From positions 1 through 64,000 of the forward strand of contig NZ_VMDU01000012.1 in NCBI RefSeq assembly GCF_008271465.1: a DNA stretch of 64,000 bases, read 5' to 3'. A program made the position numbers and the translations under genes. This document shows, in pieces, positions 1-64,000 of this stretch (positions are counted from its first letter, which is position 1; every line of letters begins with the position of its first letter). The notes under the pieces were generated by a model. That model was not told the origin of the DNA. It did no database searches and worked only from the letters and a program-made list of their open reading frames with translations. The DNA comes from Tabrizicola flagellatus (GTDB taxonomy: Bacteria > Pseudomonadota > Alphaproteobacteria > Rhodobacterales > Rhodobacteraceae).

Positions 1-132
1 CTCTCCTCGGGCCGGACTCTAGCATCAGATGGAGGAGTTCTCGGGGGTCAGAGCACTCCGACCAAGGGGGCGCCCCTGCAGCGAGAAGGCCACAGACGGG
101 GCCAAGCAAGCCTTGACCTTCAGGGCACGGCT

Positions 133-744
133 TCAGATCAGGCGGTGATCCTTCGCGCGCTGGATCGCTTCGGCCGTGGTGCGTGCCATCAGTCGCTCGC
201 GGGCGGAACTGATCCGCGCCTTGAGCGCGCTTTCCGAGATGCCGAGTTTTGCCGCTGCGGCAGCAAAGCGATCACCACCCGCTATACATCGCAAAGCCTC
301 GATCTGGGCTCCGGTCAGGGTCTCGGTCGGCCCGCTCAGCTCATGCATCCGCTGCACAGAGCGCTGCAACTCGGCAATCTCGTGATCATCAAATTCACGG
401 TCCTGTCGGGCGAAACTGGCAATCGTTCGCGACCTTATCGGGCCGACCGAAACGGTTGCCCCGTAGTTCAGGCCAAACCGGGCAGCTTCATTGAACAGGC
501 CGAATGGATCGGACAAAGCCGGATCGCTCCACCGGATGACACCGGTTCGGGACAGCGCCCAAGCCATGACAGGGTCTCGCAGAACGTAGCCGTTCTCCGT
601 GTAATGATCGATCCAGCGCCGATCAAAACTGTGGAAGGTCAGGATCGGTGAAGTGAACCGGATGTTCAGCCCGATAAAGTAACCTGCCGTTGCCAGACGA
701 GCCACATGCCGCAACTCGGCATCAATACTCTTACGGATAGTCAT
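133..744 (-). CDS. LuxR-family quorum-sensing regulator (copy downstream of luxI)
   Basis: A 203-residue transcription factor with an N-terminal autoinducer-binding domain (about residues 1-135) and a C-terminal GerE-type helix-turn-helix (about 143-203). The residues that line the acyl-homoserine-lactone pocket in this family are present: Trp44, Tyr48, Asp57-Pro58, Trp72 and Gly95. The recognition helix (ESALKARISSARERL) departs from the usual TVxxH form, so its DNA target may be non-standard. It is the last gene of a luxR-luxI-luxR set on one strand, 101 nt after the synthase. It aligns without gaps to the copy at 1486-2097, 98 of 203 residues being identical by my count. The start has a modest GAGTTGGA ribosome site that abuts an inverted repeat at 751-776. 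Confidence 0.9.
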   Translation of the reverse strand: MTIRKSIDAELRHVARLATAGYFIGLNIRFTSPILTFHSFDRRWIDHYTENGYVLRDPVMAWALSRTGVIRWSDPALSDPFGLFNEAARFGLNYGATVSVGPIRSRTIASFARQDREFDDHEIAELQRSVQRMHELSGPTETLTGAQIEALRCIAGGDRFAAAAAKLGISESALKARISSARERLMARTTAEAIQRAKDHRLI

Positions 745-750
745 TCCAAC

Positions 751-776
751 TCGTTCTGCACCCGAGATCAGAACGA
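751..776 (-). promoter_or_regulatory. lux-box-like perfect inverted repeat before the downstream luxR
   Basis: Arms TCGTTCTG (751-758) and CAGAACGA (769-776) are exact reverse complements around a 10-nt spacer. The core is CTG-N10-CAG, the form of the lux box bound by LuxR/TraR-type dimers. On the minus strand it sits immediately after a TATAGT hexamer (776-781) and ends 6 nt before the ATG at 744. It therefore overlaps the likely transcription start and the ribosome site, which fits repression better than activation. The same sequence could also fold as an RNA hairpin. The bound regulator is inferred. Confidence 0.6.
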
Positions 777-845
777 CTATACCGTGCCAGCCCTGTCAAT
801 CCAGCGTTGTGATCCCCCGCGTCGGAAACAATTCTGAACCGTTGT

Positions 846-1433
846 TCAGTGCATGTTTGACGCCATGCTGATCGTGACGCACACGCAGTCGAGACCGTCG
901 AAATTCAGGATCGGCCCGACCGGCTCGCAATCCAGCCCGACCCGGCGGCCGATCCGGCGCGAGGCTTCGGGGATCAGCCCCAGCACCGAGGTGGCGCCCA
1001 AAGCCCGGGCGGCGTTCACCATTTCCTGGCGCAACTGCAACTGGACCCGCAGGCGCATTGACGCAGGAACGGACTCGGAAACGAAAACTCGGCTGCTTTC
1101 CCAGATGTGTTCCGAAACCGGCGCAGGGAAATTCAGAAGATTGGCGGGAATCGATTCCAGAAGGCCACGCTGCGCATCGCGGATCATGTAGCTGTAGATG
1201 CCGCACTTGTGGGTGGTGGGCGTCAGACGGATGCCCGCCAAGACCTCACCGCCCTCATGCACCGCGACCCAGCGGCTGGCGGGCGTATCGTACTGGTCGA
1301 ATTCCATTCCGTTCCACTGCGGCAGATCCCACTTGTTGTGCTGGATGAAGGCGCGATGCCGCGCACGGAACATGTTGGCGAACAGCTCGCCATGGTTGTG
1401 CAGGTTCTCGTACGAGAGGGTGGTAACTTCCAT
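846..1433 (-). CDS. luxI: Acyl-homoserine-lactone synthase (LuxI family)
   Basis: A cytoplasmic autoinducer synthase that joins an acyl chain from acyl-ACP (or acyl-CoA) to S-adenosylmethionine, giving an N-acyl-homoserine lactone. It has 195 residues. The invariant family residues can be lined up: Arg25, Phe29, Trp35, Asp46, Asp49, Arg69, Glu112 and Arg115 (in WESSRVFV). The start at 1433 is chosen over an upstream ATG at 1481 because GAAGGAGA lies 6-7 nt before it and the family N-terminus begins close to this point. The gene lies 52 nt after the upstream luxR and 101 nt before the downstream one, so the first two at least are probably cotranscribed. Acyl-chain length cannot be read from the sequence. 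Confidence 0.93.
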   Translation of the reverse strand: MEVTTLSYENLHNHGELFANMFRARHRAFIQHNKWDLPQWNGMEFDQYDTPASRWVAVHEGGEVLAGIRLTPTTHKCGIYSYMIRDAQRGLLESIPANLLNFPAPVSEHIWESSRVFVSESVPASMRLRVQLQLRQEMVNAARALGATSVLGLIPEASRRIGRRVGLDCEPVGPILNFDGLDCVCVTISMASNMH

Positions 1434-1485
1434 AGCGGTCTCCTTCTGCTTGATCCAGGAACAATCAGAGGGAAACATCACATGC

Positions 1486-2097
1486 TTACAGCAGCCGGTA
1501 TTCGCGCGCCTTCTTGAGAGCCTCGGTTGCAGTCCGGGCCTCCAGTCGGATTCGAGCCGAATTCAGTCGTGCCTTGAAGGCGCTTTCCGATATCCCCAGT
1601 TTTGCTGCGGCAGCAGAGTGACGGTCCCCATTTGCGATACATTGCAGCGCTTCGATCTGCGCCTTGGTCAGCTCGGACGGAGGCTTCGCGGCGATATGCA
1701 GGCGCGCGGTGATATCGGCGAGACGCTCCAGCTCCGAATCGGTGAACTCGCGGTCAGACCTGGTGATACCGGCCATCGACCTTGAGGTGATCGGGCCATA
1801 GGAGGATACGGCCCCGTATTTCATGCCGAAGGTGGCGGCCTTCTTCAGCAGTTCGAACGGATCCGGCAACGGAATTTCGCTCCAGCGCCGCGTGCCGGCC
1901 GTCCCGATCCCCCAGAAGATCACCGGATCGCGCAGATAGTAGGAATGCGAGTTGTAATATTCGACCCAATCGGCCGGATACCGGCTATGGTAGATCAGCG
2001 GACTTGCAAAGCGGATGTGAAGCCCGACGGCATAGCCCTCCGGCGCCAGGTCGTGCAATTCTTCGTAAAGTTCGGTCAATCGTTTACTCTGCGACAT
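1486..2097 (-). CDS. LuxR-family quorum-sensing regulator (copy upstream of luxI)
   Basis: Autoinducer-binding transcription factor, 203 residues from the chosen start. Pocket residues Trp44, Tyr48, Asp57-Pro58 and Trp72 and the C-terminal helix-turn-helix (about 143-203) are present. The ATG at 2097 is preferred over one at 2133: GAGGA lies 11 nt before it, no ribosome site precedes 2133, and this start makes the protein exactly as long as its paralogue at 133-744, with gap-free alignment. It precedes luxI in the direction of transcription by 52 nt, the usual place for the cognate receptor. Which receptor answers to the LuxI product, and whether both do, is not decided by sequence. Confidence 0.9.
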   Translation of the reverse strand: MSQSKRLTELYEELHDLAPEGYAVGLHIRFASPLIYHSRYPADWVEYYNSHSYYLRDPVIFWGIGTAGTRRWSEIPLPDPFELLKKAATFGMKYGAVSSYGPITSRSMAGITRSDREFTDSELERLADITARLHIAAKPPSELTKAQIEALQCIANGDRHSAAAAKLGISESAFKARLNSARIRLEARTATEALKKAREYRLL

Positions 2098-2221
2098 CGG
2101 CAAAAGGTTCCTCACCGGGTCATGTTCAACCATAAGTGTAAAATATCAAGCTGTTCGCCGCATTGATCTGACGATTTGGCGGCAAACGGTCGCAGGCCTG
2201 CATCAGGTGCCCCCGAAACGG

Positions 2222-2251
2222 CGAAGACCCGCCAGAGCTGGCGGGTCTTCG
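2222..2251 (-). terminator. Strong hairpin ending the rpsM-rpsK-rpoA-rplQ unit
   Basis: A perfect 13-bp stem, CGAAGACCCGCCA (2222-2234) with TGGCGGGTCTTCG (2239-2251), and a 4-nt loop. It lies 25 nt beyond the rplQ stop and separates the ribosomal cluster from the lux genes. No long U-run follows on the minus strand, so termination may be partly Rho-dependent or the hairpin may protect the 3' end. Confidence 0.7.
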
Positions 2252-2275
2252 AATCGGCGCGGTCAGAGCCTGGGC

Positions 2276-2686
2276 TCAGTCTTCGGCTGCTTCGAGGCGC
2301 GCACGGTCGGCAGCACCCTTGGCCGAAGTGTCTCGATCTACAAACTCGATGATCGCCATCGGCGCCATGTCGCCATAGCGGAAGCCGGCCTTGAGGATCC
2401 GGACATAACCGCCCTGACGGTCCTTGTAGCGCGGGGCCAGAACCTCGAACAGGCGCGTGACATGCATGTCCTGCTTGAGAGCCGCAGCCGCCTGGCGGCG
2501 GGCGTGCAGGTCACCGCGCTTGGCCAGCGTGATCAGCTTCTCGACGACCGGCCGCAGTTCCTTGGCCTTGGGCAGGGTGGTCTTGATCTGCTCGTGCTCG
2601 ATCAGCGAGCCGGCCATGTTGGCGAACAGCGCCTTGCGGTGTTCGTGGGTGCGGTTCAGGCGGCGGTAGCCGCGGGCGTGACGCAT
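2276..2686 (-). CDS. rplQ: 50S ribosomal protein L17
   Basis: Large-subunit protein near the peptide exit tunnel. At 136 residues it is slightly longer than the E. coli protein (127) because of a C-terminal extension. The conserved L17 start ([20 protein letters not shown]) and the [17 protein letters not shown] region are present. AGGAG lies 6-7 nt before the ATG. It is the last gene of the alpha-operon unit (rpsM-rpsK-rpoA-rplQ), 136 nt after rpoA. That spacer holds a REP-type palindrome (2799-2816). Confidence 0.98.
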
Positions 2687-2798
2687 GATGATCTCCTAGA
2701 CGTCGTTTTGCTTTGTGTTGCCGCCCGTGCGTTGCGGGCGGCTTCGTTGGGGCGGGATGCCCATGGTTTCCCCGCAAGGCAGCGGGCATTCTTCGTGC

Positions 2799-2820
2799 GG
2801 TGCGCTACAGCGCACCGTAG
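2799..2820. repeat. GTAG-flanked REP-type palindrome in the rpoA-rplQ spacer
   Basis: GGTGCGCT-N2-AGCGCACC (2799-2816) followed by GTAG (2817-2820). The same 8-2-8 palindrome occurs at 12640-12657 and 42851-42868. Palindromes of the same build but with different arms occur at 7863, 20466 and 20498. A conserved GTAG/CTAC tetranucleotide beside a short palindrome is the hallmark of REP elements associated with RAYT transposases. Confidence 0.7.
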
Positions 2821-2822
2821 CT

Positions 2823-3839
2823 TCAGAACTGGTCTTCGAAGCGCTTGGCCAGGTCCTCGATGTTCTCCGGCGGCCAGCTTTCGACATCCATCCCGAGATG
2901 CAGGCCCATGCCCGAAAGCACTTCCTTGATCTCGTTCAGCGACTTGCGGCCGAAGTTCGGGGTGCGGAGCATTTCCGCCTCGGTCTTCTGGATCAGGTCG
3001 CCGATATAGACGATGTTGTCGTTCTTCAGGCAGTTGGCCGAACGGACCGAAAGCTCCAGCTCGTCCACCTTCTTCAGGAGGAGCGGGTTGAACTCCAGAC
3101 CCGAATCGATCTCGCCGACCTTGGCGGATTCCGGTTCCTCGAAGTTGACGAAGATCGACAGCTGGTCCTGCAGGATGCGCGCGGCATAGGCGACCGCATC
3201 CTCGGGTGTCAGCGAGCCGTCGGTTTCCACCTTCATCGTCAGCTTGTCATAGTCCAGCACCTGTCCCTCGCGGGTCGGGGTGACTTCGTAGCTGACCTTC
3301 TTGACCGGCGAATAGATCGCGTCGATCGGGATCAGGCCGATAGGAGCGTCCTCGGGACGGTTCTTGTCGGCCGAGACATAGCCCTTGCCGGTGTTCACGG
3401 TCAGCTCCATGAACACGTCCGCGCCCTCGTCAAGATGGCAGATCACATGGTCCTTGTTCAGGATCTCGATGCCGTTCGATTCCGAGATGTCGCCGGCAGT
3501 CACCACACCCGGCCCCTTGGCCGAAATCGACAGCCGCTTCGGCCCCTCGACCTCCATCTTGATGCTGACGCCCTTCAGGTTCAGCACGATGTCGGTCACG
3601 TCCTCGCGCACGCCGGCCACCGAAGAGAACTCGTGCAGGACGTTGTCGATCTGCACGCTGGTGATGGCCGCGCCCTGCAGGGACGACATCAGCACCCGGC
3701 GCAGCGCGTTGCCCAGCGTCAGGCCGAAACCCCGCTCCAGCGGCTCGGCGATGACGGTCGCGACGCGGGCAGCATCGGCCCCCGGCTTCACGACGAGGTT
3801 CGCGGGTTTGATGAGTTCCTGCCAGTTCTTGTGGATCAT
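2823..3839 (-). CDS. rpoA: RNA polymerase alpha subunit
   Basis: A 338-residue alpha subunit that dimerises to nucleate RNA polymerase assembly and touches UP elements and activators. The N-terminal assembly domain (about 1-235, including the [13 protein letters not shown] motif) and the C-terminal DNA-contacting helix-hairpin-helix domain (about 250-325, [16 protein letters not shown] through [12 protein letters not shown]) are intact. AGGGG precedes the ATG. It follows rpsK by 122 nt, with a hairpin (3914-3947) in the spacer that may adjust its expression relative to the ribosomal proteins. Confidence 0.99.
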
Positions 3840-3913
3840 TCTGAAGCCCCTATTCTTGTCCGCTGCCGATGTCCGAAAGCTGGCGGACGCCCGAGGATCG
3901 TAAACGACGAAAA

Positions 3914-3947
3914 CCGGGCCGCGAGGGGTGATCCCCCCACGGCCCGG
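3914..3947 (-). terminator. Hairpin in the rpsK-rpoA spacer (possible attenuator)
   Basis: Outer stem CCGGGCCG (3914-3921) with CGGCCCGG (3940-3947), an inner GGGG/CCCC pairing, and TTTTCG after it on the minus strand. It looks like a partial terminator between S11 and the alpha subunit. rpoA has no clear separate promoter here, so read-through must occur. Confidence 0.5.
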
Positions 3948-3961
3948 CCGAAATCAATGCC

Positions 3962-4357
3962 TTAGACGCGGCGACGCTTCGGCGGACGGCAGCCGTTGTG
4001 CGCCAGGGGCGTCACGTCGCGGATCGAGGTGATCTGGAAGCCCACGGCCGCCAGGGCGCGCAGCGCCGATTCACGGCCCGAGCCGGGGCCCTGCACTTCG
4101 ACTTCCAGCGTGCGCACGCCGTGTTCCTGCGCCTTGCGGCCAGCATCCTCGGCGGCCATCTGGGCGGCGTAGGGCGTGGACTTGCGCGAGCCCTTGAACC
4201 CCATGGTGCCCGAGGACGACCACGAGATCGCGTTGCCCTGAACGTCCGAGATCAGGATCTTGGTGTTGTTGAACGACGAGTTCACATGCGCCACGCCGGC
4301 GGCAATGTTCTTGCGCTCTTTCTTCTTGCCGCGGACGGCCTTGGTATCGCGTGCCAT
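3962..4357 (-). CDS. rpsK: 30S ribosomal protein S11
   Basis: Small-subunit platform protein of 131 residues (E. coli 129), with the family core ([18 protein letters not shown]) and the C-terminal [18 protein letters not shown] signature. It follows rpsM by 12 nt in the same operon and precedes rpoA. Confidence 0.99.
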
Positions 4358-4369
4358 CTGTCAGCCCCC

Positions 4370-4738
4370 TTATTTCTTCTTGCCGGCAATGGCCTTCGCG
4401 GGGCCTTTGCGGGTGCGGGCGTTGGTGTGGGTGCGCTGGCCGCGGACCGGCAGGCCCTTGCGGTGACGGAGGCCCCGGTAGCAGCCCAGGTCCATCAGAC
4501 GCTTGATGTTCATCGTGACTTCGCGGCGCAGGTCGCCCTCGACGGTCAGGTTCGCATCGATGTATTCGCGGATCGCCAGCACTTCGCTGTCGGTCAGCTG
4601 GTTCACGCGACGGGCGCGGTCGATCTTCAGCGCCTCGCAGATCGTCTCGGCCGTGTGCGGCCCGATCCCGGTGATGTAGGTGAGCGCGATCGGAACCCGT
4701 TTCGCGGTCGGAATGTTGACGCCAGCAATACGTGCCAA
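4370..4738 (-). CDS. rpsM: 30S ribosomal protein S13 (TTG start)
   Basis: Small-subunit head protein contacting the P-site tRNA and forming inter-subunit bridges. From a TTG codon at 4736-4738 the protein is 122 residues, the usual family length, and begins with the family N-terminus [14 protein letters not shown] lies about 9 nt before this TTG. The in-frame ATG at 4798 would add 20 residues foreign to the family and has no good ribosome site. It is the first gene of the rpsM-rpsK-rpoA-rplQ unit and has its own promoter candidate at 4870-4898. Confidence 0.96.
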
Positions 4739-4869
4739 ACGTGTCGTCCTTCTTCGTTGCGGTTCCGTAGTGCCAGAACCTTTTTTCACAACCCGCACGG
4801 GTCCTTGACCCGGCGATACGAACTTCCAATACGGAAGGCCCGCATGGCGATTCCATCGCGGGACGCTGT

Positions 4870-4898
4870 GCCATATGGGGTTTTCCCAAGGCCGTCAA
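4870..4898 (-). promoter_or_regulatory. Promoter candidate for rpsM-rpsK-rpoA-rplQ
   Basis: On the minus strand, TTGACG (4893-4898), a 17-bp spacer, then TATGGC (4870-4875). It lies in the 178-nt gap between adk and rpsM, about 130 nt upstream of the S13 start, and drives toward the alpha operon. Confidence 0.6.
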
Positions 4899-4916
4899 GG
4901 CCGCAGGGCGGATTTT

Positions 4917-5567
4917 TCAGGCCTTGTCAAGAACCGATGCGATCGCTTCGGCAACGACATCTACATCGGCGAGGCCGTCAACGGCGGAAAGCTGCCCCTT
5001 GGCGTAGTAATAGCCGATCAGAGGCGAGGTCTTCTTGTAATATTCCATCAGCCGGGTCTTGAGGGTTTCCTCGTTGTCGTCTGCCCGCCGCTTAAGGTTG
5101 GTGGACCCGCAAGCGTCGCAGATGCCTGCCACTTTCGTCGGGTGGGTCACGTCGTGATAGACCGCGCCGCAGTTGCCGCAGGTGAAGCGGCCGGTGATCC
5201 GGGCGACCAGCGCCGCGTCGTCCACCTGCATCTCGATCACCGCGTCAAGCCGCTGACCGGTGCGCGCCAGCAACTCGCCCAGCGCATCGGCCTGCTTCAG
5301 CGTGCGCGGGAAGCCGTCGAAGATGAAGCCGCCCTTGGCGCCGGTCTTCATCTTGTCCTCGATCAGGCCGATGACGATCTCGTCCGTGACCAGTTCGCCG
5401 CGCGCCATGATGCCCTCGACGCGCTTGCCCAGCTCGGTGCCCTTGGCGATCGCCTCCTTCAGCATGTCGCCGGTGGAGAGCTGCACCATGCCGCGCGTCT
5501 GCTCCAGCCGCTTGGCCTGCGTTCCCTTGCCCGCACCCGGCGGCCCCAGGAGGATGACGTTGGCCAT
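4917..5567 (-). CDS. adk: Adenylate kinase (zinc-lid type)
   Basis: Cytoplasmic enzyme interconverting ATP + AMP and 2 ADP. It has 216 residues, with a Walker A loop GPPGAGKGT (8-16), the AMP-binding FIFDGFPRT segment (81-89) and a long lid carrying four cysteines (Cys130, Cys133, Cys150, Cys153) that would bind zinc. That is the zinc-lid form rather than the His/Ser/Asp/Thr lid of E. coli. It starts 3 nt after the secY stop, so the two are cotranslated from one message, as in many bacterial spc operons. Confidence 0.98.
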
Positions 5568-5570
5568 GGA

Positions 5571-6941
5571 TCAGCGCCGCGCCGGGGCCTTGGGTGCCGT
5601 CTTGGCACCGGGCTTCTTGCGACCGCGCAGCTGCGACTTCTCGATCAGCGCCTCGTACTGGTGCGCCAGAAGATGCGACTGGACCTGCTGGATCGTGTCC
5701 ATGGTGACCGAAACCACGATCAGCACCGACGTGCCGCCGAAATAGAACGGAATGCCGACGCGGCTGATCAGGATCTCGGGCAGAAGGCAGACCGCCGCAA
5801 GATAGGCTGAGCCCAGCACCAGGATCCGGTTGACCACATACTCCAGATATTCCTCGGTCTTCTTGCCGGGACGAATGCCGGGGACCGAGGCGTTCTGGTT
5901 CTTCAGGTTCTCGGCCACGTCATCGACCTTGAACGACACGTTCAGCGTGTAGAAATAGGCGAAGAACACGATCATCCCGGCCAGGAACAGCAGGTGAAGC
6001 GGCTGGCCATAGCCGAGGTTCGCCGCCAGCCAGGACAGGACCGGGTTGGTCGTGGATCCCGAGAAGGTGCTGATCGTCGTCGGCAAGAGCAGGATCGACG
6101 AGGCGAAGATCGCCGGGATGACGCCCGCCGGGTTGACCTTGATCGGCAGGTGCGACGAGCCGCCCTCATAGACCTTCATCCCCACCTGCCGGCGCGGGTA
6201 GAGGATCGAGATCTTGCGCAGGGCCCGCTCCATGAACACGACGAAGGCGATGACGACCACGACCATCACGATCACGCCCAGGATCACCGGGGTGGACAGC
6301 GCGCCCGACTGGCCTTGCGCGAAGAACTGGGCGATGGCTGCGGGGATCTCGGCCACGATGCCGACGAAGATGATGAGCGAGATGCCGTTGCCGATGCCGC
6401 GGGCGGTGATCTGCTCGCCCAGCCACATCAGGAACATCGTGCCGCCGACCAGGGTGATGACGCAGGAGGCGACGAAGAAGAGGCCCGGATTATGCGCGAG
6501 GCCGCCGGCCTGGATCGACATGGCGATGCCGTAGCCCTGCAGGATCGCCAGAGCCACCGTGCCATAGCGGGTGTACTGGTTGAGCTTCTTGCGGCCCTGC
6601 TCGCCTTCCTTCTTCAGCTGCTGCCAGGGCGCATACATCGTGCCGAGAAGCTGCACGATGATCGAGGCGCTGATGTAGGGCATGATCCCCAGCGCGAAGA
6701 TCGCCATCCGGCTGACCGCGCCGCCGGTGAACAGGTTCAGCATCCCGCCGATCCCCTGCCCGGCCTGCTGCATGAACTCGCGCAGCGCGTCCCCGTCGAT
6801 GCCGGGAACCGGGATGAAGGTGCCCACGCGATAGACGATCAGGAGGCCGATCGTGAAGAAGATGCGCTGGCGCAGGTCGGTCGCCTTGCCAAGCATGCCC
6901 CAGCTGAGGTTCGCGGCCATTTGTTCGGCAGCAGATGCCAT
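5571..6941 (-). CDS. secY: Protein translocase subunit SecY
   Basis: Central channel of the Sec translocon in the inner membrane, 456 residues with the ten membrane spans expected for the family. Recognisable parts include the plug region after FIPVPGID, the VSRMAIFALGIMPYISASI segment, and the cytosolic loop (RKISILYPRRQVG) that contacts SecA and the ribosome. It lies between rplO and adk. Its partner secE is in this window at 36883-37074. A 14-bp hairpin lies upstream (6963-6995). Confidence 0.99.
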   Translation of the reverse strand: MASAAEQMAANLSWGMLGKATDLRQRIFFTIGLLIVYRVGTFIPVPGIDGDALREFMQQAGQGIGGMLNLFTGGAVSRMAIFALGIMPYISASIIVQLLGTMYAPWQQLKKEGEQGRKKLNQYTRYGTVALAILQGYGIAMSIQAGGLAHNPGLFFVASCVITLVGGTMFLMWLGEQITARGIGNGISLIIFVGIVAEIPAAIAQFFAQGQSGALSTPVILGVIVMVVVVIAFVVFMERALRKISILYPRRQVGMKVYEGGSSHLPIKVNPAGVIPAIFASSILLLPTTISTFSGSTTNPVLSWLAANLGYGQPLHLLFLAGMIVFFAYFYTLNVSFKVDDVAENLKNQNASVPGIRPGKKTEEYLEYVVNRILVLGSAYLAAVCLLPEILISRVGIPFYFGGTSVLIVVSVTMDTIQQVQSHLLAHQYEALIEKSQLRGRKKPGAKTAPKAPARR

Positions 6942-6962
6942 GTCAGGTCTCTTTCAAGCCAA

Positions 6963-6995
6963 GCGCCGCCGGACCGTTTTCCGGTTCGGCGGCGC
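6963..6995 (-). other. Long hairpin in the rplO-secY spacer
   Basis: A 14-bp stem with one mismatch (6963-6976 with 6982-6995) around a TTTTC loop, in the 102-nt gap between L15 and SecY. No U-run follows on the minus strand. It may stabilise or process the message so that secY is expressed differently from the ribosomal genes. Confidence 0.55.
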
Positions 6996-7043
6996 GGGAA
7001 AACTGGGTGCTGATGTAAGCGACCTTGCGGCCGCTCACAATGC

Positions 7044-7523
7044 TTATTCAGCCGCAGCCGCCACGGGTGCCAGGAGCGTGACCTTGCCGCCCGCCTTCTC
7101 GACGGCTTCGACGGCCGAGGCCGAGGCGCCGGTGACGGTCAGGTTGACCTTGGATTTCAGCTCGCCCTTGGCCAGAACGCGGATGCCGTCGCGCTTGTTC
7201 GAGGTGACACCGGCCGCGACCAGCGCGTCCTCGGTGATCTCGGCCTTGGCGTCCAGCTTGCCGGCGGCGATGAACTTCTCGATCATCCCGAGGTTCACGA
7301 CCGCGTAGTGCAGCTTGTTGGGCTTGTTGAAGCCGCGCTTCGGCAGGCGGCGGTAGAGCGGCATCTGGCCGCCTTCGTAGCCACCCAGGGCGACGCCCGA
7401 GCGGGACTTCTGACCCTTGATACCACGGCCGGCGGTCTTGCCCTTGCCCGAGCCCGGGCCGCGCGCCACGCGCTTCTTCTTCTTGGCCGCGCCTTCGTTG
7501 TCGGCGAGTTCATGCAGTTTCAT
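7044..7523 (-). CDS. rplO: 50S ribosomal protein L15
   Basis: Late-assembly large-subunit protein. The start at 7523 gives 159 residues beginning [20 protein letters not shown], the family N-terminus, with AAGGAG 7 nt upstream. A start at 7667 would add 48 unrelated residues. Conserved glycine/arginine-rich motifs ([20 protein letters not shown]) are present. It heads an rplO-secY-adk unit: 365 nt separate it from rpmD, and that gap holds a terminator and a promoter candidate, unlike the usual tight rpmD-rplO junction. Confidence 0.98.
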
Positions 7524-7613
7524 GTCGCTTCTCCTTGCCGGATGTGCCCCCGAAGCGAAACGGGACACCCTCGGCTTTTCTTGATTCTCATGGCCGGACT
7601 TGGCCACCGGGGG

Positions 7614-7642
7614 GCGATACAGCACGGGACCCCGAAAAGCAA
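7614..7642 (-). promoter_or_regulatory. Promoter candidate for rplO-secY-adk
   Basis: On the minus strand, TTGCTT (7637-7642), a 17-bp spacer and TATCGC (7614-7619), about 90 nt upstream of the L15 start and downstream of the terminator that follows rpmD. The -10 is weak, but position and spacing fit. Confidence 0.5.
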
Positions 7643-7821
7643 GGCCAAGGCTGTCCACGGTGGACAACCCTGCCTTTTCTCAATTCAATGAACGACTTGC
7701 CAGATTCTGTTAGGGTGGTGTTAACCGTGGCAGAGCCGGGGACGGCCATGCAGGACGGACTTGTGGACGGACTTGTGGTCGAGGGGCAATTGCGGGTCGG
7801 CAATCCGCTTGACGGAACGGA

Positions 7822-7851
7822 AAACGCCCCCGCGTATCCGCGAGGGCGTTT
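7822..7851 (-). terminator. Terminator after rpmD
   Basis: A 13-bp stem with one wobble, AAACGCCCCCGCG (7822-7834) with CGCGAGGGCGTTT (7839-7851), and a 4-nt loop. A-rich flanks give a short U-run in both directions. It lies 37 nt past the L30 stop and splits the usual spc operon in front of rplO. Confidence 0.75.
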
Positions 7852-7862
7852 CATGTCGCTGC

Positions 7863-7885
7863 GGTGGGGTGGAACCCCACCCTAC
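7863..7885. repeat. CTAC-flanked REP-type palindrome after rpmD
   Basis: GGTGGGGT (7863-7870) and ACCCCACC (7874-7881) around 3 nt, followed by CTAC. It has the same build as the palindromes at 2799 and 20466 but different arm sequence. Confidence 0.6.
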
Positions 7886-7888
7886 GGC

Positions 7889-8086
7889 TTAGCCGCGCTC
7901 TTCGATGATCTGGACCAGGTGGCTGATCGAGTTCACCATGCCGCGGACGGAAGGGGTATCTTCCAGCTCGCGGGTGCGGTTCAGCTTGTTCAGGCCGAGG
8001 CCCTTCAGCGTCGCGGTCTGCACCGCCGGACGGCGGGCGGCCGAACGGATCTGCTTCACGACGATGGTCTTCTTCTTGTCAGCCAT
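7889..8086 (-). CDS. rpmD: 50S ribosomal protein L30
   Basis: A 65-residue single-domain large-subunit protein with the family pattern ([42 protein letters not shown], read in two overlapping parts). It begins 2 nt after the rpsE stop, with translation probably coupled. It is the last gene of the rpmC-to-rpmD unit, since a strong terminator follows at 7822-7851. Confidence 0.98.
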
Positions 8087-8088
8087 GC

Positions 8089-8661
8089 TCAGGCCTCCAC
8101 GGTTTCGGCTTCGGGCTTCCGAAGGATTTCGGCGACCTTCTTGCCACGACGCGACGCCACCTGACGGGGCGAGGTTTCGGCCTTGAGCGCGTCCATGGTC
8201 GCACGGATCATGTTGTAGGGGTTCTGGCTGCCGATCGACTTGGCGACGACGTCCTGCACACCCAGCATCTCGAACACGGCGCGCATCGGGCCGCCGGCGA
8301 TGATGCCGGTACCGGCCACGGCGGTCCGCATCACGACGCGGCCGGCGCCATGGCGGCCTTCCATGTCGTGGTGCAGGGTGCGGCTGTCCTTCAGCGGCAC
8401 GCGGATCATGCTGCGCTTGGCCTGCTCGGTCGCCTTGCGGATGGCTTCCGGCACTTCCTTGGCCTTGCCCTTGCCGAAGCCGACGCGACCGCGCTGGTCG
8501 CCGACGACGACCAAGGCTGCAAAGCCGAAGCGCTTGCCACCCTTGACGGTTTTCGACACGCGGTTGATCGCGACCAGACGGTCGGCGAATTCCGGGGTTT
8601 CTTCGGGCCGGTTGTCGCGACGGTCGTCACGACGCTCCCGGCGGTTCTCACGTTCTGCCAT
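8089..8661 (-). CDS. rpsE: 30S ribosomal protein S5
   Basis: Small-subunit protein important for mRNA helicase activity and decoding accuracy. The start at 8661 (MAERENRRE) gives 190 residues and has AAGGAT about 9 nt upstream. The earlier ATG at 8685 adds eight untypical residues. The S5 double-stranded-RNA-binding fold ([21 protein letters not shown]) and C-terminal domain are intact, and the N-terminus is arginine/glutamate-rich, as in relatives. It lies between rplR, across a 109-nt spacer with two hairpins, and rpmD (2 nt). Confidence 0.98.
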
Positions 8662-8711
8662 CTGGCATATCCTTCGTGGTGGCACGCTGTGCCGTTAAAG
8701 CCAATCCTGGT

Positions 8712-8763
8712 GTCCCCGGTCAGGCCGGGGACCCGGATCATCGGGGTGGCCCGGAGGCCACCC
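8712..8763. repeat. Two adjacent perfect hairpins in the rplR-rpsE spacer
   Basis: The first hairpin pairs GTCCCCGG (8712-8719) with CCGGGGAC (8725-8732). The second pairs GGGTGGCC (8744-8751) with GGCCACCC (8756-8763) around CGGA. They fill most of an unusually long spacer in a region where neighbouring genes are nearly contiguous. They look like inserted palindromic elements or processing sites. Confidence 0.55.
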
Positions 8764-8770
8764 GCCCGTA

Positions 8771-9130
8771 TCAGAACTTCAGACCGCCTTCGCGGGCTGC
8801 ATCGGCAAGCGCCTTGATCTTGCCGTGGAACAGGAAGCCGCCCCGGTCGAAGTAGCACTCTTCGATCCCGGCCTTCCTGGCCCGCTCGGCAATCGCCGCG
8901 CCCACCTTGGCCGAAGCCTCGATGTTGTTCTTGCCGACCACGCCGAGTTCCTTCTCGAGCGAGGAGGCCGAAGCCACCGTCACACCCTTCACGTCGTCGA
9001 TCAGCTGGACGCTGATGTTCTTCGACGAACGGTGCACGGACAGCCGCAGGCGGCCATGCGCGGTCGCCTTGATCTTGTTCCGGACGCGCAGGCGGCGCTT
9101 GAGGAACAACTCTCTCTTGTTGTTTGCCAT
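8771..9130 (-). CDS. rplR: 50S ribosomal protein L18
   Basis: Binds 5S rRNA in the central protuberance. From the ATG at 9130 ([13 protein letters not shown]) the protein is 119 residues. TAAGGGTGG, formed by the rplF stop region, lies about 8 nt before it. An in-frame GTG at 9139 would add three residues and is less well placed. The conserved [20 protein letters not shown] and [24 protein letters not shown] regions are present, each seen in full. It follows rplF by 11 nt. Confidence 0.98.
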
Positions 9131-9141
9131 GTTCGCCACCC

Positions 9142-9675
9142 TTACTTCTTCTTGCCTTCCTTGCGGAAGATATACTCATCCTTGTAGCGGATGCCCTTGC
9201 CCTTGTAGGGCTCGGGCCGCTTCCAATCGCGGATGTTCGCCGCCACCTGGCCGACCTGCTGCTGGTCGATGCCTTCCACGACGATCTCGGTCTGCTTGGG
9301 AACGGACACGGTCACGCCCTTCGGCACCTCGAAGTTCACTTCGTGGCTGTAGCCCAGCGACAGTTTCAGGGTGTTGCCGGCCATCGCGGCGCGGTAGCCG
9401 ACGCCCTGGATTTCCAGTTCCGACTTGAAGCCGGTGGAAACGCCGGTGACGAGGTTGTCGATCATCGAGCGGGTCATGCCCCACTGCTGGCGCGCACGCT
9501 TGGACAGGCCACGCGGGGTCACCTTGATGGTGTCGCCCTCGATGGTGATCGTCACGTCGTCGCCCGCGGTGAACTTGCGGGTGCCCTTCGGGCCCTTCAC
9601 TTCGATGGTCTGGCCGCTGATCGAGGCCGAGGTGCCCTTGACCAGGGTAACGGGTTTTCTGCCGATACGAGACAT
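9142..9675 (-). CDS. rplF: 50S ribosomal protein L6
   Basis: Large-subunit protein near the GTPase-associated centre, 177 residues from the ATG at 9675 (MSRIGRKPV), with a strong GAGGAGGGG site upstream. The longer frame opening at 9741 overlaps rpsH and is rejected. The two repeated L6 folds and the C-terminal [18 protein letters not shown] motif are present. It starts 10 nt after the rpsH stop. Confidence 0.98.
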
Positions 9676-9685
9676 GGACCCCTCC

Positions 9686-10084
9686 TCAGAACACGGTGCA
9701 AAGCACTTCGCCGCCGACATTGGCAGCGCGTGCATTTGCATCCGACAGAACGCCCTTCGGGGTCGAGACGATGGCGACGCCCAGGCCGTTGCGGACCGAG
9801 GGAAGCTCGTTCACACCCATGTACACGCGACGGCCGGGCTTCGAGACACGCTTCACTTCGCGGATCACGGGCTCGCCTTCGAAGTACTTCAGGCTGATGG
9901 TGAATTCGCCCTGCTTGTTGGCGGTCTCGTTCTTCTCGTAGCCACGGATGTAGCCTTCCGAGAGGAGCACGTCGAGCACGCGGGCGCGCAGCGTCGAGGC
10001 GGGGGTCGTCACGGTGGACTTGCCGCGCATCTGGGCGTTGCGGATACGGGTCAGCATATCGCCGAGAGGATCGTTCATGGACAT
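9686..10084 (-). CDS. rpsH: 30S ribosomal protein S8
   Basis: Primary 16S rRNA-binding protein. In enterobacteria it also represses the spc operon by binding the rplE leader; whether that holds here is not evident. It has 132 residues, with [20 protein letters not shown] near the start and the C-terminal family pattern [22 protein letters not shown] (22 residues, seen complete). AGGGAGG lies 6 nt before the ATG at 10084. It follows rpsN by 12 nt. Confidence 0.98.
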
Positions 10085-10096
10085 GTGATGCCTCCC

Positions 10097-10402
10097 TTAC
10101 CAGCTGGACTTGACCATGCCGGGGATCTGGCCGAACGAGGCCAGGTCACGCAGCATGATGCGCGAGAGTTTGAGCTTGCGGTAATACGCATGCGGACGGC
10201 CCGTCAGCTGGCAGCGGTTGTGGATCCGCGTCGCCGACGAGTTGCGGGGCAGTTCGGCCAGTTTCAGAGTCGCCTTGAAACGCTCTTCCATCGGCTTGGA
10301 CTGGTCGTTGATCACCGCCTTCAGCGCGGCGCGCTTGGAAGCATGCTGCTTCACCAGCTTCGCCCGCTTCACTTCGCGGTTCACCATGGATTTCTTTGCC
10401 AT
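10097..10402 (-). CDS. rpsN: 30S ribosomal protein S14 (zinc-free form)
   Basis: A 101-residue small-subunit head protein. It lacks the CxxC...CxxC zinc ribbon and so belongs to the long zinc-independent form usual in proteobacteria. The C-terminal [19 protein letters not shown] motif is conserved. It lies 19 nt after rplE and 12 nt before rpsH. Confidence 0.98.
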
Positions 10403-10421
10403 ATCTCAGGTTCCTCGCGGC

Positions 10422-10982
10422 TTACGACGTGAAGGGCATGTTGAAATGCTTCAACAGCGCCTTGGCTTCCGCGTCGGTTTTCGCGGTGGTGCAGATGATG
10501 ATGTCCATCCCCAGAACCTCGTCGACCTTGTCGAAGTTGATTTCGGGGAAAACGATGTGCTCTTTCAGGCCCATGGCATAGTTGCCGCGACCATCGAAGC
10601 TGGTGCCTTTCACGCCGCGGAAGTCGCGGACGCGGGGCAGAGCCACGTTGATGAGCCGGTCGAGGAATTCGTACATCCGGTCGCCGCGCAGGGTGACCTT
10701 GCAGCCGATCGGCATTTCCTCGCGGACGCGGAAGCCGGCAATCGACTTCTTGGCCTTGGTGATGACGGCCTTCTGACCGGCGATCTGGCCCAGTTCCTCG
10801 GCGGCCTGCTTCACCTTCTTGGTGTCCTTGACCGCCTCGCCGACGCCCATGTTCAGGACGATCTTGTCCAGACGCGGGATCTGCATGTCGTTCTTGTAGC
10901 CGAATTCCGACTTCATCGCCGCGCGGATCTTGTCCGCATAGACGGCCTTCAGCCGGGGCGTGTATTTCGCTGCGTCGAGCAT
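10422..10982 (-). CDS. rplE: 50S ribosomal protein L5
   Basis: A 5S rRNA-binding protein of the central protuberance, 186 residues. Family motifs visible are [31 protein letters not shown] and [18 protein letters not shown]. Its ATG overlaps the rplX stop codon by one base (TAATG), so translation is probably coupled. Confidence 0.99.
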
Positions 10983-11287
10983 TACAGCACCTCCCCGGTA
11001 GTCTTGGCGTAACGGACCTTCTTGTCGCCTTCCATGCGGAAGCCGACGCGGGTCGGTTTGCCGTTCTTGTCCACGATGGCGAGGTTCGACAGGTCGATCG
11101 GCATCGCCTTCGGCAACCGGCCGCCCTGCGAGGACGCCGACTGCTTGGTGTGACGGATCGCGACGTTCACGCCGTCGACGATGGCCTTGTTTTCCTTCGG
11201 CATGACGGCGGAAATCTCGCCCTTCTTGCCCTTGTCCTTGCCGGTGAGCACGACGACCGTGTCACCCTTCTTCAGCTTGGCAGCCAT
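10982..11287 (-). CDS. rplX: 50S ribosomal protein L24
   Basis: An assembly-initiating large-subunit protein, 101 residues, with the KOW-type N-terminus ([20 protein letters not shown]). Its ATG overlaps the rplN stop codon (TGATG) and its stop overlaps the rplE start. Confidence 0.98.
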
Positions 11288-11655
11288 CAGAGCACCTCCG
11301 GAGCCAGCGAGATGATCTTCATGAAGTTCTTGGCCCGCAGCTCGCGCACGACCGGCCCGAAGATACGGGTGCCGACCGGTTCGCCCTGGTTGTTCAGGAT
11401 GACGGCGGCATTGCGGTCGAAACGGATCGAGGTGCCGTCTTCACGGCGGACTTCCTTGGCGGTGCGGACGACGACGGCCTTGCGGACGTCCCCCTTCTTC
11501 ACGCGGCCCTTCGGAATCGCCTCCTTGACCGACACCACGATGATGTCGCCCACGGAAGCATAACGGCGGTGCGAACCGCCAAGAACCTTGATGCACTGCA
11601 CCCGGCGTGCGCCGGAGTTGTCAGCGACATCCAGATTCGTCTGCATCTGGATCAT
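11287..11655 (-). CDS. rplN: 50S ribosomal protein L14
   Basis: A 122-residue inter-subunit bridge protein, the standard length. The start [19 protein letters not shown] and the pattern [20 protein letters not shown] are as in the family. It lies 58 nt after rpsQ and overlaps rplX by one base. Confidence 0.99.
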
Positions 11656-11713
11656 TTTTCAGTCTCCCGACCTTCAGGGACGCGCCCTGGGGTTTCGTTC
11701 GGGACCGAGGAGA

Positions 11714-11953
11714 TCAAGCCGAAGCTTCGGTCACCACGGTCCAGCGTTTCGTCTTCGAGATCGGGGCGCATTCCTCGATGCGGACCACGTCGCCGACCTT
11801 GAACTTGTTCTCCGGGTCATGCGCCCGGTATTTCTTCGACTTGCGAACGGTCTTCTGCAGCAGCGGGTGCTTGAAGCGACGTTCCACGAGAACGGTGATC
11901 GTCTGCTCGTTCTTGTCCGAGGTGACGACGCCTTGCAGGATGCGTTTCGGCAT
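11714..11953 (-). CDS. rpsQ: 30S ribosomal protein S17
   Basis: A 79-residue OB-fold primary binder of 16S rRNA, with [20 protein letters not shown] near the start and the [20 protein letters not shown] segment. It lies 11 nt after rpmC. Confidence 0.98.
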
Positions 11954-11964
11954 GTGTGTTCCCC

Positions 11965-12165
11965 TTACTTCGCAGCTTCAGCGGCTTTTTGGCCGAGAAC
12001 GGTCTTGATGCGGGCGACGTCACGGCGGACGGCACGCATGCGGGCGGTGTTCTCAAGCTGGTTGGTCGCTTGCTGGAAGCGCAGGTTGAAGGCTTCCTTC
12101 TTCAGCTGGACCAGGCTGTCACGCAGCTGGTCCGGCGTCTTCGAACGCAGTTCTTCGGCTTTCAT
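11965..12165 (-). CDS. rpmC: 50S ribosomal protein L29
   Basis: A 66-residue two-helix protein at the tunnel exit, with [20 protein letters not shown] at the start. In most bacteria rpmC directly follows rplP. Here 1.4 kb with two other genes, a terminator and REP palindromes intervene, and rpmC has its own promoter candidate (12279-12307). It therefore heads the rpmC-to-rpmD unit. Confidence 0.98.
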
Positions 12166-12278
12166 GCCGGTCTTTCCTTTTCACAATCGCCAGTCGGCCC
12201 CTTCTCAGGGTCACCGAGGACCTGGCGGATCAATGACAAACCGCCGACGCCGAGTCACCCCGGAATCGCGGATGCGCC

Positions 12279-12307
12279 CGTATAGGGGGGAAGGCGACGG
12301 GGGGCAA
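12279..12307 (-). promoter_or_regulatory. Promoter candidate for the rpmC-rpmD unit
   Basis: On the minus strand, TTGCCC (12302-12307), a 17-bp C-rich spacer and TATACG (12279-12284), about 115 nt upstream of rpmC. It uses the same TATACG hexamer and C-run before the -10 as the rpsL promoter candidate at 23723-23751. Confidence 0.65.
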
Positions 12308-12327
12308 GGGGGAAGTTGCGGGGCAGG

Positions 12328-12546
12328 TCAGGCCTTGTTTGCCAGCGTGTCACTGATCTCGGCAGCGATCCCAAAGCCCACACCAACCAAGATGCCCATC
12401 GGCGAGCTTTTTGCCAATCCCAAGAAGAGCGGGTCCCAGTTCGATACACTGCCACCAAAGGCAGCTACTTGGAAAGCAACATAGGCAATTATGCTCGGCA
12501 CAAAGAGCAACCAGGCAACTACAAAACCAGCCTTAGTAAAGAACAA
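12328..12546 (-). CDS. Small membrane protein of unknown function inside the ribosomal cluster
   Basis: A short hydrophobic protein I do not recognise. From a TTG at 12544-12546 it has 72 residues: a membrane span (AGFVVAWLLFVPSIIAYVAF), a short polar loop, and a second hydrophobic stretch (MGILVGVGFGIAAEI). TTG is chosen because AAGGAG lies 7 nt before it. ATGs at 12552 (site too close) and 12624 (no site) are alternatives, the latter giving 98 residues. The DNA is visibly AT-richer than its neighbours, suggesting acquisition by transfer. It lies between the oxygenase-like gene and the rpmC promoter, and a REP pair (12636-12686) sits just upstream. Confidence 0.6.
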   Translation of the reverse strand: MFFTKAGFVVAWLLFVPSIIAYVAFQVAAFGGSVSNWDPLFLGLAKSSPMGILVGVGFGIAAEISDTLANKA

Positions 12547-12635
12547 TTCCATACTCCTTATGGTGCGGCCAAGCAGCCTACCAATCCACATCTTGATCAG
12601 CGACTGCCGCATGACGCCGAACATAGGACGAAATC

Positions 12636-12686
12636 GTAGGGTGCGCTGCAGCGCACCAGCGGACGGTGCGCTGCAGCGCGCCCTAC
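12636..12686. repeat. Paired GTAG-REP palindromes in head-to-head arrangement
   Basis: Two 22-nt units (12636-12657 and 12665-12686), nearly perfect inverted copies of each other around a 7-nt spacer. The left unit starts GTAG, the right ends CTAC, and each contains the 8-2-8 palindrome built on GGTGCGCT. This is the layout of a BIME (paired REP element). It lies between the small membrane gene and the oxygenase gene. Confidence 0.75.
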
Positions 12687-12695
12687 GATGCCGCC

Positions 12696-13319
12696 TTACA
12701 CCCAGCCATAGTTGAAGCTGACCGAGATCCGTTCTTCCTCGGACATGTTCATCGGCACCTCGTGGCGCAGCCAGCTTTCCCAAAGGAGAACCTCGCCCAC
12801 CGCCGGTTTGACGTAGACGAACCGCTGCAGCTCTTGAGGCGCGGTTTTCAAAGGCACGGGGGCCAGCATCATCATCGGGAGGCGGGGGTCTTCCAACTTC
12901 AGCGCCGAGGTCCCCTCCGGCATCGCGACATAGGTCGTGCCCGAGATCACCGAATGCGGGTGGATGTGGCTGGCGTGGGTGCCGCCCTCGGGCAGGATGT
13001 TGATCCAGAGGGAGTTGCACTTCAGCTTCCGGGCGCCCAGGTCGAAGCCGAGGTCCTGGCAGAACGCGGCGACGTGGCGGTCCAGCGCCTTTTCCAGATC
13101 GCCGAAGATCGGCATCCGCCAGGGCAGGTCGTTCAGCGAGGCATAGGAGGTGTAGCCCGGATAACCGTTCGCCTCGCACCACGCCTGCCCGGCCTCGTCA
13201 TCCTCGGCGATGGTTTCGCAGGTGACGCGGAGTTCGTCGTAGTCGACCTTCTTCCTGGCGAGCTCGTTCAGCTTGGCGCGGTAGAGGCGGGTGACGAAGA
13301 GGGAGGTGATGTCGGGCAT
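12696..13319 (-). CDS. TIGR02466-type putative 2OG-Fe(II) oxygenase
   Basis: A 207-residue protein resembling the TIGR02466/2OG-FeII_Oxy_5 family, putative 2-oxoglutarate- and iron-dependent hydroxylases of unknown substrate. Visible features are a histidine-rich segment HASHIHPHSVISGTTYV (His115, His118, His120, His122; candidate metal ligands), LLWESWLRHEVPMN with His186, and Arg197 in RISVSFNYGW, which could bind the 2-oxoglutarate carboxylate. It is inserted between rplP and rpmC. A possible own promoter (TTGCAA, 16 bp, TAGGGC; 13350-13377) lies upstream. No good ribosome site directly precedes the ATG; GGAGGAGA is about 20 nt away. A ribosomal substrate is only an inference from position. 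Confidence 0.8.
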   Translation of the reverse strand: MPDITSLFVTRLYRAKLNELARKKVDYDELRVTCETIAEDDEAGQAWCEANGYPGYTSYASLNDLPWRMPIFGDLEKALDRHVAAFCQDLGFDLGARKLKCNSLWINILPEGGTHASHIHPHSVISGTTYVAMPEGTSALKLEDPRLPMMMLAPVPLKTAPQELQRFVYVKPAVGEVLLWESWLRHEVPMNMSEEERISVSFNYGWV

Positions 13320-13452
13320 AGTGCGCGTCCACGGAAGATGTCTCCTCCTGCCCTACCAGTCCTGCGAGCCGTTGCAAAGCTGACCGCGACCGGCACGCGG
13401 GGGGTGGGAGCGACACTGTCGCGCCCGCCCCCGGGGGGCGGGTCGGGCGCGG

Positions 13453-13477
13453 TCAGATTTGCTTTGGGCAAATCTGA
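13453..13477. repeat. Perfect 10-bp palindrome downstream of rplP
   Basis: TCAGATTTGC (13453-13462) and GCAAATCTGA (13468-13477) around TTTGG. It follows the rplP terminator in the direction of transcription and looks like an inserted intergenic palindrome. Confidence 0.55.
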
Positions 13478-13482
13478 CGACG

Positions 13483-13511
13483 AAAAAGCCCCCGCCGTTT
13501 CCAGCAGGGGC
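13483..13511 (-). terminator. Rho-independent terminator after rplP
   Basis: On the minus strand the stem GCCCCTGC/GCGGGGGC (13504-13511 with 13488-13495, one G-U pair) is followed directly by five T (13483-13487). It lies 33 nt past the L16 stop and separates the rplB-rplP unit from the genes toward rpmC. Confidence 0.85.
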
Positions 13512-13543
13512 CGATGTCGCAGGTCGGGTTCACCCCCCGTCGC

Positions 13544-13957
13544 TTACCAGTCTTCCTTCGCGACGACGCGGGTCTTGATCGGCAGCTTCATCGCGCCAAG
13601 GCGCAGGGCCTCGCGCGCGATCTCGTCGTTCACGCCGTCGATCTCGAACATGATCCGGCCCGGCTTGACCTTGCAGGCCCAGTAGTCGGTCGAACCCTTG
13701 CCCGAGCCCATGCGGACCTCGACGGGCTTCGCGGAAACCGGAACGTCCGGGAAAATCCGGATCCAGACCCGGCCCTGGCGCTTCATGTGGCGGGTGATCG
13801 CGCGGCGGGCCGCTTCGATCTGCCGCGCGGTGACGCGCTCGGGCTCGGTCGCCTTGAGGGCGTAGGAGCCGAAGTTGATCAGGAACCCACCCTTGGCTTC
13901 GCCATGGATGCGGCCCTTGTGCATCTTGCGATACTTGGTGCGCTTGGGTTGCAGCAT
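13544..13957 (-). CDS. rplP: 50S ribosomal protein L16
   Basis: A 137-residue protein contacting the peptidyl-transferase centre and A-site tRNA, of standard length. The loop [16 protein letters not shown] contains Arg82, aligning with E. coli Arg81, which is hydroxylated there by the 2OG oxygenase YcfD/RoxA. It follows rpsC by 13 nt and is the last gene before a strong terminator. Confidence 0.99.
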
Positions 13958-13970
13958 CTTCGTTTACTCC

Positions 13971-14687
13971 TCAGGCGCGTTCGCGGTCGCGGCGCGGACC
14001 CCGGGGGGCCGGGCCGTCAGCCGCTTCGGCAAGACGACGATCATGGGCCTGCGGATCATGCTCAAGGATCTCGCCCTTGAAGATCCAGACCTTCACACCG
14101 ATGATCCCGTAGGGGGTCTCGGCTTCCGACAGCGCATAGTCGATGTCGGCGCGCAACGTGTGCAGCGGCACGCGGCCTTCGCGGTACCATTCGGTCCGGG
14201 CGATCTCGGCGCCGCCGAGGCGGCCCGAAACGTTGACCCGGATGCCGAGCGCACCCATCCGCATCGCGTTCTGCACGCCGCGCTTCATCGCGCGACGGAA
14301 GGAGACGCGGCGTTCCATCTGCTGGGCGATCGATTCGGCCACCAGCTGGGCGTCCAGTTCCGGCTTGCGGACCTCGACGATGTTCAGGTGCAGCTCCGAC
14401 TTGGTGAACTGCGAGAGCTTCTTGCGCAGTGTCTCGATGTCGGCGCCCTTCTTGCCGATGATCACGCCCGGACGCGCGGTGTGGATGGTCACACGGCACT
14501 TCTTGTGCGGACGCTCGATGATCACGCGGCTGATGCCGGCGGCCTTCAGCTCCTTGTGGATGAACTCGCGCATGCGGAGGTCTTCCAGCAGCAGGTCGCC
14601 ATAGTCCTTCGACCCGGCGAACCAGCGGCTGTCCCAGGTGCGGTTGACCTGGAGGCGCATCCCGATCGGGTTAACCTTCTGTCCCAT
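13971..14687 (-). CDS. rpsC: 30S ribosomal protein S3
   Basis: A 238-residue mRNA-entry-channel protein. The KH domain with [20 protein letters not shown] sequence (seen as [18 protein letters not shown]) and the C-terminal domain are intact, with a basic tail. Its ATG overlaps the rplV stop codon by one base. It precedes rplP by 13 nt. Confidence 0.99.
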
Positions 14688-15067
14688 TACGCGGTCTCCC
14701 CGGCTTGACGGACCTTGATGGTGATTTCCGAGAACGGCTTCATGATCTTGCCGAACCGGCCGCGAGCCCGCGGACGGCCCCGCTTCATCACCAGGTTCTT
14801 GCCGACCCAGGCCTCGGCCACGACAAGGCTGTCGACGTCGAGGTTGTGGTTGTTTTCAGCATTGGCGATGGCCGACTGCAGGCACTTCTTCACGTCACCG
14901 GCGATGCGGCGCTTGGAGAAGGTCAGGTCGGCAAGCGCCTTGTCCACCTTCTTGCCGCGGATCATGCCCGCGACCAGGTTCAGCTTCTGCGGGGACGTGC
15001 GCAGCATGCGCAGCACGGCCATCGCTTCGTTGTCCGCCACGCGGCGGGGGTTCTTTTCCGCACCCAT
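14687..15067 (-). CDS. rplV: 50S ribosomal protein L22
   Basis: Its long beta hairpin lines the exit tunnel. 126 residues. [20 protein letters not shown] and the hairpin region [22 protein letters not shown] are present. Starts 3 nt after the rpsS stop. Confidence 0.99.
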
Positions 15068-15070
15068 GGC

Positions 15071-15349
15071 TTACTTCCTCTTCGCTTTCTTGTCGGCGGC
15101 GTGACCGTAATAGGTCCGGGTCGGCGAATATTCACCGAACTTCTGGCCGATCATTTCTTCCGTCACCGCGACGGGGATGTGCTTCTTGCCGTTGTAGACG
15201 CCGAAGGTCAGCCCCACGAACTGCGGCAGGATGGTGGAACGGCGCGACCAGATCTTGATCACTTCGCCCTTGCCCGATGCTTTCGCCTTCTCGGCCTTCT
15301 TCAGCAGGTAGCCGTCGACGAACGGGCCTTTCCAGATGGAACGTGCCAT
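15071..15349 (-). CDS. rpsS: 30S ribosomal protein S19
   Basis: A 92-residue small-subunit head protein with the family pattern [16 protein letters not shown] and [22 protein letters not shown]. Starts 3 nt after the rplB stop. Confidence 0.99.
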
Positions 15350-15352
15350 GGA

Positions 15353-16192
15353 TTAACGCCCTTTCTTCTTGGCGTGACGCGAACGGACGATCAGGCTGTC
15401 AGAAGCCTTCGGCTTTCGCGTCTTGTTGCCCTTGGTGCCCTTGCCCCACGGGGTGACCGGGTGACGGCCGCCCGAGGTCCGGCCTTCACCACCACCATGC
15501 GGGTGGTCGATCGGGTTCATCGCGACGCCGCGCACCGTCGGACGGATGCCCTTGTGGCGCATGCGTCCGGCTTTCCCGAAGTTCTGGTTCGAGTTGTCGG
15601 GGTTCGACACGGCACCGATGGTGGCCATGCATTCCTGACGGACCATCCGCAGCTCGCCCGAGGACAGGCGGATCTGCGCGTAGGAGCCGTCACGGCCGAC
15701 GAACTGGGCGTAGGTGCCCGCCGCGCGGGCCAACTGCCCGCCCTTGCCGGGCTTCAGTTCCACGTTGTGCACGATGGCGCCGATCGGCATGCCCGAGAAC
15801 GGCATCGCGTTGCCGGGCTTCACGTCGGTCTTCGCGCCCGCGATGACCTGGTCGCCCACCGCCAGGCGCTGCGGCGCGAGGATGTAGGCCAGTTCACCGT
15901 CCTGATACTTGATCAGCGCGATGAAGGCGGTGCGGTTCGGGTCATATTCGATCCGCTCGACGACCGCCGGGATATCGAACTTGCGACGCTTGAAATCGAC
16001 CACCCGGTAGAGACGCTTCGCGCCCCCGCCCTGGTGCCACATCGTGATACGTCCGGTGTTGTTCCGGCCGCCGGAACGGTTCAAACCCTCGGTGAGGTGC
16101 TTGACCGGGCGGCCTTTCCACAGCTCCGAACGGTCGATCAGAACCAGCCCGCGCTGGCCAGGCGTCGTCGGTTTATACGACTTGAGTGCCAT
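15353..16192 (-). CDS. rplB: 50S ribosomal protein L2
   Basis: A large-subunit core protein needed for subunit joining and peptidyl-transferase function, 279 residues. The N-terminal OB and SH3-like domains and the C-terminal [29 protein letters not shown] segment (29 residues, seen complete, with the functionally important histidine) are intact. In the usual S10 operon rplB directly follows rplW. Here the two are separated by a terminator, a plus-strand gene and a new promoter (16345-16373), so rplB heads an rplB-rpsS-rplV-rpsC-rplP unit. Confidence 0.99.
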
Positions 16193-16308
16193 GTTTCCTG
16201 TCTTCCGTTTGCTTGCACGGGTGTCGCCACCCGGCGGTGAAGGGCTCCGAAGATCCCCGATTTAGTGTCCTTTCCTCCTGCGGCTGCATCGGGAACGAAC
16301 AAACCAAG

Positions 16309-16330
16309 AGCCCCGGACGAATCCGGGGCT
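16309..16330. terminator. Perfect 9-bp hairpin in the rplB leader
   Basis: AGCCCCGGA (16309-16317) and TCCGGGGCT (16322-16330) around CGAA. It lies 15 nt downstream of the rplB -10 on the minus strand, so it would be in the 5' leader of that message, about 117 nt before the start codon. No long U-run follows. It may act as a leader structure (attenuator) or mRNA stabiliser. Confidence 0.5.
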
Positions 16331-16344
16331 TCTGGCGTGGCGCG

Positions 16345-16373
16345 GGATTAGCAGACGGGGGTGGGGGTGGCAA
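16345..16373 (-). promoter_or_regulatory. Promoter candidate for rplB-rpsS-rplV-rpsC-rplP
   Basis: On the minus strand, TTGCCA (16368-16373), a 17-bp C-rich spacer and TAATCC (16345-16350). It lies about 150 nt upstream of rplB, between rplB and the divergent plus-strand gene. Confidence 0.6.
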
Positions 16374-16478
16374 TGGGGGCCTATGCGATTTCTTCAGCAA
16401 ACGGAAGCTTGTTGGCACGCAGGTGCCGACGTAGCATCGCGTGGAAATCTATTGAAGAATGTCGCCTTGGAGGCGTCC

Positions 16479-17048
16479 ATGCAAAGAGCTAAGCCACTCT
16501 GCCTTTCTGCATTTCTCACGCTTGCCGCCGCTGGAGCTGGACACGGAGAAGAGTCGTCGGTTTCGCCCCTCACGGGAATGGCACTCGACAACTTTTACGG
16601 AGCTTGCCTGAATGAAGGTTTTTCTCTCAGCGTCGCAGTTCCGTTCATCGACAATCTCGACTGGGAAGAGGTCGACGACGTCACTATGAAACCCTTGGCT
16701 CCCGAGGGAGAGATGGCGTTTCTAAAGGGATGGGTAGCTTCGGACCCAACGAAAGAGAACCCGCTTCCATTCATTCTGATCTTGGGCCGTCCCAAGGATC
16801 GCTGGATGGAAACTGAATCCTGCACCATCTACTTTAAGGGCGTAAGCGCTGAGGAGTTTGCATCGGCCTTCATTTCCGAAACCAGTGCTGTCGAAGTCGA
16901 CTCAGAAACGCGATTGGCGGAGATCTATCGCAGCTTCACTTTGCCCGACAACCCAGACGTCCTCGCTTCGCTCCACTACAGCACTCGTGCCGGTGCGGAT
17001 CAGATCGTTGTATCGGCGATGCACATGAACCAGCCACCCTTCCCGTGA
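16479..17048 (+). CDS. Secreted protein of unknown function, inserted against the S10 operon
   Basis: A 189-residue protein I do not recognise. The ATG at 16479 is chosen because GGAGG lies 5 nt before it and it gives a clear Sec signal peptide: a basic start (MQRAK), hydrophobic core (LCLSAFLTLAAAGAG) and a likely cut near HGEE. An upstream frame from 16383 lacks these. The mature part is acidic, with two cysteines (FYGACLNEGF and ESCTIYF) that could pair. It is the only plus-strand gene within the ribosomal cluster, and its base composition is lower in GC than its neighbours, both signs of insertion. Its stop is 62 nt from the rplW terminator that faces it. Confidence 0.75.
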   Translation: MQRAKPLCLSAFLTLAAAGAGHGEESSVSPLTGMALDNFYGACLNEGFSLSVAVPFIDNLDWEEVDDVTMKPLAPEGEMAFLKGWVASDPTKENPLPFILILGRPKDRWMETESCTIYFKGVSAEEFASAFISETSAVEVDSETRLAEIYRSFTLPDNPDVLASLHYSTRAGADQIVVSAMHMNQPPFP

Positions 17049-17100
17049 AGAGTGTGATGAGATGGCCCGGCAACCTATCAACTTTCCCAGTACACCGTCC

Positions 17101-17134
17101 CAAACAGAAAAGCCCCCGCCTTCCGGCAGGGGCT
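17101..17134 (-). terminator. Rho-independent terminator after rplW
   Basis: On the minus strand, AGCCCCTGCC (17125-17134) pairs with GGCGGGGGCT (17111-17120; one wobble) around GGAA, followed by TTTCTGTTTG. It lies 25 nt past the L23 stop and ends the rpsL-to-rplW unit. The stem is very close in sequence to the terminator after rplP (13483-13511). Confidence 0.85.
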
Positions 17135-17158
17135 CTCTCAGTTCACTCAGGCCGAAGC

Positions 17159-17479
17159 TCAGAGACCAGTCGTCACGTCGATCGTCTGACCGTCTTCCAG
17201 CATGACATAGGCCTTCTTCTTGTCCGAACGCTCGCCTGCGCGACCGCGGAAACGCTTGGCCTTGCCCTTGGTGATGGTGGTGTTCACGGCCTTCACCTTC
17301 ACGCCAAAGATCGCCTCGACGGCTTCCTTGATCTGCGGCTTGGTCGAGTCCATCGCGACCTGGAACACGACGGCACCCGCCTCCGAGGCCATGGTGGCCT
17401 TTTCGGTGATGACCGGCTTCTTGATCAGGTCGTAGTGCTCCGGCTTCAGGCTAGCTGCGGTTTTCGGTGCCTTGCTCAT
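17159..17479 (-). CDS. rplW: 50S ribosomal protein L23
   Basis: A tunnel-exit protein and docking site for trigger factor and SRP, 106 residues. [20 protein letters not shown] at the start and the [20 protein letters not shown] segment are as in the family. Its ATG overlaps the rplD stop (ATGA). A terminator follows directly, so the S10 operon is cut here rather than continuing to rplB. Confidence 0.98.
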
Positions 17480-18096
17480 TTCAGACGCGCCTCCAGGGCT
17501 TCGACACCGGCCTTGGTGATGACCAGAGTGTCACGCTTGAGGATGTCGTAGACGTTCGCGCCGATGGTCGGCAGGACGTCCACGCCCTCCAGGTTGCGGG
17601 CGGCCAGGGCGAAGTTCGCATCGACCGAGGCGCCATCGATGATCAGGACGCGCTTCCAGCCAAGCTCCGACTTCATCTTGGCCAGTTGGGCGGTCTTGGC
17701 CTCGGCCAGCGTGGCCGATTCCAGGATCACCAGCTCGCCCGCCTTGGCCTTGGCCGACAGCGCGTGCCGCAGCCCGAGGGCGCGGAACTTCTTCGGCAGG
17801 TCATGGGCGTGGCTGCGCGGGGTCGGGCCCTTGTAGACGCCGCCGTGACGGAAGATCGGGGCCTTCTTGGAACCGTGGCGAGCGCCGCCGGTGCCCTTCT
17901 GGCGGTAGATCTTCTTGGTCGAGTAGCTGACGTCCGACTTGCCGAGGACCGAGTGGGTCCCGGCCTGGGCCTTGGCGCGCTGCCAGCGAACAACGCGGTG
18001 CAGGATGTCGGCGCGCGGCTCGAGGCCGAAGAGCGCTTCGTCCAGGTCGATGGAGCCGGCCTTCTTGCCGTCCAGCTTGATCACATCGAGTTTCAT
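17476..18096 (-). CDS. rplD: 50S ribosomal protein L4
   Basis: A 206-residue protein with an extended loop reaching the exit tunnel ([22 protein letters not shown] region, seen complete). In E. coli L4 represses the S10 operon through its leader; here only about 125 nt precede rpsJ and no such leader could be confirmed. It overlaps both rplC and rplW by four bases (ATGA). Confidence 0.98.
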
Positions 18097-18815
18097 GCTT
18101 CACCCCCTTCGGCGGCGACTTCGGCAGCAGGTTGCGCCGCAGCGGTGCGGATCGCAGCCGGACGCGGGGCGTCCTTGAGCGCGGGCTTCTTCACCGCGTC
18201 CTTGATCGTGACCCAGCCGCCTTTCGAGCCCGGAACCGCGCCCTTGATCATGATGAGGCCGCGGTCGGCATCGGTGCGCACCACCTGCAGGTTCTGCGTG
18301 GTCACGCGCACGGCGCCGAGATGGCCGGCCATCTTCTTGCCCTTGAACACCTTGCCGGGGTCCTGGCACTGGCCGGTCGAGCCATGCGAACGATGGCTGA
18401 TCGACACCCCGTGCGAGGCGCGCAGACCGCCGAAGTTGTGACGCTTCATCGCACCGGCAAAGCCCTTGCCGATCGAAGTGCCGGCGACATCGACATACTG
18501 CCCGGCCAGATAGTGGTCCGCCGTGATCTCGGCGCCGACTTCGATCAGGTTCTCGGGGCTGACGCGGAACTCCGCGATCTTGCGCTTCGGCGCGACATTC
18601 GCCTTGGCGAAATGCCCGCGCTGCGCGGCGGTGGTCCGCTTGGCCTTGGCCACGCCCGCGCCCAGCTGGACGGCGGTGTAGCCGTCCTTCTCGGCGGTGC
18701 GCTGCGCCACGACCTGAAGGCTGTCGAGCTGCAGGACCGTCACCGGAACCTGCTTGCCGTCTTCGAGGAACAGCCGGGTCATGCCCAGCTTCTTTGCGAT
18801 AACTCCAGAGCGCAT
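18093..18815 (-). CDS. rplC: 50S ribosomal protein L3
   Basis: A 240-residue protein reaching toward the peptidyl-transferase centre. The start at 18815 ([16 protein letters not shown]) is the family N-terminus and has GAGGAGGG about 7 nt upstream; a start at 18854 is rejected. The [21 protein letters not shown] loop is intact, including the glutamine site region ([20 protein letters not shown]) that PrmB methylates in E. coli. The C-terminus carries an alanine-rich extension. Confidence 0.98.
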
Positions 18816-18828
18816 CTGTCTGCCCTCC

Positions 18829-19137
18829 TCAAACCTTGATCTCGACGTCCACACCAGCGGCGAGGTCGAGCTTCATCAGCGCGTCCACGGTCTGGGGGGT
18901 CGGATCGACGATGTCGAGCAGGCGCTTGTGCGTGCGGATCTCCCACTGGTCGCGCGACTTCTTGTCGATGTGCGGACCACGGAGAACCGTGAATTTCTCG
19001 ATCTTGTTCGGCAGCGGAATGGGACCGCGAACCTGGGCGCCCGTGCGCTTCGCGGTGTTCACGATTTCCTGCGTGCTGGCGTCCAGCACACGGTAATCGA
19101 AGGCGCGGAGCCGGATGCGGATGGTCTGACCTTGCAT
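18829..19137 (-). CDS. rpsJ: 30S ribosomal protein S10 (NusE)
   Basis: A small-subunit protein that, as NusE, also takes part in antitermination with NusB and links NusG to the ribosome. 102 residues from the ATG at 19137 ([19 protein letters not shown]), with AAGGAT about 8 nt upstream. The longer open frame to 19569 overlaps tuf1 and is rejected. [20 protein letters not shown] is present. It follows tuf1 by 125 nt across a spacer with a hairpin. Confidence 0.98.
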
Positions 19138-19217
19138 CGGTTTTATCCTTTTAGAACATCGGCCTGGACAACGGCGCCCACCCGAGAGGTTCTGTTTCGT
19201 TCGTAGGCAATGGGGGT

Positions 19218-19248
19218 CGAAGGGCGGGCTGATACAACCCGCCCTTCG
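19218..19248 (-). other. Hairpin between tuf1 and rpsJ
   Basis: A perfect 11-bp stem, CGAAGGGCGGG (19218-19228) with CCCGCCCTTCG (19238-19248), and a 9-nt loop, 14 nt past the tuf1 stop. No U-run follows toward rpsJ. It may be an mRNA 3' stabiliser or processing site that lets tuf1 be expressed above the S10 genes. Confidence 0.55.
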
Positions 19249-19262
19249 GAAGTGCAAGAGCC

Positions 19263-20438
19263 TCAGGCGATGATTTTCGAGACGACGCCGGCGCCGACGG
19301 TGCGGCCGCCTTCGCGGATGGCGAAGCGCAGCTTCTCTTCCATCGCGATCGGGGCGATCAGCTCGACCTCGAACTTCAGGTTGTCGCCCGGCATCACCAT
19401 CTCGGTGCCTTCCGGCAGCTTCACCGTGCCCGTCACGTCGGTCGTGCGGAAGTAGAACTGCGGACGGTAGTTCGCGAAGAACGGCGTGTGGCGGCCGCCT
19501 TCCTCCTTGGTCAGGATGTAGGCCTCGGCCTCGAACTTGGTGTGCGGCTTGACCGAGCCGGGCTTGCACAGCACCTGGCCGCGCTCAACCCCGTCACGGT
19601 CGATCCCGCGCAGGAGCGCGCCGATGTTGTCGCCCGCCTCGCCGCGATCCAGCAGCTTGCGGAACATCTCGACGCCGGTGCAGACCGACTTCTTGGTGTC
19701 GCGGATGCCCACGATTTCCACTTCGTCGCCGACGTTGATCACGCCGCGCTCCACCCGGCCGGTCACCACGGTGCCGCGGCCCGAGATCGAGAACACGTCC
19801 TCGATCGGCATCAGGAAGGGCTGGTCAACCGCACGCGCCGGGGTCGGGATGTACTCGTCCACCGCCTTCATCAGCGCGCGGATCGACTGCTCGCCGATCT
19901 CGGGGCTCTCGCCGATCATCGCCTGGTGGGCCGAGCCCTTGATGATCGGGATCTCGTCGCCCGGATATTCGTAGGACGACAGAAGCTCGCGCACTTCCAT
20001 CTCCACCAGCTCCAGGAGTTCCTCGTCGTCCACGAGGTCCACCTTGTTCATGTAGACGACCATGTAGGGGATGCCTACCTGGCGGCCGAGCAGGATGTGC
20101 TCGCGCGTCTGCGGCATCGGGCCGTCCGAGGCGGCCACGACCAGGATCGCGCCGTCCATCTGCGCCGCACCCGTGATCATGTTCTTCACATAGTCGGCGT
20201 GGCCGGGGCAGTCCACGTGCGCGTAGTGACGCTTCTCCGTCTCGTATTCCACATGCGCGGTCGAGATCGTGATCCCGCGCGCCCGCTCTTCCGGCGCGCC
20301 GTCGATCTGGTCATAGGCCTTGAATTCGCCGAAATACTTCGTGATCGCCGCCGTCAGCGTCGTCTTGCCATGGTCAACGTGACCGATGGTCCCGATGTTC
20401 ACGTGCGGTTTCGTCCGTTCAAACTTTGCCTTCGCCAT
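19263..20438 (-). CDS. tuf: Elongation factor Tu, copy 1
   Basis: Delivers aminoacyl-tRNA to the ribosome. 391 residues, with the G1 loop [10 protein letters not shown] (19-28), the DCPGHADY switch II and the NKVDLVDD guanine-recognition motif. It is in the rpsL-rpsG-fusA-tuf-rpsJ order. The protein matches copy 2 (42880-44055), and by eye the DNA differs at only three positions (19275, 19281, 19284), all silent and in the last eight codons. Identity stops at both ends of the gene, pointing to gene conversion. Confidence 0.99.
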
Positions 20439-20465
20439 GGTGGCTTCTCCTATTGGTTCAGATGC

Positions 20466-20515
20466 GCCGGTCCGAGGACCGGCCTACGGGGTGGTAGGGC
20501 GGGGTTCACCCCGCC
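20466..20515. repeat. Paired GTAG-REP palindromes between fusA and tuf1
   Basis: Unit 1 is GCCGGTCC-GA-GGACCGGC (20466-20483) followed by CTAC (20484-20487). Unit 2 is GTAG (20494-20497) followed by GGCGGGGT-TC-ACCCCGCC (20498-20515). Both have the 8-2-8 build with the GTAG/CTAC tetranucleotides facing each other, but quite different arms. They lie inside the str operon message between fusA and tuf1. Confidence 0.7.
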
Positions 20516-20521
20516 GCACCG

Positions 20522-22639
20522 TCATGCGTATTTCTTCTGGATTTCCTGGCTGATGTTCTCCGGCACCGCGTCGTAGTGGTCGAAGAGCATCGTGAACACC
20601 GCGCGGCCCGAGGTCATCGAGCGCAGGTTGTTGATGTAGCCGAACATGTTGGCCAGCGGCACCATCGCGTTGATCACGTTGGCATTGCCGCGGCTGTCCT
20701 GCCCGGTCACCATGCCCCGCCGCGAGGTCAGGTCGCCGATGACGCCGCCGGTGTATTCCTCGGGCGTCACGACCTCGACCTTCATGATCGGTTCCAGAAG
20801 CTTCGCGCCGGCCTTCTTCAGGCCCTCGCGCATGGCCGCCCGGGTCGCGATCTCGAAGGCCAGGACCGAGGAGTCGACGTCGTGGAACGCACCGTCCACC
20901 AGCGCCACCTTGAAGTCGATGACCGGGAAGCCGGCCAGCGGGCCCGAGTCCATGACCGACTTGATGCCCTTCTCGACGCCGGGGATGTATTCCTTCGGCA
21001 CCGCGCCGCCAACGATGCGGCTTTCGAAGCTGTAGCCTTCGCCCGGTTCGGCGGGGGTGATCTCCAGCTTGACGCGGGCGAACTGGCCCGTACCGCCGGT
21101 CTGCTTCTTGTGGGTGTAGTCGATCTCGGCCGGCCGCGAGATGGTCTCGCGATAGGCCACCTGCGGGGCGCCGATGTTCGCCTCGACCTTGAACTCGCGC
21201 CGCATGCGGTCGACGAGGATGTCGAGGTGAAGTTCGCCCATGCCCTTCATGATGGTCTGGCCCGATTCCAGGTCGGTCTCCACGCGGAAGGACGGGTCCT
21301 CGGCCGCCAGACGCTGCAGCGCCAGCGCCATCTTCTCCTGGTCGGCCTTCGATTTCGGCTCGACCGCGATCTCGATCACCGGTTCCGGGAAGGTCATGGT
21401 TTCGAGCACCAGCGGCTTGTTCGGATCGCAGAGCGTATCCCCGGTGGTGGTTTCCTTCAGACCCGCCAGCGCGATGATGTCGCCCGCGAAGGCCTCTTCG
21501 ATCTCTTCACGGTTGGCGGCATGCATCATCATCATGCGGCCCACGCGCTCGCGCTTGCCCTTGGTCGAGTTCAGCATCTGATCACCCTTCTTCAGGGTGC
21601 CCGAGTAGATACGGGTGAAGGTCAGCGTGCCGACAAAGGGGTCGTTCATGATCTTGAACGCCAGCGCCGAGAAGGGTTCGGCGTCATCGGGCTTGCGCTC
21701 GATGTTGCGGGTCTCGGTCTCGTCGCCGGGGGCGTAGCCCATGTAGGGCGGGATATCGAGCGGCGAGGGCAGATAGTCGATGACCGAGTTCAGAACCGGC
21801 TGGACGCCCTTGTTCTTGAACGCGGACCCGGCGGTGACCGGGACGAAGGACATGTTGAGGGTGCCCTTGCGGATCAGCTTGCGCAGCGTGTCCACGTCCG
21901 GCTCCTGGCCTTCGAGATAGGCCATCATCGCCTCGTCGTCCTGCTCGACGGCAAGCTCAATCAGCTTGCCGCGCCAGGTTTCCGCTTCGCCCTTCAGGCT
22001 GTCGCGGATCTCGCGGATTTCCCAGGTCGCGCCCAGGTCTTCGCCCTGATAGACCCATTCCTTCATGGTCACCAGGTCGATGATGCCTTCCAGCTTGTCC
22101 TCGGCGCCGATCGGCAGGGCGATCGGGGCGGGGGTCGCGCCGGTGCGGTCCTTGATCATCTGGACGCACTTGAAGAAGTCGGCACCGATCTTGTCCATCT
22201 TGTTGACGAACACGATCCGCGGCACGCCGTAGCGGTCGGCCTGGCGCCAGACGGTTTCGGTCTGCGGTTCCACGCCGGCGTTGGCGTCCAGAAGGCAGAC
22301 GGCGCCGTCAAGGACGGCCAGCGAGCGTTCGACCTCGATGGTGAAGTCCACGTGGCCGGGGGTGTCGATGATGTTGAAGCGGTGCTTCGGGCCTTCGGCG
22401 GTCTTGCCGTCGGTGGTGCGCTCCCAGAAGGTGGTCGTCGCAGCCGAGGTGATGGTGATGCCGCGCTCCTGCTCCTGTTCCATCCAGTCCATCGTCGCGG
22501 CGCCGTCGTGGACTTCGCCGATCTTGTGGGACTTGCCGGTGTAATACAGGATCCGCTCGGTCGTCGTGGTCTTGCCCGCGTCGATGTGGGCCATGATCCC
22601 GAAGTTGCGGTAGAGGTGCAGCGGATATTCGCGTGCCAT
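20522..22639 (-). CDS. fusA: Elongation factor G
   Basis: Ribosomal translocase GTPase, 705 residues. G1 loop [13 protein letters not shown] near residue 17, the DTPGHVDF motif, [10 protein letters not shown], and domains II-V down to the C-terminal [19 protein letters not shown] are all present. It starts 12 nt after the rpsG stop. The 83 nt to tuf1 contain a REP pair. Confidence 0.99.
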
Positions 22640-22651
22640 GATCTGCGCTCC

Positions 22652-23122
22652 TTACCAGCGGTAATGGCTGAACGCCTTGTTCGCGTCAGCCATCTTGTGG
22701 GTGTCTTCGCGCTTCTTCACAGCGGTGCCGCGGTTCTGCACGGCATCGGCCAGCTCGGCGGCCAGACGCTCTTCCATGGTGTTCTCGTTGCGCTTGCGCG
22801 CGGCGGCGATAAGCCAGCGGATCGCAAGGGCCTCGCGGCGTTCGCTGCGCACTTCGACGGGGACCTGGTAGGTCGCACCGCCGACGCGACGCGAGCGGAC
22901 TTCGACCGAGGGCTTCACGTTGTCGAGCGCTTCGTGGAAGGCTTCGACGGCGGGGCGCTTCAGGCGGGTCTGCACGCGGTCAAGCGCGCCATAGACGATG
23001 GACTCGGCGACGGATTTCTTGCCGTCGAGCATCAGGTTGTTCATGAACTTGGTGACCACCCGGTCGCCGAACTTGGCATCGGGCAGGATCTCGCGCTTTT
23101 CGGCGGCGTGACGACGGGACAT
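22652..23122 (-). CDS. rpsG: 30S ribosomal protein S7
   Basis: A primary 16S rRNA binder organising the head, 156 residues. [20 protein letters not shown] at the start, [20 protein letters not shown] and the C-terminal NKAFSHYRW are as in the family. It follows rpsL by 11 nt and precedes fusA by 12 nt. Confidence 0.99.
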
Positions 23123-23133
23123 CTCTTATCTCC

Positions 23134-23505
23134 TCACTTCGGACGCTTGGCGCCGTATTTCGAACGACGCTGACGACGCTCTTTCACGCCCTGGGTGTCC
23201 AGAACGCCGCGGAGGATGTGGTAGCGCACACCCGGAAGGTCCTTGACCCGGCCGCCACGGATCAGGACGACGGAGTGTTCCTGAAGGTTGTGCTTTTCGC
23301 CGGGGATGTAGGAGATGACCTCGAAACCGTTGGTCAGGCGCACCTTGGCGACTTTCCGCATGGCCGAGTTCGGCTTCTTCGGGGTGGTGGTGTAGACGCG
23401 GGTGCAGACCCCACGCTTTTGCGGGCAGGATTCCAGGTGCTGGGACTTGGACTTCCGGACCACTGCTTCCCGGGGCTTCCGGATCAGCTGTTGAATCGTC
23501 GGCAT
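23134..23505 (-). CDS. rpsL: 30S ribosomal protein S12
   Basis: A decoding-centre protein of 123 residues, standard length. The [18 protein letters not shown] and [18 protein letters not shown] loops keep the lysines (E. coli Lys43 and Lys88 equivalents) whose change gives streptomycin resistance, so the allele looks sensitive. It is the first gene of the str operon, about 215 nt downstream of a strong promoter candidate. Confidence 0.99.
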
Positions 23506-23722
23506 TCACGTTCCTCGTTTCGATACTCGCCGGGTGCCACCCCGACGCCGCTTCTCGACCGTGCCCTGCGCGAATCGCAAAACACGAACACCGCACCCAT
23601 CGCCCTTTCGGGGATGACGCGGTGGAATTCCAGAGGATCGGGGCATTGCGGCCCGGATCATGACCACTTCAAGCGCTCTGAGCCCTGGGACAAAGGCACA
23701 CCTCGCCCCTCGGGTTGGCGGG

Positions 23723-23751
23723 CGTATAGGGGGAATCGCCAGGGGTGTCAA
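23723..23751 (-). promoter_or_regulatory. Strong promoter candidate for rpsL-rpsG-fusA-tuf1 and following genes
   Basis: On the minus strand, TTGACA (23746-23751), a 17-bp spacer ending in five C, then TATACG (23723-23728). This is the best-matching promoter in the window and gives a leader of about 210 nt before rpsL. It starts 22 nt from the 3' end of the DMT transporter gene, which reads the same way. Confidence 0.75.
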
Positions 23752-23773
23752 TGGACGCCCCGGGTGCCGCGGG

Positions 23774-24652
23774 TCAGCTCTTCGCGCAGCGGATCTGGCG
23801 TTCGCGCCAGAGCGTGAAAAGGCCCGCTCCGACGACGACGGCCGCACCGACCACGGTCCAGACATCCGGCAGATCGCCGAAGACGACGAAGCCCAGCACG
23901 ATGGCCCAGAGCAGCGAGGTATAGCGGAAGGGCGCGACTAACCCGATGTCGCCATGGCGCATGGCGCTGACCGAGGTCAGGTAGCCGACGATGAGGAAGA
24001 GACCGGCGCCGAGGACGCGGGCTGCCTCCCAGGCGTCGGGCCTTTGCCAACCCTGGAAGACGGCGCCGGTCCAGCCCATGAGCGTGACGGCGACGGCGGC
24101 CCCCAGGGCGACGAGGGTCGATGGAACCTGGCCCTGCAAGGGCCGCACCGAGAGGTCGCGCACGACCACGCAGGCGACCGAGGCTAGGCCGAGCAGCGAC
24201 CAGCGGTCGAAGCCCTCGGTCCCCGGACGGATGATGATGAGGACGCCGGCAAGGCCCACGAGGATCGCGGTCATCCGCCGCCAGCCGATCCTGTCGCCAT
24301 AGACCAGGGCCGCGCCGAGTGTGATGAGCAGCGGCAGGGCCTGGAGGATCGCCGACAGGTTCGCCAGCGGCATGCGCAGCAGGGCCTCGAGGAAGAAGAC
24401 CGTGGCGGCCACGTCGGCAAGCGAGCGCAGGAGGATCAGACCCGCGTCGCGTCGGTTCGGACGGAACCGGAAGGCTCCGGTCGCGAGGCAGAGGATCGTG
24501 AGCCCCGCCACCGCGATCAGTCCCCGCAGGCCGATGGTCTGGAACAGGGGCTGGGTCTGCGTCACCGACTTCATGAAGGTGTCGTTGATGGTGAACGCGG
24601 CCATCGAGGCGCACATCAGGAGGATGCCGCGCAGGTTGTCGGAAATCGGCAC
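23774..24652 (-). CDS. DMT-superfamily (EamA) transporter
   Basis: An inner-membrane permease of 292 residues with ten predicted membrane spans in two EamA repeats (about 8-140 and 150-280). The substrate is unknown; relatives export amino acids, nucleosides or other metabolites. It separates rpoC from the str operon. Its promoter was not identified in the 402-nt gap before it, and no terminator is seen between it and the rpsL promoter. Confidence 0.9.
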   Translation of the reverse strand: MPISDNLRGILLMCASMAAFTINDTFMKSVTQTQPLFQTIGLRGLIAVAGLTILCLATGAFRFRPNRRDAGLILLRSLADVAATVFFLEALLRMPLANLSAILQALPLLITLGAALVYGDRIGWRRMTAILVGLAGVLIIIRPGTEGFDRWSLLGLASVACVVVRDLSVRPLQGQVPSTLVALGAAVAVTLMGWTGAVFQGWQRPDAWEAARVLGAGLFLIVGYLTSVSAMRHGDIGLVAPFRYTSLLWAIVLGFVVFGDLPDVWTVVGAAVVVGAGLFTLWRERQIRCAKS

Positions 24653-25054
24653 TTCGGGGTCCTTCCCTGTCGGGAACTGGGTATCAAGCCCGGTCGGAAA
24701 GGTGAAGCCTTCCCGGCAGGGGCACGATGCATGGCCCAGCGGGTCGTTGCCCCACTGGCCGGCCGGGCTGGGGGCCCTTCGCCCGCCAGCCGATCGGTTC
24801 CTCGAACCGATGGCGGCACCGATCGGCTACCCGGAGAGTAATTGAGAAAGGAGCAAGATGCATTTTCCCCTTGCACAAATACTCCCGCCGGAGGCCTCCC
24901 CGGCGGCCACCCGAAGGTGGCGCCATGCCCGGGGCCGCGGCAGCGCCGCGCGGGGGGGCTCGATGCCTCTCCGCGCGGCACCCCGGTCGGAAAAACAGGA
25001 CCCCCGCCGGTCCTACGACCGGCGGGGGCCATCTCTGCCCGAAGGCTGTGCTTC
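24653..25054. other. 402-nt gap between rpoC and the DMT gene: rpoC terminator and inverted repeats, no gene
   Basis: Besides the rpoC terminator (24991-25028) it holds ATCGGTTC-CTC-GAACCGAT (inverted repeat near 24793-24813) and GC-rich short inverted repeats around 24890-24960. A stretch near 24860-24895 (TTGCACAAATACTCC then GCCGGAGGC) resembles an intergenic motif I associate with Rhodobacterales, but only one copy is in this window. No open frame with a ribosome site and recognisable product was found. Confidence 0.6.
24991..25028 (-). terminator. Rho-independent terminator after rpoC
   Basis: A perfect 12-bp stem, CCCCCGCCGGTC (25001-25012) with GACCGGCGGGGG (25017-25028), and a 4-nt loop, followed on the minus strand by TCCTGTTTTT (24991-25000). 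It lies 26 nt past the rpoC stop and ends the secE/rpl/rpoBC transcript. Confidence 0.9.
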
Positions 25055-29305
<4,251 letters not shown>

Positions 29306-29340
29306 TTCATCTTCCCAATCAGAGGGTTGCGGTCAGAGGA

Positions 29341-29386
29341 GCCGGTTTCTTCGAAGAAACCGGCCCGGAATTTTCGAAAATTCCGG
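29341..29386. repeat. Two back-to-back perfect palindromes between rpoB and rpoC
   Basis: The first is 24 nt, perfectly symmetric (29341-29364; half-site GCCGGTTTCTTC). The second is 22 nt, perfectly symmetric (29365-29386; half-site CCGGAATTTTC), and ends on the base before the rpoB stop triplet. They take up more than half of the spacer. A close relative of the second, with the AATTTTCG/CGAAAATT core, occurs at 60321-60349. Confidence 0.8.
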
Positions 29387-33520
<4,134 letters not shown>

Positions 33521-33612
33521 GTGTCTGGTCACCTTTCCGTGTTTCGCTGGCGCACCACCCGTCGGGCCACGGGCGCGCACCGCTTGCGAAGAGGGCGAGG
33601 GGTTCCATTCGT

Positions 33613-33723
33613 GCCGCCCGTCCCGAAGGGCGGCTCCCGAACCCGGCTCGCGCCTGGGGAGAGACCTTCGCGAAGGGCCCTTCCAAGACGCGCACGGCTG
33701 GGCCCGAACGGATCGGACCCAGC
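33613..33723 (-). other. Structured rplL-rpoB spacer (candidate attenuator)
   Basis: Two hairpins on the minus-strand transcript: an 11-bp stem with one mismatch (33697-33707 with 33713-33723) starting 33 nt after rplL, and a 7-bp perfect stem (33613-33619 with 33628-33634). There is no strong U-run. In E. coli the same gap holds an attenuator and an RNase III site that set the ratio of L7/L12 to RNA polymerase. The same role here is inference from position. Confidence 0.5.
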
Positions 33724-33756
33724 CAGCTGTTCCCACGGGGTTGCCCCCGCGACGGA

Positions 33757-34140
33757 TTACTTAAGTTCGACCTTGGCGCCAGCCTCTTCGAACTTCTTCT
33801 TCATCGCCTCGGCGTCGGCCTTCGAGACGCCTTCCTTGACCTTGCCACCGGCTTCGGTCAGGTCCTTGGCTTCCTTCAGGCCCAGACCGGTGATTTCGCG
33901 CACGACCTTGATCACGTTGATCTTGTTCGCGCCGGCGTCCGTCAGGACGACGTCGAATTCGGTCTTCTCTTCTTCGGCGGCAGCGGCAGCACCGCCAGCG
34001 CCCGGAGCAGCAGCCATCATGACGGCGCCACCGGCGGCCGGCTCGATGCCGTACTTGTCCTTCAGGATGGTCTTCAGTTCCTGCGCCTGCAGGAGGGTCA
34101 GACCGACGATCTCTTCGGCGAGTTTGTTCAGATCAGCCAT
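33757..34140 (-). CDS. rplL: 50S ribosomal protein L7/L12
   Basis: Stalk protein recruiting translation factors, 127 residues. An N-terminal dimerisation helix region (1-33), an alanine/glycine-rich hinge ([15 protein letters not shown]) and the C-terminal factor-binding domain ([20 protein letters not shown] and [20 protein letters not shown]) are clear. It follows rplJ by 66 nt. Confidence 0.99.
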
Positions 34141-34206
34141 TTTTCAGTTCCGTATGTTGAGATGGGTTCCAACGGTGCGGGGTCAACCACAACCGGGATG
34201 AAGGGA

Positions 34207-34722
34207 TCAGGCGGCTGCCTTCTCCTCGATGGTCGACAGGATGCTTGCGATGTTCGACGCAGGCGCACCAATGGCCCCGGCGATGTTCGACGCGGGCGCA
34301 CCGATGCACGACACGATCTGAGCGATGAGCTCTTCGCGCGACGGCATGGCGGCCACGGCCTTGACACCGGCCTGGTCCAGAACCGTGTCGCCCATCGCCC
34401 CGCCGATGATGACGAACTTGTCGTTCGTCTTGGCATAGGCCTCGCAGACCTTGGCCGCAGCCACGGGGTCTTCCGAGAAGGACAGCACGGTCATGCCCGT
34501 GAGCAGGTCAGCCATCTTCGCAGCGGGCTTCCCTTCCAGGGCGATCTTGGCGAGCGTGTTCTTGGCAACGCGAACGGACCCGCCCACTTCGCGAAGCTTC
34601 GCGCGCAGGTCCTGCATCTGTGCAACCGTCATCCCGGTGTAGTGGGCAACCACCACAACGCCAGAGCTTTCGAAGATCTGGCCGAGTTCTTCGACCACTT
34701 TCTCTTTCTGGGCTCTATCCAC
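34207..34722 (-). CDS. rplJ: 50S ribosomal protein L10 (GTG start)
   Basis: Stalk base protein carrying the L7/L12 dimers, 171 residues from a GTG at 34720-34722 ([20 protein letters not shown]). GGAG lies 7 nt upstream. The open frame to 34845 would translate the structured leader, giving a 41-residue head foreign to the family. [20 protein letters not shown] and [19 protein letters not shown] are typical. Autogenous control through the leader (34723-34945) is likely by analogy. Confidence 0.97.
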
Positions 34723-34945
34723 AGTTTCACTCCAAGGTTGGGGGTTTCCCCCCGGCTCATGTTTGCCCCCATCGCTGGGGGCGTCGGGTCCGCAACGGTT
34801 CCCGAGCCAAGACCGCCCGAAGGCGCCTTCAATCTCGTTCCCCATCTCGGGCAGGATTTATGGTGTTTGCGCACCACCCGCCGTCTCGGACAGAACCGGG
34901 CGTTTCCGCCCGGGTAGGCCCCTTCCCTCGCGGGTCGGGATTTCG
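34723..34945 (-). ncRNA. L10 leader-like structured RNA upstream of rplJ
   Basis: The 223-nt gap between rplA and rplJ has three short hairpins on the minus-strand transcript, each a perfect stem capped by a GNRA tetraloop. They are CCGGGCG-GAAA-CGCCCGG (34896-34913), GCCCCCA-GCGA-TGGGGGC (34765-34782) and GGGGG-GAAA-CCCCC (34740-34753). The last ends 6 nt before the rplJ ribosome site. L10-L7/L12 complexes bind such a leader to repress rplJL in other bacteria. Binding here is inferred. Confidence 0.65.
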
Positions 34946-35644
34946 TTACGCCTGGGTCGCCGAGGCGATGTCCACCGACACGCCCGGGCCCATGGTCGAG
35001 GACAGCGAGACCTTCTTCAGGTAGGTGCCCTTGGCGCCGGCCGGCTTGGCCTTCGACACCGCGTCCACGAAGGCGCGGATGTTCTGGGCCAGCTTCGCCT
35101 CGTCGAACGAGACCTTGCCGACGCCCGCGTGGATCACGCCGGCCTTCTCGACCTTGAACTGGACCTCGCCGCCCTTCGCGCCCTCGACGGCGGACTTCAC
35201 GTCCATCGTCACGGTGCCGACCTTCGGGTTCGGCATCAGGTTGCGCGGGCCGAGAATCTTGCCGAGGCGACCGACGAGCGGCATCATGTCCGGGGTCGCG
35301 ATGCAGCGGTCGAACTCGATCTTGCCCGACTGGATCGTCTCCATCAGGTCCTCGGCACCGACGATGTCGGCACCCGCGGCCCTGGCCTCATCGGCCTTGG
35401 CGCCGCGCGCGAAGACGGCGACGCGGACGGTCTTGCCGGTGCCGTTCGGAAGCGCGACCACACCGCGCACCATCTGGTCGGCATGACGCGGATCGACGCC
35501 CAGGTTCATCGCGATCTCGACGGTCTCGTCGAACTTGGCCGAAGCAGCCTGCTTGACCAGCTTGACGGCCTCCTCGACCGACAGGTTCGCCTTGCCCGCG
35601 AAAAGCTCGTTCGCCTTGGCGATACGTTTTGCAACTTTTGCCAT
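34946..35644 (-). CDS. rplA: 50S ribosomal protein L1
   Basis: L1-stalk protein moving deacylated tRNA through the E site. 232 residues. [24 protein letters not shown] sequence (seen as [20 protein letters not shown]) and [20 protein letters not shown] are present. It starts 5 nt after the rplK stop. In many bacteria L1 represses rplKA by binding the rplK leader; the 91-nt nusG-rplK gap is where such a site would be. Confidence 0.99.
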
Positions 35645-35649
35645 GGTTC

Positions 35650-36102
35650 TCAGCCCTTCACTTCGATGCCGCAGGACTTGGCCGAGCCAAGGATGATCTG
35701 CATCGCGGCCTCGATCGAGTTCGCGTTCAGGTCCTTCATCTTGGTTTCGGCGATCTTGCGCAGCTGGGCCGCGGTGATCGTGCCGGCGACTTCCCGACCG
35801 GGCTTCGTCGCGCCCTTCGAGCGCGAGCGCTTGCCGACCGGGGGCAGACCTGCGGCCTGCTTGATCAGGAACGAGGCCGGCGGCGTCTTCAGCTCCAGGC
35901 TGAACGACTTGTCCTGGTAGTAGGTGATGATGACCGGCGTGGGCGTGCCCGGCGGGATGTCGGCGGTCTTCGCGTTGAATTCCTTCACGAAGGCCATGAT
36001 GTTCAGCCCGCGCTGACCCAGCGCGGGGCCGACCGGCGGCGACGGGTTGGCCTGCTGGGCCTTCACTTGCAGCTTGAGGCTGCCGATAATCTTCTTGGCC
36101 AT
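35650..36102 (-). CDS. rplK: 50S ribosomal protein L11
   Basis: GTPase-centre protein of 150 residues. Two domains linked at [10 protein letters not shown]; the proline-rich [20 protein letters not shown] segment and the C-terminal rRNA-binding domain are intact. GAGGAG precedes the ATG. It follows nusG by 91 nt. Confidence 0.99.
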
Positions 36103-36193
36103 CTGGCCTTCTCCTCTGTCACTGCATCCGGAGATGCGGTTTAGTGGTCCGGTCCGTCACCCCCGAAAGGGCGCTCGCCTCCCACGCGCTTCC

Positions 36194-36727
36194 TCAGGCC
36201 CCTTTCGAGACCTGAGTGAATTCCAGTTCCACGGGCGTCGCCCGGCCGAAGATCGACACGGTGACCTTCAGGCGGCTGTGCGCCTCGTCCACATCCTCGA
36301 CCATGCCCGAGAAGCCCTCGAACGGGCCGTCCGTCACCTGCACCGTCTCGCCGATGTCGAAACGGATCAGGTTGCGCGGCGCCTCCTGGCCTTCCTCGAC
36401 CCGGTTCAGGATCGCGTTGACCTCGCTGTCGCGCATCGGCATCGGCTTGCCCTGGGGACCAAGGAAGCCGGTGACGCGGTTGATCGACGAGATCAGGTGA
36501 TAGCCGCGGTTCGACATTTCCATGTGCACCAGCACATAGCCCGGCATGAAGCGGCGTTCGGACGTGACCTTCTTGCCGCGGCGGACCTCGATCACCTCTT
36601 CGGTCGGCACCAGGACCTCGTCGATCTCGTCCTGCAGGCCGGCCTCGGCGACGGCGGTCTTGATCTGCTCGGCCACCTTCTTCTCGAAGTTCGAGAGAAC
36701 GCTCACCGAATACCAGCGCTTCGCCAT
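36194..36727 (-). CDS. nusG: Transcription termination/antitermination factor NusG
   Basis: Binds RNA polymerase and links it to Rho or to the ribosome via S10. 177 residues, with the NGN domain (RWYSVSVLSNFEKKVAEQIK to about residue 115) and the C-terminal KOW domain (GETVQVTDGPFEGFSGMVED, about 125-175). It follows secE by 155 nt. Confidence 0.99.
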   Translation of the reverse strand: MAKRWYSVSVLSNFEKKVAEQIKTAVAEAGLQDEIDEVLVPTEEVIEVRRGKKVTSERRFMPGYVLVHMEMSNRGYHLISSINRVTGFLGPQGKPMPMRDSEVNAILNRVEEGQEAPRNLIRFDIGETVQVTDGPFEGFSGMVEDVDEAHSRLKVTVSIFGRATPVELEFTQVSKGA

Positions 36728-36882
36728 CGTGCCTGCTTCCTTGCTGCCCGGGCCGTTCGGCCCATCTTCATCCTGTCCCGGAACAAAAAACAGCGCGCAC
36801 CCCGAATCGATGCGCGCCGGTGTCCCTTTGGTTGGCGCGGGGTCTATCCCCTGCCCGTCGCCTTTTCAAGAGGAAACCGGGG

Positions 36883-37074
36883 TCAGGCGCCGATGATGTA
36901 GCTCAGCGCCGTGCGGATCGCCAGATCGATCAAGCTGAAGAATGTCGCCGCCAGCGCAGACAGGATGAAGACCATGAGCGTGGTCAGCAGCACCTCGCGA
37001 CGCGTGGGCCAGACCACCTTTGCGATTTCGGCGCGCGTCTGCTGGAGAAACTGGAGCGGGTTCGTCGTGGACAT
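36883..37074 (-). CDS. secE: Protein translocase subunit SecE
   Basis: A 63-residue single-span SecE of the short form. The amphipathic segment QQTRAEIAKVVWPTRREVLL is followed by one membrane helix (TLMVFILSALAATFFSLIDL). The ATG at 37074 is chosen because it gives the family N-terminus; the open frame to 37212 runs through the promoter region. The ribosome site is weak (GGAA). It heads the secE-nusG-rplKAJL-rpoBC unit from a promoter candidate at 37102-37130. Confidence 0.97.
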   Translation of the reverse strand: MSTTNPLQFLQQTRAEIAKVVWPTRREVLLTTLMVFILSALAATFFSLIDLAIRTALSYIIGA

Positions 37075-37101
37075 GGGGATTCCGAGGCTAGGGTCCGGGC
37101 G

Positions 37102-37130
37102 GAGATACGGTCTTCGCCGCCGGATTTCAA
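37102..37130 (-). promoter_or_regulatory. Promoter candidate for secE-nusG
   Basis: On the minus strand, TTGAAA (37125-37130), a 17-bp spacer and TATCTC (37102-37107), about 28 nt upstream of the secE start. Confidence 0.65.
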
Positions 37131-37249
37131 GCGCGACCGGAAGGGGAGAAGATGGATGTCGACCGTCAGCCGGCCAGCCGGATGCCCGATCCGGCAGGCA
37201 GGCGCCCCGCACCGCTCGGTCCCAAGGGGTGCGAGGCTGTCGCGCTGCC

Positions 37250-37768
37250 TTACTTCAGGCGGCTGACGATGTCATCCGCGAAGGCATTCACCAGGCCGTT
37301 GTAGGCATCCGAAGTATCGGTCGAGAGCACCAGTGTCGTGCCTTCGGGCACGACCACGTTCGCACTCTGCAGCAAGACCGTCAGTTCGTAGCCGTCCGCA
37401 TTGCCGTGGTCGGTGTCGTCCACGATGGTCACCTGCCCCACCAGCACCGGGTCGCCCAGGTTCAGCGTGCGCTCGAAGGCGCTGGCCAGTTCGACTTCGC
37501 GGATGTCCACCTTGATCCGGGTACCGTCGATCCGGCCCTGGTCGTCCGGCGTGCCCCTCTCTGCTGCCAGCCGGTCGGCGACCCGCGCCGCGATGGCGTT
37601 CTCCAGATCGGCCTCGAGGTTCGCCCAGTATTCCGCTGCCTGTGCGTTGCCGATGGCTGAACCATCGACCATTGCATCGAGCTTCGCCACCTTGTCCACG
37701 GCGGCGGCAAGCGGAGTGCCAAGCCTGGCGATGAGCGCGGCGACTGCCGCCTTTCCTGCGTGACGCAT
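37250..37768 (-). CDS. Hypothetical protein between tRNA-Trp and secE
   Basis: A 172-residue protein I do not recognise. The N-terminal third (about 1-70) is alanine-rich and helical-looking, without a convincing signal peptide. The rest reads as a beta-rich domain (IDGTRIKVDIREVELASAFE, VLVGQVTIVDDTDHGNADGY, TTLVLSTDTSDAYNGL). GGAG lies 7 nt before the ATG, and the coding pattern (G/C in third positions) is that of a real gene. It interrupts the usual tRNA-Trp/secE junction and could be read from the tRNA promoter (37961-37989). Confidence 0.75.
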   Translation of the reverse strand: MRHAGKAAVAALIARLGTPLAAAVDKVAKLDAMVDGSAIGNAQAAEYWANLEADLENAIAARVADRLAAERGTPDDQGRIDGTRIKVDIREVELASAFERTLNLGDPVLVGQVTIVDDTDHGNADGYELTVLLQSANVVVPEGTTLVLSTDTSDAYNGLVNAFADDIVSRLK

Positions 37769-37873
37769 GAGATGTCTCCATGTCCTGTCTGATCAGGTCT
37801 GATGGAAACGGAACGTGCGCGACCCACCTGGGGTTTCCTCGCAAGTGCCGGCCGCGTCCTGTGATGGGAGGGA

Positions 37874-37949
37874 TGGCAGGGGCAGCAGGGCTCGAACCCG
37901 CGACCTACGGTTTTGGAGACCGTCGCTCTACCAGCTGAGCTATACCCCT
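37874..37949 (-). tRNA. trnW: tRNA-Trp (anticodon CCA)
   Basis: A 76-nt cloverleaf with encoded 3' CCA. The anticodon loop CTCCAAA gives CCA, the T loop is GGTTCGAGCC, and the acceptor stem AGGGGTA pairs with TGCCCCT, including one G-U pair. It lies upstream of secE in the transcription direction, the conserved tuf-trnW-secE neighbourhood, although 5 kb of accessory genes separate it from tuf2. Confidence 0.97.
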
Positions 37950-37960
37950 ACGCGGAGGCT

Positions 37961-37989
37961 GGGTTACGGCAGGCGACGCGGGAGGTCAA
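37961..37989 (-). promoter_or_regulatory. Promoter candidate for tRNA-Trp
   Basis: On the minus strand, TTGACC (37984-37989), a 17-bp spacer and TAACCC (37961-37966), 11 nt upstream of the mature tRNA end. Confidence 0.7.
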
Positions 37990-38028
37990 GGGATTCTCTC
38001 GCCGCGCTCCGGCCGTTTCCCCGCCGCC

Positions 38029-38679
38029 TCACCCCGACGGCCCCAACGCACGCAGGGCCTCCAGGTCGCCGGCCAGAAGCGCGGGCACGGCCGCCCGGAT
38101 CCGGTCGAGCGGCCAGTCCCACCACGCAAGGTCGAGCAGCAGCGCCACCGTCGCGGGCGCAAAGCGCGGGCGGACCGGTCGCGCGGGGTTTCCGGCGACG
38201 ATCGTGTAGGGATCCACGTCGCGGGCGACGACCGCACCGGCGCCGAGTATCGCGCCGCTGCCCACCCGGACGCCCGGCAGGACCAGCACGCCGTGCCCGA
38301 TCCAGACATCGTGTCCGATGAGCGTATCGGGCAGGCCGGTGAAGCTGTCCCGGTAGTCCGCGATGCCGGCGGGATCGAAGACCGGGAAGGGGAAGGTGGT
38401 CAGCCCGTCCATCGCATGGTTCGCCGAAGCGGTAATGAAGCGCGCACCATGTGCGATCTGGCAGAAGCGGCCGATCTCCAGCCGTTCCGGTGCGCCGGGA
38501 TAGAGATAGGGCGCAAGTCGGGCCGCCCAGTCGGCGGGCGGATCGAAATCATTGGCGTAGGTGAAATCGCCGATGCGGATGTTCGGATGGTCGATGACCT
38601 GGTTCAGATGGACCATGTTCGGCAGCGTTGCGCCGTTGGGCAGCACCACAGGGTGCCGAAGTGTCGGATCAAGAGGCAT
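38029..38679 (-). CDS. CatB-related O-acetyltransferase (hexapeptide repeat)
   Basis: A 216-residue left-handed beta-helix acetyltransferase of the xenobiotic acetyltransferase (CatB/Vat) type, using acetyl-CoA. SANHAMDG carries the family's catalytic-type histidine, and hexapeptide turns run through IGHDVWIGHGVLVLPGVRVG and GAILGAGAVVARDVDPYTIV with AGNPAR. The substrate is unknown; relatives acetylate chloramphenicol or streptogramins, but many chromosomal members do not confer resistance. It is divergent from the methyltransferase gene at 38875. Confidence 0.88.
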   Translation of the reverse strand: MPLDPTLRHPVVLPNGATLPNMVHLNQVIDHPNIRIGDFTYANDFDPPADWAARLAPYLYPGAPERLEIGRFCQIAHGARFITASANHAMDGLTTFPFPVFDPAGIADYRDSFTGLPDTLIGHDVWIGHGVLVLPGVRVGSGAILGAGAVVARDVDPYTIVAGNPARPVRPRFAPATVALLLDLAWWDWPLDRIRAAVPALLAGDLEALRALGPSG

Positions 38680-38874
38680 GTCAGGACCTTTCGGGAACGG
38701 TTCGGGGAACGGTTCAGCCTGTCAGGTCCATCGCAGCCTCCTCTTGCACCGCTTCAGCATAGCACGGCCCCGCCCGATTGCGAAGGCAGATCCTGCGACG
38801 CGGCGGCGAAGTCCTGCGCGGAGTGGTCTGGAACATGGACCCCGGTTTCCATAACCTGCAGCCGGGAGGAGCAC

Positions 38875-39726
38875 ATGCCGTCCGTGGCCGACATCGAGGC
38901 AGAGTTCGCGGCGCGGCCCTGGCGGGCCCTGTCTCCGGCCGATCTTGGCCCGGCGGCAGAGGTGCCCACCATGCTGACCCCCGAAGAGCGGCTGCTATAC
39001 CACTGGCTGGGGCGGCGGGTGCAGGGCGAGGGCGCGACGGTGGATCTTGGCGCCTATGCCGGGGGCTCGGCCGCGCTCCTGCTGTCCGGCCTTGCGCTTT
39101 CGGGCCGGAAATTCCACGTCCACAGCTACGACCGCTTCCGGTCGTCCCGCACCTTCTGGGCAAGGTTCATGCCCGACGAACCCCTTCCCGAGACCGACGA
39201 TGCCGACCTCCTGCCCGTGGTCCGACGCCATCTCGCCCCCTGGGAGGGGCATGTTACGCTGCACATAGGCGACATCGGCGAAAAGCGCTGGACCGGCGGG
39301 CCGATCGAGATCCTCTCGGTCGACGCGGCCAAGGGCGCGGCGATGGCCGACCATATCGCGGCCGAGTTCTTTCCCGCGCTGGTCCCGGGCCGGTCGATCC
39401 TGGTGCAGCAGGATTACCTCATGGCCGTGCAGCCCTGGCTTCCCGCGCAGATGGTGGCCCTGCGCGACTGCTTTGTGCCCCTTGCCCATGTGCCGCGGGT
39501 GGGCCTCGTGTTCCTGTCGGTGGGTGCGGTGACGTCCGCGGCGCTGGCATCCGCGCGGGTCGGGGAGCTGACCGACGGCAAGCTGATGCAAAGGGTGCGC
39601 GATGCGGCGGCCTGGCACGATGGAATGGTGCCGCGGGGCCGGTTCAAGGCCATGCTTGAACAGGTCAAGGCCAACCCTGGCGTGCGGCTTGGCTGGCAGA
39701 TGAAGCATGCGGCGAGACGGAAGTAG
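38875..39726 (+). CDS. Putative class I SAM-dependent methyltransferase
   Basis: A 283-residue cytoplasmic protein. TVDLGAYAGGSAALLLSGL (about 58-76) looks like motif I of a Rossmann-type methyltransferase, with further strands at VTLHIGDIGE and IEILSVDAAKG, similar in layout to the TylF/macrocin family. GGGAGGA lies 4-5 nt before the ATG; longer upstream frames lack this. The substrate is unknown. It converges on the GMC gene across a GC-rich hairpin (39766-39787). Confidence 0.7.
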   Translation: MPSVADIEAEFAARPWRALSPADLGPAAEVPTMLTPEERLLYHWLGRRVQGEGATVDLGAYAGGSAALLLSGLALSGRKFHVHSYDRFRSSRTFWARFMPDEPLPETDDADLLPVVRRHLAPWEGHVTLHIGDIGEKRWTGGPIEILSVDAAKGAAMADHIAAEFFPALVPGRSILVQQDYLMAVQPWLPAQMVALRDCFVPLAHVPRVGLVFLSVGAVTSAALASARVGELTDGKLMQRVRDAAAWHDGMVPRGRFKAMLEQVKANPGVRLGWQMKHAARRK

Positions 39727-39765
39727 GCGGGCGCCGCCTGGGGCACGGGCCCGCCCAATTTCCCC

Positions 39766-39787
39766 GGGCCGAGGGTGTCCCCGGCCC
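39766..39787. terminator. Hairpin between convergent genes
   Basis: A 9-bp stem with one mismatch (39766-39774 with 39779-39787) and a 4-nt loop, in the 71 nt between the methyltransferase stop and the GMC stop. No U-run; possibly a weak bidirectional terminator. Confidence 0.4.
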
Positions 39788-39797
39788 AAGACCAGTG

Positions 39798-41369
39798 TCA
39801 GATGTTGCCGGCGCTCATCTCGCGGGCGATGTGGTCGGCCTGGCGGATCGCCAGGGCGACGATGGTCAGCGTCGGGTTTTCCGCCGCGCCGGTGGTGAAC
39901 TGCGAGCCGTCCGACACGAAGAGGTTCGCGATGTCATGGGTCTGGCCCCACTTGTTCACCACGCCGTCCTTGGCCTTTTCCGACATCCGGTTGGTGCCGA
40001 GGTTGTGGGTGGATGGATAGGGCGGCGTCGGGAAGGCGCGGGTGGCCCCCACCGCCTCGTAGATCGCCATGCCCTGCTTGTAGGCGTGGTTGCGCATCGC
40101 GATGTCGTTCGGATGGTCGTCGAAGTTGACGTTGGCGACCGGCAGCCCGTACTGGTCCTTCACGTCCGACAGCGTGACGCCGTTCGTCAGCTGCGGCATG
40201 TCCTCGCCCACGATCCACATGCCGGCCATGTTCTCGTAATGGTCAAGCGCCGTGGTGAAGCCGCGGCCCCAGCCGCCGGGGTTGAGGAAGGCGGCCATGA
40301 ACGGGAGACCCAGCGACAGCGTCTCGAGTTCATAGCCCCCGACAAAGCCGCGCGACGGGTCGTGCCGCGCCTCGTCCTGGACGATCCCCGCCATGGTCGT
40401 GCCGCGCCACATGCGCACCGGCTTGTCGAAGATCGCATAGACCGACCCCGTGGTGTGGCGCATGTAGTTCTTGCCGACCATGCCGGACGAATTCGCCAGC
40501 CCGTCCGGGAACATGCTGGAGGCCGAGTTCAGCAGGAGCCGCGGGCTTTCGAACGAGTTGCCGGCGACGCAGACGATCCGCGCCTTCTGCATCTGCAGGT
40601 TGCCGTCCTTGTCGAAATACTCGACTCCGGTGACCTTCCCCGCCTCGTTGTGCAGGATGCGCGCGACATGGCTGCGCTCGCGCACTTCCAGGTTGCCCGT
40701 CGCCTCGCCCTCGGGGATGTCGGTATAGGCGGCCGACCACTTGGCCCCCCATTTGCAGCCCTGAAAGCAGAAGCCCGTCTGCTGGCAGGAGATCCGGTTG
40801 CCCGTCGCGTCCGAGGACTGGATCGCCATGCGGCCGGTGTGGACCTCCTTGTAGCCCAGGGCCTTCGCGCCCTTCTCGAAGACCAGGTAGTTGTTGTTCC
40901 CCGGCAGGCCCGGACGGTTGCCGGTGCGCGTCACGCCCAGCTTGTCCTCGGCCTTCTCGTACCAGGGCGCCATCTCGGCCGCGTCGATCGGCCAGTCCAG
41001 CAGGTTCGCCCCCTCGACCGCGCCATAGGTGGTCAGCGCCTTCCACTCGTGCTCCTGGAACCGGATCGAGGCGCCCGCCCAATGCGTCGTGGTGCCGCCC
41101 ACGGCCTTCACGATCCAGGCCGGCAGCGTCGCGAAGTCCTTGTGGACGCGCCAGGAGCCGCTGGTCGTCCGGGCGTCGAGCCAGGCCAGCTGGCCGAACG
41201 ACTCCCATTCGTCGTTGATGTAGTCCTCGGGCAGATAGCGCCCGCCGGCCTCCAGCGCGACGACCTTGACGCCCTTCTGCGCCAGTTCGTTGGCCAGCAC
41301 CCCGCCGCCCGCGCCGGTGCCGATGATGACGACCACCGAATCGTCGTTCAGGTCGAATTTCGCAACCAT
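39798..41369 (-). CDS. GMC-family oxidoreductase (gluconate-2-dehydrogenase-like flavoprotein)
   Basis: A 523-residue FAD enzyme likely oxidising a sugar, polyol or sugar acid. The nucleotide-binding motif VVIIGTGAGGGVLANELAQK (about 12-31) ends in the acidic VVALEAG. The C-terminal GMC signature (NLGTNRM, then LFVSDGSQFTTGAAENPTLT) carries the catalytic His/Asn region. GGGAGGG precedes the ATG. It starts 15 nt after its small subunit gene (41385-41906), whose Tat signal would carry the complex to the periplasm. No cytochrome c subunit gene is adjacent. Confidence 0.92.
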   Translation of the reverse strand: MVAKFDLNDDSVVVIIGTGAGGGVLANELAQKGVKVVALEAGGRYLPEDYINDEWESFGQLAWLDARTTSGSWRVHKDFATLPAWIVKAVGGTTTHWAGASIRFQEHEWKALTTYGAVEGANLLDWPIDAAEMAPWYEKAEDKLGVTRTGNRPGLPGNNNYLVFEKGAKALGYKEVHTGRMAIQSSDATGNRISCQQTGFCFQGCKWGAKWSAAYTDIPEGEATGNLEVRERSHVARILHNEAGKVTGVEYFDKDGNLQMQKARIVCVAGNSFESPRLLLNSASSMFPDGLANSSGMVGKNYMRHTTGSVYAIFDKPVRMWRGTTMAGIVQDEARHDPSRGFVGGYELETLSLGLPFMAAFLNPGGWGRGFTTALDHYENMAGMWIVGEDMPQLTNGVTLSDVKDQYGLPVANVNFDDHPNDIAMRNHAYKQGMAIYEAVGATRAFPTPPYPSTHNLGTNRMSEKAKDGVVNKWGQTHDIANLFVSDGSQFTTGAAENPTLTIVALAIRQADHIAREMSAGNI

Positions 41370-41384
41370 CTCAGCGGCCCTCCC

Positions 41385-41906
41385 TTACAGCCAGTCGATG
41401 TCGTTGAAGCCGCGCTCGATGTAGCCACCCTGGGAGAAGCTTTCCCCCTGGTAACCGAAGATCGGCCAGACCTCTTTCTGGTTGTAGAGCCCGGTCACCA
41501 GCCCGGCCCGGATCGTCTGGAAGAAGGGCGTGGTCTCGATGGACTGGAGAAGCTTCACGCGGTCCTCCTCCCAGCCCGCCGCGACATAGCTGTCGAAGCC
41601 GGCGGCCTTGGCGGCGGCATCCAGCGCCGCTACGCCCTCGGCCACGAAGTCCTTCTGCTCGGCGCTGTCATAGCCCTTGACGGCCACCGCGTAGAAACGG
41701 TCCGCCACCTGGTCATGCGGGTAGATGTCGCGCGCCATCTGCAGAAGCGTGGCCATCTGCTCGGGCGTGATCGTCGTCACCTCGACCGCCCAGGCGGCGT
41801 CGGGCGCGGCGATGAAGCCGGTCCCCACCACCGCAATCGTGCCGGCGGACAGGCCGCGAGACAGGAGCTGACGCCGGGTCAGCCCCCGAAGGTCATGTTT
41901 TGTCAT
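41385..41906 (-). CDS. Gluconate 2-dehydrogenase subunit 3 family protein (Tat-exported)
   Basis: Small (gamma) partner of the GMC flavoprotein, 173 residues from the ATG at 41906 (GGAGG upstream); the open frame to 42077 overlaps the VOC gene and is rejected. The twin-arginine signal LTRRQLLSRG (Arg11-Arg12) is followed by a hydrophobic stretch ending APDAAWA. In this family the subunit folds with the flavoprotein and delivers it, already carrying FAD, through Tat. It lies directly upstream of the flavoprotein in the same operon. Confidence 0.9.
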   Translation of the reverse strand: MTKHDLRGLTRRQLLSRGLSAGTIAVVGTGFIAAPDAAWAVEVTTITPEQMATLLQMARDIYPHDQVADRFYAVAVKGYDSAEQKDFVAEGVAALDAAAKAAGFDSYVAAGWEEDRVKLLQSIETTPFFQTIRAGLVTGLYNQKEVWPIFGYQGESFSQGGYIERGFNDIDWL

Positions 41907-41955
41907 GGTTTCCTCCCTGTTGTCTGGCCGGGCACTGGCCGCCTCCCCTCCTCCT

Positions 41956-42351
41956 CTAGAGGAAGCGGCCGCCCCGCTGGATGACCTCGATCTGGTAGCC
42001 ATCGGGGTCAGCGATGAAGAAGAACTTGGCGACCGGCGTGTCGCCATTGCGGAAGTCGACGACCTTGCGGGGGGCAAGCCCGGCGGCGGTCAGGCGGGCG
42101 TGCTCGGCCTCGACATCCGGCACGCTGACCGCGAGATGGCCGTAGCCGTCGCCCAGATTGTAGGCCTCGGTGCGGCCCTTGTTGACCGTCAGTTCCAGCT
42201 CGAAGCTCTGGTCGGCGTTCGACAGGTAGATCAGCGTGAAGCCGTCGAAATCCAGCCGGTCCGCGACCTTCAGCCCGAAGGCCGTGTCGTAGAACGCGAC
42301 CGAGCGCGCCTCGTCCAGCACGCGCACCATCGAATGAATCAGCTTGGCCAT
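41956..42351 (-). CDS. gloA: VOC-family protein, glyoxalase I-like
   Basis: A 131-residue single-domain lactoylglutathione-lyase-type protein. The four metal-ligand positions of glyoxalase I are present: His6, Glu53, His72 and Glu122. It would turn the methylglyoxal-glutathione hemithioacetal into S-lactoylglutathione. It lies 49 nt upstream of the dehydrogenase small subunit on the same strand, perhaps in one transcript. A related dioxygenase-type VOC function cannot be excluded. Confidence 0.85.
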   Translation of the reverse strand: MAKLIHSMVRVLDEARSVAFYDTAFGLKVADRLDFDGFTLIYLSNADQSFELELTVNKGRTEAYNLGDGYGHLAVSVPDVEAEHARLTAAGLAPRKVVDFRNGDTPVAKFFFIADPDGYQIEVIQRGGRFL

Positions 42352-42438
42352 CAGGTCCCCCGGCAGTTCCGTCTATCTGGTAAGATTAACGGACCAATTT
42401 CGGGGGCGGGTAGTACGGGAATACTACAGGCGGTTTTT

Positions 42439-42732
42439 CTACTCGGCCGCGAACCGGTCTTGCGGGACCTGATCCAGTTCGCCCAGGTGGATCATGCAGG
42501 CGCAGCGCAGCAGAGAGGTGAAGTTCGTCGCTTCGCCATGCTGCTCCAGCACCTCGGAATGCAGCTTGGACAGGAAGGCGGGTGTCGAGCAGCCGTCCTT
42601 TGCCGCCATCTGGTCGACGATCCCCCAGAAGGCGCGTTCCAGCCGGATGCTGGTGGATTGCCCGTTAAGCCGCAGGCGGCGAGTGACATATTCATAGCGG
42701 GCCGGGTCCTGCCCGGCGAACATCTGACACAT
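42439..42732 (-). CDS. Ribbon-helix-helix domain protein (RHH_4 type)
   Basis: A 97-residue small protein with the RHH_4 pattern: a beta strand with RRLRLNGQSTSIRLERAFWG, then two helices and a C-terminal SLLRCACMIHL. Such proteins are presumed DNA-binding regulators; the target is unknown. It lies 87 nt upstream of the VOC gene on the same strand, so it might regulate the VOC/GMC genes. Confidence 0.75.
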   Translation of the reverse strand: MCQMFAGQDPARYEYVTRRLRLNGQSTSIRLERAFWGIVDQMAAKDGCSTPAFLSKLHSEVLEQHGEATNFTSLLRCACMIHLGELDQVPQDRFAAE

Positions 42733-42810
42733 CGCTGGCCCCTCCCATGTGGTCAGAGGGTCAGTGTGGGACGTGTCGCGCGAATCGTCAAATCAAGCTT
42801 GCGGCCCAAG

Positions 42811-42839
42811 GAAAAAGGGCCGCCCCGAAGGACGGCCCT
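42811..42839 (-). terminator. Rho-independent terminator after tuf2
   Basis: A 10-bp stem with one mismatch, AGGGCCGCCC (42816-42825) with GGACGGCCCT (42830-42839), a 4-nt loop, and TTTTT on the minus strand just beyond. It lies 41 nt past the tuf2 stop, with a REP palindrome (42851-42868) between. Confidence 0.85.
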
Positions 42840-42850
42840 GTCCAGAGGAC

Positions 42851-42872
42851 GGTGCGCTGTAGCGCACCCTAC
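42851..42872. repeat. CTAC-flanked REP palindrome after tuf2
   Basis: GGTGCGCT-GT-AGCGCACC (42851-42868) followed by CTAC one base on. The arms are identical to those at 2799 and 12640. Confidence 0.7.
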
Positions 42873-42879
42873 GCTGTCA

Positions 42880-44055
42880 TCAGGCGATGATCTTCGACAC
42901 CACGCCGGCGCCGACGGTGCGGCCGCCTTCGCGGATGGCGAAGCGCAGCTTCTCTTCCATCGCGATCGGGGCGATCAGCTCGACCTCGAACTTCAGGTTG
43001 TCGCCCGGCATCACCATCTCGGTGCCTTCCGGCAGCTTCACCGTGCCCGTCACGTCGGTCGTGCGGAAGTAGAACTGCGGACGGTAGTTCGCGAAGAACG
43101 GCGTGTGGCGGCCGCCTTCCTCCTTGGTCAGGATGTAGGCCTCGGCCTCGAACTTGGTGTGCGGCTTGACCGAGCCGGGCTTGCACAGCACCTGGCCGCG
43201 CTCAACCCCGTCACGGTCGATCCCGCGCAGGAGCGCGCCGATGTTGTCGCCCGCCTCGCCGCGATCCAGCAGCTTGCGGAACATCTCGACGCCGGTGCAG
43301 ACCGACTTCTTGGTGTCGCGGATGCCCACGATTTCCACTTCGTCGCCGACGTTGATCACGCCGCGCTCCACCCGGCCGGTCACCACGGTGCCGCGGCCCG
43401 AGATCGAGAACACGTCCTCGATCGGCATCAGGAAGGGCTGGTCAACCGCACGCGCCGGGGTCGGGATGTACTCGTCCACCGCCTTCATCAGCGCGCGGAT
43501 CGACTGCTCGCCGATCTCGGGGCTCTCGCCGATCATCGCCTGGTGGGCCGAGCCCTTGATGATCGGGATCTCGTCGCCCGGATATTCGTAGGACGACAGA
43601 AGCTCGCGCACTTCCATCTCCACCAGCTCCAGGAGTTCCTCGTCGTCCACGAGGTCCACCTTGTTCATGTAGACGACCATGTAGGGGATGCCTACCTGGC
43701 GGCCGAGCAGGATGTGCTCGCGCGTCTGCGGCATCGGGCCGTCCGAGGCGGCCACGACCAGGATCGCGCCGTCCATCTGCGCCGCACCCGTGATCATGTT
43801 CTTCACATAGTCGGCGTGGCCGGGGCAGTCCACGTGCGCGTAGTGACGCTTCTCCGTCTCGTATTCCACATGCGCGGTCGAGATCGTGATCCCGCGCGCC
43901 CGCTCTTCCGGCGCGCCGTCGATCTGGTCATAGGCCTTGAATTCGCCGAAATACTTCGTGATCGCCGCCGTCAGCGTCGTCTTGCCATGGTCAACGTGAC
44001 CGATGGTCCCGATGTTCACGTGCGGTTTCGTCCGTTCAAACTTTGCCTTCGCCAT
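42880..44055 (-). CDS. tuf: Elongation factor Tu, copy 2
   Basis: A 391-residue EF-Tu with the same amino-acid sequence as copy 1 (19263-20438). By eye the coding DNA differs only at three silent positions in the last eight codons, while upstream and downstream DNA is unrelated. It is a single-gene unit with its own promoter candidate (44115-44143) and terminator (42811-42839). Confidence 0.99.
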
Positions 44056-44114
44056 CGCGCTTTCCGCCCTTGTCCAGATCAGGCCCGCGGCGGGCCCAAG
44101 ATTACACGCGCGGC

Positions 44115-44143
44115 GACTTAGCCCGCGTGCGCAGGAAATTCAA
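44115..44143 (-). promoter_or_regulatory. Promoter candidate for tuf2
   Basis: On the minus strand, TTGAAT (44138-44143), a 17-bp spacer and TAAGTC (44115-44120), about 60 nt upstream of tuf2 and divergent from the P450 promoter. Confidence 0.6.
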
Positions 44144-44185
44144 GCCTGATCGGCCGGGGCCGCCGGGTGCGGCAGCGGCACGCTT

Positions 44186-44213
44186 TGCCACCGCCCCGGC
44201 CTGCCCTATCTTC
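44186..44213 (+). promoter_or_regulatory. Promoter candidate for the cytochrome P450 gene
   Basis: TTGCCA (44186-44191), a 16-bp spacer and TATCTT (44208-44213). The -10 ends only 8 nt before the ATG and there is no ribosome site, so the transcript may be leaderless. Confidence 0.5.
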
Positions 44214-44221
44214 ACGGCATC

Positions 44222-45580
44222 ATGCTCGACACGCCCGCCTCCCTGCCCGCCCGTGTGGCGCTTCACACCGAACCCATGGGGGTCTGGGCGAGCTTCCGCG
44301 CAGCCCAGCGCAACGTGCTGGAACTGATCCCCGAGATCGCGACCCGGGTGCCGATCCTGTCGGGCCGGACCGGCAAGCGCTGGCACATGCTCATGGACCC
44401 GGAGGGGCTGAAGCGGGTGCTGCGCGACCGCGTCGAGGACTATCCGAAATCGGTCGTCACGAAGCTGATCCTGGAGCCCGCGATCGGCGACAGCCTGTTC
44501 GTCGCGGAAGGCGCGCAATGGATGTGGCAGCGCCGGACGGCCGCGCCGGTTTTTTCCCACCGCAACGTCACGGCGCTGGGTCCGGTGATGACCGCGGCGG
44601 CGGAAAGGTCGGTCGCGCGGCTGGAACGCGCCGTGGGCCGGGCGGCGGACCTCTTCGACGAGATGGTGACGGCAACCTTCGAGGTGATCGCGGATGTCAC
44701 CTTCTCGGACGGCTCGGGCTTCGACCGGGGCGCGGTCCATGCCGCCATCGAGCAATACATCGCCGAGACCGCGAAGGTCTCGCTTCTCGACATCCTCGGC
44801 GCGCCGCCCTGGGTGCCCCGGCCGAACCGCCTGTTTACCGGCAGCGCGATGCGCGACACCAAGCGCCTGGCCGACCGGGCGATCGAGGCGCGGAAGGCCG
44901 AGGGCGGGAAGACGCCGCCGGACCTCCTCGACCTGTTGATGGCCGGGTCCGACCCCGAAAGCGGGCGGCAGATGACCACGTCGGAACTGCGCGACAACCT
45001 CCTGACCTTCATCGTCGCGGGGCACGAGACGACGGCGCTGACCCTGGCCTGGGCGCTCTATCTCTGTGCCTTCGACCAGGACGTGCAGACCGCCGCCCGG
45101 GCCGAGGCGCAGGCGGCCCTGGGCGACCGGGCGGCGACGGTGGCCGACCTCGCGTCCCTGCCCCTGACCCGCCGGATCGTGGACGAGGCCTTGCGGATGT
45201 ATCCCCCCGCCGCCTTCCTGTCTCGCACCGCGATGGCCGCCGACACCCTCTGCGGCCGCGAGGTCCGCCCCGGCGACACGGTGATCCTGCCGATCTACGC
45301 GCTGCACCGGCACCGGCTGCTTTGGGAGGACCCCGACGCCTTCCGCCCCGACCGTTTCGCCGACCCCAAGGCCGTGCCGCGCTTTCAATACCTGCCCTTC
45401 GGCGACGGCCCCCGCATCTGCATCGGCGCGTCGTTCGCGCTGCAAGAGGCGGTGATCGTGCTGGCGACACTCCTCGCCCGCTTCCGTTTCTCCCCCATCC
45501 CGGGGAAGGAGCCGAAGCCGGTGATGATCCTGACCCTGCGGCCGCAGGGCGGGGTCTGGCTGAAGCTGGAGCGGGCCTGA
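44222..45580 (+). CDS. Cytochrome P450
   Basis: A 452-residue soluble heme monooxygenase. The I-helix oxygen-activation motif AGHETTALTLAW, the K-helix ExxR in DEALRMYPP, and the heme-ligand loop FGDGPRICIG with the proximal cysteine are all intact. The substrate is unknown; the sequence layout is like bacterial P450s acting on hydrophobic substrates such as fatty acids or terpenes. No ferredoxin or ferredoxin-reductase gene is adjacent, so electrons must come from partners elsewhere. No Shine-Dalgarno precedes the ATG. Confidence 0.95.
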   Translation: MLDTPASLPARVALHTEPMGVWASFRAAQRNVLELIPEIATRVPILSGRTGKRWHMLMDPEGLKRVLRDRVEDYPKSVVTKLILEPAIGDSLFVAEGAQWMWQRRTAAPVFSHRNVTALGPVMTAAAERSVARLERAVGRAADLFDEMVTATFEVIADVTFSDGSGFDRGAVHAAIEQYIAETAKVSLLDILGAPPWVPRPNRLFTGSAMRDTKRLADRAIEARKAEGGKTPPDLLDLLMAGSDPESGRQMTTSELRDNLLTFIVAGHETTALTLAWALYLCAFDQDVQTAARAEAQAALGDRAATVADLASLPLTRRIVDEALRMYPPAAFLSRTAMAADTLCGREVRPGDTVILPIYALHRHRLLWEDPDAFRPDRFADPKAVPRFQYLPFGDGPRICIGASFALQEAVIVLATLLARFRFSPIPGKEPKPVMILTLRPQGGVWLKLERA

Positions 45581-45638
45581 AGCGCAAGTTCCCTGCGTGC
45601 GGTTGCCCTGCCATCTGCGGTCTGGCCCGACTGGACCA

Positions 45639-45659
45639 TATTTCCGATTGTTTCAATCA
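45639..45659 (+). promoter_or_regulatory. Iron-Rhodo-box-like operator, upstream copy
   Basis: A 21-nt site TATTTCCGA...TCAATCA containing CGA-N9-TCA (45645-45659) and the dyad GATTG-TTT-CAATC. The Iron-Rhodo-box of Rhodobacterales iron-regulated genes is TGA-N9-TCA, so this is one base off. It lies upstream of the -35 and matches the second copy at 17 of 21 positions. Confidence 0.6.
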
Positions 45660-45665
45660 ACATTA

Positions 45666-45695
45666 TTGACTCCACGAGACATGCGGCGCTATTTC
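45666..45695 (+). promoter_or_regulatory. Promoter candidate for the iron-linked pair
   Basis: TTGACT (45666-45671) and TATTTC (45690-45695) with an 18-bp spacer (or CTATTT with 17). The -10 overlaps the second operator-like site. Confidence 0.55.
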
Positions 45696-45710
45696 CGACT
45701 TTATCAGTCA
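45690..45710 (+). promoter_or_regulatory. Iron-Rhodo-box-like operator, downstream copy
   Basis: A 21-nt site TATTTCCGA...TCAGTCA with CGA-N9-TCA (45696-45710) and the dyad GACT-N5-AGTC. It begins exactly 51 nt, about five helical turns, after the start of the upstream copy and covers the -10. That placement suits a repressor. Confidence 0.6.
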
Positions 45711-45729
45711 TCTTTTCAGGAGTCTCTTC

Positions 45730-46578
45730 ATGACCTTCCCTCCCTCGATGCCTCGCCCGACCCGGCCCCGGCCCGTCGCGCCACGGCTCTGGACGGGCAT
45801 CGCCGCCGGCAGCGCCATCGCCCTTGCGACGGCTCCGGCTCTTGCACAGGGGCTTGTCGCACCGCCGGCGACGCCGGAGAAGGCAGCGCCCGGCATGGTC
45901 TGGCTGGCCCAGGCCGAAGGCGGAGAAGGGGGCGAGGCCGGTGCGATCGCCGGGGCCGACGCGAACGTGGCCTATCTGGCGCAGCTGGCGATCGTGGAAG
46001 GCCACCTGGTCGCGGCCCTGGACCTCTACCGCAAGGGCATGGTGGACGAGGCGGTCGGCCTGTCCTGGCATCCCGAGGCCGAGATGATGGAGGAGGTTCG
46101 CGCCAATCTCGCCGCGCGGGGCGTGCCGGATGTAACCCCGGCGATGGCGGCCTTCTCGGCTGCGATGGAAGCGAAGGCTCCGCTCGCCGAGGTCGAAACC
46201 GCCCTGGCGGCGGTCCAGACCGCATTCGCGACAGCGGCGGCCGCCGGACCCGACGACTTGCGCGCTCGGGCCGATGCGCTTGCGCTGCTGGTCCGCGCCG
46301 CCGCGCATGAGTATGACGAAAGCATCGAGAACACGAGGGTCACGGATCCCTACGCCTATCACGAAGCCGCAGCCTTCGTTATGGTCGCTCGCCGGCAGGC
46401 CGAAGCCCTGGCGACTGATCCGGCTGCTGCGGCGCAGGCGAGCAAGGCTCTGGCCGCCCTGCAGGACGCAGGCGAAGCCTTCGGCGACCTGTCCGCCCCG
46501 ACGCTCGAGGCCCGGGATCCGGCAATCCTGCTCGCCGTAGCCGCCAGGGTGGAACTGGCCCTTTCCTCGGTGCGATAG
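45730..46578 (+). CDS. Secreted protein of unknown function, likely iron-regulated
   Basis: A 282-residue protein I cannot assign to a family. After a basic N-terminus it has a Sec signal core (TGIAAGSAIALATAPALAQG), so it is probably periplasmic. A glycine/glutamate motif AEGGEGGEAG follows near residues 62-71, and the rest is alanine-rich and helical with regularly spaced acidic residues. CAGGAG lies 7 nt before the ATG. It sits 3 nt upstream of a PiuC-type hydroxylase gene and behind two Iron-Rhodo-box-like sites. A role in iron uptake or handling is therefore inferred from context only. Confidence 0.75.
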   Translation: MTFPPSMPRPTRPRPVAPRLWTGIAAGSAIALATAPALAQGLVAPPATPEKAAPGMVWLAQAEGGEGGEAGAIAGADANVAYLAQLAIVEGHLVAALDLYRKGMVDEAVGLSWHPEAEMMEEVRANLAARGVPDVTPAMAAFSAAMEAKAPLAEVETALAAVQTAFATAAAAGPDDLRARADALALLVRAAAHEYDESIENTRVTDPYAYHEAAAFVMVARRQAEALATDPAAAAQASKALAALQDAGEAFGDLSAPTLEARDPAILLAVAARVELALSSVR

Positions 46579-46581
46579 GCC

Positions 46582-47241
46582 ATGATGCTGGTGATCCAGG
46601 GGCTGATCCCGCCGGCCGAGGCGGCAGTCCTGCGCGAGGCGGCGCGCGAGCTTGACTTTGCCGACGGAAAGGCCACGGCCGGCCGCTTTGCGCGCGAGGT
46701 CAAGGCCAATGATCAGGCCGCCCCCTCGCCCGAGCGGGAGGCGATCTTTGCCCGGGTCGAGCGGGCCCTGCGGGAGAACGGCCTGTTCCGCTCGGCGGCC
46801 CGGCCGCGCGCGATCAGTCCGCTGATCCTGTCGCGCTACCGCGAGGGCCAGACCTACGGGCTGCACGTCGATGATGCGGTGATGGGGGGGCTGCGGACCG
46901 ACCTTTCCTTCACGTTGTTCCTGTGCGATCCGGCAAGCTACGTCGGCGGCGCCCTCGTCATCGAGGACACGCTGGAGACGCGCGCGATCCGGCCAGGGGC
47001 CGGCGATCTGATCCTCTATCCCTCGACCACGCTGCATCGGGTCGAGCCGGTGACGCGGGGCGAACGTTTGGCGGTGGTGGGCTGGGTGCAAAGCCAGATC
47101 CGCCGGGCTGACCAGCGCGAGATCCTGTTCGACCTGGATCAGGCGGTCGAGGCCGCCCATGCCCGGGAGGGCAAGAGCGGGCAGTTCGACCGGCTGGCCA
47201 AGACCCGGGCCAATCTCATCCGGATGTGGGCAGAGACCTGA
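46582..47241 (+). CDS. piuC: PiuC/YbiX-type Fe(II)/2-oxoglutarate-dependent hydroxylase
   Basis: A 219-residue PKHD-type hydroxylase. The iron ligands are readable as His95, Asp97 (LHVDDA) and His152 (LHRVEPVTRGERL), with Arg162 for 2-oxoglutarate. The family is typically iron-regulated and found beside TonB-dependent siderophore receptors; its substrate is not firmly known. It starts 3 nt after the secreted protein's stop, so the two are coupled. It converges on parC with only 3 nt between stop codons. Confidence 0.92.
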   Translation: MMLVIQGLIPPAEAAVLREAARELDFADGKATAGRFAREVKANDQAAPSPEREAIFARVERALRENGLFRSAARPRAISPLILSRYREGQTYGLHVDDAVMGGLRTDLSFTLFLCDPASYVGGALVIEDTLETRAIRPGAGDLILYPSTTLHRVEPVTRGERLAVVGWVQSQIRRADQREILFDLDQAVEAAHAREGKSGQFDRLAKTRANLIRMWAET

Positions 47242-47244
47242 GCC

Positions 47245-49560
<2,316 letters not shown>

Positions 49561-49701
49561 GGATGTTGTGTAGGCAAAAGCGGCTCTCTGGTCCAGATGA
49601 ACAATGCGGCGAAGGGGGACCGTCGCGGCTGTCGTGCATTTTTCCTCCACGCGAACGTTAGGTCTGTGCTATGAGACGGCCACGAACCGAACGGATTCCA
49701 G

Positions 49702-50322
49702 ATGCTGCGCCTGACGTTGATATTGTGTGCGGGGCTCTATGCGGCCCTGATGATTGCCGGTGAAGACAGGGGCCAGCTGCGGCCCGGGCTTGCCGCTGCG
49801 GCGGCACGGATGGCCGCTGCCGATGGGGTCAGCGGGTCCGAATCGGGGCCATCAGCCTCGCCGGCAGAGACTCTGACCGTGGTGTCAGCCGAGCCGGTCG
49901 CAAAGACAGAGCCGCAGGCATCTGCCGCACCCGTGGTGGCCCGCGCCGAACCCAGGCCCGCTGCCCCCGCCCCCTATGTGGAACCGGCCCGCGAAGTCGT
50001 GACCCGGCTGGAAGAACCCATCTTTTCGCTGGCCTCGCTCGGCAACGAGGCCGTCCCCGCGGCGGCCGACGCGCAACCGGCAGCCGAAGCCGCGCCCGAA
50101 GTCGCCGACGGCGGCATGGGCACGATCTGGTATGTCGTGGCCAATTCCGTGAACGTCCGCGCCGAACCCTCCACCGAGGCCGACATCCTCGGCCGGCTCG
50201 GTTCCGGCGAGGCCGCGCTTCTGGTGCAGCAGGTCGATGCCGACTGGGCGCGCATCGTGATCCAGGGCGACGGGGTGGAAGGCTACGTCGCCATGCGCTA
50301 CCTCAGCCCCGAGGCTCCGTAA
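49702..50322 (+). CDS. Exported SH3-domain protein
   Basis: A 206-residue protein with a hydrophobic N-terminus (LTLILCAGLYAALMIAG) acting as signal or anchor, a long alanine/proline-rich linker (about 30-135) and a C-terminal bacterial SH3 domain (WYVVANSVNVRAEPSTEADI to YVAMRYL). Such domains bind peptidoglycan or periplasmic proteins. It is divergent from parC and lies 26 nt upstream of the SDR gene on the same strand. Confidence 0.85.
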   Translation: MLRLTLILCAGLYAALMIAGEDRGQLRPGLAAAAARMAAADGVSGSESGPSASPAETLTVVSAEPVAKTEPQASAAPVVARAEPRPAAPAPYVEPAREVVTRLEEPIFSLASLGNEAVPAAADAQPAAEAAPEVADGGMGTIWYVVANSVNVRAEPSTEADILGRLGSGEAALLVQQVDADWARIVIQGDGVEGYVAMRYLSPEAP

Positions 50323-50348
50323 CGGGGCCAGCCCCCGCAGGAGTCCCG

Positions 50349-51179
50349 ATGCCACAGCGTTCCGTCCTGATCACCGGCTGTTCGTCGGGCATCGGCCTTG
50401 ACGCCGCCCGCAGCCTGAATGCCCGCGGCTGGCGCGTGTTCGCGACCTGCCGGCAACAGGCCGACTGCGACCGCCTGATGGCCGAGGGGCTGGAAAGCTT
50501 CCGCCTCGACCTCGCCGACGAGGACAGCATCGCCGCCGCCGTGACCGAGGTCGTCGCGCGCACGGGCGGCAGGCTGGACGCGCTTTACAACAACGGTGCC
50601 TTCGCCTGCCCCGGCGCGGTCGAGGACATCCCCCGCGGCGCCCTGCGCGAGATCTTCGAGACCAACCTCTTCGGCACCCACGACCTGACCCGCCGGGTGA
50701 TCCCGCTTATGCGCGCGCAAGGGCACGGCCGGATCGTCAACTGCTCTTCCGTCCTCGGCCTGGTCGGGGCCACCTGGCGGGGGGCCTATGTCTCGACCAA
50801 GTTCGCGCTGGAGGGGCTGACGGATGTCCTGCGGCTGGAAATGCGCGGCACCGGGATCGAGGTGATCCTGATCGAACCCGGCCCCATAGCGACGAAGATC
50901 CGCGAAAACGCCGTGCCGCATTTCGAACGCTGGATCGACTGGGAACAGTCCGCCCGGCGCGACCAGTATGCAGCCTTGCGCGGGCGGCTCTATGACAGGA
51001 AGACGAAGAAGGACGCCTTCGAGCTTGGCCCCGAGGCGGTGACCGCCAAGCTGATCCATGCGCTGGAAAGCCCCCGGCCCCGCGCGCGCTACTACGTCAC
51101 GACGCCGACCCATATCGCCGGCTTCCTGCGGCGGATCCTGCCGACCCGCCTCCTGGACCGCGCCATCGCGAAGGGTTAA
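50349..51179 (+). CDS. Short-chain dehydrogenase/reductase
   Basis: A 276-residue NAD(P)-dependent oxidoreductase of the classical SDR type. The cofactor motif TGCSSGIG (9-16), the NNGA-like YNNGAFA and the catalytic Ser with YVSTK (in VNCSSVLG and GAYVSTKFALEG) are intact. The substrate is unknown. The stop overlaps the end of the convergent TerB-like gene by four bases. Confidence 0.93.
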   Translation: MPQRSVLITGCSSGIGLDAARSLNARGWRVFATCRQQADCDRLMAEGLESFRLDLADEDSIAAAVTEVVARTGGRLDALYNNGAFACPGAVEDIPRGALREIFETNLFGTHDLTRRVIPLMRAQGHGRIVNCSSVLGLVGATWRGAYVSTKFALEGLTDVLRLEMRGTGIEVILIEPGPIATKIRENAVPHFERWIDWEQSARRDQYAALRGRLYDRKTKKDAFELGPEAVTAKLIHALESPRPRARYYVTTPTHIAGFLRRILPTRLLDRAIAKG

Positions 51180-51865
51180 AGCCGCGCCGCCTCGCTGTGC
51201 AGACGCTCGACCAGACCAGCGTCCAGCTTCAGCGCCGAAGCCAGCTGATTCAGGTAGGCCTTCTCCGCCTCGGTATCCGGGTCCACCGCCAGCAGCGAGA
51301 CCGCGTAAAGCTGAACCGCTTCGGCCTCGGAGTTCGCCAGCGCCGCAATCCGCGCGGCATCGAGCGGCGCGTCCAGTTCGGCCGCGATCAGCGCCGCGGC
51401 CTCGTCGCCAAGGCCAAGGTTGCCCAGCTGCCCGTCGATCCGCGCGCGCTCATCCGGTGTGACATGGCCATCGGCCTTGGCCGCCGAGACCATCGCCTGC
51501 AACAGGTGCGTCGCCAACTCGTCCGCCGCCGCCGGATCCGAGGGCAGGAACTCGGTGCCCTCGGGGCTCGGCAGCGTCGCCGCCCCCCCGCCCGAGCGCC
51601 CGGCCTTCCAGTCCTCGTAGGCCTTGTAGGCCAGCCCGCCGATCGCCGCCATGCCGCCGATCTTCAGCGAGGTGCCCAGGATGCGCCGCCCGCCGCTGGT
51701 CAGGATCAGCCCCAGAAGGCCGCCGGCAATCGCGCCCTTGCCAAGGGCAGACTGGTTGTTCCAGGTCTCTTTCGCCTTGTCGGTCAGACCCTTGGCCCCC
51801 TGGCCTCCGGTCAGCTGGTTCAGCCCGCCCATCAGGTCGTCCAGCAGGGATTTCGCGTTCAGCAT
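51176..51865 (-). CDS. DUF533/YebE-type TerB-like protein
   Basis: A 229-residue inner-membrane-associated protein. The N-terminal part has two glycine-rich hydrophobic segments (GKGAIAGGLLGLILTSGG and LKIGGMAAIGGLAY). The C-terminal half (about 115-225) resembles the helical TerB/DUF533 fold with an acidic loop (AKADGHVTPDERARIDGQL). Function unknown; E. coli YebE is envelope-stress regulated. GAGGAGG lies about 5 nt before the ATG at 51865; an upstream frame is rejected. Confidence 0.85.
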   Translation of the reverse strand: MLNAKSLLDDLMGGLNQLTGGQGAKGLTDKAKETWNNQSALGKGAIAGGLLGLILTSGGRRILGTSLKIGGMAAIGGLAYKAYEDWKAGRSGGGAATLPSPEGTEFLPSDPAAADELATHLLQAMVSAAKADGHVTPDERARIDGQLGNLGLGDEAAALIAAELDAPLDAARIAALANSEAEAVQLYAVSLLAVDPDTEAEKAYLNQLASALKLDAGLVERLHSEAARL

Positions 51866-51950
51866 CGGGGCCTCCTCGGGTTGCCGCACCCAATATGGGA
51901 AGCCGACTGCAACAGGGCAATGACGGCCCGCGATCCCGGCCAACCGCCGC

Positions 51951-54900
51951 CTATGCCTTGCCCCAGCCGCCACCGCCGGGGGTGCGCATCTCGAACAGCG
52001 CGCCCGCGGGCAGGTCGCGCTCGTCATTGCCCTCCAGCCGCTCGATCCGTCCGTCCGGCCAATGCACCAGGTTCTCGCCCACCGCGCCCGGACCACCGCC
52101 GTCCACACCGAAGGGCGCGACCTTCCGGCTGCCGCAGAGCGTCGTGACCGTCACCGGCTCGAGGAACCGCAGACGCCGCACCGCGCCGTTGCCCCCCGGC
52201 CAGCGCCCTGCCCCGCCCGAGCCATGCCGGATCCCGAACGCCTCCAGCCGGACGGGGAACCGCTTCTCCAGCACTTCCGGGTCGGTCATCCGGGTGTTGG
52301 TCATGTGGCTTTGCACCGCGTCGCAACCGGCAAAGCCGGGCCCCGCCCCGGTGCCGCCGGCGATGGTCTCGTAGTTCTGGAAACGGGCGTTGCCCCAGAT
52401 GAAGTTGTTCATCGTCCCCTGCGCGGCCGCCACGACACCCAGCGCGCCGTAAAGCGCGTTGCAGGCCGACTGGCTGATCTCGGTATTCCCCGCGATCACC
52501 GCCGCCGGCGCGCGCGGGTTCAACAGCGTTCCTTCCGGCACCACGATCTCCAGCGGCTTCAGGCAACCCTCGTTCAGAGGGATGGGCTTGCCGACCAGCG
52601 TGCGGAAGACGTAAAGGACGACCGCCCGCGTCACCGCCTGCGGGGCGTTGTAGTTGCCCGGATGCTGCGCGCTGGTGCCGGTGAAATCGATTTTCGCCGA
52701 TCGCACGGCCCGGTCCACCGTCACCCGCACCACGATCTCGGCGCCGATGTCGAGGGGCATGCGGAAGGCCCCGTCCGACAGCCGGTCGATCACCGCGCGC
52801 ACGCATTCCTCGGCATTCCGCTGCACATGGCCCATGTAGGCCGTCACCACGTCGGCCCCATGCTGCGCCACCACGCGCATCAGTTCCCGCCGCCCGGTCT
52901 CGTTCGCCGCGACCTGCGCCTTGAGGTCCGCCATGTTCTGATCCGGCGACCGGCAGGGCCAGCGGCCCGAGCCCAGAAGCGCCCGCGTCTCGTCCTCGGC
53001 CAGCCTGCCCTCCCGCACCAGGTGGAAGAGGTCGATGACCACCCCCTCCTCCTCGATCGTGCGGCTGTCGGGCGGGCCCGAGCCCGGCGTCCGCCCGCCG
53101 ATGTCGGCATGATGCCCGCGCGAGCCCAGCCAGAAGGCCGGCCGCCCGTCCACGAAGACCGGCGTGATGACGGTCACATCCGGCAGATGCGTGCCCCCGT
53201 TCCAGGGCGAGTTCAGCATCCAGGCATCGCCCTCCCGCGCCGTGGCGCCGACCGCCGCGATGACGGTCTTGACCGCATGGCTCATCGACCCAAGATGCAC
53301 CGGCACATGCGGCGCATTGGCCACAAGATCCCCGGCCGCATCGAAGATCGCGCAGGAAAAGTCCAGCCTTTCCTTGATGTTGACCGACCAGGCCGTGTTG
53401 GCCAGCGTCGCGCCCATCTGGTCGGCGACCGACATGAACAGGTTGTTGAACAGTTCCAGCCGCACCGGATCGACCGCCGTGCCCGCCGCCGCCTCCCGCG
53501 ACAACTCGGCCACCCGGCGCAGGATCAGGTTGGCACTTGCATCCACCGTCGCCTCCCAGCCCGGCTCGACGATCACCGTCCCCGTCGCCTCGGCAATCAC
53601 CGCCGGCCCCGCGATCCGCGTCGCCGTCCCGCAATCCTCGCGGCGGTAGAGCGGCACCTCCTGCCAGCGCCCGCCGGCCCAGAGGCGCAGTTGCCCAGCC
53701 GGCTGGCCCGCGCCCGGACCGGGGGCCAGGACCGGCAGGTCCGCCCCGCCGCCTTCCGCCTCGGCCGCCAGCATCTCGAACCACAGCGCCCGTTCGGGAG
53801 AGGTGAACCCGAACCGCGCGCGATGCGCCGCGGCGAAGGCCTCGGCCATGGCCTCCGCCTCGCCGAAGGGCACCGCCAGCGACTGGTGCTGCCCCTCGTA
53901 GCGCAGATGCGCCGTCAGCGTCAGTCGCGGCCCCGCCACGCCCTGGGCGACCAGCGCCGCGGTCGCCTCCTCCGCCAACGCCGCCATCCTGTCGCGGGCC
54001 GTGTCCACCGCCGACAGGGGCGCATCGAACTGCGCCTCTCGCAAGCTTCGCAGCTCGGCCAGGCCCATGCCGAAGGCCGACAGAACCCCAGCCTGGGGAT
54101 GGATGAAAACTGTTTTCATGCCAAGCGCGTCCGCAACCCCGCAGGCATGCTGTCCACCCGCGCCGCCAAAGCATTGCAGGGCATATCCGGTCACGTCATG
54201 CCCGCGCTGGACACTGATCTTCTTGATCGCATTGGCCATGTTGTCGATGGCGATGCGCAGGAAGCCCTCCGCGATCGCCTCGGGCCGCGCGCTCTGGCCG
54301 GTCGCCCGAGCGACCTCCCCGGCCAGGGCCGCGAAGGCACGCCGCACCGCTTCGGCGTCCAGCGGCTGGTCGCCCGAGGGGCCGAAGACCGCCGGGAAAT
54401 GCGCGGGCGAAATTCGACCCAGCATCACGTTGCAATCTGTGATCGTCAGCGGCCCGCCCCGGCGATAGGACACCGGGCCGGGATTGGCCCCGGCGCTTTC
54501 CGGGCCGACCTGGAACCGCCCGTCGCGGAAGGAACAGATCGACCCGCCCCCCGCCGCAACCGTGTGGATGTCCATCATCGGCGCACGCATACGGACGCCC
54601 GCGACCTCGGTTTCGAACGACCGTTCGTATTGCCCGGCATAATGGCTGACATCGGTCGAGGTGCCGCCCATGTCGAAGCCGATCAGCCGGTCGAACCCCG
54701 CCGCCTCGGCCGTGCGCACCATGCCGACGATACCGCCCGCCGGGCCGGACAGGATCGCGTCCTTGCCCTGAAAGCGCCCGGCCTCGGTCAGCCCGCCGTT
54801 CGACTGCATGAACAGAAGCCGCCGCGTCGCCCGGCCCATGTCCAGCGCGCCCTCGACCTGCGCCACATAGCGCCGCAGGATCGGCGAGAGATAGGCATCG

Positions 54901-55529
54901 ACCACGGTCGTGTCGCCCCGCGCCACCAGCTTTGCCAGGCGAGAGACCTGATGCGAAAGGGAAATCTGGGCGAATCCGGCCTCGCGCGCCATCCGGCCGA
55001 TCTCGGCCTCGTGCGCCGGATTGACATGGGCATGCATCAGCGCAACCGCCACCGCGCCGATCCCCGCCGCGCGCGCCTGCGCCAGCGCGTCGGCGACCGT
55101 CGCCCGGTCCAGCGGACGGATCTCGCGGCCGTCGGCGTCCATCCGTCCGGGAATCTCGAACACCTGTTCGTAAAGCAGGTCCGGCCGGCGGATGTTCAGG
55201 TCGAACAGAGAGGGCCGCGCTTGTGTCCCGATGCGCAGAAGATCACCGAACCCCTCGGTGATCAGCAGCGCCACCCGTTCGCCCTTCCGCTCCAGCAAAG
55301 CGTTCGTGGCAACCGTAGTGCCCATCTTGACCGCCGAGATCGCCCCGTCCGGGATCGGCTCGCCCTCGCGCAGCCCCAGACAGTCGCGAATCCCCTGAAC
55401 GGCGGCATCGGCATAGCGTTCGGGGTTCTCGGACAGAAGTTTCGCCGTCACCAGCCGACCGTCCGGCGCGCGGCCCACCACATCGGTGAAGGTGCCGCCC
55501 CGGTCGATCCAGAATTCCCAAGCGCCCAT
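51951..55529 (-). CDS. Fused hydantoinase A/B (5-oxoprolinase-type) enzyme
   Basis: A 1192-residue ATP-dependent amidohydrolase combining both hydantoinase subunits, as in 5-oxoprolinase (5-oxo-L-proline + ATP to glutamate). HyuA-like N-terminal part with the ATPase-type loop [14 protein letters not shown] (6-19) and the [12 protein letters not shown] motif; HyuB-like part from about residue 665 ([16 protein letters not shown]) to the glycine-rich end ([19 protein letters not shown], then RTPGGGGWG). Oxoproline is the likeliest substrate, but N-methylhydantoinase relatives share this layout. It lies alone, 64 nt from tesA. Confidence 0.92.
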
Positions 55530-55593
55530 CAGCCCAGCCCCCCTGCCGCTTCTTGGTGGCCCGGGGCGGGGCGGGATGCAAGGGGCGGCGGGC

Positions 55594-56271
55594 CTATCCC
55601 TTCACCTGCGCCAGAAGCTCCTCGACCTTAGGCCCCAGCCCCTCGACGATCAGCCGCACACCTTCGGGGTTCGGATGCAACCCGTCCACCTGCATGAAGG
55701 CGGCCAGCGAGGCCGGATCGGCCGGGTCCGCCCCCGCCGCGCGCAGGCCGGCAAAGAAATCGTCGGCCAGCACCGTGCCGTATTGCGCGGCCAGATCGCC
55801 ATACATCGCGTCGAAGGCGGCCTTGTACTCCGGCCCGAAGTTCCCCGGCGCCTTCATCGCCACCAACAGCACCGGCAGGTTGCGCGCCGCAGCCTCCTTG
55901 AGGATGCCGTCCAGGTTCTGCCGCGAGGCGGCCGGGTCGATCCCGCGCAACAGGTCGTTGCCGCCCAGCGTGACGATCAGCGCATCGGCCTCGGGCCCCA
56001 GCGCCCAGCCGATCCGCGCCAGCCCCCCGGCGGTGGTATCGCCCGAAACGCCCGCATTCTGCACCACAACGTCATGCCCGCGCGCCTTCAGCCAGGCCTC
56101 AAGCTGCGGCACCAGACCCTGCGAGGCATCCGCCAGCCCGTAACCCGCCGTCAGGCTGTCGCCCAGCGCCACCACCGTCACCGGCTCGGCCGCGGCCACC
56201 CCTGCCAGCAAGAACGTGACTGCCAGCCCATTGCGCAGCCGGGCAAGCGCGCCATATCCCTTTGCAACCAT
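55594..56271 (-). CDS. tesA: Periplasmic SGNH esterase/lysophospholipase (TesA-like arylesterase)
   Basis: A 225-residue exported hydrolase with SGNH blocks: the GDSLTAGYG nucleophile serine, the glycine block ([10 protein letters not shown]), GGNDLLRG with the asparagine, and VDGLHPN with the catalytic Asp-His. A signal core ([16 protein letters not shown]) follows a basic N-terminus. The start is uncertain: ATGs at 56271, 56292 and 56304 are in frame and none has an ideal ribosome site. It is divergent from the ybbA/ybbP pair, the same arrangement as in E. coli. Confidence 0.9.
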
Positions 56272-56290
56272 TGCCCGAAGGACAGCCCGC

Positions 56291-56986
56291 ATGACCGATC
56301 CCATCCTCGCGCTGACCGACGCGCGGCTGACCCTTGCCGGCAATGCCGGGCCGGTCGAGATCCTGAAGGGCATCACGCTTTCGGTCCACCGAGGCGAGAC
56401 CGTGGGGCTGATCGGGCCGTCTGGGTCGGGCAAGTCGTCGCTCCTCATGCTCATGGGCGGGCTCGAACGTGCCACCGGCGGGCAGGTGCTGGCGCTGGGG
56501 CAGGACCTGACGACGATGGACGAGGACGCGCTCGCCCGCTTCCGTCGGGGGAATATGGGGGTTGTGTTCCAGAGCTTCCACCTGATTCCGACGATGACCG
56601 CGCTGGAAAACGTGGCGCTGCCCCTGGAACTGGCCGGGGCGGGCGATGCTTTCGACCGGGCCGCGGCGGAACTGGCCGCCGTGGGACTGGCTGCGCGGAT
56701 GCACCATTACCCCAGCCAGATGTCCGGCGGCGAACAGCAGCGCGTGGCGCTGGCCCGCGCCGCCGCGCCGCGCCCGGCGATCCTGCTGGCGGATGAGCCG
56801 ACAGGCAATCTCGACGGGGCGAACGGGCAGGCGATCATGGACCTTCTGTTTGGCCTGCGCGACCGGCACGGGGCGACGCTGGTCCTCGTGACCCACGCTC
56901 CGGAACTGGCGGCACGCTGCGACCGGGTGATCCGGCTGGCCGATGGCCGGCTTGCGCCCGAGGCCGTGGCCAGGGCCGCGGAATGA
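56291..56986 (+). CDS. ybbA: ABC transporter ATP-binding protein (YbbA-like)
   Basis: A 231-residue ATPase of the LolD/MacB-like family. Walker A GPSGSGKSS, the signature MSGGEQQRVALARA and Walker B ILLADEPTGNLDG are present. The start at 56291 (AAGGA about 8 nt upstream) gives the family N-terminus. It partners the large permease encoded by the next gene, which it overlaps by four bases (ATGA). Confidence 0.95.
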   Translation: MTDPILALTDARLTLAGNAGPVEILKGITLSVHRGETVGLIGPSGSGKSSLLMLMGGLERATGGQVLALGQDLTTMDEDALARFRRGNMGVVFQSFHLIPTMTALENVALPLELAGAGDAFDRAAAELAAVGLAARMHHYPSQMSGGEQQRVALARAAAPRPAILLADEPTGNLDGANGQAIMDLLFGLRDRHGATLVLVTHAPELAARCDRVIRLADGRLAPEAVARAAE

Positions 56987-59496
56987 GCCTCGCCCTCAAC
57001 ATCGCCCGGCGCGAGCTGCGCGGGGGCCTGCGCGGCTTTCGCGTCTTTCTCGCCTGCCTCGCGCTGGGGGTCGCCGCGATCGCTGCCGTCGGCACCCTGC
57101 GCGCGGGCATCCAGCAGGGCCTGACCGACCAGGGCGCGGTGATCCTGGGCGGCGACGCCGAGATGCGCTTCACCTACCGCTCCGCCGACGCCGGAGAACG
57201 CGACTGGATGGCGCGCACCGCAACCGCGGTATCCGAGGTTTACGACTTCCGCTCCATGGCTCTGACCGGGGACGACCAGGCGCTGACCCAGATCAAGGCC
57301 GTCGATAGCGCCTGGCCCCTGACCGGCGCGGCCGAACTGTCGCCCGAGATCCCGGTGGCCGAGGCGCTGGCCGATCACGGCGGTCTGCCCGGCGCGATCA
57401 TGGACCCGGTGCTGATCGACCGGCTGTCCCTGAAGATCGGCGACAGCTTCCGCCTCGGCACGCAGGACTTCCGCCTGACCGCCGCGCTCACACGCGAACC
57501 CGACAGCGCCTCGACCGGCTTCACGCTCGGCCCGCGCACCATCGTCCGGTCGGACGCATTGGCGACCTCGGGCCTTCTTGCCTCGGGGTCGATGTACGAA
57601 ACCCGCTACCGGCTGCTCCTGCCCCCCGGCAGCGACCTGGCCGAGCTGAAGCGGCAGGCGGAAAACACCTTCCGCGACAAGGGGATGCGCTGGACCGACA
57701 GCCGCAACGCCGCGCCGGGGATCGAGACCTTCGTGGACCGGATCGGCAGCTTCCTCGTCCTTGTCGGCCTTGCGGGCCTTGCGGTGGGCGGGGTCGGCAT
57801 CTCGGCCGCGATCCGGTCCTACCTGGACGGCAAGGTGGCGACCATCGCCACGCTCAAGACGCTGGGAGCCGAGGGCGGGCTGATCTTCCGCAGCTATCTG
57901 TGGCAGACCGCGATCCTGTCGGGCCTCGGCATCGGGCTTGGCCTTGCGCTCGGGGCGCTGGTCCCGATCCTGGCCGCGCCGCTGATCGAGGCCTCTCTCC
58001 CCTTCCCCGCCACGATCCGTCTTGCGCCCATGGCGCTGGTCGAGGCTGCCTTCTACGGCGCGCTCTCGGCGCTGATCTTCACCCTCCTGCCGCTGGCCCG
58101 GACCGAGACGATCCGCCCCGCCGCGCTTTATCGCGGCGGCACGGGCACCCGCGCCTGGCCGCGAAAGCGCTACCTTGCGGCGCTTGCGCTCCTCTCCGCT
58201 GCGCTGATCGGCAGCGCGACCTGGGCCTCCGGCATCCCGGAACTCGCGCTCGGTGCGGCTGGCGGGGTGCTGGGGGCTCTCCTCGTGCTGGGGCTCGCGG
58301 CGCTCGCCCTGCGCCTCGTCGCGCGTCGGCTGGCGCGCAGCCGGATCGCCCGGGGCCGGCCCGCCACCCGCGCCGCGCTGGCCGCCATCGGCGCGCCGCG
58401 GTCGGACGCGACCTCGGTCGTCCTGTCGCTGGGCCTTGGCCTTTCCGTCCTTGCCGCCGTGGGCCAGATCGACTGGAACCTGCGCCAGGCCATCGCGACC
58501 GACCTGCCAACCCGGGCGCCGGCCTTCTTCTTCATCGACATCCAGCCCGACCAGATCGACCCCTTCCTCGCCCTGATCCGCGCCAATCCCGCCGTGACCG
58601 ACACCGAGACCGCCCCGATGCTGCGCGGCGTCATTACGCAGATCAACGGTCGCCCCGCCCGCGAAGTCGCCGGCGACCACTGGGTCGTGCGCGGCGACCG
58701 GGGCATCACCTACGCCGCCACGCCGGGGCCCAAGACCCGGATCACCGCCGGCACCTTCTGGCCCGAGGACTACACGGGCGCCCCCCAGATCAGCTTTGCC
58801 GCCGAAGAGGCCGAGGAAATCGGCCTGAAGCTCGGTGACACCATGACCGTCAACATCCTCGGCCGCGACCTGACCGCCACCGTCACCTCGTTCCGCGAGG
58901 TCGATTTCTCGAACGCCGGAATGGGTTTCGTCATGACGCTGAACCCCTCGGCCCTGGCCGGGGCGCCGCACACCCATATCGCCACCGTCTACGCCCCGCC
59001 CGAGGCCGAGGCTGCGATCCTGCGCGAGGTCACGCAGACCTGGCCCAACATCACCGCGATCCGCATCCGCGAGGCGGTGGACCGCGTGGCCGAGGCGCTG
59101 TCGGCCATCGCCACCGCCACCGCGTGGGCGGCGGCCGGGACGCTGGTCACGGGCTTCGTCGTGCTGATCGGCGCGGCGGCGGCGGGCGAACGGGCCCGGA
59201 TCTACGAATCCGCCATCCTCAAGACGCTGGGCGCCACGCGGGGCCGCATCCTGTCAAGCTTCGCCTTGCGTTCGGCGCTGATGGGGGCCGCTGCCGGGGT
59301 GGTCGCGGTCATCGCGGGCGGGCTGTCGGGCTGGGCGGTGATGACCTTCGTGATGGACTCGTCATACCGCTTCGAGCCGCTGTCGGCCATCGGCATCGTG
59401 GCAGGCGGGGTCATCGCCACGCTGCTTGCGGGCCTTGCCTTCGCGCTGCGCCCCCTGGCCGCGCGCCCGGCAGGCACCCTGCGCGCCCAGGACTAG
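56983..59496 (+). CDS. ybbP: FtsX-like ABC permease (YbbP-like)
   Basis: An 837-residue inner-membrane protein with about ten membrane spans and two FtsX-type domains separated by a large periplasmic portion, the YbbP layout. It would form a complex with YbbA; the substrate is unknown, though relatives move lipids or act as mechanotransmitters. With tesA divergent, a link to lipid or lysophospholipid handling is plausible but unproven. The stop overlaps the next convergent gene by four bases. Confidence 0.93.
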   Translation: MSLALNIARRELRGGLRGFRVFLACLALGVAAIAAVGTLRAGIQQGLTDQGAVILGGDAEMRFTYRSADAGERDWMARTATAVSEVYDFRSMALTGDDQALTQIKAVDSAWPLTGAAELSPEIPVAEALADHGGLPGAIMDPVLIDRLSLKIGDSFRLGTQDFRLTAALTREPDSASTGFTLGPRTIVRSDALATSGLLASGSMYETRYRLLLPPGSDLAELKRQAENTFRDKGMRWTDSRNAAPGIETFVDRIGSFLVLVGLAGLAVGGVGISAAIRSYLDGKVATIATLKTLGAEGGLIFRSYLWQTAILSGLGIGLGLALGALVPILAAPLIEASLPFPATIRLAPMALVEAAFYGALSALIFTLLPLARTETIRPAALYRGGTGTRAWPRKRYLAALALLSAALIGSATWASGIPELALGAAGGVLGALLVLGLAALALRLVARRLARSRIARGRPATRAALAAIGAPRSDATSVVLSLGLGLSVLAAVGQIDWNLRQAIATDLPTRAPAFFFIDIQPDQIDPFLALIRANPAVTDTETAPMLRGVITQINGRPAREVAGDHWVVRGDRGITYAATPGPKTRITAGTFWPEDYTGAPQISFAAEEAEEIGLKLGDTMTVNILGRDLTATVTSFREVDFSNAGMGFVMTLNPSALAGAPHTHIATVYAPPEAEAAILREVTQTWPNITAIRIREAVDRVAEALSAIATATAWAAAGTLVTGFVVLIGAAAAGERARIYESAILKTLGATRGRILSSFALRSALMGAAAGVVAVIAGGLSGWAVMTFVMDSSYRFEPLSAIGIVAGGVIATLLAGLAFALRPLAARPAGTLRAQD

Positions 59497-60239
59497 GTCG
59501 AGACCTTCCGCGGCACCAGCGCCATCTCCTCGGGCAGGGTCGCGGGGCGGAAGAGGGGAAAGCCTGCCTCCTGCTCTGCCTTGCCGCTGGCCAGGACGAA
59601 GCTGTCGAAGAACCGCCGGACCCCGTAGGACTCGATATCCACATCCAGGAACTCGGCGAGGATCGCGTCGTAGTTCTCGCGCAGGACCCGGTTTTCGGGG
59701 TCGAGGCCCGAGACACAGACCAGCCCGGTCGGTCGGCAGTCCAGCACCGTCAGCCGCAGGTCCGGCCGCCACTTCTGCAGGATCGGGATCAGCTTCCAGA
59801 CATCCCCGGTCCAGGCCCCGCGCGGCAGGTTCTGCAGGTCGCGCGTCGTCATCCCCAGGCTGTAGGGCACACAGTCGTGCATCAGGATGACCCCGTTCGG
59901 GTCCATCGCCGCCTCGGTATTGATGAAGTCGCGCAAGAGGAACTCGAACAGGTGCATCCCGTCCAGGAACGCGAGGCCCAGCCGGATGCCGTTGCGCGCG
60001 ATGAAGCCGCCGGCAAAGAAATCGTCGCTGGTCTCCTGAAAGACATGCAGCGCGGGCTTCGTGCCGATGATGTTGATCTCGGCCCGGAAGAAGGGGTCCA
60101 CCGCAAGCGTCTTGGAGCGGACCGGGGCGAAACTGTCCCCGGTCCGGCAGCCGATCTCGAGGTACCAGTCGAACAGGCAGGCCCGGTGCAGCCGGCGCAG
60201 GAAGCGGTGGTATTGCAGCCCGATGGGTCTGACGTACAT
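59493..60239 (-). CDS. Putative class I SAM-dependent methyltransferase
   Basis: A 248-residue protein from the ATG at 60239 (GGGA about 10 nt upstream). YLEIGCRTGDSFAPV (about 25-39) reads as the SAM-binding motif I. LAFLDGMHLFEFLLRD and GVILMHDCVPY, with an acid-histidine-aspartate pair, resemble the metal-dependent Methyltransf_24/TylF-like group. The substrate is unknown. It overlaps the ybbP stop and lies downstream of the pirin gene on the same strand. Confidence 0.7.
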   Translation of the reverse strand: MYVRPIGLQYHRFLRRLHRACLFDWYLEIGCRTGDSFAPVRSKTLAVDPFFRAEINIIGTKPALHVFQETSDDFFAGGFIARNGIRLGLAFLDGMHLFEFLLRDFINTEAAMDPNGVILMHDCVPYSLGMTTRDLQNLPRGAWTGDVWKLIPILQKWRPDLRLTVLDCRPTGLVCVSGLDPENRVLRENYDAILAEFLDVDIESYGVRRFFDSFVLASGKAEQEAGFPLFRPATLPEEMALVPRKVST

Positions 60240-60320
60240 GTGGCGGTCCCTATGCGAACGGTCGCAGACTGCCCGTCTGCGCCCGCCCGTGCAAGCCACC
60301 CCGCCGCATACCGCAGGCCG

Positions 60321-60349
60321 CCCAAGAATTTTCGTCGAAAATTCCTGGG
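60321..60349. repeat. Palindrome related to the rpoB-rpoC element
   Basis: A near-perfect 29-nt palindrome with one mismatch; half-site CCCAAGAATTTTCG (60321-60334). It shares the GAATTTTCG/CGAAAATTC core with the palindrome at 29365-29386. It lies just past the pirin stop. Confidence 0.65.
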
Positions 60350-60356
60350 CCGCTTC

Positions 60357-61268
60357 TCAATGCGCGGGGCGGATGAAGGTCCCGTTGCGCAGTTCGGTGA
60401 AGGCCTGGCGCAGTTCGGCCTCGGTGTTCATCACGATGGGACCGGCCCAGGCCACCGGCTCCTCGATGGGCGCACCCGAGATCAGCAGGAAGCGCACGCC
60501 TTCCGGCCCGGCCGTCACCGTCACCTCGTCGCCCGCGCCAAAGCGCACCAGCGTCCGGTTGCCCGACAGGTCGCGGATGTTGACCTCCTGCCCGCGCACT
60601 TCCTTCTCCAGCAGCACGCCCTCGGGCCGCGCCGCGTCGCGGAAGTTCCCGGCGCCCTCGAAGACATAGGCAAAGGCCCGGCGGCGGGTGTCCACCTTGA
60701 AGGTCTTGCGCTTGCCCGCCGGGACGAAGACATCCAGATACTGCGGGTCCGCCGCGATTCCCTCGACCGGGCTCTTCACGCCCCGATAGTCGCCGATCAC
60801 CACGCGGATGCTGGTGCCGTCATCCTCGTGCCGTTCCGGCAGCGCCTCGGCCGGCATGTCCTGATAGCGCGGAGCGGTCATCTTGAGCCGCCCGGGCAGG
60901 TTCCCCCAAAGCTGGAAGCCATGCATCCGGCCCTGGTCGTCGCCCTTCGGCATCTCCTGGTGCAGGATGCCCCGGCCGGCGGTCATCAGTTGCAGCGATC
61001 CCGGCCCGAGGATCCCCCGGTTGCCCAACGAATCTCCATGCTCCACGGTCCCTGCCAGCACATAGGTGATCGTCTCGATCCCCCGGTGCGGGTGCCAGGG
61101 GAAGCCGGCCGAGTAATCGCGGGGGTGATCGCCCCGGAAGTCGTCGAACAGCAGGAACGGGTCCGCCTCGGTCGGGTCCTGGAACCCGAAGGCGCGGTGC
61201 AGATGGACGCCTGCGCCCTCGATATGCGGCTGGGCGCGGCGGGTCTCGATCACGGGACGGATGGACAT
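60357..61268 (-). CDS. Pirin-family protein
   Basis: A 303-residue bicupin. Metal-site histidines are visible in FPWHPHRGIETITYVLAGTV and in GRGILHQEMP, with glutamate. The pirin C-terminal cupin (about 180-290) is present. Bacterial pirins include quercetin 2,3-dioxygenases and regulators of central metabolism; the role here is unknown. AGGAGAG lies 5 nt before the ATG at 61268; the frame upstream of that is not coding-like. Confidence 0.92.
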   Translation of the reverse strand: MSIRPVIETRRAQPHIEGAGVHLHRAFGFQDPTEADPFLLFDDFRGDHPRDYSAGFPWHPHRGIETITYVLAGTVEHGDSLGNRGILGPGSLQLMTAGRGILHQEMPKGDDQGRMHGFQLWGNLPGRLKMTAPRYQDMPAEALPERHEDDGTSIRVVIGDYRGVKSPVEGIAADPQYLDVFVPAGKRKTFKVDTRRRAFAYVFEGAGNFRDAARPEGVLLEKEVRGQEVNIRDLSGNRTLVRFGAGDEVTVTAGPEGVRFLLISGAPIEEPVAWAGPIVMNTEAELRQAFTELRNGTFIRPAH

Positions 61269-61452
61269 GGGTCTCTCCTGAATCTGCGTTGGGGTGAAGA
61301 TGGGGTGATCCGACCCGCGCGCCAAGGCGCAAATGCAGGGATTATCTGTGCGGAAATGCACCAAGGCCCCGCCAGGGCGCGGTATCCGGGATCGCGCGAT
61401 CACCGGGTCATGCGCCGCGGCTGGGGGATGCAACCCGGGTGGGCTCCGGCGG

Positions 61453-62100
61453 CTATCCAGTCAGATGCCGCAGCCCCTGGGTGACGTCGGTTCGCACCGC
61501 CAGCCGCAGGCCCGGCTCATCCCCCGCCTTCAGGGCCGCCAGGATCGCCCGGTGGTGCATCGGAGGCTCCCGCCGCTTCAGCCGCGCATAGACCGCCCGC
61601 ATCGTCGGCCCCAGTTGCAGCCAGACCGTCTCGCACAGGGCCAGCATCGCGGGCGACTGGGCGCGCAGGTAAAGCGTTCGGTGAAACTCCAGGTTCGTGC
61701 GGACATAGGCAACCGCGTCGCCTTTGACGGCGGCTTCCGCATTGGCCATGTTGATCGCCGTCAACCGCTCGATCAGCGCGAAATGGGCGCGCGGCAGCGC
61801 GCGGGCGGCCATCTCCGGCTCCAGCAGCGCCCGGATCGCCGCCAGTTCCTCGATCCGCTCGGGCGTGAGTTCCGGCGTCGAGATGCGTCCCGAGGACGAC
61901 AACGTCAGCGCCCCTTCGGCGACCAGCCGCCGCACCGCCTCGCGCGCTGGCGTCATCGAGACGCCGAACTGCTTGCCGAGGCCACGCAGCGTCAGGGCCT
62001 GGCCGGCATCAAGCTCGCCGTGCATCACCTGCTGGCGCAGGGTGCGATAGAGCCGTTCATGCGCGGCGGCGTTCGGATCGGGGGGGCGGGGCGTCACCAT
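61453..62100 (-). CDS. GntR-family regulator with FCD domain
   Basis: A 215-residue transcription factor. The N-terminal winged helix (LYRTLRQQVMHGELDAGQAL, then GVSMTPAREAVRRLVAEGAL) is followed by a C-terminal all-helical FCD ligand-binding domain (about 85-210) with metal-site candidates in NLEFHRTLY and PPMHHRAIL. The effector is probably a small carboxylate or amino acid. Its target is unknown; the pirin gene lies 184 nt further along the same strand. Confidence 0.92.
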   Translation of the reverse strand: MVTPRPPDPNAAAHERLYRTLRQQVMHGELDAGQALTLRGLGKQFGVSMTPAREAVRRLVAEGALTLSSSGRISTPELTPERIEELAAIRALLEPEMAARALPRAHFALIERLTAINMANAEAAVKGDAVAYVRTNLEFHRTLYLRAQSPAMLALCETVWLQLGPTMRAVYARLKRREPPMHHRAILAALKAGDEPGLRLAVRTDVTQGLRHLTG

Positions 62101-62131
62101 GCGCGAAGGGAACACCCCGGTCCGGGCCCGG

Positions 62132-62824
62132 TCAATCCTGAAAGCGCAGGCGGTGCAGCGTCTGGCCCTGGTCATGCAGCCAGGCACGCTGCCGTTTCCA
62201 GTCCGGGCAGATGCGGGACACCACCGCCCAATAGGCCGGCGAGTGGTTCAGCTCCACCAGATGCGCCACTTCATGCGCGGCAACATAGTCCAGCACCGTG
62301 GGCGGGGCCATGATCAGGCGCCAGGAATACATCAGACGACCGTCCGGCGAGCAGGACCCCCAGCGCGACCTTGTATCCCGCAGCGCAATGGCGCTGAAGC
62401 GGCGGTCCACCGCGGCGGCATGGCGGGCGGACGCCTCCGCCAGCCGGTCGCGGGCCAGGACCTTCAGCCAGGCTGCGACGCGCGGACCGACGCTCGTCGG
62501 ATCACCCGGGACCAGCAGCGTCTCGCCCTCCACGCGGATGCGCCGCCCGGTTCCCGGCAGGATCGTCAGTTCCTGTCCCTGGACCGGCAGCCGCGCCCCC
62601 AACCCCACACGCTGCGGTGTCGAGCCGGGCATCGCCTCCAGCGTCTTGCGCAGCCAGCCCTCGTGGCCCTTCAGGAAGGCCAGCGCCTCACCCTCGCGCG
62701 CGCGCAACGGCATCGAGAGCGTGACCTTGCCGTCCAGCCGCGACACGCGCAGCGAGAACCTGCGTGCCCGGGCCGAACGCCTTAGATGCACCTCGACGGG
62801 CGGAGAACCGGGCAGGACGGCCAT
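62132..62824 (-). CDS. YgjP/DUF45-type zinc metallopeptidase
   Basis: A 230-residue cytoplasmic protein of the WLM/SprT-like metallopeptidase group. The zinc motif HEVAHLVELNHSPAYW supplies HExxH and the third histidine; RDTRSRWGSC lies upstream, as in the family. The start at 62824 is chosen because the frame beyond it crosses the divergent gene's promoter. Cellular function unknown. Confidence 0.92.
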   Translation of the reverse strand: MAVLPGSPPVEVHLRRSARARRFSLRVSRLDGKVTLSMPLRAREGEALAFLKGHEGWLRKTLEAMPGSTPQRVGLGARLPVQGQELTILPGTGRRIRVEGETLLVPGDPTSVGPRVAAWLKVLARDRLAEASARHAAAVDRRFSAIALRDTRSRWGSCSPDGRLMYSWRLIMAPPTVLDYVAAHEVAHLVELNHSPAYWAVVSRICPDWKRQRAWLHDQGQTLHRLRFQD

Positions 62825-62948
62825 GAAAACCCCTTGAAACCTGCCGCGACCATAGCCACTTCGCACGGCACACAAAAGGCTTTGACAGTCGCCTGCACCT
62901 GTGGCAAGCGGCAATTTTCCTGCTGACCCACTACCCGAAGGGACCACC

Positions 62949-63284
62949 ATGCCCAAAGCAGAATGGGGCACGAAGCGCATCTGCCCGACGACCGGCAAAC
63001 GCTTCTACGACCTCAACAAGACCCCGATCGTCAGCCCCTACACGGGCGAGATCGTGGACATCGAATCTGTCCGCCGCAAGATGGCCGCCTCGGTCATCTC
63101 GCGCGCTGTTCCCGAAAAGGATGACGACGTTCTGGTCGAGGATCTGGAAGCCGAAGACGTCCTGCTGGAAGGCGCCGTCGCCGACGACGCCGAGATGGAT
63201 GACGATCTTCTGGAAGACGATGCCGACGACAACGTTTCGCTCGACGACCTGGCGGACGTGCCGGGCGACGAGGAGGAAGTCTGA
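62949..63284 (+). CDS. FYDLN-acid family protein (TIGR02300)
   Basis: A 111-residue protein with a conserved N-terminal half (KAEWGTKRICPTTGKRFYDL, FYDLN at 19-23) resembling a small zinc-ribbon-like fold with a single visible cysteine. The C-terminal half is extremely acidic, mostly Asp and Glu. Family function unknown; it is typical of alphaproteobacteria. AAGGGA lies 6 nt before the ATG, and a clear TTGACA (62882-62887) lies upstream, without an obvious -10 at the right distance. A hairpin follows the stop. Confidence 0.93.
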   Translation: MPKAEWGTKRICPTTGKRFYDLNKTPIVSPYTGEIVDIESVRRKMAASVISRAVPEKDDDVLVEDLEAEDVLLEGAVADDAEMDDDLLEDDADDNVSLDDLADVPGDEEEV

Positions 63285-63298
63285 CATCGGGCGCCGGG

Positions 63299-63317
63299 AA
63301 AAGGGGCGATTTTCCCC
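63299..63317 (+). terminator. Hairpin after the FYDLN gene
   Basis: AAAAGGGG-CGA-TTTTCCCC, a perfect 8-bp stem, inside a weaker outer pairing CGCCGGG (63292-63298) with CCCGGCG (63326-63332). It lies 14 nt past the stop. The tRNA-Ala -35 begins immediately after it. Confidence 0.6.
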
Positions 63318-63346
63318 TTGCGGCCCCCGGCGACCTGTCCTAGATA
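63318..63346 (+). promoter_or_regulatory. Promoter candidate for tRNA-Ala
   Basis: TTGCGG (63318-63323), a 17-bp spacer and TAGATA (63341-63346), about 41 nt before the mature tRNA. Confidence 0.6.
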
Positions 63347-63387
63347 GCCGGCATCGCGGCGGAAACGGTGCGATGCTTCTCTCCGGT

Positions 63388-63463
<76 letters not shown>

Positions 63464-63479
63464 ACAAGAGACTGAAAGC

Positions 63480-63503
63480 GGGACGGCATTGCCGTCCCTT
63501 TTT
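63480..63503 (+). terminator. Rho-independent terminator after tRNA-Ala
   Basis: GGGACGG (63480-63486) and CCGTCCC (63492-63498), a 5-nt loop, then TTTTT (63499-63503), 16 nt past the tRNA. Confidence 0.9.
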
Positions 63504-63579
63504 CATTTCCTCTCCTTTGTCGCACGGATGACTCCGAACCTGCGCGCGGCACGGCCGGGGCCGGGATGCACCGAAAGAC

Positions 63580-64000
63580 CTATTCCGCCGGCTGCGCGCG
63601 GCCCCTGCCCCGCAGCTTTTCCGGCCGATGCTCGGCATACCAGGCGCGGCGCTTCTCGCGCTGCCAGAACCAGGGCTTCGGATGGTCGGCCCGCGTCACC
63701 AGCATGAGGAGCGACGGGATGATGATCAGCGTCAGCACCGTGGCAAAGGCCAGGCCATAGACGATGGCCGACGACAGCGCGATCCACCACTGGGTCGAGG
63801 GTGCGCCGATGGTGACCTCGTGGCTGAGCAGTTCCAGGTTCAGGCCGAAGGCGATGGGCAGCACCCCCAGGATCGCGGTCAGCGCCGTCAGGACCACGGG
63901 GCGGGCGCGTTCGCGGCAGGTCTGGAGGATCGCCTCGATCTTCGGCTTCCCCTCGCGGCGGAGCGTGTCGTAGGTGTCGATCAGCACGATGTTGTTGTTC
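63580..64000 (-). CDS. RND efflux transporter permease, C-terminal end (partial)
   Basis: The last 139 codons or so of an AcrB/MexB-like or heavy-metal-type RND pump; the gene continues beyond the window. NNNIVLIDTYDTLRREGKP, RARPVVLTALTAILGVLPIA and YGLAFATVLTLIIIPSLLML are typical of the last transmembrane spans of this family. The tail after the final span is short and basic. It would export hydrophobic compounds with a periplasmic adaptor and outer-membrane factor not seen here. Confidence 0.9.
   Translation of the reverse strand, partial: NNNIVLIDTYDTLRREGKPKIEAILQTCRERARPVVLTALTAILGVLPIAFGLNLELLSHEVTIGAPSTQWWIALSSAIVYGLAFATVLTLIIIPSLLMLVTRADHPKPWFWQREKRRAWYAEHRPEKLRGRGRAQPAE

Follow-up and report, generated by a model that had tools for sequence, protein, structure and literature searches.

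The DNA analysed here, hereafter the window, is a stretch of 64,000 nucleotides from Tabrizicola flagellatus, on the minus strand of which rpsC, rplP, an oxygenase-like gene, a small ORF, rpmC, rpsQ and rplN follow one another in this order. The oxygenase-like gene (12696-13319, minus strand) encodes a protein of 207 aa, which matches TIGR02466 from position 2 to 201 of the 201 positions of the model (E 2.2e-80, 269.2 bits against a cut-off of 62.5) as well as PF13759 (2OG-FeII_Oxy_5; E 3.9e-35, 120.7 bits against a cut-off of 27). As the first-pass annotation of this DNA proposed, it is the next gene downstream of rplP on the same strand; rplP itself (13544-13957, minus strand) encodes an L16 of 137 aa. 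To call the gene immediately downstream, however, goes too far, as a spacer of 224 bp with a terminator-like hairpin lies between the two, and the range of 12328-13957 assigned to the oxygenase contains, besides the gene, rplP, a 74-aa ORF and spacer sequence. A replacement of rpmC by the gene had to be discarded because rpmC (L29) is present at 11965-12165 on the minus strand, at the downstream end of a gap of about 1.4 kb between rplP and rpmC.

The gap also holds the small ORF, a membrane-type frame of 74 aa (12328-12552, minus strand) with no match above any Pfam or NCBIfam cut-off; position 12328 also terminates an unrelated frame of 284 aa. This ORF appears to be sporadic gap cargo, being found in 2 of the 196 genomes of the order, that of T. 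flagellatus included, and a relative with 48% identity sits in the gap of locus L048. In frame 5' of it, at 12565-12609 on the minus strand, RQSLIKMWIGRLLGR resembles the C-terminus of an antitoxin-like ORF, RQSLIKMWIAEKLG, which lies beside a BrnT-like ORF in the gap of locus L039 and which we take to be BrnA; RQSLIKMWIGRLLGR is likely a remnant of toxin-antitoxin cargo. Two imperfect inverted repeats flank the ends of the oxygenase gene, namely a palindrome with two 34-nt arms at its 3' end (12624-12698) and a second repeat at 13374-13462, and these could aid inversion of the gene.

Relatives of the gene were sampled as the best 80 of at least 574 (one genome per species, 71-96% identity), together with a further 60 loci picked by hand, non-randomly, from a 196-genome survey of the order. 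Three gene pairs common to both samples were removed for the count of 137 distinct copies and kept in the gap-cargo, ribosomal-tree, terminator and junction counts. As nearly all loci were selected for carrying the oxygenase gene, its presence in the gap and junction counts is partly selected; its frequency is therefore taken from the order survey and its location from the 137 distinct copies. The co-occurrence of TIGR02466 with rplP, a survey of which had been suggested in the first-pass annotation, was borne out in the Rhodobacteraceae, where, of 137 distinct copies examined, the rplP-rpmC gap contains 116, another 16 adjoin the single flank that was detected and 5 have neither flank detected. 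Two of these five (L068, L095) are near the end of their locus and the others (L087, L258, L261) have at least about 5 kb to either side; about 10 of the 16 one-flank copies have some 5 kb or more opposite without a second flank, which indicates a wider gap there or a broken cluster. The TIGR02466 family is present in 165 of the 196 genomes of the order. A survey of the genus found a close copy to be absent from 15 of 32 genomes, but rplP was also missing in 9 of the 10 of these that were tested, so the absences are probably assembly gaps. The location of the gene between rplP and rpmC is old, well kept and not a matter of chance.

An intrinsic-terminator-like hairpin of 11 pairs with a U-rich tail lies 3' of rplP, at 13512-13487 on the minus strand. 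It has the longest stem of four such sites in 11900-14000, where shuffles average 1.9 sites, and the segment 13460-13543 has a fold z-score of -2.7. Using a custom script, a terminator-like hairpin was found within 150 nt 3' of rplP in 118 of 148 family loci, against a rate of 0.3% in the mononucleotide shuffles that served as control, and it occurs where the gene runs in the same direction (67/82), where it is inverted (36/45) and where it is absent (15/21). No such hairpin follows rplP at any of 20 outgroup loci, which come from alphaproteobacteria of other families that carry a relative of the gene. This difference between the family and the outgroups suggests, as far as sequence can tell, that in the family the S10 cluster forms two transcription units, with the gene at the split, and, because the hairpin parts rplP from the gene, their adjacency does not mean co-transcription. 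Among the 116 in-gap copies, 74 run in the direction of the ribosomal genes and 42 are opposed; the hairpin and the inversions argue against co-transcription with the S10 operon and rule out operon membership as the default reading. A sigma-70-like promoter scan of 11900-14000 found 0 sites (0.2 expected), and an Rfam scan of 11600-14100 gave no match.

On a FastTree phylogeny of the ribosomal proteins (144 loci, the three duplicates included) the orientation of the gene changes 16 times, and well-supported branches alone force at least 8 changes for the inverted label. The oxygenase gene's own tree gives 15 changes, and there well-supported branches force only 2. Distances between copies of the gene and between the ribosomal proteins correlate at 0.65 over 121 loci, the highest of 500 permutations reaching 0.12, which points to a gene that has been inherited mostly vertically and turned round in place.

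Two of the 14 junctions tested along S10-spc are open. The rplP-rpmC junction exceeds 300 bp in 125 of 135 gaps, and in 7 of the 17 gaps without the gene, while rplW-rplB does so in 56 of 87 loci; the remaining 12 junctions yielded one gap above 300 bp in total. Complete rplP-rpmC gaps measure 863-7205 bp where the gene is present and 110-1183 bp in the 17 that lack it. No other ORF family is found in more than 9 of the 135 rplP-rpmC gaps, and none in more than 4 of the 87 rplW-rplB gaps. The rplP-rpmC gap showed no constant occupant besides the oxygenase gene, most loci having been chosen for carrying it. As rplW-rplB is open and has no constant occupant, openness alone does not lock a gene in, and since the oxygenase gene is kept in most genomes, unlike the other gap cargo, something must hold it. 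The rplW-rplB junction, the family's other open site, lies at 16193-17158 in the window; its cargo across the loci included no constant occupant.

A survey of the class found a match in 93 of 241 genomes, 60 of them above cut-off, in a draw that includes four genomes of the family itself. All 20 relatives sampled from other families (29-67% identity, from genomes among the best-scoring outside the family) sit away from S10: 15 S10/spc genes were tested and none was found within the 13-18 kb around them, and the rplP-rpmC spacing of the outgroups is -1 to 74 bp. According to the first-pass annotation, neighbourhoods that tie the family to another pathway would speak against a ribosomal role, and the outgroup loci showed no shared pathway. 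Besides the gene and its antisense frames, clustering of the ORFs from the 20 loci gave two clusters found in 6 loci each, named from sequence as ABC-type ATPases and HisC-like aminotransferases, and other clusters found in 3 loci each (L168, L173 and L174, of one family; or L167, L173 and L174). A scan of 30 neighbouring ORFs, hand-picked from 107 at 15 of the 20 loci with five near-duplicate loci left out, assigned a Pfam family at E 1e-6 to 22, and no ribosomal protein family is among these 22. TauE and ABC_tran recur, at two loci each. The neighbours are varied: some are urease, phosphatase, transport or purine genes, others encode a YchF-type GTPase or an ABC ATPase. On the clustering and the 30-ORF scan, a common pathway at the outgroup loci was rejected. 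The YchF-type GTPase adjoins the relative at L176, and the ABC ATPase (Pfam ABC_tran), presumably ABC-F/EttA-like, is near that at L177; these neighbours may touch translation, two cases in the 15 loci scanned.

The AlphaFold2 model of the protein (pLDDT 82, pTM 0.82) adopts a double-stranded beta-helix fold, and the named PDB matches are 2OG enzymes. Its nearest structures are 3bvc from Roseovarius nubinhibens and 2rg4 from Oceanicola granulosus, both uncharacterised and 66-70% identical; they represent TIGR02466/PF13759, which the protein matches at full length and above cut-off and from which no difference was found. The next fold matches are PHD2, HygX and a P. putida P4H, the latter also in its EF-Tu complex, with SnoN and PolD listed too. 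Foldseek gave E of about 1e-6 to 1e-7 and TM-scores of about 0.5-0.64 against PHD2 and the P. putida P4H. The EF-Tu prolyl hydroxylase of P. putida (4iw3, 4j25) and human PHD2 thus share the fold group, at about 10-15% identity, and a profile search of solved structures returned, beyond 3bvc and 2rg4, just weak matches with E 0.23 and above. The distal His and the Arg follow in a similar order in these hydroxylases and in the oxygenase protein.

In a 31-row alignment the residues W105, N107, H118, H120, S126, G127, Y130, H186, V188, R197, S199, S201, F202 and N203 are invariant, and in a 157-row alignment H120, H186 and R197 are each present in 157/157 rows and H118 and S199 in 156/157. The codons of H118-I119-H120 lie at 12960-12968, those of H186, the predicted distal iron ligand, at 12762-12764 and those of R197-I198-S199, an RxS motif with a predicted role in holding the 2OG carboxylate, at 12723-12731, all on the minus strand. 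The order H118-x-H120...H186...R197-x-S199 parallels the HxD...H...R of 2OG oxygenases except that His takes the place of Asp, the equivalence of H120 to Asp/Glu being judged by eye, and hhalign of the 31-row alignment against a seven-row PF13640 alignment gave no alignment at HxH. While PHD2 and the P. putida P4H have the known site HX(D/E), the canonical HX(D/E)...H facial triad is replaced here by HxH, both in the 31-row alignment and in 80/80 viral relatives; the Arg for the 2OG carboxylate is found in RxS at the level of sequence only.

Among phages, the protein matches the phrog_81 profile (E 2.8e-32) and 257 phage records, of which the 30 listed are 24-32% identical and nearly all come from marine cyanobacterial phages. 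With these cyanophage 2OG-Fe(II) oxygenases it has the order HxH...H...RxS in common, a motif found in 80/80 relatives on viral contigs at identities down to 21%. Part of the viral loci was retrieved with the patterns R[IV]S[VI]SFNY and [LM][WF]ESWLRH, which hold R197, S199 and H186, so those residues are partly selected and HxH is not. HxH is also present in all 8 divergent bacterial relatives, of 10, in which an HxH-or-HxD pattern matched. In three of these eight (L367, L368, L369) PF13759 stands behind tetratricopeptide repeats, and such fusions are hints of protein substrates elsewhere in the PF13759 family. By far the closest viral match is a full-length relative, 63% identical, which an IMG/VR contig of 67 kb carries close to its end (L264:5001-5615), possibly a provirus edge or host DNA. 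No substrate of the cyanophage phrog_81 enzymes was found in print.

The reading that we prefer, at a probability of roughly 60%, is that of a metal enzyme of the PHD/P4H fold whose site consists of three histidines and whose gene is kept in a permissive gap. The gene product would be a double-stranded beta-helix enzyme, small and stand-alone, from the PHD/P4H fold group, with a predicted iron site made up of His118, His120 and His186 (HxH...H), with Arg197 and Ser199 placed for 2-oxoglutarate binding, and with side-chain hydroxylation of a protein or peptide as its most likely reaction. The S10 cluster may have been split after rplP by a terminator in an ancestor of the Rhodobacteraceae, the gene lodging in the break as a transcription unit with a putative promoter of its own and being inherited there mostly vertically, with many flips, while other cargo would have been transient. 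The location would then represent a permissive site between two transcription units instead of membership of the ribosomal operon, and the role of the enzyme would probably be a non-ribosomal one. Several observations count against this. The scan of 11900-14000 found 0 promoter sites where an own promoter is predicted, well-supported branches of the gene tree force only the 2 orientation changes, EF-Tu is the target of the bacterial protein hydroxylase whose fold comes nearest, and the constant place would also be explicable by a link to translation. As for a protein substrate, the small-molecule enzymes HygX, SnoN and PolD rank beside the EF-Tu hydroxylase and so speak against it.

A link to translation is what the first-pass annotation had in mind when it read the protein as a ribosomal oxygenase. 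In its broader form, a translational oxygenase of a new family would act on a ribosomal protein or a translation factor, for which EF-Tu switch I and uS12 are the structural precedents, and proximity to S10 would be kept for the target or for co-regulation. The presence of 116 of 137 copies inside the gap as its sole constant cargo fits this, as do PHD2 and the P. putida EF-Tu hydroxylase as the nearest protein-hydroxylase folds, and the YcfD family was found neither in the T. flagellatus genome nor in 178 of 195 further genomes searched in the order. Co-location and the rarity of YcfD stand, but the positional support for a ribosomal oxygenase is largely lost to the terminator between rplP and the gene, the 42/116 inverted copies, the 20/20 outgroup relatives away from S10 and the other cargo: for a gene that looks separately transcribed and is often inverted, place alone is no proof of action on the ribosome. 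In addition, the surroundings of L16 Arg82 are alike with and without the gene, and the papers found on TIGR02466/PF13759 name no substrate. We regard a translational target as unlikely. We give very little credence to the narrower idea that the protein functionally replaces YcfD and hydroxylates L16 at Arg82 (Arg81 in E. coli). The first-pass annotation rightly placed Arg82 in VRMGSGKG and rightly held that the oxygenase is not a YcfD homologue. YcfD/RoxA, the L16 Arg81 hydroxylase of E. coli, has a PF08007 domain, whereas the 207-aa oxygenase protein has no PF08007 (JmjC_2) match, nor does a JmjC ROX enzyme appear among the 50 listed of the 1630 structural matches; both proteins presumably fall within the wide 2OG/cupin-type fold. 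The domains given for YcfD in PMC4295552 are DSBH, dimerisation and winged-helix. A replacement would suit a conserved Arg82, an adjoining rplP and a YcfD family that is mostly not found, yet the expected absence of YcfD holds for the T. flagellatus genome and becomes rarity in the order, where PF08007 occurs in 17 of 196 genomes (16 above cut-off). All 17 carry TIGR02466 too, so neither family takes the other's place. The segment xEVRMG(S/K)GKG with Arg82 is found in 168/168 aligned L16 sequences (127 with the gene, 21 without and 20 outgroups), and its presence therefore says nothing and was dropped as evidence.

The metal site raises a different alternative, namely that the protein is not a 2OG hydroxylase and that its three histidines serve other oxygen chemistry or metal binding only, perhaps with a small-molecule substrate. 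Thiol dioxygenases have such a three-histidine site and other oxygen chemistry. The published site of the 2OG class is defined as HX(D/E)...H in a review (PMC4543633), and three-His nonheme iron enzymes such as EgtB are known (PMC13426267). HxH takes the place of HxD/E in the 80/80 viral relatives, the 31-row alignment and the 8 divergent bacterial relatives. Nevertheless, RxS, the expected holder of the 2OG carboxylate, is kept alongside HxH and the fold neighbours among the matches listed are 2OG enzymes, which makes this alternative improbable. A combined reading, in which the family consists of protein hydroxylases with a three-histidine iron site, and its Rhodobacteraceae representative stays at the S10 split because its target is a ribosomal protein or an elongation factor, seems quite improbable. 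The open-licence papers found name no function for TIGR02466/PF13759 or for 2RG4/3BVC, and the available parts of PMC10598087, PMC4508852 and PMC3532365 give none for the family. Within the same open-licence literature no printed link of such a gene to the S10 cluster in Rhodobacter was found, and a search on alphaproteobacterial ribosomal hydroxylation yielded nothing useful.

If HxH...H binds iron and 2OG, PF13759, with members in bacteria and cyanophages, would break the HX(D/E)...H rule of recognition, and two PF13759 crystal structures are already deposited. If translation were the target of the Rhodobacteraceae protein, the bacterial translational hydroxylases, among them YcfD and the Pseudomonas enzyme that hydroxylates EF-Tu, a translation factor (both described in PMC4682802), would gain a further member. 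Should neither hold, the break after rplP still presents a single constant gene at a site of variable cargo within a highly conserved cluster, and is a warning against inferring function from position there. The window contains a second 2OG-type oxygenase gene at 46582-47241 on the plus strand, a PF13640 member of 219 aa with an ordinary HVD motif, which we take to be PiuC/YbiX-like.
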